Below are positions 1-33,981 of a stretch of 33,981 nt of DNA, piece by piece; position 1 is the first letter of the stretch, and the number at the start of each line of letters is the position of its first letter. This DNA comes from Nanobdellota archaeon. Its GTDB lineage: Archaea > Nanobdellota > Nanobdellia > Woesearchaeales > JACPBV01. The DNA lies in contig JAHJAV010000008.1 of the NCBI GenBank assembly GCA_018813685.1, forward strand, positions 1-33,981, in the 5' to 3' direction. A model generated the notes under the pieces. That model had not been told where the DNA came from. It worked only from the letters and a program-made list of their open reading frames with translations, and ran no database searches. A program made the translations under genes and the position numbers.

Positions 1-13
1 ATTGAGCATTTTA

Positions 14-577
14 TTATAACCTTTTAACAAACTTCTTAATATTCTTTTTATAATAAATATCTTCTTTCTCTATATTCCTGAATATCTTCTTTATATTTTC
101 AGCTTCTTTCTTTGAAACGTTCTTTTTTACACTGCCGTTTTTAGCTATTGATTTTACAACACTGCAATCACTGCAGGGATCATGTTCAATAACTTTGAGC
201 TTATTGTTTGTGAGCCTAATAGCCCAGAAAGGGAATATCCTGCATATGTTTGGCCTTATATTGTAAATTTCGCATTTACCATGGTCGCCTAAAAAGATGC
301 ACTTTCCATTCTTTTTTGTCTTTAGCCTTAGGATCCTGTTTTTGTCCAGCTGGTGATATCTCATCTTTCCTTCAAGAACAGGGTCTTCGTCTTTCAATGA
401 ACTGGCTAATGGTTTAGGGAGTGGAGAATAATCTAAGAAATAACTATAATCTTTTTTTGTTGTTCTTTTGATATTTTCTGCGTTTTTGATGCCTACAAAG
501 ACAAATCCTAACTGATCATCAAAAATACAGCAGTGCTCGTGTTTTTTGCAGTTTTTACAGTTGCTTTCGAAATACAT
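14..577 (-). CDS. YkgJ-family cysteine-cluster (CxxCxxCC) protein
   Basis: 187 aa. The N-terminus carries a C-x2-C-x5-CC cluster (residues 7-17) and the middle has the family hallmark CEIYNIRPNICRIFPFW, followed by a further DPCSDC. This is the layout of the CxxCxxCC zinc/iron-chelating domain family (YkgJ-like); these proteins are thought to bind Zn or Fe, but no reaction is established. No signal peptide or membrane segment is seen, so it is probably cytosolic. The ATG has a TATA-like TTTATTAATAA about 26 bases upstream and no Shine-Dalgarno, which fits a leaderless mRNA. It follows the run of cysteine mini-proteins on the same strand, so a shared metal role is possible (inference). Confidence 0.85.
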   Translation of the reverse strand: MYFESNCKNCKKHEHCCIFDDQLGFVFVGIKNAENIKRTTKKDYSYFLDYSPLPKPLASSLKDEDPVLEGKMRYHQLDKNRILRLKTKKNGKCIFLGDHGKCEIYNIRPNICRIFPFWAIRLTNNKLKVIEHDPCSDCSVVKSIAKNGSVKKNVSKKEAENIKKIFRNIEKEDIYYKKNIKKFVKRL

Positions 578-650
578 TATTTAAAATAATCAGCCCTTAT
601 TAATAAACCTGATGAATTTCTAAATGTTTAATCTATTTTTTGAGAATAAA

Positions 651-824
651 CTATTCTTGCGAATCTATGTTATCTTTTTTATCTTCAATATCTATTCCTA
701 ATCTTTCCCATCTTCTCAGTTCCATACATTCTGGATTTCCGCAAGTAATCATACGCTTAAACTGCGCTGGGAAATCTATCTCTTTGAATTCTGTTCTACA
801 GTACCTGCAAATTTTGGTTTTCAT
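651..824 (-). CDS. 57-aa zinc-finger mini-protein
   Basis: Not in the ORF track. Reads MKTKICRYCRTEFKEIDFP..., with a CRYC knuckle near the N-terminus and a second C-x4-C (CGNPEC) about 20 residues later, then a charged helical tail ending DSQE. The pairing of two cysteine knuckles indicates one structural zinc site, as in treble-clef or zinc-ribbon proteins. An AGGAGGA Shine-Dalgarno lies about 13 bases upstream of the ATG, slightly far. Last member of the minus-strand run of mini-proteins between 1472 and 651. Function unknown; nucleic-acid or protein binding is usual for such ribbons. Confidence 0.65.
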   Translation of the reverse strand: MKTKICRYCRTEFKEIDFPAQFKRMITCGNPECMELRRWERLGIDIEDKKDNIDSQE

Positions 825-850
825 TTTGATTGAAAATCCTCCTTTTCAAT

Positions 851-890
851 AAAATGAACCGGAAATGCTATGCATTTCTAAGTTCATTTT
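851..890. repeat. Nested hairpin containing the AAATGC-N3-GCATTT motif
   Basis: Outer arms AAAATGAAC and GTTCATTTT enclose an inner perfect hairpin GAAATGC-TAT-GCATTTC (862-878). It sits between two mini-protein genes of one run. The inner stem is the same motif found at about 4201, 13951, 19597 and 27273. It could be an RNA processing or attenuation structure within the operon mRNA; role not known. Confidence 0.7.
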
Positions 891-895
891 CTTCT

Positions 896-1003
896 CTATT
901 TTTCTTCAAATTCAGACATTCTGCATCTAAGATCAAAATGCTTTTTGAAAAATTCATAATGTTGGTCTTCAAATGGGTTTTCAAAATTGATAATTTTTAC
1001 CAC
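896..1003 (-). CDS. Mini-protein of 32-35 aa in the zinc-ribbon run
   Basis: Too short for the ORF track. From GTG (1003) it reads VVKIINFENPFEDQHYEFF... and ends FDLRCRMSEFEEK. The GTG overlaps the purine-rich GGGGAGTGG that should be the ribosome site. Starting instead at the in-frame ATT at 994 gives MINFENPFEDQ... with the six-base GTG-to-start spacing seen in other genes here, so an AUU start is possible. One cysteine only, so not a zinc ribbon by itself. Seven bases after the stop of the 42-aa zinc ribbon, hence co-transcribed. Function unknown. Confidence 0.45.
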   Translation of the reverse strand: MVKIINFENPFEDQHYEFFKKHFDLRCRMSEFEEK

Positions 1004-1009
1004 TCCCCT

Positions 1010-1138
1010 TTAGCTGTCGAAATATGCAAACCTTTCTTCTGGCATCATATCTTTTTCACAGTCCCTGCATAGGTAGGGGTCATTTATTGCGCTTTTCTTT
1101 ATCATAAGGCCGCACCTAATACATCTTGTCTTTTTCAT
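1010..1138 (-). CDS. 42-aa zinc-ribbon mini-protein
   Basis: Not in the ORF track. MKKTRCIRCGLMIKKSAI..., with CIRC and, 17 residues later, CRDC, i.e. a minimal four-cysteine zinc ribbon, followed by an acidic tail ending YFDS. Start fixed by a strong Shine-Dalgarno GAGGTGAGAATATG, five bases between GGTG and ATG. The upstream 49-aa gene ends nine bases before this ATG, so the two are in one operon. No catalytic residues; likely a structural or nucleic-acid-binding zinc module. Confidence 0.7.
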   Translation of the reverse strand: MKKTRCIRCGLMIKKSAINDPYLCRDCEKDMMPEERFAYFDS

Positions 1139-1147
1139 ATTCTCACC

Positions 1148-1297
1148 TCATACAGCGCTTTTTTCCAGGTATACAGAGCCGCATACAGGGCATTCATAAC
1201 TATTGCCGTTAAAGCTCATCTCTGTTTTGCAGCTATTGCAGTAGACAAAGTCCCACTTGTCTCTGAAAACTAGCCTGTTTTCCATCCATTTTGCCAT
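1148..1297 (-). CDS. 49-aa zinc-ribbon mini-protein
   Basis: Not in the ORF track. MAKWMENRLVFRDKWDFVYC..., with CNSC and CPVC knuckles separated by 12 residues, the classic rubredoxin/zinc-ribbon spacing, then GSVYLEKSAV. The CPxCG form is typical of zinc ribbons in archaeal small proteins. It begins seven bases after the stop of the 55-aa ribbon and resembles it (CxxC, K-x-E-M, then CPxCG), so the two are probably duplicates. Function unknown. Confidence 0.7.
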   Translation of the reverse strand: MAKWMENRLVFRDKWDFVYCNSCKTEMSFNGNSYECPVCGSVYLEKSAV

Positions 1298-1304
1298 CTT
1301 TTAC

Positions 1305-1472
1305 CTATATTGTCGTTTCTTTTTCATAACCCATCCCACATAAGGGGCATGCAAAATGATTGCCATGAACACACCTCATCTCTTTCATACATCCTCTGCA
1401 GTAAAGAAGCGCCGGAACCTTTGTCAGGATTATAGGTTCGCAGCCAGGCATTTGCTCAAATCCTTCTAACAT
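1305..1472 (-). CDS. 55-aa zinc-ribbon mini-protein, first gene of the run
   Basis: Not in the ORF track. MLEGFEQMPGCEPIIL..., with CRGC at about residue 25 and CPLCG at about 42, four zinc ligands, plus two extra cysteines. Start set by GAGGTGATAAACATG, with the Shine-Dalgarno core six bases before the ATG. It is the promoter-proximal gene, divergent from the AbrB-PhoU regulator across a short palindrome-containing intergenic region, which makes joint regulation plausible (inference). Resembles the next gene in the KEM...CPxCG section. Confidence 0.7.
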   Translation of the reverse strand: MLEGFEQMPGCEPIILTKVPALLYCRGCMKEMRCVHGNHFACPLCGMGYEKETTI

Positions 1473-1519
1473 GTTTATCACCTCACCCTAATCCCACCAA
1501 TTCACTATGGGCAAAAGTT

Positions 1520-1595
1520 TTATATATAACCTTGCTATATACCATATATAGTATATATGTAAAGTTTATGGTATATGTTTTTTTATATAAAAATT
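1520..1595. promoter_or_regulatory. Divergent promoter region with 8-bp palindrome
   Basis: Between the zinc-ribbon run (minus) and the AbrB-PhoU gene (plus). It holds several TATA-like tracts (TTTTATATATAA near 1520, TTTTTTATATAAAAATT near 1580) and a perfect inverted repeat CATATATA-G-TATATATG at 1543-1559, embedded in TATACC...TAGTATATA. A second TATGGTATATG follows at 1567. The 1580 box is suitably placed for a short leader before 1621. The palindrome could be an operator, but an AT-rich palindrome can also arise by chance. Confidence 0.5.
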
Positions 1596-1620
1596 AAAGA
1601 TTATAAGTGGGGTGGTTTAA

Positions 1621-2634
1621 ATCGATTTTAGAAAGGTAATAAGTTTTGGAAAGAATTCCTTGATTGTTTCACTGCCAAAGCAGTTGGTAGATAGGAATAA
1701 GGTAGGTAAGGGCGATCTGATTTCTATGGATGAGAATAAAGAAGGGCTTTTGATAAGGACAAACAAGGAAGAGCCTAAAAAGGAGGAACCTAGATCTATT
1801 GTGATAAACTCAGAAGATAAAAGTTTAGTCCACTTAAAGACAGAGATTGTTTCTGCGTATCTTGATAATTATGACCTAATTGAGGTTATGTCTAAAGACC
1901 TGAAGACAAACTCTCCAGAGATAAAAAAGATATTGCAGGATCTGGCGGGGATGGAGATAATAAACCAGAGCTCTACCCGGATTGTTGCAAAGGATCTTAT
2001 TAATATAAAAGAGATTTCTATAGTGACATTGATAAGAAGGATGGACACTATTGTTAGGTCAATGATGCAGGATGCAATAGAGTGTTTTGATGGAGTTGAT
2101 CATGCACAAAGCGTATTCCATATTGATGAAGAGGTTAATAGGCTGCACTTTTTGACTTATAGGATAATAAGAAGCGGATTAAAAGATGTGAGGATTGCAA
2201 ATTCATTGGGAACAAATGCACTTAAATTACATTCAGATCACACTGTTACAAATAAGATAGAACGGATAGCTGATAATACTAAGAGGGTGTGCAGATTTTC
2301 TAATGAAACTAAGCTGGATGAAAAATGGAGAAGTGAGCTTAAGAGGGCATTAAAAAATATCAAACAAAGCTATTTGGATGTTATGAAATCATATTATACA
2401 AATGATGTGCAGATTGCCCTTAAAATAGAGGAAGATAATAAAGAGATAATCAGGGAGTGTGATAAATTTTTTGTTAAGCACGACCATAAGGAATTAAAGT
2501 TTGATGACAATATCAGGAAAGGTGTATGCGGATTTAGGGGATCTTGCGGAGCAACAGCGAAGATAATAGAGAACATGAAAGAGATGGCTTCTTGTGTGAG
2601 ATATATTGCAAGAACTATAATCGGGGGAGGTTAA
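1621..2634 (+). CDS. AbrB/SpoVT N-terminal domain plus PhoU-domain regulator (probable AUC start)
   Basis: The track starts at TTG 1660, but the frame is open back to 1621 and encodes DFRKVISFGKNSL before IVSLPKQ, which completes the AbrB/SpoVT swapped-hairpin domain typical of archaeal PhoU-type regulators. No ATG, GTG or TTG exists there; the codon in the Met position is ATC at 1621, preceded by GGGGTGGTTTAA with the usual six-base spacing from GGTG. I call 337 aa from that codon. After a linker (~35-65), residues ~100-335 are the helical PhoU-like region. Family members are thought to act in phosphate or metal-responsive control as DNA-binding PhoU proteins. Divergent from the zinc mini-protein run. 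Function of this one is not certain. Confidence 0.8.
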   Translation: MDFRKVISFGKNSLIVSLPKQLVDRNKVGKGDLISMDENKEGLLIRTNKEEPKKEEPRSIVINSEDKSLVHLKTEIVSAYLDNYDLIEVMSKDLKTNSPEIKKILQDLAGMEIINQSSTRIVAKDLINIKEISIVTLIRRMDTIVRSMMQDAIECFDGVDHAQSVFHIDEEVNRLHFLTYRIIRSGLKDVRIANSLGTNALKLHSDHTVTNKIERIADNTKRVCRFSNETKLDEKWRSELKRALKNIKQSYLDVMKSYYTNDVQIALKIEEDNKEIIRECDKFFVKHDHKELKFDDNIRKGVCGFRGSCGATAKIIENMKEMASCVRYIARTIIGGG

Positions 2635-2660
2635 ATAACTAGTATAGGTCATATTCGAAG

Positions 2661-2774
2661 TTGCAGAAAGAAGTTCCTAGATTAGATAAGGATGATTTTG
2701 ATTCTTTTAAGGATAGGGTGCATGAAGCAGAGTGTGATGCCCTGCAGATATTTATAATGTCTTTGGAGGTATAA
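2661..2774 (+). pseudogene. Possible gene remnant, 37 codons
   Basis: Directly after the AbrB-PhoU gene, a frame opened by a TAG at 2640 reads YRSYSKLQKEVPRLDKDD... and ends IFIMSLEV. The composition is protein-like, but no ATG or GTG and no ribosome site are present; the first standard candidate is TTG 2661. It could be the 3' end of a deleted gene, or chance. Confidence 0.25.
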
Positions 2775-2779
2775 TAGAA

Positions 2780-2932
2780 TTATTTCCTATAAATCGGACA
2801 GACCTTGCATAAACTATTAACTTCTCCTTCTTTAATTTCAGCAGGGCAATCAGGAAAAGTACCTTTGCAGTAAGGATACTTGGTTTTACTATGAAACTCA
2901 TCATGCTCCTTAGCCCATGCTGGCTTAGGAAT
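2780..2932 (-). CDS. Possible 50-aa cysteine mini-protein lacking a standard start
   Basis: Minus-strand frame reading (I/M)PKPAWAKEHDEFH..., with YCKGTFPDCP and LCKVCPIYRK, i.e. two paired cysteine groups. No ATG, GTG or TTG lies between the upstream stop and the coding-looking part. An ATT at 2932 would give MPKPAW..., and a TATA-like ATTATAAAT sits about 29 bases upstream, consistent with a leaderless AUU start. It overlaps no ORF-track gene except the first bases of the hypothetical at 2945 in opposite orientation. Alternatively a decayed gene. Weak call. Confidence 0.35.
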   Translation of the reverse strand: MPKPAWAKEHDEFHSKTKYPYCKGTFPDCPAEIKEGEVNSLCKVCPIYRK

Positions 2933-2944
2933 ATTCTTTGATTT

Positions 2945-3139
2945 GTGGAGAAAGATATTTATAATGATTCAACTTATGAATATAACATGAGAAAGAACAA
3001 AGCAAAACCAGTAAGCTATAAGGCAATAAAGAATAACAGGACATTGAGTGAGTTTGTTAAAGAAGAAGTCATAGACAAGACAAAAGAGATAACTAAGATT
3101 ACATGGGATCTGGTTATGAAGATGACTAAGAAGAAATGA
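2945..3139 (+). CDS. Small basic hypothetical protein, 64 aa
   Basis: GTG start giving MEKDIYNDSTYEYNMRKNK..., ending TWDLVMKMTKKK. Lysine-rich, predicted mostly helical, no cysteines, no membrane segment. No clear ribosome site before the GTG; a later ATG (MRKNKAKPV) is an alternative start. No family recognised. Could be a real small protein or a chance frame. Confidence 0.35.
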   Translation: MEKDIYNDSTYEYNMRKNKAKPVSYKAIKNNRTLSEFVKEEVIDKTKEITKITWDLVMKMTKKK

Positions 3140-3332
3140 ATTGAGAATTATTTTTGCCCAGTTAATAACATCCTATAATTACTTTCTACAATAGGAATAT
3201 AGGGGAAGTATAAAAACATTATGCACCATATATAATTAACGATAAACACTTTATAACGATTGACTATATAATTGTTAGGGTTAGTTATTAAAGAAAAGTT
3301 TAAATAAAGGATTAAACTCCTTTTATTTTAGA

Positions 3333-3524
3333 ATGACAAAAGATATATTTGCGGAGTTTGCTGGTATGTTAGGTATAAGTATTTTTTCTGGAGTAATAGT
3401 TGCGTGGTTTATGGGAGGACAACAAATAGAAGGAAAAGCACCTTGGATATATTATTTGCTTTTTGGATCAGCTGCACTTATTATGATTTATGTTAGGGCA
3501 TATTCTAAATCTAATAAATATTAA
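3333..3524 (+). CDS. Small membrane protein, 63 aa
   Basis: Two hydrophobic segments, roughly residues 10-27 and 39-55, joined by a short polar loop GGQQIEGKAPW; the C-terminus is basic and polar (YSKSNKY). A TATA-like TTTAAATA lies about 28 bases before the ATG with no Shine-Dalgarno, fitting a leaderless transcript. Stand-alone on the plus strand between minus-strand genes. No family recognised; a two-helix inner-membrane peptide of unknown role. Confidence 0.55.
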   Translation: MTKDIFAEFAGMLGISIFSGVIVAWFMGGQQIEGKAPWIYYLLFGSAALIMIYVRAYSKSNKY

Positions 3525-3534
3525 ACCATAGACT

Positions 3535-3744
3535 TCATATAAATCCATACCTCATACTTTGCTCTATATACTCTGCAGAGTATAACAGATCATGCCTAAA
3601 GCTCAAATAAGCAGCATACAGCAATAGAGCGCCAATAATAACTATGCATATCCTTACCACTACTTTTAGATTATGGCTCTTTATCTTCCTTATATTCCAT
3701 GCTGCTATAAAATAAAGCAGTACTGTTATGAATAGCTTTAGCAT
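3535..3744 (-). CDS. Small membrane protein, 69 aa
   Basis: MLKLFITVLLYFIAAWNIRK... starts directly with a transmembrane segment, followed by a basic stretch and a second segment IVIIGALLLYAAYLSF. Nine bases downstream of the 88-aa gene, so likely co-transcribed. No family recognised. Tail-to-tail with the 63-aa membrane protein, ten bases apart. Confidence 0.5.
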   Translation of the reverse strand: MLKLFITVLLYFIAAWNIRKIKSHNLKVVVRICIVIIGALLLYAAYLSFRHDLLYSAEYIEQSMRYGFI

Positions 3745-3753
3745 AATAACGTC

Positions 3754-4020
3754 TTAGAATGTTTTTTTCCTGCCCCTTGGGCTTAAAGATGATCCTTGTT
3801 GGTTATAATTATAGGAATTATACTTAAAACCAAATCTCTCGTGTATATCTTCCCATGTCATGAACCCCCCGTAATTCTTCAAGAACTCGATAGCTTCTTT
3901 CCTTCTCTCTATTGCAGATATACATTTGCTCTTGCCTGTTCGTTTGGCATTTTCTTCTAGCAATTCTATCTGTGCTTCAATCCTTCTTATCTTTTGTAGG
4001 TTTTTGTAAATTTTAGGCAT
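3754..4020 (-). CDS. Coiled-coil hypothetical protein, 88 aa
   Basis: Residues 1-50 are a charged helix (KNLQKIRRIEAQIELLEEN...) likely to form a coiled coil; the second half contains FLKNYGGFMTWEDIHERFGF and a polar GRKKTF tail. An AGGGGAAG Shine-Dalgarno lies immediately before the ATG. First gene of a two-gene unit with the membrane protein at 3535. Function unknown. Confidence 0.5.
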   Translation of the reverse strand: MPKIYKNLQKIRRIEAQIELLEENAKRTGKSKCISAIERRKEAIEFLKNYGGFMTWEDIHERFGFKYNSYNYNQQGSSLSPRGRKKTF

Positions 4021-4172
4021 CTTCCCCTCACACTAACTCAACCTATTAAAAATTAATAATTTATTTAAACTTTATTCTTTCTTCTTTTATATCATGCTAT
4101 TAATGAGCGGAATATTTAAACCTTCCTAAACCTCACCGCTCCAGCACCACGCAAAACTTTCTACTAAGATTA

Positions 4173-4217
4173 TTTTTCCAGAAGAAAAACTAATCTGGAA
4201 AAAATGCAAAGCATTTT
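4173..4217. repeat. Two adjacent hairpins downstream of the HEPN gene
   Basis: A perfect 10-bp inverted repeat TTTTTCCAGA/TCTGGAAAAA (4173-4182 and 4194-4203) is followed by AAAATGC-AAA-GCATTTT (4201-4217), another copy of the short-loop hairpin motif; the two share three bases, so may be alternative folds. The site is 3' of the minus-strand HEPN gene and may serve transcript ending or stability (inference). Confidence 0.65.
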
Positions 4218-4257
4218 GACAATTCTTAGGCTAAAGCCACGAATTTACTGAATTGCA

Positions 4258-4755
4258 TTATCTCTTTAAATCTTCTCTTACAGCCTCTATAAACTCCTTT
4301 GCTTCATCAACCAGTTTCTTTACTATGGATGTATCCAGTATTGTTTCTGTGCCGTACTGGAATTTTTCTCTCAGATTTATTATTTCATCGCTTGCTGATT
4401 TTTCATCAAATGAGGCTATTTTCTTGAGCTGCTCCAAGCTTATTCCTGATTTTTTCTCTTTTATCAAAACCTCGACAGCTGCAAAAGTGCATTCCTGATT
4501 CCTAGATTCATATCCATTCTTTGCCAGAATAGCGAGCAGGCAATGATACATTGTGTAGAAGCATGCACTAACGGCCCAGTCCACAAAGCCGCCTTTCATA
4601 AGGTATTGCATAACAGTAAGATTGTGAATAGCCTTTTTTATGTAGTCATTTGCACTTTCAACAGAGGGCTGCACCTTCTTAAGCCCCCTATGCTTTTCTC
4701 CCTCTTTTTCTGCTTTGTTCAAGCACCATCTCAATTTGTTTTCAATCTGACCCAT
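4258..4755 (-). CDS. HEPN-domain protein paired with MNT nucleotidyltransferase
   Basis: 165 aa, all helical, with the HEPN-like core DWAVSACFYTMYHCLLAILAKNGYESRN at about residues 60-87. In HEPN/MNT pairs the HEPN partner is often an RNase toxin with an R-x4-6-H motif; I find no such motif here (the arginine is followed by NQECTF, no histidine), so catalysis is doubtful. The start overlaps the MNT gene by 14 bases, giving translational coupling, and GAGGCGAT precedes the ATG. An alternative is a non-toxic nucleotide-binding HEPN subunit. Confidence 0.8.
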   Translation of the reverse strand: MGQIENKLRWCLNKAEKEGEKHRGLKKVQPSVESANDYIKKAIHNLTVMQYLMKGGFVDWAVSACFYTMYHCLLAILAKNGYESRNQECTFAAVEVLIKEKKSGISLEQLKKIASFDEKSASDEIINLREKFQYGTETILDTSIVKKLVDEAKEFIEAVREDLKR

Positions 4756-5335
4756 TTTTAATCGCCTCGACTATTATTTCAGCCCCCCATAAAATCTTGC
4801 CGGTTTTTATTATGTCCAGGATTACCTTATCGCCTTTTTGGATATTTTTCAGCAAATCTTCTTTAGTCTGCATCAATTCATGTATTTTCTTTGGCTTAAG
4901 GGACTTTATTTTGCTTAATTCCTTGCTTACCCTGCTGAAATCTTTTTTTTCTAAGATAACCAATATATCTATATCGTTAGCTTCCTTTCCTTTAGTCAAT
5001 ACCGAACCAAATAAAACGCAACATAGGGTACTATCTTTCAAAGGGTTAAGATCTTCTGCCTGTATCTGTGCGTAAGGACTCAAATTATTCTGTATTAACA
5101 CCAACTCTGAAAGCTTTGCTCCAATCTCTTCATTCAAGTTTGGCTTGTAATATAGGGCATTGCCTATCTTCTCAGGCACAACTGCATTGATTTTTTCAAG
5201 TTTTTTTAGTATCTTGTATGCTCCCATAGGGCTTAGCTCTAGCCTTTTTCCTATCTCATTTACGCTGTTCCTTTCTTGGAAATTCCTTATCAAAAAGTCC
5301 ATTACCCTTGCTTCGTTTTGTGTTAAGCTTTGCAA
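4742..5335 (-). CDS. Winged-HTH fused to MNT nucleotidyltransferase
   Basis: 197 aa. Residues 1-70 are a winged helix (NEIGKRLELSPMGAYKILKKLEK); residues ~100-195 hold the Pol-beta-type nucleotidyltransferase core FGSVLTKGKEANDIDILVIL, i.e. GS-x9-DxD, with the catalytic acid pair. TTG start supported by GAAGGTGATTTAATTG, with six bases between GGTG and TTG. MNT partners of HEPN toxins act as antitoxins by adenylylating or AMPylating the toxin; the HTH fusion suggests it also represses its own promoter, which contains two tandem palindromes. Confidence 0.85.
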   Translation of the reverse strand: MQSLTQNEARVMDFLIRNFQERNSVNEIGKRLELSPMGAYKILKKLEKINAVVPEKIGNALYYKPNLNEEIGAKLSELVLIQNNLSPYAQIQAEDLNPLKDSTLCCVLFGSVLTKGKEANDIDILVILEKKDFSRVSKELSKIKSLKPKKIHELMQTKEDLLKNIQKGDKVILDIIKTGKILWGAEIIVEAIKNGSD

Positions 5336-5344
5336 TTAAATCAC

Positions 5345-5391
5345 CTTCATATACCTATAGTATATAATTATATACCCCTAGTATATAAAGG
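5345..5391. promoter_or_regulatory. Tandem palindromic operator and TATA box of the HTH-MNT/HEPN operon
   Basis: Two copies of an 18-bp sequence, TATACCTATAGTATATAA (5350-5367) and TATACCCCTAGTATATAA (5371-5388), start 21 bases apart, two helical turns. Each contains the inverted half-sites TATAC-N5-GTATA. They overlap the TATA-like TTTATATA and the expected transcription start on the minus strand. Binding by the encoded HTH is inferred. Confidence 0.65.
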
Positions 5392-5537
5392 TTTTGTTTG
5401 AAAAAAATCAAAATCACCTCTTTTTTAAAAAAACAAATTCATTTCTTTTTCTTTTCTGAGTTATCCATCACTTTATCCATATAATTCACTTGTTTCAGAA
5501 ATCAAACATATCACAAGAACTAGTAAGGTCTGATTAA

Positions 5538-6941
5538 TCACTTAACTATCTGGACTTTCATCATATTCATGTTTCCAGGTGTAGTGAATGGAATGCCTGC
5601 AGTTATAACAACTATATCTCCTCTTTTTATCAGGCCTCTTTTCAGAACAAGGTCTATTGCATTTTCCATAAGGCTGTCTGCGCTCTTTGGCTTTTCAATC
5701 AATAGCGGATGAACTCCCCACCATAGGTTTAGTTTTTTAATCTCTTTCTTTTTTGGGGTTACTGCTATTATTGTTGTTGTAGGCTTTTTCCTTGATATGA
5801 CTTTTGCAGTATGACCCGATAAGGTGCAGGTTATGATAGCTTTTGCTTTTACTTCATGCGCTGTCTGACAGACGTTTTTGCTTAGTGAATCTTCTATGCT
5901 AAGTTTGCTGCGTGAATATGGGTCAGATTTGAAGTCCATCCTTGGCTCTATCTGGTTAGCAATTTTTTGCATCATCTCAACTGCTTTTAATGGGAATTTT
6001 CCTATTGCTGTTTCACCGCTAAGCATGATTGCATCTGTGCCGTCAATTATTGCATTTGCAACATCAGTAACTTCTGCTCTAGTAGGTCTTGGGTTTTTAG
6101 TCATTGATTCGAGCATCTGTGTTGCTACAATTACTGGTTTTCCTGCCCTGTTGCATTTTCTTATTATCATCTTCTGGGCATTTGGGACTTGTTCTATCGG
6201 AATTTGAACTCCCAAGTCACCTCTTGCTACCATTATGCCGTCTGCTGCTGCGATGATCTGATCTATGTTCTTAATTCCCTGCAGGCATTCTATCTTTGCA
6301 ATTATAAGGGCACCTGAGTTGTTTTTCTTTAGAAGGTTTTTTAGGTCTATTACATCTTTTGCTGACCTTACCCATGATTGAGCTACGAAATCTATCTGGT
6401 TTTTTGCTCCAAACTCGATGTCTCTTATATCTTTTTCATCTATGCTTGGAAGATCAACTATGACTCCTGGAACGCTTACGTTTTTTCTTGAGTTTACTTC
6501 TCCGCCTTCTATGACCTCACATAATATATCATTTCCTGTTATTTTCTTTACTTTTAGCTCTATTGTTCCGTCTGATATATAGATTAAATCATTGACTTTT
6601 AGTTGTTTATGGAGGTTTTTGTAACTTACAGAGATAATCTTATCGTCACATATTGTTTCAGTTGTAGTTATAGTGATTTCATCTCCTTTTATTAGTATGA
6701 CCGGATGTTTGAAATTGCCTAATCTTATCTCAGGACCTCTTGTGTCGAGCATGATCCCTACAGGAGCTAACCGCTTTGAGTTGATATCATTTATTTTTTT
6801 TATCCTATCCAGGTGCTCATCATAGCTGCTATGTGAGAAATTAAGCCTTGCAATATTCATTCCTGCTTTTGCAAGTTTTTCAATCATATCTACACTGTCA
6901 GAAGCAGGACCTATTGTGCATATTATCTTTGTTCGTATCAT
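5538..6941 (-). CDS. pyk: Pyruvate kinase
   Basis: 467 aa, normal length for the short form without an extra C-terminal phosphohistidine domain. Converts phosphoenolpyruvate and ADP to pyruvate and ATP. N-terminal TKIICTIGPAS, substrate loop ARLNFSH, catalytic lysine region IIAKIECLQG, the signature MVARGDLGVQIP, and VATQMLESM are all present; the ~350-467 region is the C-domain, which carries allosteric sites in the family. It starts six bases after the purM stop, without its own visible promoter, so it is expressed with purM. The pairing of a glycolytic exit enzyme with purine synthesis is unusual but no interaction is implied. Confidence 0.95.
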   Translation of the reverse strand: MIRTKIICTIGPASDSVDMIEKLAKAGMNIARLNFSHSSYDEHLDRIKKINDINSKRLAPVGIMLDTRGPEIRLGNFKHPVILIKGDEITITTTETICDDKIISVSYKNLHKQLKVNDLIYISDGTIELKVKKITGNDILCEVIEGGEVNSRKNVSVPGVIVDLPSIDEKDIRDIEFGAKNQIDFVAQSWVRSAKDVIDLKNLLKKNNSGALIIAKIECLQGIKNIDQIIAAADGIMVARGDLGVQIPIEQVPNAQKMIIRKCNRAGKPVIVATQMLESMTKNPRPTRAEVTDVANAIIDGTDAIMLSGETAIGKFPLKAVEMMQKIANQIEPRMDFKSDPYSRSKLSIEDSLSKNVCQTAHEVKAKAIITCTLSGHTAKVISRKKPTTTIIAVTPKKKEIKKLNLWWGVHPLLIEKPKSADSLMENAIDLVLKRGLIKRGDIVVITAGIPFTTPGNMNMMKVQIVK

Positions 6942-6947
6942 CCTGGG

Positions 6948-8054
6948 TTAATAACCTTCGAAAACAATCTTTTTCTTATCTTTTATCAGGACAGTTCCAG
7001 AGCCTTTTTTAACTTCACCGATAACCTGGGCTTTTTCTTTGAATTTTTCTGCAATAGAAACAGCTGAGTCAGCATAATGCCTATCCACAATCACAAAAAA
7101 ACCCTGACCCATATTGAATGTTGTGTACATCTTCTCATTGCTAAATCCGGATTCTTTTTGCATCAAGTCAAAAATAGGCAGTGGCTTTATTGGATTATTA
7201 ATTTCAAACTGCACTCCTTTAATCCTATTTAGATTCTTTAGCCCATAACCTGTATTATTGGCGCAGACTGCTTTCATCTGGGAAGCAATTGCAGCGACTG
7301 CTTTGCAATAGATCCTTGTCGGCTCTAATAATCTTTCACCGATTGTAGCTCCGTCAAACTTATCATCGACTCTAAACTTTCCAGCATACTTCTTTTTATG
7401 CTTGAGCCTTGTTTCAAAATCTCCGTTTAATAATTTTAACCTTAAATCAGTATAACCATTTGAATGTGGGCCAGAACTTTTTAGGGCAATTATCTTATCT
7501 CCAACTTTGACTTCACTATGAACATCTTTTTTTCTTACAAAACCCATCATCCCCCCTGCAATATCAAAGCCCATCCCTGCCTTAGTGCCTGATATCAATT
7601 CATCAACAGAAGCTGTCTCGCCTTTTCCTATGTTGATATGGATATCATTTCTTAATATATCTCCAACTTCAGACATCTCCAGCCCTTTTACAACTCCTTT
7701 CATCAAATCTCCAGCCAATCCTTTTTCAGCAAAATCAGACTGCACTGCAAAATAATCGATAAACAGGAAAGGAGCAACCTTACCCAAAGTAGCTAAATCA
7801 TTGGCAGACATTGCAACTAGATCAATGCCCACTGTGTCGTATTTTTCCATCACTTCAGCAAGTATCAATTTTGTGCCTACACCGTCAATAGAACATGCCA
7901 TATAGTGATTAGGAAACACTTCATCATTCTGGAAAAGCTCAGCAAACATTCCGTCAGAAATCGGCAACATATTCTGTTTTAGCTTAGCAGGTATGGCTTT
8001 CTTGATAGCAGAAACTGCTTTTGATTCTCTCTGCTGATAGTTTGTTTTATCCAT
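6948..8054 (-). CDS. purM: Phosphoribosylformylglycinamidine cyclo-ligase (AIR synthetase)
   Basis: 368 aa. Closes FGAM to AIR using ATP, step five of purine synthesis. Recognised by GIDLVAMSANDLATLG, the GVGTK loop near residue 60, SSGPHSNGYTDLR and GQGFFVIV. Somewhat longer than the usual ~345 aa. A TTTTATAAA box 27 bases upstream of the ATG and no Shine-Dalgarno fit a leaderless mRNA; this promoter overlaps the end of purB. Drives pyk downstream. All expected ATP-grasp-independent PurM motifs seem intact. Confidence 0.95.
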   Translation of the reverse strand: MDKTNYQQRESKAVSAIKKAIPAKLKQNMLPISDGMFAELFQNDEVFPNHYMACSIDGVGTKLILAEVMEKYDTVGIDLVAMSANDLATLGKVAPFLFIDYFAVQSDFAEKGLAGDLMKGVVKGLEMSEVGDILRNDIHINIGKGETASVDELISGTKAGMGFDIAGGMMGFVRKKDVHSEVKVGDKIIALKSSGPHSNGYTDLRLKLLNGDFETRLKHKKKYAGKFRVDDKFDGATIGERLLEPTRIYCKAVAAIASQMKAVCANNTGYGLKNLNRIKGVQFEINNPIKPLPIFDLMQKESGFSNEKMYTTFNMGQGFFVIVDRHYADSAVSIAEKFKEKAQVIGEVKKGSGTVLIKDKKKIVFEGY

Positions 8055-8096
8055 AGGAAAATAAAAATAAAGGGAGTTTATAAAAGTTGCTAAAAA

Positions 8097-9755
8097 TCAA
8101 TCTATCTTTAATTCCTTTTTCCAAAAGCTGCAGAGCTTCTCTACTTTTTTGCTGGAAATGCCTAAATAGTTCTCTGGGCTTTTCAGGATTTCAATCTGTT
8201 TTTTTGTGAATTTGGCTAAGTATGGCTCTATGCTTTTGTCTTTGAACAAAAGTTCTCTGAATGGTTTTCCTGTCTGCTGGCTTTTTAGGGTTAGTTCTCT
8301 GGTGTATTCGTGAGCATCCGGGTGGTTGTGGGCAGCTAACAATATGTATACTGGCTCTGCTGTTATCATCTCTTTGTTCATGTCGAAATTCTTTTTTAGG
8401 TTGTTTTTGTCTACAACTAATTTAGACATTGTCCTGTTTAGCCTATTTATTGAGGTGTAGAGCCCTGCTAAGATTTCTGGGATGAACCTTGATGTTGCAG
8501 AGTTGGTTAAGTCTCTCTGGTGCTCGCATATCTGGTCCATGTATAAGGTGTTCATCCTGGGCATGAATTCTTTCCACATAGATTTTACATTTTCAAAGTT
8601 AATTGGATTTCTTTTGTGAGGCATTGTTGAAGAGCCTACTTGTTTTGCTTCAAAGAATTCACCAACTTCACCTATCTCTGATCTTTGTAAGTGCCTCATA
8701 TCATCTGCTAGATTTGCCAGGACGCCAAAACAGCTTGTTACTGAATGGATGAAGTCAGCCATGTATTCTGCTTCAACTACTTGTGTAGAGATTGGAGAGG
8801 GTTTTAGCTTTAATTCCTTTAATACATCTGCTTCAAAGCTTTCTGGGTCTTCAAAGAATAATGATGATGCATTGTAAGCACCTACTGCTCCTGCTATTTT
8901 TCCCCTTAAGTTGTTAGCTGTTCTTTGTATTGCTTTTATCCTTGTCCCTAATCTTGAAACATATTGGGCGATTGCAAAGCCAAATGTGATAGGCTCAGCG
9001 TGCTGACCGTGGGTTCTTCCTATCTGCAATGTGTTTTTTTCTCTTAGTGCTAAATGGATTAGTGTTCTTTCTAGGTTAGTTATTGCTGGGATTAGGGTGT
9101 CATTGGAGAATTCTTTGAATCTTGCAGCATCTGCTGTGCAGATTATATCGTGAGATGTAGTTGTGAAATGAACATATGGCTTTGCTTTGTCAGAAACTCT
9201 ATTTCTTATTGAGTTTGCTAAAGCTCTGATGTTGTGTTTTATCCTGTCTTCTTCTTTGTAGACTTCCTGAGCTGTTACTTGAGTAGAGGCTGCTTGGACT
9301 TCGTTTGCAACTGATTTTGAGCAGATGCCTTTTTTAGCTAGTGTTCTTGTTAATGCTGCTTCTACTCTTGCTAAGTATCTTACTGCGCCTTCTTCAGACA
9401 GGTAAGGCTTTAGCTTTTGTTTTGTCTTTTCATCTCTTCCATAATATCTGTAGTCTAATGGGGAGATGTTTTCAAATAATGGGATCGTTTCTTCTTTTTC
9501 TTCTGGTTGTTTGGTTTCCATGAGGTTTTCTATGTTCTTTAGGAGGTTGTTGTTTTTGTTTAATTTTATTATTTTTCTGTTTTTATCCTGTATTTCATTT
9601 ATTATATTATGTTTTTTGAATATCTGGATTGTTTGATGGACTTTTGCTGGACTTATCTTTAATCGTTCAGCTATTTCTCTTATGTGCAATGATTCTTTTT
9701 CCAATAGGTTTAGAATTTCAATGTTCTTTTTTGTAAAGATTTTAGTTATTTCCAT
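8097..9755 (-). CDS. purB: Adenylosuccinate lyase with an N-terminal helix-turn-helix domain
   Basis: 552 aa from ATG 9755; the track start at 9788 is unlikely because GAGGTGGCTAAATATG puts a strong Shine-Dalgarno seven bases before 9755 and a TATA box further upstream. Residues ~1-75 form a winged helix (ILNLLEKESLHIREIAERLKISPAKVHQ), then a charged linker, then the full lyase from ~90. The fumarase-superfamily signature SSTMPHKRNPINFENV is present, as are GRTHGQHAEP and TTSHDI. The enzyme splits SAICAR to AICAR and adenylosuccinate to AMP. The usual protein is ~430-480 aa with no HTH, so this may be an enzyme that also binds DNA (inference). Confidence 0.93.
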   Translation of the reverse strand: MEITKIFTKKNIEILNLLEKESLHIREIAERLKISPAKVHQTIQIFKKHNIINEIQDKNRKIIKLNKNNNLLKNIENLMETKQPEEKEETIPLFENISPLDYRYYGRDEKTKQKLKPYLSEEGAVRYLARVEAALTRTLAKKGICSKSVANEVQAASTQVTAQEVYKEEDRIKHNIRALANSIRNRVSDKAKPYVHFTTTSHDIICTADAARFKEFSNDTLIPAITNLERTLIHLALREKNTLQIGRTHGQHAEPITFGFAIAQYVSRLGTRIKAIQRTANNLRGKIAGAVGAYNASSLFFEDPESFEADVLKELKLKPSPISTQVVEAEYMADFIHSVTSCFGVLANLADDMRHLQRSEIGEVGEFFEAKQVGSSTMPHKRNPINFENVKSMWKEFMPRMNTLYMDQICEHQRDLTNSATSRFIPEILAGLYTSINRLNRTMSKLVVDKNNLKKNFDMNKEMITAEPVYILLAAHNHPDAHEYTRELTLKSQQTGKPFRELLFKDKSIEPYLAKFTKKQIEILKSPENYLGISSKKVEKLCSFWKKELKID

Positions 9756-9827
9756 ATTTAGCCACCTCAGTAAGAATAAATCGTTCATTATTTATAAACT
9801 TTTCTATATTTTAGTATGTAATGTTTA

Positions 9828-10586
9828 CTATTTAAGAACACTTAGAATCTTGTTATGAATTTTTCCATTTGTTGCAATATAGTCCTTTATTTCTGGAGTC
9901 CATCTCTTTCCGTTTAAATCAGTTACCTTTCCGCCTGCTTCTTCGACCATGAGTAAAACAGCAGAGTGGTCCCATATGTTGCTTTTGAAATCAATATTGA
10001 TGCCTGCTTTGCCTTCTGCTATCAGAATGTTGTTATATACTGCAACTCCATAACTTCTTGTTCTCCATGTTGATTTTGCAAGTTTTTTTAGGATGTTTAT
10101 CTTCATGTCTGTATCTTCTCTTAGCTTAGCGTCGAATATAAGAAGGCATTTTTTTAGGTCTGTTTCATTATTTACCCTTAGTTTTTTTCCATTGCAGAAG
10201 AAACCCTTGCCTTTTTCTGCATAATAAAGTCTTTTTAATGCAGGCATATAGACTACGCCCAGGATAATCTCTTTTTGGTATTGGAGTGCTATAGAACTTC
10301 CGAACAGGGGGTTGTCCATTATGAAGTTGTGAGTGCCGTCTAATGGATCTATAATCCATCTGTAATCAGAGTGTTTATTGCTGCTCCCCATCTCTTCACA
10401 GATAATATCATGGTTAGGGAATTCTTTTAGGATTATGCTTCTTATCTTTTTGGTGCTTTCTATGTCTGCTTTTGTGACATAGCTGTTATCTGCTTTTTCT
10501 TTTTTCTTTATATCTTTACAGAAATATCTTAATTGTATCCTTGCTGCTGCTTTTGCTGCTTTTAGCGCTATTTGTCTGAAAGTCAT
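9828..10586 (-). CDS. Inositol monophosphatase / fructose-1,6-bisphosphatase family phosphatase
   Basis: 252 aa. Metal-binding motifs of the family: the acidic EEMGSSN at ~65, WIIDPLDGTHNF at ~80 and IWDHSAVLLMVEEAGGKV at ~205. Archaeal members hydrolyse inositol-1-phosphate, fructose-1,6-bisphosphate or NADP(H); which applies here cannot be told. The track uses TTG 10592, but ATG 10586 lies 26 bases from a TTTAAATAA box, fitting a leaderless start. Lies upstream of purB on the same strand; purB has its own promoter in the 72-base gap between the two start-stop points. Confidence 0.9.
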   Translation of the reverse strand: MTFRQIALKAAKAAARIQLRYFCKDIKKKEKADNSYVTKADIESTKKIRSIILKEFPNHDIICEEMGSSNKHSDYRWIIDPLDGTHNFIMDNPLFGSSIALQYQKEIILGVVYMPALKRLYYAEKGKGFFCNGKKLRVNNETDLKKCLLIFDAKLREDTDMKINILKKLAKSTWRTRSYGVAVYNNILIAEGKAGINIDFKSNIWDHSAVLLMVEEAGGKVTDLNGKRWTPEIKDYIATNGKIHNKILSVLK

Positions 10587-10671
10587 AATCAAAGAACAAA
10601 GAACTAATTATTTAAATGTTTAGTTTTTGCATTTATCTTCACCCCTTTTTGTGGCTTAAAATAAAAACATA

Positions 10672-10707
10672 AGATTTAAATACTACTTAGTATTACTTAG
10701 TTATACT
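10672..10707 (+). promoter_or_regulatory. Promoter and direct-repeat operator of the RHH gene
   Basis: GATTTAAATAC is a TATA-like box about 30 bases before the ATG. Immediately downstream, TACTTAGTAT (10684) and TACTTAGTTA (10694) form a tandem 10-bp direct repeat, one helical turn apart. Ribbon-helix-helix proteins commonly bind such tandem sites as dimers of dimers, so autoregulation is a reasonable inference. Confidence 0.55.
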
Positions 10708-10962
10708 ATGGAAGCAGTAAGCTTAAAGTTAGAGGATACATTTTTGAAAGACATAGAAAAGTCTATGAAAAGGAATAGATATACAACTAAAACAGAGTTT
10801 ATTAGAGAGGCAATAAGGGATAAAATAAGGGATTTGGAAAAAGAGGAAGCCTTGCTTAGAGTGAGAAAATTATATGGCGCATCAAAAAGAAAAACAACTG
10901 ATGAAGAGCTTCATAAATCAGGGGAAAAAGCTTTCGAAGAATTAGAGAAAGAGCTTAAATAA
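10708..10962 (+). CDS. Ribbon-helix-helix (CopG/ParD-like) antitoxin-type protein
   Basis: 84 aa. Residues 1-45 show the RHH fold: a short beta strand EAVSLKLED, then helices separated by the RYTTKTEFIREAIRDKI turn. The rest is charged and helical, typical of a toxin-binding tail. The only nearby toxin-like gene is the PIN protein that converges on it, with 3' ends overlapping by eight bases. Tail-to-tail pairing is not the usual toxin-antitoxin layout, so the partnership is unproven; it may equally be a lone regulator. Confidence 0.8.
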   Translation: MEAVSLKLEDTFLKDIEKSMKRNRYTTKTEFIREAIRDKIRDLEKEEALLRVRKLYGASKRKTTDEELHKSGEKAFEELEKELK

Positions 10963-11362
10963 AATCTTCTGGTTTTTTAGCAGTTGTAATGTCCTTTAGC
11001 TGTTCAAAATGAGGATCTGTTGCTATTAATTGCAGATTATTGTCTCTAGCCAATACCGCATGAAGTGCATCTTTTTTAGGAATATTTCTTTGCCTAGCTA
11101 ATTTCCTCGCTTCTTCAATTTGTTCTCTATAAATATGGGCATGTTTTATGTTTTTTGGCTTAGCTATGCTTAGAATTGAATTGATGTTGTCATTAGTATA
11201 TCCAAGATTTTTGAATTCTTTAACATTCAAATCAGAATAATCTATCTTAAAATCATCTTCAATAATCTTAATAATCAATCTCAAAGCTAGCTCTCCATTC
11301 CTCCCTCTTTTTTCATGAAAATCTAACCAAATTGAAGTGTCAAAATAAAACTCATCAGCCAT
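10955..11362 (-). CDS. PIN-domain protein (VapC-like), downstream of purC
   Basis: 135 aa. PIN acidic residues seen in FYFDTSIWLDFHE (residue ~8), an acidic residue in NVKEFKNLG, IPKKDALHAVLA and LIATDPHFEQL, so the nuclease site looks intact. Such proteins cut RNA, usually as toxins. The ATG overlaps the purC stop by one base (TAATG), so it is translated with purC. No VapB-type gene lies upstream; an RHH gene converges downstream. Confidence 0.85.
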   Translation of the reverse strand: MADEFYFDTSIWLDFHEKRGRNGELALRLIIKIIEDDFKIDYSDLNVKEFKNLGYTNDNINSILSIAKPKNIKHAHIYREQIEEARKLARQRNIPKKDALHAVLARDNNLQLIATDPHFEQLKDITTAKKPEDFI

Positions 11363-12330
11363 TATAAATATCCATTTCCCTCTAGATTCTTTTCAATCCT
11401 TCCAGAAACATCCCCAACATTAGCCTTAAACTCCTTTCCAGTTATCATCTCATACAACTTAATATATCTTTTACTTAACTCAACTACTAATTCCTTAGGA
11501 GCCTCTGGCAATTCTTTATCCTTATAAGGGTCGCAATGTTTCTTAAACCATAAGCGTAGAAATTCTTTATCAATATTCTCTGGTTCTTCTCCTTTGTTTA
11601 ATCTTTCATTGTAAGTTGATTTTATCCAGAATCTGCTTGAGTCTGGGGTGTGGATCTCATCTATGAGGTAGATGTTTCCTTTTTCGTCATGGCCAAATTC
11701 ATATTTTGTGTCTACTAAAATTAATCCGTTCTTTTCAGCTATTTCTGTTCCCCTTTGGAATAGTTTTAAAGCTTTGTCTGCGACAAAGTCCCATTGTTCC
11801 TGGGTCATCAGGTTTCTTTTTACAATCTCTTTTGCTGAGATTTTTTCATCGTGCTCATCTGATTTTGTAGTTGGAGTTAAGATTGGCTTTTCGAACTTCT
11901 GGTTTTTCTTAAGGCCTTCTGGCAGAGTATTTCCGCAGAAGTTTCTTTCTCCTTTTTCATAGGCTGTCCATGCAGCTGTGCTTGTGACGCCTGTGATATA
12001 ACCCCTTACTACAACCTCAACTGGGAATACTTTTAGTTTTTTGCAGACTACTACATTAGGGTCCGGCATTTCTATGACATGATTTTGAATTATATCTTTA
12101 GTGTGATCAAACCAGAATCCAGATGTCTGTGTCAAGACTTGTCCTTTGAATGGGATATTCGCTAAGTTTCTATCAAAAGCAGACTGCCTGTCTGTTGAGA
12201 TCAAGAAAAGGTTTTTCTCTCCGACATAGACATCTCTCACTTTGCCCTTATATTTATTGCCTAGTTTTGGAAGATCAGTTTCTTTAAGTGTAAATTCTAT
12301 CTGTTCTTTTATTATATCGTCAGATAACAT
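11362..12330 (-). CDS. purC: SAICAR synthetase
   Basis: 322 aa from ATG 12330 (track uses the preceding TTG). Joins aspartate to CAIR with ATP. Motifs: GKVRDVYVGEKNLFLISTDRQSAFD, EVVVRGYITG, PTTKSDEHDE, LVDTKYEFG and LIDEIHTPDSSRFW. It is the long PurC form (~300 aa). GGAGGG lies seven bases before the ATG, and the ATG overlaps the vapC stop as TGATG. No separate promoter is visible, so purC appears to depend on transcription from the vapBC promoter or read-through from purE, an odd link between toxin control and purine supply. Confidence 0.95.
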   Translation of the reverse strand: MLSDDIIKEQIEFTLKETDLPKLGNKYKGKVRDVYVGEKNLFLISTDRQSAFDRNLANIPFKGQVLTQTSGFWFDHTKDIIQNHVIEMPDPNVVVCKKLKVFPVEVVVRGYITGVTSTAAWTAYEKGERNFCGNTLPEGLKKNQKFEKPILTPTTKSDEHDEKISAKEIVKRNLMTQEQWDFVADKALKLFQRGTEIAEKNGLILVDTKYEFGHDEKGNIYLIDEIHTPDSSRFWIKSTYNERLNKGEEPENIDKEFLRLWFKKHCDPYKDKELPEAPKELVVELSKRYIKLYEMITGKEFKANVGDVSGRIEKNLEGNGYL

Positions 12331-12728
12331 CAATATCCCTCCACTTTAATTTCTTTTATCCTTTCAAAATGATCTTTATTTTGGGTTATAATTGTATCAC
12401 AGCCATTTGCAATCATGGTTCCTGCAATCATAGAGTCAGTACTTTCTATTTCTCTTCCATTAAGAATGAGATTTGCATTTATTCTTGCTGAATTAATACA
12501 GGCTGTTTCATTAAAATCCAATATTTCTATTCTATCTAGGATAAGTTTAGCTTTTTCAGAGAATTTTTGTTGATCTTTTTGCCCTCTTAAAAAAGCACCT
12601 AATAATATCTCATATATGTTTATCCTTGTAGTGGCAATATTGTTTGAGTTGAGGTTTTCTATTTTTTTAACTGCCTCTTTCTTATTTCTTAATAAATCCA
12701 CTAAAAAAGAAGTATCTAAGCATATCAT
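12330..12728 (-). CDS. vapC: VapC-type PIN-domain toxin
   Basis: 132 aa. Classic VapC: MICLDTSFLVDLLR with the first aspartate, YEILLGAF with the glutamate, ESTDSMIAG with the third acid and TQNKDHFERI at the end. The family cleaves tRNA or rRNA. Starts inside the end of vapB with an ATGA overlap and ends overlapping purC by one base, so vapB, vapC and purC are translationally linked. Confidence 0.92.
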   Translation of the reverse strand: MICLDTSFLVDLLRNKKEAVKKIENLNSNNIATTRINIYEILLGAFLRGQKDQQKFSEKAKLILDRIEILDFNETACINSARINANLILNGREIESTDSMIAGTMIANGCDTIITQNKDHFERIKEIKVEGY

Positions 12729-12982
12729 AATCCATTTACCTTCTCTAACAATTTTTTAGTGCTGCTTTTTCTGTTTTTTATTATCTCTTTTTTCATGTCT
12801 TCTGCTTCTTTATCAGTTAGTAGGCTATCCCACAGTCCTGCACACTCCAGTACTGCCTCTTTACCCCCTCTTCTGTTTTTACTAAGATTTCTAATTGCAT
12901 CAGAGAAACTTTCATCTTTTTTCTTCAGCCTATTCAGCATATTATAGGCGTCTTCCATTATGGTTATAGTTTTTGTTGCCAT
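12725..12982 (-). CDS. vapB: VapB-type antitoxin
   Basis: 85 aa. MATKTITIMEDAYNMLNRLKKKDESFSDAIRNL is the N-terminal domain of the archaeal VapB (DUF217/PF02697) family; the tail (LLTDKEAEDMKKEI...) is the charged toxin-wrapping segment. It neutralises VapC and normally represses the operon. Leaderless: TTTAAATA lies 28 bases upstream of the ATG, over the last bases of purE. Confidence 0.9.
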   Translation of the reverse strand: MATKTITIMEDAYNMLNRLKKKDESFSDAIRNLSKNRRGGKEAVLECAGLWDSLLTDKEAEDMKKEIIKNRKSSTKKLLEKVNGL

Positions 12983-13013
12983 AAGTGTATGTGTACACGT
13001 ACTTGTATTTAAA
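12983..13013 (-). promoter_or_regulatory. vapBC(-purC) promoter with GTGTACAC palindrome
   Basis: On the minus strand: TTTAAATA, then AAGTACGTGTACACATACACTT ending at the vapB ATG. The perfect palindrome GTGTACAC (12991-12998) lies between TATA box and start, the expected place for a VapB operator. As purC has no visible promoter of its own, this site may control it too. Confidence 0.6.
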
Positions 13014-13018
13014 GCTTT

Positions 13019-13801
13019 CTACACTGATCTGATTTCCATGTCGCTTTGGTTTACTTTTTCTTTTTGTCTTTCTCTGTATCTGTTTAGTTTTAGAGTGTAT
13101 TTGTCGTTTGTGTTCATTATTTCTATAGCAGCTAAAGCGGCGTTTCTTCCATTGTTTAGGCCTACCCACAAGCCATGCCTGCTGTGCTTTAATACGTTTA
13201 AGGCAGCTTCTGCTTTGTCATCATCTTTCATTGATAATGGGCAGTAGATGACTAGCTGGTCTTTTTCAGGAATGTTTTCATCTAAGGATACAAATTGTAT
13301 ATTGATGCTGTCATTGTCACATGATTCTGATTCATTTGGGGCAATTTCAAATTCACTTAGTATTTCTTTTGCTTTTTTTAGAGCATCATTAGGCGATTTG
13401 CTTACTAGGTTTATTGACAGATAAGGTTTTAGCAGCTTTACTGCGTTTTTTACAGCTATATCTACTTGGCCAACTCCTACGCTTAATACAGGGATTCCAG
13501 GCGGCATTTGCATGATTGATAATAAGGCATCTAGGCCTTCATAGCTGCCATGGCATGGAACTCCTATAATCGGTTTTATTGTTTTAGAAGCTACTACTCC
13601 GGGTAAAGCTGCTGACAATCCAGCACCTGCAATTATTACTTTGCAGTCTGTTTTTATTATCTCGAAAAGCTCTTCTGGAGTCCTATGAGCAGAACTAATG
13701 CGCATCTCAACACTGACATTGCGTTTCTTCAGGCCTTTTACTATCTCCTTGTATACAGGCGCATCTGATTTAGAACCGAAAACAACCAATACATCTGGCA
13801 T
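13019..13801 (-). CDS. purE: AIR carboxylase / N5-CAIR mutase with a C-terminal half-repeat
   Basis: 260 aa against ~165 for a standard PurE. Residues 1-~150 are complete: VFGSKSDAP, SSAHRTPEEL, IIAGAGLSAALPGV, GVPCHG, IMQMPPGIPV. Residues ~185-260 (VIYCPLSM..., then VGLNNGRNAALAAIEIMNT) resemble the last third of a second PurE domain, so this looks like a tandem duplication whose second copy has lost its active-site half. Forms CAIR for PurC. Own promoter (TATATAAA near 13840) and GGGGTGAAGTATAATG ribosome site. No purK in the window. Confidence 0.9.
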   Translation of the reverse strand: MPDVLVVFGSKSDAPVYKEIVKGLKKRNVSVEMRISSAHRTPEELFEIIKTDCKVIIAGAGLSAALPGVVASKTIKPIIGVPCHGSYEGLDALLSIMQMPPGIPVLSVGVGQVDIAVKNAVKLLKPYLSINLVSKSPNDALKKAKEILSEFEIAPNESESCDNDSINIQFVSLDENIPEKDQLVIYCPLSMKDDDKAEAALNVLKHSRHGLWVGLNNGRNAALAAIEIMNTNDKYTLKLNRYRERQKEKVNQSDMEIRSV

Positions 13802-13859
13802 TATACTTCACCCCTAAGGAAATAGCAATCATTTTAGTTTATATACTTTTTGGATTTTA

Positions 13860-14046
13860 GTATAAGGTAAGCGCCTTCAAAATTCTCGATGGAGTTGTGA
13901 AGGGAGCTGCGTTTCCGTAGTCTCGGAAATTAGAGATTTCTGAGATCTCCAAAATGCATAGCATTTTCGAGAGGAGCAACCCCTCGCAACGCTCGTCGAT
14001 AACAATCACTTAATAGAATTTTGACCTTATGGCGCTTACCTTATAC
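13860..14046. repeat. Structured ~187-bp repeat element, copy 1
   Basis: Ends are a perfect 16-bp inverted repeat GTATAAGGTAAGCGCC / GGCGCTTACCTTATAC, followed inward by TCAAAATTCT / AGAATTTTGA. The interior folds into CTCGGAAATT-AGA-GATTTCTGAG, AAAATGC-ATA-GCATTTT and a GAGG/CCTC stem. The interior is nearly identical to copy 2 (19506-19692), but the outer arm is different while still self-complementary. Lies between folC and the purE promoter. Could be a non-coding RNA or a non-autonomous mobile element; no coding capacity is evident. Confidence 0.85.
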
Positions 14047-14056
14047 GGATTTTATG

Positions 14057-15238
14057 TTAAATAACTTCACCAACTAAATAGATAGAGCCTGTGATCAGTA
14101 TTAGGTCGTCTTTACCTGCTTGTTTCGTTGCATAGGCCAATGCTTTTTTTATATCTGGGATTACTATATTTTCTTTTTCTGTCTCTTTTGCCAGGATATC
14201 TGGGTCTAGTGCTCTTGGTATCTTTGGCTTTACGAATATTATCTTGTTTATTAGGGGTGTTAAAACATCTAACATCTTTTTATGGTCTTTGTCTTTTAGG
14301 ACTCCAAAAATTAAGAAGACTTTTTTGTAGTTCTTTTTTATCTTTAACAGTTCTTTTTTAAGTGCTTTTATTGCTGAAGGATTATGGGCGCAATCTACAA
14401 GGGTGTTTTTAGATATGAATTCCAATCTTCCAGGCCATGTTGTCTTTAATAGTCCGGTTTTTATGGATTCTTGTTTTATTTTTAAGTTATAATGGTTGTT
14501 TAATACTTTGATGGTTTCTGATGCTATAGAAGCATTTGTTTTCTGGAAGTCTCCGTTTAATCTTAAGGGAAACTCAGTTAATGGATTATTGACAGTGAAT
14601 ACTTCAGAGTTTCGTTCTTTTGCTGCTTTTTTGATTACGTTTAATGCAGGGCCTTCTGCAGCTGTTATTATGGGGATGTTGGTTTTTATTATTCCAGCTT
14701 TTTCAGAGGCTATTTTTTCAATAGTATCTCCTAAATAATCCTGGTGCTCTAAACCTATGTTAGTGATGATTGAAACTAATGGGGTGATTATGTTTGTTGC
14801 ATCTAGCTTTCCTCCTAAGCCGACTTCACAAACTAAGTAATCTACTTTCTTTTCCTTGAAGTAGAGGAATGCTAATGCTGTTACAACCTCAAAGAAGGTT
14901 TGATCTGTGATGAATGGCTTGAGCTTTTCAAGATAATATACTAACTCCTGCTCTGATATCATCTTTTTGTTTATTGTGAAACGCTCTCTGAATTCTTTTA
15001 GGTGAGGGGATATATACATTCCAACTTTGTATCCTGCTTCTTTTAGTATTGATGAGAGCATTGCACAGACAGAGCCTTTTCCGTTTGTTCCTGCGACGTG
15101 TATTATTTTTAGGGATTTTTCTGGGCTGTTTAATTTTTTAAGAAGAATCTTCATATTTTCCAGGCTAAGGTTAAAGCTGCCCTTATGCTCAGAGCCTTTT
15201 AAGTTGTAGATGAAGTTTAGGGTTTGTTTGTAGTTCAT
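14057..15238 (-). CDS. folC: Folylpolyglutamate synthase / dihydrofolate synthase
   Basis: 393 aa Mur-ligase family enzyme adding glutamate to folates with ATP. P-loop VAGTNGKGSVCAMLSSIL, YISPHLKEFRERF, GLGGKLDATN and GLEHQDYLGDTIEKIASEKAGI are all present; the C-terminal ligase domain begins at ~270 (DCAHNPSAIKAL). Slightly shorter than E. coli FolC. A TTTATTAATA box 28 bases before the ATG and no Shine-Dalgarno fit a leaderless start. Placed between purH and purE, it keeps the folate cofactors of PurN and PurH in the polyglutamate form. Confidence 0.93.
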   Translation of the reverse strand: MNYKQTLNFIYNLKGSEHKGSFNLSLENMKILLKKLNSPEKSLKIIHVAGTNGKGSVCAMLSSILKEAGYKVGMYISPHLKEFRERFTINKKMISEQELVYYLEKLKPFITDQTFFEVVTALAFLYFKEKKVDYLVCEVGLGGKLDATNIITPLVSIITNIGLEHQDYLGDTIEKIASEKAGIIKTNIPIITAAEGPALNVIKKAAKERNSEVFTVNNPLTEFPLRLNGDFQKTNASIASETIKVLNNHYNLKIKQESIKTGLLKTTWPGRLEFISKNTLVDCAHNPSAIKALKKELLKIKKNYKKVFLIFGVLKDKDHKKMLDVLTPLINKIIFVKPKIPRALDPDILAKETEKENIVIPDIKKALAYATKQAGKDDLILITGSIYLVGEVI

Positions 15239-15316
15239 AATGAGCTAATAAAAAAGAAGATATTAATAAAGTTAGTGCTTAAATAACCTTACACCAGAGA
15301 AAACCATAGCTATCAG

Positions 15317-15368
15317 CTTTTTTTCTTACGAAAAAAACCTGGGAAAAAGTAAGGAATCCTTCGGATTC
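15317..15368. repeat. Two hairpins between purH and folC
   Basis: TTTTTTTC-TTAC-GAAAAAAA (15318-15337) and GAATCC-TTC-GGATTC (15354-15368). Both are perfect stems with 4- and 3-base loops. They lie between the purH stop and the folC promoter on the minus strand, in the position of a transcript end. Confidence 0.6.
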
Positions 15369-15382
15369 AAATGCCCTGGCAA

Positions 15383-16912
15383 TCAATGTTTAAAAAGTCT
15401 GACGCCGCTAAAAACCATTGCTATCCCCAACTCATTACACTTGGCAATAACTTCTTCGTCCTTTTTAGCGCCGCCTGGCTGAATGATAGACTTAATTCCT
15501 GCTTCAGCAGCTGCTTCGACTGCATCTGGGAAAGGGAAGAAAGCGTCGCTGGACATGCTCCCTCCGTTGGCTCTTCCTGTGGATTTTCTTTTTGCTATGA
15601 TTGAAGCATCCACTCTTGACATCTGGCCAACACCCATACCGTAGCCAGTCTTGTTTTTAGCGAATACAACTGAGTTTGATTTTGTGTGCTTGTTTACTTT
15701 CCAGGCAAACCTTAAGTCTTCTAATTCCTTTTTAGTTGGCTTTCTTTTTGTTACGCATTTAAGCTCGAGCTTTTCTATATCTGGCCATCTTCTTGATTGC
15801 AATAATATTCCACCTACTACTTTTTTCATGTCATAGCCTTTGTCTGATCTTGTTAATCTACCCACTTCCAGGATCCTGCAGTTTTTTTTGTTGTCTTTAA
15901 GGAATTGGAGAGCGTCTTTGTCAAAGTCTGGAGCTATTAATAGCTCTATGAATTTTCCCTTTGTCATCTCTGCTATTTTCATTGTGCATTTTCGGTTCAT
16001 AGCTATTACACAGCCAAATGCAGACATAGGATCAACATTATAGGCATCTTCAAATGCTTTTTCGATTGTTTCTCTTTCAGCTACACCGCACGGATTAGCG
16101 TGCTTTATGATTGCAACAGCAGGATTTTTGAATTCTTTTACTAATTCCAAAGCACCATCACCGTCAAATATGTTGTTATAGCTTAGTTCCTTGCCCCATA
16201 ACTGCTTTGCATTTACGATAGATGTTTCATTTAGCATAAGCTCTTTGTAGAAAGCTCCTCTCTGGTGAGGGTTTTCTCCGTATCTTAAGTTCTGGAGCTT
16301 TTCAAAAGGAATGATCATATCTTTTGGGAATTCGTCTGTTTCAAGGTATTTCGCAATCATGCTGTCATATGCAGCTGTTTTTTCAAAGACTTTTTTAGCC
16401 AGATTCTTTCTTTCTTCTATTGAGATACTTTCTTGTTTTTTGAGCTTGTCTAAAATTTTAGAGCAGTCTTTTGGGTCTGTAAGCACAATAACATCGTGGA
16501 AGTTTTTAGCTGCGCTTCTTATCATTGAAGGGCCGCCTATGTCTATCATCTCGATAGTTTCTTCAAAGCTAAGGTTCTTTTTTACGGTTTCTGCAAATGG
16601 ATATAGGTTGACAACAACCATATCAATCATCTCTATCTTGTTGTCTTTTGCCTGCTTCATATGTTCTTTGTTGTTTCTTAAAGCTAATAATCCGCCATGT
16701 ACTTTTGGATGCAGTGTTTTTACCCTGCCATCCATCATCTCAGGAAAGCCAGTGTAGTCAGAAACATCTTTTACTTTAATGCCAGCATCTTTCAATGCTT
16801 TTGCTGTTCCGCCTGTTGATAGGATTTCGATTCCTAACTTATCGAGTTCTTTAGCGAATTCTACAATTCCTGTCTTGTCAAAAACTGATATCAATGCTCT
16901 TTTTATTGTCAT
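15383..16912 (-). CDS. purH: Bifunctional AICAR transformylase / IMP cyclohydrolase
   Basis: 509 aa, usual length. Residues 1-~190 are the MGS-like cyclohydrolase (LSTGGTAKALKDAG, HPKVHGGLLA, IDIGGPSMIRSAAKN); ~200-509 the transformylase (LRYGENPHQRGAFY, IIKHANPCGVA, PMSAFGCVIAMNR, GVGQMSRVDA, SDAFFPFPDAV). It formylates AICAR with 10-formyl-THF and closes IMP. Most archaea use PurP and PurO instead, so this bacterial-type enzyme suggests transfer. GGAAGGTAA precedes the ATG. Second gene after purN, 28 bases apart, likely co-transcribed. Confidence 0.96.
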   Translation of the reverse strand: MTIKRALISVFDKTGIVEFAKELDKLGIEILSTGGTAKALKDAGIKVKDVSDYTGFPEMMDGRVKTLHPKVHGGLLALRNNKEHMKQAKDNKIEMIDMVVVNLYPFAETVKKNLSFEETIEMIDIGGPSMIRSAAKNFHDVIVLTDPKDCSKILDKLKKQESISIEERKNLAKKVFEKTAAYDSMIAKYLETDEFPKDMIIPFEKLQNLRYGENPHQRGAFYKELMLNETSIVNAKQLWGKELSYNNIFDGDGALELVKEFKNPAVAIIKHANPCGVAERETIEKAFEDAYNVDPMSAFGCVIAMNRKCTMKIAEMTKGKFIELLIAPDFDKDALQFLKDNKKNCRILEVGRLTRSDKGYDMKKVVGGILLQSRRWPDIEKLELKCVTKRKPTKKELEDLRFAWKVNKHTKSNSVVFAKNKTGYGMGVGQMSRVDASIIAKRKSTGRANGGSMSSDAFFPFPDAVEAAAEAGIKSIIQPGGAKKDEEVIAKCNELGIAMVFSGVRLFKH

Positions 16913-16940
16913 TTTTTTACCTTCCTTTTTTTGTTTTTTA

Positions 16941-17555
16941 TTATGCTAATATGGCCACTTTATTCCCTTCTACTTTTATCTTTCCATCTCTGAACAGTTC
17001 AATACCTTTTATTATGATGTTCTGCTCTGCTTTCTGAACCTTTTCTTTTAATGAATCTATTGTTTCATCTTCTTCTACAGGAACTTCTTTCTGTAGGATG
17101 ATTGGGCCAGTGTCTGCGCCTTCATCTATGAATATCAGAGATGCTCCTGTTATTTTGTCTCCATTTTCTAATACTGTTTCGTGAACGCCTTTGTCCATGC
17201 CACCTGCGTATTTTGGCAATAAGCTGGGATGTATGTTCATGACTTTGTTAAGCCATTTTTGGACGAATTGTGAAGACATCAATTTCATATAACCTATTAG
17301 CAGAACTAAGTTGATTTTGTGTTCTTGTAAGAGCTTATCGACTTCCTGGTCGTATTCTTCTCTTGTTTTTCCTTTTGGGTCAAGGAAGATTGCTTTTATG
17401 TTATGGGCTCTAGCTCTTTCAAGGATATAAGCTGATTCCTTATTGCTAAGAACAAAAGAAATCTCAACATCTTTTAAATTGCCGTATTCTATAGAATCAA
17501 TTACTGCCTGCAAATCAGTTCCTTTTGTCGAGCCTAGTACGGCAATCTTTAAAAT
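16941..17555 (-). CDS. purN: GAR transformylase (probable AUU start)
   Basis: The track starts at TTG 17513, which removes the first strand. The frame continues upstream as LKIAVLGSTKGTDLQAVIDS, the normal PurN N-terminus with its phosphate-binding loop. No ATG, GTG or TTG exists there; after the upstream TGA the first codon is ATT at 17555, six bases after GGTG of CGGTGGTTTGAATT. I call 204 aa from that codon. Active-site residues: MNIHPSLLPKYAG (catalytic Asn-His) and GASLIFIDEGADTGPII with the aspartate. Transfers formyl from 10-formyl-THF to GAR. Leads the purN-purH unit; TATA TTTATAAAC at 17589-17597. Confidence 0.92.
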   Translation of the reverse strand: MLKIAVLGSTKGTDLQAVIDSIEYGNLKDVEISFVLSNKESAYILERARAHNIKAIFLDPKGKTREEYDQEVDKLLQEHKINLVLLIGYMKLMSSQFVQKWLNKVMNIHPSLLPKYAGGMDKGVHETVLENGDKITGASLIFIDEGADTGPIILQKEVPVEEDETIDSLKEKVQKAEQNIIIKGIELFRDGKIKVEGNKVAILA

Positions 17556-17570
17556 TCAAACCACCGTATA

Positions 17571-17616
17571 CAAAGAAAATCTATATAGTTTATAAATGTT
17601 ACTAGAAAATCTTTGT
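17571..17616. promoter_or_regulatory. Divergent purN / aldolase promoter with repeated AGAAAATCT
   Basis: AGAAAATCT occurs at 17574-17582 and 17604-17612, 30 bases apart, bracketing the purN TATA box; outer bases ACAAAG and CTTTGT also form an inverted pair. This is a candidate operator for the purN-purH unit and the divergent aldolase gene. No regulator can be named. Confidence 0.45.
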
Positions 17617-17666
17617 ATTTACTCCATGATAGGTATATTTAAAAAAGAAGGTGCAATCCTTTTTTT

Positions 17667-18605
17667 ATGCCATCAACAAAACCAATTAGTGGGAATATTG
17701 TGCCTTATGTTACTTTGTTTAATCATAGTGGTAATGTTGATTATAAAGCTATGTATGCTCTTTTTCAGGCAACTGCTCCTTTTGTGGATGCAGCTTTTGT
17801 TGGCGGCGGCACTGGCCAGGGATGGATGCTGGATCCTCAAGATCTTGGTGACATTGTTAAACTTGCAAAAGGCGTATTTAATCCGAAGCCAGTTATAGCC
17901 GCTATTTGGGAAGTACCTCTCTCATGCTCGCAACCTATAGTTAGAAAGGGAGAAGATTATGCAGGAGTTTTGAAAGCAAGAGGGGTAGATAGTTTGGTGA
18001 TTCCTCCGCCAATAACTGAAACTCCATTGGGAGCTAATGATATATTACAATATTATTCTCGTATAGATAACTTATTCGGAGATATTAGAAAGATCGTATA
18101 TAATAATCCCGGATTAACACATAATCCTTTGACATTGCCTCTTTCTTTGGATATAGCCAGTGCTGTTGAGCTTGGCGGTTATAAAGACAGTTCAGGCGAT
18201 TTAGGCTTTCTTGACAGCCTTCTGCAATTGTCCGAGGGATGGTTTGATGTATACTTAGGTTCAGAGGCTCTTGCAGCTCAGTTATTTCCAGATTCTAATT
18301 ATCAAGGAAAATTTAAAGGGGTTGTGGGAAGCACTGGAAATGCTGCGGCAGAATTCATGGGCGAGTTGTGGAATGCTTATGCGCAAGGCAATTTAGAAAG
18401 ATCCAGACGATTGGGTGATACACTTCTTGAGGCTTTGCCTCTAATTAATGGGCCTAGCAATTCTGAGATTGTGCAAAGATTGACATTTGCACTTAACTCT
18501 GCGGGAATAGGGAGTCCAGATACCCTTTACAATCCAGCTTCTGATGCTGCAAAGGGGGAAGTTATTTCCGGCTTGAAGATGCTTCAGGATGCACTTAAGG
18601 GTTAG
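17667..18605 (+). CDS. DapA/NanA-family class I aldolase
   Basis: 312 aa TIM-barrel. GNIVPYVTLFN at the N-terminus, the GGGTGQGWMLD substrate loop (family GxTGE, here GTGQG), the catalytic tyrosine in IVYNNPGLT and the Schiff-base lysine in GGYKDSSGD. Family reactions include dihydrodipicolinate synthesis, N-acetylneuraminate cleavage and 2-keto-3-deoxygluconate aldol cleavage; with no lysine genes nearby, a sugar-acid aldolase is as likely as DapA. TATTTAAAA 27 bases before the ATG suggests a leaderless mRNA. The only plus-strand gene between 10.9 and 19.7 kb; ends eight bases from the convergent folD. Confidence 0.85.
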   Translation: MPSTKPISGNIVPYVTLFNHSGNVDYKAMYALFQATAPFVDAAFVGGGTGQGWMLDPQDLGDIVKLAKGVFNPKPVIAAIWEVPLSCSQPIVRKGEDYAGVLKARGVDSLVIPPPITETPLGANDILQYYSRIDNLFGDIRKIVYNNPGLTHNPLTLPLSLDIASAVELGGYKDSSGDLGFLDSLLQLSEGWFDVYLGSEALAAQLFPDSNYQGKFKGVVGSTGNAAAEFMGELWNAYAQGNLERSRRLGDTLLEALPLINGPSNSEIVQRLTFALNSAGIGSPDTLYNPASDAAKGEVISGLKMLQDALKG

Positions 18606-18612
18606 AAAAAGA

Positions 18613-19461
18613 TTACTCTAGAACTCTTTTCTGCAATTCCATACATTCTAATGTGTTTTCCATCAGGCAGGCTATTGTCATCGGACCTACGCCTTTTGGA
18701 ACTGGAGTTATGTAACCAGCTACTTCCTTTACAGAATCAAAGTCAACATCTCCTACTAATTTGTCAAAGACTTTGTTTGTGCCTACATCTATTACTATTG
18801 CGCCTTTCTTGACCATGTCTTTTGTTATTGCCCTTGCTTTTCCTATTGCAACTACCAATATATCTGCTTGTTTGGTGTATTCTTCCAATGGTTTTGTCCT
18901 AGAGTGGCACATCGTGACTGTGCAGTTTTTCTGCTGCAATAGCATTGCAATTGGCTTTCCTACAATATTTGACCTGCCTACAACAACAGCATGTTTTCCT
19001 TCTAATTTAATGCCAGTTGATTCTATAAGCTTAATTACACCTTTAGGTGTTGCAGGAACAATTATATTTTTTCCGATAAATAAGTTTCCCATGTTTATGG
19101 GGTTGAATCCATCTGCATCCTTATGGGGCAAGATAGAATCTATAATCAGCTGTTCATCAATATGCTTTGGCAGAGGCAGCTGGACGAGCATGCCATGTAT
19201 TTTAGAATCTTGATTTAAATCATCTATTGTTTTTAATAGTTGTTCTTCTGTTGTGTTTTCTGGCAGGATGATCTTTTTTGAATAAAATCCTATATCTGCG
19301 CATTTTTTTTCTTTCATGTTGACATAGACCTGAGAAGCAGGGTTATTTCCAACTAATACAACAGCAAGGCCTGGCTTAGACTTTAGCCTGCTTACTTTTT
19401 TCTTTAGATTATTAAGAAGGCCATCAGCTACTTTCCTGCCATCGATTATCTTTGCTGTCAT
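18613..19461 (-). CDS. folD: Methylene-THF dehydrogenase / methenyl-THF cyclohydrolase
   Basis: 282 aa, standard length. Catalytic YVNMKEKKC (Tyr-x3-Lys), QLPLPKHIDEQ, HKDADGFNPINMG, VPATPKGVIKL, and the Rossmann motif VVGRSNIVGKPIAMLL. Converts 5,10-methylene-THF to 10-formyl-THF, the donor used by PurN and PurH nearby. TTTATATATAA 25 bases upstream indicates a leaderless start. Repeat copy 2 lies between this promoter and the divergent MgtE-like gene. Confidence 0.96.
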   Translation of the reverse strand: MTAKIIDGRKVADGLLNNLKKKVSRLKSKPGLAVVLVGNNPASQVYVNMKEKKCADIGFYSKKIILPENTTEEQLLKTIDDLNQDSKIHGMLVQLPLPKHIDEQLIIDSILPHKDADGFNPINMGNLFIGKNIIVPATPKGVIKLIESTGIKLEGKHAVVVGRSNIVGKPIAMLLQQKNCTVTMCHSRTKPLEEYTKQADILVVAIGKARAITKDMVKKGAIVIDVGTNKVFDKLVGDVDFDSVKEVAGYITPVPKGVGPMTIACLMENTLECMELQKRVLE

Positions 19462-19505
19462 ATGTTTAGTTTAATTATGTTTATATATAAATTTTGTTGT
19501 TTTAT

Positions 19506-19692
19506 GTATGTGCATAGCATCTTCAAAATTCTTGACGGAAGAGGCAAAGGAGCTGCGTTCCCGTAGTCTCGGAAATCAGAGATTTCTGAGATCTCCAAAA
19601 TGCATAGCATTTTCGAGAGGAGCAACCCCTCGCGACGCTCGTCGATAATATTTGATTTAAGGAATTTTGACATTAGGACGCTATGCACATAC
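19506..19692. repeat. Structured ~187-bp repeat element, copy 2
   Basis: Outer arms GTATGTGCATAGC / GCTATGCACATAC are a perfect 13-bp inverted repeat; next come TTCAAAATTC / GAATTTTGA. Interior matches copy 1 almost base for base, with CTCGGAAATC-AGA-GATTTCTGAG, AAAATGC-ATA-GCATTTT, GAGG/CCTC and CGACG-CT-CGTCG. Compared with copy 1, AAGGTA/TACCTT is replaced by GTGCAT/ATGCAC, keeping every pair. Lies between divergent folD and MgtE-like promoters, same orientation as copy 1. Confidence 0.85.
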
Positions 19693-19790
19693 TGTTTTAT
19701 GGGTTTTTGTTCTTGAATTGATTCTGTTTTTGAATACTTAAACTTTCAGAAGCGAAACTTATTTATATAAAATTGATAATTGTAACATAA

Positions 19791-21092
19791 ATGGTATACC
19801 TTAGCGAGCTGAAAAATAACTGCGTGTATGATTCTGGTAATCTTTGTTTAGGTAAATTGATAGATTTAGTTTTTGTAGACGGAACGAATTATGCAGAGAT
19901 AACCCATCTGATATTCCAGGATGAAATCAAATACAAGAAAAAGATACCCTGGTCTTTTGTAAAGGAATTTAAGGATGAGGCAGACGGCAAGGGGAAACAG
20001 ATCAGCATATGCCTGAATTCTAAATCTCAGGATATAACTCCTTTTTTCATGAAAGATAATGAAACTCTTGTAGGGGACATATTGGATAAGCAGGTAATCG
20101 ATATAAACGGCGTTAAAGTAGTAAGAGTTAATGATGTGATATTGGGAAAGGTTGAAAATAAATTTTATATTGTTGCTGTCTGCGTTGGGGCGACAAGTTT
20201 TGTCAGAAGATTGGGATTGTGGAGATTGTCTGATGCTGCTTCTTCAAGAATGAGGGAAAGTATAATTCCGTGGAAGTCTGTTGAAAGATTAGACTCTGAA
20301 TTTCATGACCTTCACCTAAAGATACAAAAAGAAAAACTAAAAGACCTTCATCCAGAGGATATAGCAGATATCATGGAAGACCTTTCATACTCGCAGAGGA
20401 TTCTTCTCTTTAATACACTTGATGAGAGAAAAGCAGCCAAGACTTTGCTTAAGTCAGATGAAGATGTTCAGGATTCTTTTTTAAAGAGCTTTAAGATGAG
20501 CAAGATAAAAGACCTGCTTGAGAATATTCCTTCTGACCAGGCTGCAGACATAATAAGCTTGATGCCAACTAAAAAAGGGGAGGAGATATTGACTGCAATG
20601 GATTCTAAACTTGCTATGAAGATAAGAAAGGTCCTTAATTATTATCCTGAGTCTATAGGGGCTATAATGAAAACAGAGTTTATAACTATCTCAGAGGATT
20701 TTACTGTCCAGAAAACAATTACATGGCTTAGGCAGGTAAAGCCTCAGTCTGATAGGATGTATCATCTTTATGTTGTAAATAAAGATAATCATCTTGTAGG
20801 TGTTCTTTCTGTAAGGGCCCTGATAATTGCCAATCCTAAAACAAAGATAACTGAGGTAATGAGTCGGAAAATCATTTATTTAAGGACTAACAGCCCAAAA
20901 GAGAATGCGAGCAGGCTGATGGCAAGATATGATCTGTTGGTTCTTCCAGTTATAGATAAAGATGGAGTTTTGAGGGGCATAGTAAAAGCAGATGACGTGA
21001 TAGATGAATATCTTCCAAAAAAATTAAAAAGAGAGAGATTTCTTCCGTTAAGGTTAAGGCAGATACACAATGGAATCAGTAAAAAAGATTAA
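19791..21092 (+). CDS. Soluble MgtE-like sensor: PRC-barrel, MgtE-N and CBS domains
   Basis: 433 aa, no membrane segments. Two PRC-barrel-like beta regions (residues ~1-65 and ~90-170), then the MgtE N-terminal superhelix (LHPEDIADIMEDLSYSQRILLF..., SDQAADIISLMPTKKGEEIL), then a pair of CBS motifs (~300-415, MKTEFITISEDFTVQKTITWL; VMSRKIIYLRTNSPKENASRL). It is the cytosolic sensor half of an MgtE magnesium channel without the channel. It overlaps the Nramp gene by 23 bases, so it is probably its regulatory partner (inference). TATATAAAA 27 bases before the ATG indicates a leaderless start. Confidence 0.88.
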   Translation: MVYLSELKNNCVYDSGNLCLGKLIDLVFVDGTNYAEITHLIFQDEIKYKKKIPWSFVKEFKDEADGKGKQISICLNSKSQDITPFFMKDNETLVGDILDKQVIDINGVKVVRVNDVILGKVENKFYIVAVCVGATSFVRRLGLWRLSDAASSRMRESIIPWKSVERLDSEFHDLHLKIQKEKLKDLHPEDIADIMEDLSYSQRILLFNTLDERKAAKTLLKSDEDVQDSFLKSFKMSKIKDLLENIPSDQAADIISLMPTKKGEEILTAMDSKLAMKIRKVLNYYPESIGAIMKTEFITISEDFTVQKTITWLRQVKPQSDRMYHLYVVNKDNHLVGVLSVRALIIANPKTKITEVMSRKIIYLRTNSPKENASRLMARYDLLVLPVIDKDGVLRGIVKADDVIDEYLPKKLKRERFLPLRLRQIHNGISKKD

Positions 21093-22314
21093 CTGGAAGC
21101 ATATCTTATTTATTCTTGGGATAATTGGGCCGGGTATCATTACAGCCACTGTTGATAATGATGCTGGGGGAATAACTACTTATTCTGTAGCTGGAGCGCA
21201 TTTTGGCTATAGCTTGTTGTGGAGCCTGATACCTATAACTATATTGCTTGTTATTGTACAGGAGATGGTAGCGAGGATAGGCGCTGTCACTGGAAAAGGA
21301 TTGGCTGACCTGATTAGGGAGAATTTTGGGATAAAGATAACTTTTTTTATCATGATAGGATTAGTGTTTGCTAATCTGTTTGTTACACTAGCTGAGTTTG
21401 CAGGGATTGCAGCTGCTGGTGAATTATTTGGGATAAGCAGGTTTGTTTTAGTCCCTATAGCGGCATTTTTAGTATGGTTTTTGATATTGAAATTGGATTA
21501 TAAGATTCTTGAAAAATTCTTTTTTGTCGTGATATTCCTTTATATAGCTTATATAATATCTGGATTCATGGCTAAACCCCCATGGGGAACTGCATTAAAG
21601 GAGTTTGTGATGCCTACAATACATTTCAGTAAGGGATACTTATTTTTGCTGATTGCTGTTATCGGAACAACTATAACTCCATGGATGCAGTTTTACCTTC
21701 AGAGCTCTATTGTTGAGAAAGGGATAAGGAAAGAAGAGTATAAATATTCAAGATGGGATGTGATAATAGGGTCTATAACTACAGATGTAGTTTCATTTTT
21801 TATAATAGTTACCTGTTCAGCTGTTTTATTCACTAAGGGAATTCGCATAGAAAGCGCTGTTGATGCTGCTCAGGCACTGCAGCCGTTTGCCGGACAGTAT
21901 GCTACTATGCTTTTTGCTATAGGTTTTTTTGCAGCTGCTTTGTTTGGAGCTTTTATACTTCCTATAGCTACTGCTTATTATGTGTGTGAGGCTTTTGGGT
22001 GGGAATCAGGAGTTAATAAGAAATTTAAACAGGCAAAAAGTTTCTATATATTATTATCTTTGATGATATTTGTCTCTGCAGCTGCAATATTAATACCTAA
22101 TATCAACCTTATCTATCTTATGCTTTTGGCGCAGTTTATGAATGGAATATTACTGCCTGTAATATTGATAGTGATACTTAAACTGGTAAATGACAAGAAA
22201 CTTATGGGGGATTACAGAAATAGCAGATGGATGAATATTGTTGCCTGGACAGGTTGTGTTTTGATAATTGGCGTGAGTGCTGCTTTGCTTGTGACGACTG
22301 TTATGGGTGGTTAG
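21070..22314 (+). CDS. Nramp-family divalent-metal transporter, divergent motifs
   Basis: 414 aa, about 11 transmembrane segments. The first reads GPGIITATVDNDAGGITTYS, where classical Mn/Fe Nramps have DPGN; the sixth reads GTTITPWMQFYLQSS, where they have an MPH motif. The fold is Nramp, but the changed metal site suggests a different ion, such as Mg2+ in Nramp-related magnesium transporters; this is inference. Coupling to an MgtE-type sensor supports that view. Integral membrane protein; ends four bases from convergent glyA. Confidence 0.88.
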   Translation: MESVKKINWKHILFILGIIGPGIITATVDNDAGGITTYSVAGAHFGYSLLWSLIPITILLVIVQEMVARIGAVTGKGLADLIRENFGIKITFFIMIGLVFANLFVTLAEFAGIAAAGELFGISRFVLVPIAAFLVWFLILKLDYKILEKFFFVVIFLYIAYIISGFMAKPPWGTALKEFVMPTIHFSKGYLFLLIAVIGTTITPWMQFYLQSSIVEKGIRKEEYKYSRWDVIIGSITTDVVSFFIIVTCSAVLFTKGIRIESAVDAAQALQPFAGQYATMLFAIGFFAAALFGAFILPIATAYYVCEAFGWESGVNKKFKQAKSFYILLSLMIFVSAAAILIPNINLIYLMLLAQFMNGILLPVILIVILKLVNDKKLMGDYRNSRWMNIVAWTGCVLIIGVSAALLVTTVMGG

Positions 22315-22317
22315 TTC

Positions 22318-23562
22318 TTAATCGAATTCTTTGTAAATAGGGAATTCTACAGTTAGTTTTTCTACGTTCTTTCTTATTCCCTTCTTTAGATCCGCATTGC
22401 CAGGGTCTTTTAGCACACTTGTGATAAATTCTCCGGCTTGTTCCATTTCTCCTTCTTTCATTCCCCTTGTAGTTAGAGAAGGAGTTCCCATCCTGATACC
22501 TGAAGGGTCAAACGGACTTCTGGTTTCAAAAGGAATTGTGTTCCTGTTTGTATAGATCCCTGCTTCTTCCAAGGCTGTAGAACCTATTTTCCCGGTTATT
22601 CCAACTGAGGTTGCATCTATCAGGACTAAATGATTGTCTGTACCTCTGGATATTATCCTGATCCCATTATCTCCAAGAACTTTAGCCAATATTGCTGCAT
22701 TCTTTTTTATTTGCTCCTGGTAAGGCTTAAAATCAGGTTTCATTGCTTCTTCAAAGCAGACTGCTTTTGCTGCAATAACATGTTCCATTGGCCCACCCTG
22801 CAAGCCAGGAAATACTGCTTTGTCTATCTGTTTTGCAAATTTTTCTTTACATAATATGATTGCACTTCTAGGTCCACGAAGAGTTTTATGCGTTGTTGTC
22901 ATTACAATATCCGCAGAACTGCAGTCTTTATGCACTCCTCCAAGAATTAAACCTACAATGTGGCTTACATCAGCCAGATGAACTGCACCTATTTCATGGG
23001 CAATCTTTGTGAACTTGTCAAAGTCTATTTCTCTTGGATAAGCTGTTGCTCCTGAAATAATCATTTTTGGCTTTTCTTTATGAGCTAGTTCAGCTAACTT
23101 ATCATAATTTATTCTTTCAGTATCCTTCTCAACACCATAATGAATCATATTGTAGAGTTTGCCAGAGAAATTAACAGGGCTCCCATGGGTTAAATGCCCG
23201 CCATGGCTTAAGTCCATGCCCATTGCTTTGTCCCCTACATTTAGCATTGCAAAGTAAACAGCTTGGTTGGCTGTAGAGCCTGCATTTGGCTGGACATTGG
23301 CGTGATCTGCTTTAAAGAGTTTTTTTGCCCTTTCAATAGCTAAGTTCTCTATTTGATCAATAAACTGGTTTCCTGTATAATATCTTTTTCCAGGATAGCC
23401 TTCTGAATATTTATTAGATAATGGGGTTCCCATTGCTTCTAAAACAGCAACAGAAGCATGATTTTCAGAGGGAATCATACACAAACCGTTTTTTTGCCTG
23501 TTAATCTCGCTTTTGACTAAATTATAAACAACACTGTCTTGTTTTTTTAATGATTCTAACAT
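22318..23562 (-). CDS. glyA: Serine hydroxymethyltransferase
   Basis: 414 aa from the second ATG: GGGTGGTAATATG places the Shine-Dalgarno five bases before 23562, and the track ATG (23574) overlaps it. PLP enzyme making glycine and 5,10-methylene-THF from serine. Landmarks: IPSENHAS, NKYSEGYPGKRYYTGN, NVQPNAGSTANQAVY, ADVSHIVGLILGG, the PLP lysine in MTTTHKTLRGPRSAI, and GLQGGPMEH. Its TATA-like GTATTTAAAG overlaps direct repeat A. It feeds the C1 pool used by FolD. Confidence 0.95.
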   Translation of the reverse strand: MLESLKKQDSVVYNLVKSEINRQKNGLCMIPSENHASVAVLEAMGTPLSNKYSEGYPGKRYYTGNQFIDQIENLAIERAKKLFKADHANVQPNAGSTANQAVYFAMLNVGDKAMGMDLSHGGHLTHGSPVNFSGKLYNMIHYGVEKDTERINYDKLAELAHKEKPKMIISGATAYPREIDFDKFTKIAHEIGAVHLADVSHIVGLILGGVHKDCSSADIVMTTTHKTLRGPRSAIILCKEKFAKQIDKAVFPGLQGGPMEHVIAAKAVCFEEAMKPDFKPYQEQIKKNAAILAKVLGDNGIRIISRGTDNHLVLIDATSVGITGKIGSTALEEAGIYTNRNTIPFETRSPFDPSGIRMGTPSLTTRGMKEGEMEQAGEFITSVLKDPGNADLKKGIRKNVEKLTVEFPIYKEFD

Positions 23563-23597
23563 ATTACCACCCATGAATATTGAGAAATAGGTGCTTT

Positions 23598-23628
23598 AAA
23601 TACATTTCTATACTTCACTAATCACTTT
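23598..23628. repeat. 31-bp direct repeat A (glyA side of the Fic gene)
   Basis: AAATACATTTCTATACTTCA... 31 bases, identical to repeat B at 24843-24873. Read on the minus strand it encodes KVISEV-stop, a detached copy of the last codons of the cyclo-ligase gene. Together A and B bracket a ~1.2-kb segment holding only the Fic gene. Confidence 0.85.
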
Positions 23629-23641
23629 CTATTTGGTCGAA

Positions 23642-24658
23642 CTAATAAATCCTAATCCTTCCTTTTTGTATCTCCCACCTGCCGATGCTAGAGGAGCCGC
23701 CCTTTATGATTCCTTCTTTCTTGTATTCATCAATCATTTTTCCTGTTTTCTTTAGCTGCTCAACAAAGTATTTTGCAAGCTTGCTCTCTCTTCTTTCAAT
23801 AGCTTTTGCGAGAGCATTGCTGTAAGACCTGTGATTTTCGCTAAAGAATATTACTGGCATAAAAAAAGACTTCATAAGCAAAGCGTTGAGCAAAATCCTG
23901 CCTACCCTACCATTGCCATCCTGAAATGGATGTATCTGTTCGAACTTCCAATGAAACTTAAGCGATATAATGGGGGTGTATTCCTTTTTCATTCTGCCCT
24001 TAAGCCAAGATATAAGCATATTAATCTCTTCCTTTACTTTCTCTTTGGGTGTTGTTATTGATGCTATTCCGCCTGCGCCTACTACATTATTTGCCGCTTT
24101 GTACTTTCCAGCTATTTCATCATCAATCCCTTTAAACAACAGCATATGGATTTTTCTCAGTGAGGCAGAATTCCATTTCATATCCTTTGAAAAAGCAAAG
24201 TTTATTGCATCCAGTGAGTTTACAATTTCTATGTCTATTTTAGTCCTAGGTTTTTTTCTTTTGTTTATTATTTTTTCAATGTCCCCCCGTGTTACTCTGG
24301 AGCCTTCAGCGCGATTCGAGTTTAAAACGAAAAGGGTGACAAATAAGTCTTTAAATAGCTTGAATTCATTTTCGTTCAATTCATGGTTGATGAAGTGATA
24401 CCAAGCACGAGTGCTTTCAATTCTTTGTATGCCATTCGGAGGAAAATAATCTAATATTTCTTTACCCATTTTTTGGGCAGCTATTTTACCAATCTCCTCG
24501 AAATAGCCTTTTAGCTTTTCTTTCAGCTCTTCCTGAGAAAGAAGCTTCTTTCCTAAGTACCGTGTGAACAGTATCCTTTTTCCTTCTGTAGTTCTGAATG
24601 GGAATTCGAAGTAGTAATACTCTATGCCCTTGATTACCTTTTTTCTTATATATTGCAT
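23642..24658 (-). CDS. Fic-domain AMP-transferase-like protein
   Basis: 338 aa. The Fic motif HPFQDGNGRVGR (residues ~240) is intact, including the catalytic histidine, so it can probably transfer AMP or another nucleotide group to a protein. An SNRAEG in the preceding helix matches the autoinhibitory (S/T)xxxE(G/N) motif. The N-terminal ~90 residues are a family N-domain (FPFRTTEGKRILFTRYLGKK), and the C-terminus is basic. TTTATAAAT 28 bases before the ATG suggests a leaderless start. It lies between the 31-bp repeats, separating the cyclo-ligase from glyA, which suggests later insertion. Target unknown. Confidence 0.92.
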   Translation of the reverse strand: MQYIRKKVIKGIEYYYFEFPFRTTEGKRILFTRYLGKKLLSQEELKEKLKGYFEEIGKIAAQKMGKEILDYFPPNGIQRIESTRAWYHFINHELNENEFKLFKDLFVTLFVLNSNRAEGSRVTRGDIEKIINKRKKPRTKIDIEIVNSLDAINFAFSKDMKWNSASLRKIHMLLFKGIDDEIAGKYKAANNVVGAGGIASITTPKEKVKEEINMLISWLKGRMKKEYTPIISLKFHWKFEQIHPFQDGNGRVGRILLNALLMKSFFMPVIFFSENHRSYSNALAKAIERRESKLAKYFVEQLKKTGKMIDEYKKEGIIKGGSSSIGRWEIQKGRIRIY

Positions 24659-24842
24659 AGAAAACAGTTAGGCGTCAAATCTTTATAAATTTTTCTATTT
24701 TTGTCGGATATTTCAGGGTTTATCGTCTAGATGGTTAACTTATTTTTTGGTAAAAATGGTTGTTTTGGTTAGGCGTAAGAATCCGAGCAGAAGTTAAATA
24801 TAAACCCTTCGATTGAAGATAATACTAATTATCCAAGAGAAG

Positions 24843-24873
24843 AAATACATTTCTATACTTCACTAATCACTTT
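24843..24873. repeat. 31-bp direct repeat B (overlaps the 3' end of the cyclo-ligase gene)
   Basis: Identical to repeat A. It includes the last codons and stop of the 5-formyl-THF cyclo-ligase gene (KVISEV-stop) and ten bases beyond. A gene-end target kept intact by insertion is what site-specific integration often leaves; no integrase gene is present between the repeats. Confidence 0.85.
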
Positions 24874-25383
24874 ATCTAATCCTATATCCCATCTATCTTT
24901 AGGGATAATCTCCATTATCTGCATGTTAAAAGCTAAACCTATCTTTTTTCCTTTGAAATCTTTTAAGAATTTGTCATAATAACCTTTGCCGTAGCCTATT
25001 CTATGGGCGGTTTTGTCAAAGACAACTCCTGGGACAATTACAAGATCAATCTCTTTGCTTTCTATCTTTTGTATGTTTGTTGGCTCTAGAATTTTGTATT
25101 CATTCTTTTTGTTTAAGTCATCTATTCTATCTATTATCGAAGCAATCATCCTGTCTTTTTCAACAACAGGAACGCAGACTGTTTTTTCTTTTAGAGCTTC
25201 TTTTATCATTTCCATTGTGTTTACTTCAGAGCCGAATGAAACATAGAACATTATTACTTTTGATTTTTTGTATTCTTGTGAGCTGAAGAGATTGTTTTTT
25301 ATTATGCTGGATTTCTTTATGATTTCATCCTTGCTTAGTGCGTTTCTTTTTTTCAGTATAACTCTTCTATTTATCTGTTTCAT
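24853..25383 (-). CDS. 5-formyltetrahydrofolate cyclo-ligase (MTHF synthetase)
   Basis: 176 aa from ATG 25383; this ATG is 27 bases from a TTTTATTAATAA box (leaderless), whereas the track ATG at 25392 is only 18 bases away. Converts 5-formyl-THF and ATP to 5,10-methenyl-THF. Signature RIGYGKGYYDKFL and the N-terminal KRNALSKDEI are present. It returns stored folate to the FolD reaction, matching the neighbouring C1 genes. Its last bases form direct repeat B, so the original downstream neighbour was probably glyA. Confidence 0.93.
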   Translation of the reverse strand: MKQINRRVILKKRNALSKDEIIKKSSIIKNNLFSSQEYKKSKVIMFYVSFGSEVNTMEMIKEALKEKTVCVPVVEKDRMIASIIDRIDDLNKKNEYKILEPTNIQKIESKEIDLVIVPGVVFDKTAHRIGYGKGYYDKFLKDFKGKKIGLAFNMQIMEIIPKDRWDIGLDKVISEV

Positions 25384-25474
25384 ATCAACCATAAAGAATT
25401 CCTTATTAATAAAACTATTGAAAAATCTTTAATTTTTCAATCGGTTTAAAATCTTTGATTTTAAAACTTATTGT

Positions 25475-27118
25475 TTAATTGTGGTTTTTAGCGCCATTCC
25501 ATTGGAGCCTGCCTTGTATTGCCTGAGCTATGTTTGTAAGATGGTCTCCTACTTTTTCCATGTTCATAAGGATATCTACAAAGATAAGACCAGACAAATG
25601 TTTACAGATACCTTTGCCTAATCTGTCTACATGATTACATCTGAATTCTATCACCATCCTATTTATTCTTTCTTCTTTGTCCAGTATCACTTTTGCAAGC
25701 TGCTTATCCAGGTCAGGGAATGCCTTTATTGTATCATCCATCATCTCCATTATGACTAAATTAGCTCTCCTAATCTCTTCTACTGCTGTTTTGCTTAAAA
25801 CTATTCCTTCATCAATCTTTCTTTCTGCTATGTTTGTAAGGTTAGTTGCATGGTCTGCTATCCTTTCAATATCATTTATCGAGTGAAACAATGAAGGGAT
25901 CATAGCTGACTCTTTCTCATCCAGCTCTTTTTCTGTTATCTTCTGAACATAATTAGTTATTGATTCCTGCAGCTCATCAACAATATCTTCTCTCATCCAG
26001 ACTTTTTGGACTTTCTTTTTATTGTTTTCATAGAATACATTCATTGCGTTTTCAAGCATCTCTTTTGTGAATTTTAGTGTTCTTAGAATCTCTTTTTTTG
26101 CAGCTTCTATAGCTATGGTCGGAGTTTTTAACAGGTTTTTGTCGAGATATTTTGGGCCTCGTTCTATCACTTGCTCTTTTCCAGGAACTACTTTTTTCAT
26201 GAGCTTTACAAATAAGGGAGTGAACCCAATGAAGATTGCGCCATTGACTACATTAAATATAGTATGGAAGTTTGCAATCTGCCTCATTATATCTGTTGAG
26301 CTGTGTGTGACTGCCAATATATAGATTGGAAACAATAATAATGCAATCATTGTTCCTATCACCTTGAATACTACGTGGACAAACGCTGCTCTCTTTGCTG
26401 AAAGATTTGCGCCTATGCTTGCTAAGACGGCAGTTATGCATGTCCCTATATTTGCTCCAAGGACAAGGGGGATTGCCCCCCTCAAATCCAATAGGCCTAC
26501 GCTTGCCAATGAAAGTATTATTCCAGTGGTAACTGATGAGCTTTGAAGTATGCCTGTCGCTATTGTGCCAACTAGTACGCCTAAAAAAGGATTGTAGCTT
26601 AGCCTGACAAAAGTGTTATGGACTATTGGACTGCTTCCTAATGGCTTTACTCCGCCTGACATTATGCTTAATCCTAAAAATAATATTCCAAATCCGAGTA
26701 TCGATTCACCTAATTGTTTTGTTTTTCTTTTTTTGGCAAATAAGTACATGGATGCGCCGATACCTACAATGGGCAATGCGTAATCAGTGAGTTTGAAAGC
26801 AATTAATTGTGCTGTTATTGTTGTACCTATATCTGCGCCGAGAATTATTGGGATTGATTGAACTAAGTTCATTAGCCCAACATTGACAAAACCGATAACC
26901 ATAACTGTGGTAGCGGAGCTGCTTTGTATTATTGAGGTTACAAATGCTCCAAGTCCTAGCCCTATGAATCTGTTTTTTGTCAAATGGGCTAGAATTTCCC
27001 TCATCTTTTGGCCTGCTACTTTTTGAAGGCCATCTCCCATCATCTTTATTCCGAAGATGAATAGGCCTAATCCGCCAATAATACTAAAAATTAAGCTAAC
27101 TATGTTTAAGTCCCCCAT
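25475..27118 (-). CDS. Na+/phosphate cotransporter (NptA/YjbB-like) with PhoU-like tail
   Basis: 547 aa from ATG 27118, placed about 27 bases from CTTATAAACC (leaderless); the track TTG at 27139 is too near that box. Residues ~10-310 hold two inverted repeats, each with the QSSS motif (IIQSSSATT and ILQSSSVTT) that forms the phosphate site, in about eight to ten membrane segments. Residues ~330-547 form a cytosolic PhoU-like helical region (FHSINDIERIADHATNL and NMEKVGDHLTNIAQ). Imports or exports phosphate with sodium. The PhoU tail invites comparison with the AbrB-PhoU regulator at 1621. Confidence 0.9.
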   Translation of the reverse strand: MGDLNIVSLIFSIIGGLGLFIFGIKMMGDGLQKVAGQKMREILAHLTKNRFIGLGLGAFVTSIIQSSSATTVMVIGFVNVGLMNLVQSIPIILGADIGTTITAQLIAFKLTDYALPIVGIGASMYLFAKKRKTKQLGESILGFGILFLGLSIMSGGVKPLGSSPIVHNTFVRLSYNPFLGVLVGTIATGILQSSSVTTGIILSLASVGLLDLRGAIPLVLGANIGTCITAVLASIGANLSAKRAAFVHVVFKVIGTMIALLLFPIYILAVTHSSTDIMRQIANFHTIFNVVNGAIFIGFTPLFVKLMKKVVPGKEQVIERGPKYLDKNLLKTPTIAIEAAKKEILRTLKFTKEMLENAMNVFYENNKKKVQKVWMREDIVDELQESITNYVQKITEKELDEKESAMIPSLFHSINDIERIADHATNLTNIAERKIDEGIVLSKTAVEEIRRANLVIMEMMDDTIKAFPDLDKQLAKVILDKEERINRMVIEFRCNHVDRLGKGICKHLSGLIFVDILMNMEKVGDHLTNIAQAIQGRLQWNGAKNHN

Positions 27119-27179
27119 AAAATTGATTTTAAGATTCAAGGTTTATAAGATTTATTGTGATTGAATTATTATTTGTTGT

Positions 27180-27322
27180 AATCGTTACGATTTAATGGAT
27201 TAATCGAGGGGCTGAAAAGGCAAAATTTATGCCCTATAGCCTTTCTAGGGGCAAAATTTTATCGAAACAAAAGAAATGCCAAAGGCATTTCTGAGTCTCT
27301 AAAAAAACTAAGTTTTTTTAGA
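27180..27322. repeat. Hairpin array upstream of gyrB
   Basis: Perfect short-loop stems: AATCG-TTA-CGATT (27180-27192), GAAATGCC-AAA-GGCATTTC (27273-27291) and TCTAAAAAAACT-A-AGTTTTTTTAGA (27298-27322). GGCAAAATTT occurs twice between them. This lies in the ~285-base gap between the divergent Na/Pi transporter and gyrB; the gyrB promoter (TTTATAAAGG or TTAAATTAG) follows. Function unknown. Confidence 0.65.
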
Positions 27323-27382
27323 AAGGTTTATAAAGGACTATACTTTCTAAAACTAGGATATCATCTAAAAAATTGTTGTTAA

Positions 27383-29290
<1,908 letters not shown>

Positions 29291-29336
29291 GGAATAAAAT
29301 AAAACAATAAGCAACAAAAAATTAATCTTTGTTGAG

Positions 29337-29412
29337 CCTTTGAAATTGCTTTGTAATTTCAAAAGCATAAAAAATCAGAGATTTTTAGCTTTATTTTTTG
29401 CTTTGCAAAAAA
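29337..29412. repeat. Three consecutive hairpins between gyrB and rps3ae
   Basis: TTTGAAATT-GCTTTGT-AATTTCAAA, AAAAATC-AGA-GATTTTT (29370-29386) and TTTTTTGC-TTT-GCAAAAAA (29394-29412). The middle one shares AATC-AGA-GATT with the interior of the 187-bp repeats. They lie 3' of gyrB and 5' of the rps3ae TATA box TTTTATAAACC, a plausible transcript-end region. Confidence 0.65.
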
Positions 29413-29456
29413 CAAAGTTTTATAAACCAATCTCGTTTCCTCAATTCTAAAATAAA

Positions 29457-30284
29457 ATGGTTGAAGAAAAACAAGAAAAAGCACCAAAATCTGTAAAATC
29501 TTCAAAATTATCTAAGGTGAAGAGAAAGAGATGGGTTACAATAGTTACACCTGCTTCTTTTAACAGCGAATTTCTAGGTGAGATACCTGTTAATGAGCCA
29601 ACATCATTGATTGGAAAGGCTATCACTATTAATCTTATGAACCTTACAAGGGATATAAAGAAACAGAATACTACTCTTAAATTTATTATAAATGATGTTC
29701 AGGGAGATAAAGCAACTACTGAGCTTGTAGGATATACTTTAGTCGCTTCAAGTGTGAGAAGGCTTGTAAGAAGGGGAAAAGAAAGAATCGATATGTCCTT
29801 TATCTGCAAGACCTCTGATGGTAAGAGAGTCAGGATAAAGCCATTGATGATACCTCCTGTCAAATTAAAAAGTTCTGTTTCTGCTTTATTGAAGAAAACA
29901 GCTATAAATTTGGTTGTGCCTTTTGTTTCTAAGACTACTTTTGATAATGTTGTAAGGGAACTTATAGGTGGAAAATTACAGAGAAGCCTTAAAGATGGGC
30001 TTAAGAAAGTTTATCCTATAAGGGTTGTTGACATTTCTGCGTTCTATATCGAGAACAAGGTAAAGAAAGGTAAGGAAACAGTTGTAGAAATAAGTGAAGA
30101 GCCTAAGGAAGAGGAAGAGGTTTTTGAGGAAGAAGTTGAAGAGAGCAAGAAGACTGAGACTGATTCAGAAGAGCCAGTTCAAGAGAAGCCTAAAGATGTA
30201 CAGGAAGAATCTTCTAAAGAGCAATCTGAAGAGATAGAGGCTACTGAAGATTTTGGTGAAGAAGAGCCAGTCAAGAAAGAATAA
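29457..30284 (+). CDS. rps3ae: Ribosomal protein S3Ae (eS1) with extended acidic C-terminus
   Basis: 275 aa. Residues ~20-205 are the conserved archaeal/eukaryotic S3Ae fold of the small subunit (KRKRWVTIVTPASFNSEFLGE, GRKVEVNL-type ITINLMNLTRDIKKQN, SSVRRLVRRGKERID, YPIRVVDISAFY). Residues ~215-275 are an added Glu/Lys-rich acidic tail (EEPKEEEEVFEEEVEE...), absent from typical archaeal homologues of ~200 aa. A TTTTATAAACC box lies about 35 bases upstream. The protein identifies the host as an archaeon. Confidence 0.95.
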   Translation: MVEEKQEKAPKSVKSSKLSKVKRKRWVTIVTPASFNSEFLGEIPVNEPTSLIGKAITINLMNLTRDIKKQNTTLKFIINDVQGDKATTELVGYTLVASSVRRLVRRGKERIDMSFICKTSDGKRVRIKPLMIPPVKLKSSVSALLKKTAINLVVPFVSKTTFDNVVRELIGGKLQRSLKDGLKKVYPIRVVDISAFYIENKVKKGKETVVEISEEPKEEEEVFEEEVEESKKTETDSEEPVQEKPKDVQEESSKEQSEEIEATEDFGEEEPVKKE

Positions 30285-30351
30285 CGAGAAAATTTAAAAT
30301 AAATTCTCATAGTCTAGTAAATTTGCCTCAAACTTTATAAACAAAACCAAA

Positions 30352-30363
30352 GTTTTTAAAGTG
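30352..30363 (+). promoter_or_regulatory. TATA-like box for tRNA-Gln
   Basis: AGTTTTTAAAGT is centred about 29 bases before the mature tRNA 5' end, as expected for archaeal tRNA promoters. A second box, CTTTATAAAC near 30333, is too far for the mature end unless a leader exists. Confidence 0.45.
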
Positions 30364-30386
30364 TGAATTATTTCTCTGTTTTATAC

Positions 30387-30459
30387 AGCCCCATAGTCTA
30401 GTGGTCAAGGATAGGGCCCTCTGGAGGCTCTGACGGCAGTTCGAATCTGCCTGGGGCTA
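30387..30459 (+). tRNA. tRNA-Gln (CTG anticodon)
   Basis: 73 bases. Acceptor AGCCCCA pairs with TGGGGCT with discriminator A; D arm TAGTCTAGTGGTCAAGG; anticodon stem GGGCC/GGCTC with loop CTCTGGA giving CTG at 30421-30423 (reads CAG); T arm GGCAG-TTCGAAT-CTGCC. No variable-loop expansion, no intron, and no encoded CCA, so CCA is added enzymatically as in most archaea. The downstream HTH gene starts 34 bases later. Confidence 0.95.
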
Positions 30460-30493
30460 TTTTATTTAGTTTGTGGTTGGTAGTTAGTAGTTT

Positions 30494-30760
30494 GTGGATT
30501 GGGATTTAATGAGCTATGTAATGAGCAGTAAGCCAAGATTTAGAATTCTCACAGAACTTAGAAAAGGAAATAAGATTCCAACAGAGCTTGCCAAGATTCT
30601 TGATTCTCCAATTAGTCATATCAGTACAACATTAAAAGAACTTGAGATCAAGGAATTAGTTGAGTGTTTGACTTCTGAAAGAAGGAAGAATAAGTTTTTT
30701 AAAATAACTAATAAAGGAGAAGGGGTTTTAGGGGATATTGGGAAAGAGACGAAGAGATGA
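30494..30760 (+). CDS. Winged-helix transcriptional regulator, 88 aa
   Basis: A single winged helix of the ArsR/MarR-like type: SKPRFRILTELRKGNKIPTELAKILDSPISHISTTLKELEIKELVECL, then the wing ERRKNKFFKITNKGEGVL. GTG 30494 is the track start; ATG 30509 (MSYVMSSKPR) is equally possible and matches how related archaeal regulators begin. Its stop overlaps the next ATG (ATGA), tying it to a tiny membrane protein. The 5' part lies in a G/T-rich tract. Target unknown. Confidence 0.8.
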   Translation: MDWDLMSYVMSSKPRFRILTELRKGNKIPTELAKILDSPISHISTTLKELEIKELVECLTSERRKNKFFKITNKGEGVLGDIGKETKR

Positions 30761-30897
30761 ACAAGGAACCTGACTTTTTTCAAAGATATGCTGATAAGTA
30801 TCTCAAAGGAAATAGAAGAATTACTATTGTAGTATTTTGGGGTGCTTTGATATTTCCATTCTTAATGCTAATTCTAACTATCAAATTTCTAATTTGA
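30757..30897 (+). CDS. 46-aa single-pass membrane protein coupled to the HTH gene
   Basis: Too short for the ORF track. MNKEPDFFQRYADKYLKGNR... has a polar N-terminus and one membrane segment, ITIVVFWGALIFPFLMLILTIKFLI. The ATGA overlap with the HTH stop means coupled translation. An HTH with a small membrane partner suggests membrane-linked control of the regulator (inference). No family recognised. Confidence 0.6.
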   Translation: MNKEPDFFQRYADKYLKGNRRITIVVFWGALIFPFLMLILTIKFLI

Positions 30898-31111
30898 ACC
30901 TTCATAAAAACCAAGCGGCTTTACAATGTGCCTTTATTAGTAGCTTGCCGACAAAATCCCAAAATCCGCTACGCTTTCCCATTTTGGAATTTTTCTAGTA
31001 TTACAGAAACACTGAGAAGAGGCACGTGTATAATAATCGGGGGGCTGGGGAATGATTAGTAGTTAGTTAGTGGTGAGTAGTTCTTGGTTGGTTCGTGGTT
31101 TTTAGTGAGAT
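30898..31111. other. Gene-free stretch with an inverted repeat and a G/T-rich tract
   Basis: No convincing ORF. CCAAAAT/ATTTTGG (about 30960-30987) flank CCGCTACGCTTTCCC. From ~31052 to 31105 the plus strand is nearly free of C, built from TTAGT, GGTTG and GTGG words (AGTAGTTAGTTAGTGG), like the tract at 30467-30505 before the HTH gene. Nature unknown. Confidence 0.5.
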
Positions 31112-31218
31112 TTATTTTCTATATAGAAAATAAGCACTTGCCAAATCAAATGGCAAGTGGAAGAGAGGCCTGGTATTGCCAAAATTTTGCTATCTCAGAC
31201 GGTGATTTTCACTTGCCA
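31112..31218. repeat. 22-bp palindrome and CACTTGCCA hairpin upstream of the S23-like gene
   Basis: TTATTTTCTATATAGAAAATAA (31112-31133) is a perfect palindrome. It is followed by CACTTGCCA-AATCAAA-TGGCAAGTG (31135-31159), a 9-bp stem, and a third CACTTGCCA at 31210, next to GTGA-TTT-TCAC. The S23-like gene promoter (AGTATTTAAATAAC, ~31237-31250) comes right after. Confidence 0.65.
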
Positions 31219-31287
31219 CTTGTCACGGACCTGCGTGAAGTATTTAAATAACAACATCTTATTTATCGACGGAAAGAGGTGTTTTTT

Positions 31288-31644
31288 ATGACGCAAGATT
31301 TTAAAAAACTTGAAGTATGGAAGCTGGCACATCAGTTTACATTAGACATCTATAGACTAACAGCTAACTTCCCAAAAGACGAAAGATTTGGAATGACACA
31401 GCAATTTAGAAGAGCATCATCATCAATTGGCGCTAATATCGCAGAAGGGGCTGGTAGAAAGACAAATAAGGACTTTGCTAGGGCTTTATACTTTAGCTCT
31501 GGTTCAATTAAGGAAATAGAGCACTTTCTGTTGTTAGCGAAGGATCTAAACTACATAGATATCTGTAAGTTTAATGCATTTAATCAGCAGTTAGAATCCA
31601 TAGCAAAGATGCTCAACAAGTTCATACAATGCCTGCATAAGTAA
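31288..31644 (+). CDS. S23/IVS-type four-helix-bundle protein
   Basis: 118 aa from ATG 31288; GAGGTGTTTTTTATG places the Shine-Dalgarno six bases before it, and the track GTG lies inside that site. The family signature is clear: KLEVWKLAHQFTLDIYRLT, FPKDERFGMTQQFRRASSSIGANIAEGAGR, and FARALYFSSGSIKEIEHFLLLAK. These proteins were first seen in 23S rRNA intervening sequences and also occur alone; Avd of diversity-generating retroelements shares the fold. No reverse transcriptase or rRNA is present, so the role is open. Flanked on both sides by hairpin-dense DNA. Confidence 0.9.
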   Translation: MTQDFKKLEVWKLAHQFTLDIYRLTANFPKDERFGMTQQFRRASSSIGANIAEGAGRKTNKDFARALYFSSGSIKEIEHFLLLAKDLNYIDICKFNAFNQQLESIAKMLNKFIQCLHK

Positions 31645-32139
31645 TATTCATACATTATGTGAAGGAGGTGATAATAAGATAACTGACTATATTTCGGACG
31701 GAGAAAAAGAGGCGAGATTCGGCTATTTTGGAGTCTATTAGACTTCAGAGTTTGGTCGTAAGAGTTAACTAATTTCCACCCTTTAAAGATTCTATTCACA
31801 TGCCTATGTAAAAAAATTGAGCCGGTTTTTCGTAAGAAAAAATTTGTTCCGAGCGAAAGTCCGTTTGTTTTGGTTTATAAATTACGAAGTAATTTACTAA
31901 ACTAGGAAAAATTCTGAAAGAATTTTTCCGTGAGTGGAACTAAATAATGCTATTTAGATGTAGGCTGGAGGAATGGAATGACCTAAGCCGTTTTATCAAT
32001 AATCCACTTGAAACAAACCGGAGAATGAGCCCTGAAGAAATAGGTGATAATTTTTTCCCAAAGTTGAAAATGTGAGAGTGAGCTTAGCGAACGGATTTTC
32101 AAAAATTATAAATATTACCTATCGGTACTTATATGGAAG
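31645..32139. other. ~495-bp hairpin-dense stretch, possible structured RNA
   Basis: Perfect hairpins in order: TTTTTC-GTAA-GAAAAA (~31825), AAATTAC-GAA-GTAATTT (~31879), GGAAAAATTC-TGAAA-GAATTTTTCC (31904-31928), CTAAATA-ATGC-TATTTAG, and the arms TTGAAAAT/ATTTTCAA near the end. CCGTTTGTTT and AAACAAACCGG could pair at long range. A strong AGGAGGTGAT (31663-31672) has no ATG after it. A 42-codon frame (31947-32075) is present but overlaps these folds. The TATA box for the next gene (ATTATAAATATT) ends the stretch. Confidence 0.5.
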
Positions 32140-32802
32140 ATGAAAATAATTAAAAAATATGACTATAAGCTTACAGAAGGAAGTTTAGATAAAGATATTG
32201 AACAATTTATCTTAGAAGCGAGGAAAGGAGCTTATACGTGGGACTATAAACATGGAATGGAAGGTTTAAGGATAATCAAGCAGTATTTTAAGCTTATTCA
32301 GAAGGAATTTGATGAAAAGAATTTTGAGATTTGCAAGGTTTGTTATAAAAAATTGTTATCTTTATTATTTGAGGAAGGATATAAATACAGTTGTTTTGGT
32401 TATGAAGATATAATTGCTAGAACTAAATTGGACTTTGAAAAGATTATTCAAAATTATTTCTTATGTTTAATTGTTCTCCATAATGTAGAAGATCTATTTA
32501 ACGAGTATCTTGAATACCTGAAGGCAAAACAAGAGTATTATTTTGAGGCAGCTGAAAAAACTATTATGGATACATTAAATGCTGAAGATTTTGCTAAATT
32601 TAAGAATATGCTTTTATTAGAATCCAAAAACATCAAAGAGAAGGATTATTTTATGCATGATATTTTGACCTTTTTGATGGATATTGCTAAGAAAAAAGAG
32701 AAGAATGAAAATGAATTTATTGAATTGGCAAAGAAGTTTGCTCCTATTTTAGGTTATGATGATTTTAAAGAACTAATAAAAGATTATGAAGAGGATAGAT
32801 AA
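32140..32802 (+). CDS. Helical hypothetical protein, 220 aa
   Basis: Mostly amphipathic helix, with several repeat-like helical hairpins (LRIIKQYFKLIQKEFDEKNFEICKVCYKKLLSLL...). Rich in Lys, Glu and aromatic residues; no signal peptide or membrane segment. The helical-solenoid look suggests a protein-binding scaffold, but I do not recognise the family. It is followed one base later by the zinc-ribbon gene at 32804, so the two are an operon. TATA-like ATTATAAATA lies ~30 bases upstream. Confidence 0.65.
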   Translation: MKIIKKYDYKLTEGSLDKDIEQFILEARKGAYTWDYKHGMEGLRIIKQYFKLIQKEFDEKNFEICKVCYKKLLSLLFEEGYKYSCFGYEDIIARTKLDFEKIIQNYFLCLIVLHNVEDLFNEYLEYLKAKQEYYFEAAEKTIMDTLNAEDFAKFKNMLLLESKNIKEKDYFMHDILTFLMDIAKKKEKNENEFIELAKKFAPILGYDDFKELIKDYEEDR

Positions 32803-32803
32803 A

Positions 32804-33190
32804 ATGCCCTATTGCAGAATCTGCGGACATAAGTCTCAAGAAAAGGAATGTAAGAATTGTAAATATCTTCTGGATAATGGTGCAGACGAACAAACAATTA
32901 AAAGAATGCTAAGTAATGATGAAGTGAATAAAATATGGAAAGAAAATGGAAGATACTCTGAAAAACTAGCTCACGCATACTATGATTCTATTATTGAAAA
33001 CTATCCTGAAAATAAAGATTCAAAAGAGAACTTTGGTTTTAATACATTTGTTGATGGGATTAGGCTTGGATTAGATATTGTTGTGCCTTTGCTTGATGAA
33101 AAAGCAAGGGATATAGTTGTCGCTAAAATAGATAATATGATTAAGAGAAGAGAGGAAAGAAAACAATCGTCTCAAGAACAGAATAAATAA
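32804..33190 (+). CDS. N-terminal zinc-ribbon protein, 128 aa
   Basis: ATG 32804 is chosen (MPYCRICGHKSQEKECKNCKYLL) because it begins the zinc knuckle pair CRIC/CKNC and follows the previous stop directly (TAAAATG); the track start at 32786 adds six unlikely residues. After the ribbon the rest is helical (TIKRMLSNDEVNKIWKEN..., LGLDIVVPLLDEKARDIVV) with a polar tail. Family not recognised; possibly a small adaptor working with the 220-aa protein. Confidence 0.65.
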   Translation: MPYCRICGHKSQEKECKNCKYLLDNGADEQTIKRMLSNDEVNKIWKENGRYSEKLAHAYYDSIIENYPENKDSKENFGFNTFVDGIRLGLDIVVPLLDEKARDIVVAKIDNMIKRREERKQSSQEQNK

Positions 33191-33203
33191 TAAATTCACT
33201 CTT

Positions 33204-33590
33204 ATGATGAAAATTGAGATTGATAAAAGGGGAAGAAAATTATATAAATTCAACCATTCTGTGCACCAAGGTGGATTTTTCTATTCTCATAAAACATTAA
33301 ATTCAACCTTGATAAAAAATAAAGAAGGCTTAAGAAATGCTTTAGATGCAATTGCTAAAAAATTTGAATTGATTGATGTTGCAATAAAGATATATGATTC
33401 AATATTTTTCTTTTTCTTTATGACAAAACCCATGACCCAACCAAAAGAATTGATTGAATCAATACATAATAACCTGAGTAATTTTGGAGAATGGGATAAA
33501 GAATATTTGCACAACACTGTTTATGATCTACAAGAAAAATATTTAAGAAAAGATTTAGATAGATTTGGTTTTGATTATGATAAAGGATAG
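33204..33590 (+). CDS. Hypothetical protein, 128 aa, possibly transposase-derived
   Basis: MMKIEIDKRGRKLYKFNHSV... with a hydrophobic strand IYDSIFFFFFMTKP near residues 63-76 and a helical C-terminus. The order (strand, helix, FELIDVAIKIYDSIF, then KPKELIESIHNNL and EYLHNTVYDLQEKYLRK) loosely resembles IS200-type TnpA, but the histidine pair (HUH) is missing, MTKPMT taking its place, and no clear catalytic tyrosine can be assigned. I treat it as unknown. Lies 13 bases after the zinc-ribbon gene on the same strand. Confidence 0.55.
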   Translation: MMKIEIDKRGRKLYKFNHSVHQGGFFYSHKTLNSTLIKNKEGLRNALDAIAKKFELIDVAIKIYDSIFFFFFMTKPMTQPKELIESIHNNLSNFGEWDKEYLHNTVYDLQEKYLRKDLDRFGFDYDKG

Positions 33591-33605
33591 TTTAATATAA
33601 AAAAG

Positions 33606-33767
33606 ATGGAAGAACAAATAAACAGAATAATAATTGCAGAAGATAAGATTAAAGCTAATTTGAAAAGAAACATCTGCCCTAAATGTGGCAGATTGTATTT
33701 TATGGCAATTGCAAAAGATGGAAGTATAGCTGAGCCTTGTCCTGTTTGTTTAGGATTGTTTGATTAA
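33606..33767 (+). CDS. 53-aa zinc-ribbon mini-protein
   Basis: Not in the ORF track. MEEQINRIIIAEDKIKANLKR forms a helix, then ICPKCGRLYFMAIAKDGS and PCPVCLGLFD give two CPxC knuckles 22 residues apart, a typical zinc ribbon. Sixteen bases after the preceding gene and probably the last gene of the plus-strand group. Comparable in size to the ribbons at 1010-1472 but not an obvious copy. Confidence 0.65.
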   Translation: MEEQINRIIIAEDKIKANLKRNICPKCGRLYFMAIAKDGSIAEPCPVCLGLFD

Positions 33768-33801
33768 TATAATGACAAAGATGACAGAAATGACAAAACC
33801 A

Positions 33802-33934
33802 TTTTGCTGATGTCAGCAAAAAGGTCAAGATTAGTCTTGAGGCAAAAAACTGAAACTTTCAATATTAACTCCTAGTTAATATATACTAATTAGAAGTTAG
33901 TAAAAGACCATTTTGTCGGGGTCGCCAAAATGGT
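33802..33934. repeat. Hairpin array at the end of the window
   Basis: TTTTGCTGA-TG-TCAGCAAAA (33802-33821), TCAAGA-TTAG-TCTTGA (33825-33840), ATTAACT-CCT-AGTTAAT (33864-33880) and ACCATTTTG-N10-CAAAATGGT (33907-33934). Just before lie three tandem ATGACARA words (33771-33797). A TATA-like TTTATATA at 33962 probably serves the next gene beyond the window. Confidence 0.65.
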
Positions 33935-33981
33935 TAAACTACTCACAATCAAAACAAAAGCTTTATATACTAAATATATAA

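Follow-up and report, generated by a model that had tools for sequence, protein, structure and literature searches.

The infC gene, which encodes the initiation factor IF3, starts with AUU in E. coli and with AUC in Streptomyces, and sigR of Streptomyces is initiated at a GTC codon that limits its output (PMC5472188). AUU, AUC and AUA starts are rare: a reconstruction over 36 groups of prokaryotes yielded one AUG-to-AUU switch among 61,358 ancestral AUG starts (PMC5622118). For Archaea, a review of 2020 names AUG, GUG and UUG as start codons (PMC7531240), and according to a review of 2021, retrieved in a non-exhaustive search of the open-access literature, elongation and termination are the only steps for which archaeal non-canonical translation has been demonstrated (PMC8211752). 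Archaeal initiation led by a Shine-Dalgarno sequence is exemplified by aEF1A of P. abyssi, whose leader reads GGAGGUGAUUUAA-AUG (PMC6237735). In E. coli and H. volcanii, loss of KsgA/Dim1 favours proteins made from non-AUG start codons; N. equitans lacks KsgA/Dim1 (PMC7897474).

The window analysed here is a 34-kb contig (33,981 nt; G000:C21) of the draft genome G000 (1.56 Mb, 128 contigs), whose nearest named relatives are Nanoarchaeia/Nanoarchaeota/Woesearchaeota MAGs. It carries a purine operon headed by purN, coding for phosphoribosylglycinamide formyltransferase (16941–17555, minus strand; 204 codons from an ATT to the stop at 16941). The purN product scored 170.6 bits against the equivalog HMM TIGR00639 (cut-off 150.1), its residues 3–195 aligning with profile positions 2–191/192, and matched PF00551 as well. 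Residue 3 pairs with residue 2 of the E. coli and human GAR transformylase chains of known structure, and the N-terminal residues run unbroken into the domain from about residue 2. PurN is firmly identified, and its gene evolves under purifying selection with strong constraint (dN/dS of about 0.06 between G000 and the related genome G003, synonymous sites being near saturation). Downstream, purN adjoins purH (15383–16912, minus strand; NF002049, 718 bits; TIGR00355, 646 bits), which starts with ATG and is followed on the same strand by folC, purE, purC, purB and purM; upstream, a divergent dapA-like gene (17667–18605, plus strand) limits the available region to 111 nt. In the adenylosuccinate lyase encoded by purB (8097–9788), the family match begins only at residue 112, and its first 100 residues weakly resemble HTH regulators of the MarR/ArsR type. 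PurE (13019–13801) scores just under its family cut-off (146.1 vs. 149.6) and has about 130 additional C-terminal residues. A gene at 23642–24658 shows a weak match to the Fic domain (protein adenylyltransferase-like).

On the minus strand, GGTGGTTTGA at 17565–17556 is followed directly by the ATT at 17555–17553, and the start region as a whole reads TTTATAAA...ATAC-GGTGGTT-TGA-ATT-TTA-AAG-ATT-GCC-GTA-CTA-GGC. It comprises, all on this strand, a TATA-like box (TTTATAAA, 17589–17596), the Shine-Dalgarno sequence GGTGGTT (17559–17565), a TGA stop (17556–17558) which abuts the ATT and shuts an in-frame GTG at 17564–17562, and the proposed start codon (17553–17555), the sole in-frame AUN or NUG codon after the stop at 17556 and before codon 15. 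The TATA box, measured from its first T, lies 31–32 nt from GGTG, as in purN of G003, G018, G034 and relatives with ATG or GTG starts; the transcript is predicted to begin at or just before GGTGG, with a leader of roughly 10 nt, and GGUGGUUUGA immediately precedes the AUU. The spacing GGTG-6-ATT corresponds to the modal spacing GGTG-6-ATG in the genome sample of G000.

A scan for start codons from 45 nt before the ATT to 60 nt after it revealed, in the purN frame, a TTG at –18 and a GTG at –9, which run into the TGA stop before the ATT after five and two codons, respectively. A TTG at –4 lies in the wrong frame for purN, and frameshift entry from a TTG or ATG at this position (TTTGAATT, ATATGAATC) was rejected, since the codon is missing in G036, G054 and G034 and the frame is shut after 14 codons. 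ATG is absent in all frames between the TATA box and codon 15, and the first usable canonical codon in frame after the ATT is TTG at codon 15, a start at which would cut the first strand and the conserved GSTKGTDLQ loop of PurN. The initial annotation had proposed that purN begins at AUU and that its conserved N-terminus lies upstream of this TTG, and both proposals agree with these data. Its statement that the ATT is the only possible initiator holds for AUN and NUG codons, but not for the TTA at codon 2, which aligns with Met1 of E. coli PurN and has two mismatches to a CAU anticodon.

Checking the relatives for ATG, as the initial annotation had suggested, was done by locating PurN by tblastn and reading codon 1 at each locus. 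Codon 1 is ATC in G003 (80% identity; JANQNH010000001; GGTGATATGA-ATC) and G018 (78%; JAGLMD010000068; GGTGATTTGA-ATC), where the TGA before it is kept as well, and in G034 (52%), where a canonical codon is absent back to its TAG and the GGTG is out of frame. The next canonical codon occurs only at position 30 in G003; G018 has an ATG at codon 4. Five further relatives have an ATH triplet at codon 1 (ATA in G036; ATT in G054, G179 and G343; ATC in G340), and in each an upstream GTG or TTG in frame is a possible start; in G054, G340, G343 and G179, the G of GGTG opens an in-frame GTG three codons before codon 1. Other relatives carry ATG or GTG, among them G168 and G173 (loci L172 and L175), with an ATG/GTG start behind the same TATA box and a GGTGGTTTT leader. 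In G344 and G342, codon 1 encodes Thr, so that purN must start at GTG; since, moreover, purN of G345, from the genus of G018, begins ATG-GTG-GTT-GGA, purN start sites do shift. Some relatives thus truly start purN at GTG, and an ATH triplet in such relatives need not be the start. The GTG of G344 and G342 (L197, L207) is spaced 33 nt from the TATA box, counted from its first T, and is probably leaderless; relatives with the same promoter spacing start purN 9 nt further on, which amounts to a start-site shift within one family. In a PurN tree, G000, G003, G018 and G345 form one clade (100/98) beside an ATG-starting sequence, and G034 belongs to a separate clade (98/92).

Like purN, infC has an AUU or AUC start that is kept instead of AUG in distant relatives. 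However, infC is bacterial and autoregulated by IF3, a factor not known from Archaea; PurN is a purine enzyme rather than a protein acting on start-codon fidelity, and no fidelity factor is known behind its gene. sigR shares with purN a non-canonical start outside the translation genes, but this start is GTC, bacterial and IF3-repressed, and its effect on output has been shown. Leader shape and spacing, the 16S tail and the initiator anticodon are the same for purN and P. abyssi aEF1A; the difference lies in the start codon, AUG in aEF1A and AUU, AUC or AUA in purN and its relatives.

A second gene in the window, of the AbrB/PhoU type (1621–2634, plus strand), starts with ATC (1621–1623) where most homologues have ATG. 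Its leader, GGTGGTTTAA-ATC, contains the Shine-Dalgarno sequence GGTGGTT (1611–1617) followed by an in-frame TAA (1618–1620), so that the resemblance to purN pointed out in the initial annotation is real. The G003 orthologue reads GGTGGTTCAA-ATT at the same position, and because an ATG lies two codons further along and a GTG is in frame as well, a conserved ATH start is firm for purN only. The search for further such starts at Met positions, covering 499 kb of G000, added a sugar nucleotidyltransferase gene, GGTGATTTAAG-ATC-AAG-GCA-ATA-ATT-CTT (IKAIILAAG), in which the ATC stands at the Met position two codons after a stop, with a canonical codon absent between them; residue 2 of its product aligns with residue 2 of RmlA of known structure. 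Less certain is a D-Ala ligase relative, GGTGGTTAAA-ATA, whose G003 orthologue has ATG and for which a GTG at –3 is a possible start. Weaker candidates in G000 are a lemA gene and a gene in which HTH_24 is fused to pyruvate kinase (L244:14053-15726, G000:C48). The latter has a possible ATC start behind GGAGGTTTAAA, and a TTG ten codons upstream lacks a Shine-Dalgarno site. A small winged-helix gene of G003 carries ATC at the position of an ATG in G000.

Genome-wide counts were taken over roughly 499 kb of G000, or a third of that genome, and over 615 kb of G003; the signal comes from few genes. At ORF 5' ends of G000 without a canonical start, codons behind a Shine-Dalgarno sequence were enriched for ATH (4/73 for ATH vs. 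3/553 for other codons; Fisher p = 0.005), a value that is indicative only, because two of the four hits are the window's own cases which prompted the test; the rate in G000 is moreover biased upward, as part of the sampled contigs were chosen for motif hits. The same test in G003 gave no significant enrichment (p = 0.13). Tolerant initiation in the lineage, as proposed initially, finds only partial support: the genome has additional cases, but ATH starts account for no more than about 1% of the genes sampled.

Three components of the initiation machinery appeared ordinary. The 3' end of the 16S rRNA is standard (GGATCACCTCCT) and therefore can pair with GGUGGUU, with two G-U wobbles; an altered anti-Shine-Dalgarno sequence was thereby dismissed as a candidate. 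A deviant aIF1 was likewise discarded, since aIF1 looks ordinary on inspection by eye. None of the initiator tRNA genes of G003 and G000 showed an anticodon different from CAU: the anticodon is CAU in G003, and the G000 gene has CAT in a GGCTCATA context and is split by introns. This tRNA-Met gene (L333, G000:C82:4634-4823) apparently contains several introns, one of them in the T loop (GGTTCAAA|...|GTCC), and the initiator tRNA genes of G054, G036 and G034 carry insertions too. The leader GGTGGTTCAAAT, present at 1611–1623 of the window, in G003 (L128) and in purN leaders, is similar to the initiator tRNA's T arm (GGTGGTTCAAATCCACC), probably by coincidence.

KsgA/Dim1 is nearly universal elsewhere. 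Among 59 members of the order examined, the assemblies of which are incomplete, only six had a full-length KsgA/Dim1. It was not found at full length in G000, G003, G018 or G034, whose partial hits resemble different methyltransferases; in G000 the hit is such an enzyme, scoring 21 bits against TIGR00755 (cut-off 171). The KsgA-positive control G008, a single genome sample, showed two equivocal ATH sites, too few events for a comparison. Absence of KsgA/Dim1 is a plausible permissive factor for ATH starts, the link being correlative. Here, as in the deletion strains, a missing KsgA/Dim1 goes with non-AUG starts; those experiments, unlike the present case of a natural absence, concerned annotated non-AUG starts and an engineered loss in E. 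coli and H. volcanii (PMC7897474). Loss of KsgA/Dim1 alone cannot explain why AUH is kept at purN, because most of the order is without the enzyme.

In the most probable reading, and a rather likely one, purN is translated from the AUU in a Shine-Dalgarno-directed manner with the ordinary CAU initiator tRNA, as would be the AUC and AUA starts of relatives and of a few other genes. Pairing of GGUGGUU with the 16S 3' end would position the 30S subunit on the purN mRNA, and the CAU initiator tRNA would accept AUU, or AUC and AUA in relatives and in the few other genes, with a mismatch at the third position; we infer that initiation in the cell occurs at this codon with Met inserted. The start region itself, the lack of an in-frame alternative, AUH codons in independent genomes and the modal Shine-Dalgarno spacing make the case for AUH initiation at purN, judged from sequence, a strong one. 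More speculatively, the lack of 16S dimethylation by KsgA/Dim1 may ease AUH starts, and a weak AUH start may have been kept so that the amount of PurN, the leading product of the pur operon, stays low or under regulation.

Two alternative explanations take the GTG at 17564–17562 as the point of entry. The mRNA might be leaderless, with the GTG at or close to its 5' end, and the ribosome might start there and read through the TGA at codon 3. The position of the GTG roughly coincides with the transcript start predicted from the TATA box, the corresponding GTG of G344 and G342 serves as a leaderless start, and GTG-N-TGA is kept in G000, G003 and G018. Yet TGA terminates 108 of 377 long ORFs in the genome sample and is therefore not a sense codon here, by which a TGA-recoded genetic code was eliminated as well; the GTG is out of frame in G034, the gene at 1621 would require readthrough of TAA, and the stretch from the stop to the ATC of the nucleotidyltransferase contains no start codon, so that readthrough seems improbable. 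Alternatively, GUG-GUU-UGA might be translated as a two-codon leader ORF, the terminating ribosome reinitiating on the adjoining AUU. The arrangement GTG-x-stop-ATH indeed occurs at purN of three genomes and at 1621, but it is missing in G034 and the nucleotidyltransferase, and the common GGTG-N6-start leader gives rise to the same shape: 4/18 GGTG-N6-ATG genes in the genome sample carry stops at –1/–2. A gene at 4742–5335 (minus strand) with a canonical TTG start behind GGTGATTTAA has the leader shape of purN and the gene at 1621, namely GTG-ATT-TAA-TTG, and since purN, P. abyssi aEF1A and this gene share the shape GGUGAUUUAA-start, the preceding stop probably comes with this common leader instead of testifying to readthrough. 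Reinitiation is accordingly considered unlikely, to much the same degree.

Initiation downstream, at the TTG of codon 15 or the TTA of codon 2, would take advantage of the first canonical codon or of the position aligned with Met1 of E. coli PurN. Neither codon lies behind a Shine-Dalgarno sequence at normal spacing, however; the TTG would forfeit residues aligned with the solved GAR transformylases from their residue 2, G003 purN has no canonical codon before position 30, and TTA is doubly mismatched to CAU, which renders a downstream start very improbable. A base error or assembly artefact at 17553 might be suspected in a draft fragmented into 128 contigs, but the probability is negligible: the initial annotation had argued against a sequencing error from the second gene of the same anatomy in this genome, and a base error is now ruled out because independently assembled relatives keep ATC at the same position, two of them after the same TGA.

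A broader proposal is that an archaeal group without KsgA/Dim1 uses AUU, AUC and AUA in about 1% of its genes, and that the purN start has long been kept as a translational control point; this is conceivable, albeit doubtful. Were an AUH start conserved in a metabolic gene of Archaea, non-canonical initiation would reach into this domain as well, and it would follow that gene callers truncate such genes. The group would provide a natural setting in which to ask whether 16S dimethylation guards the choice of the start codon.
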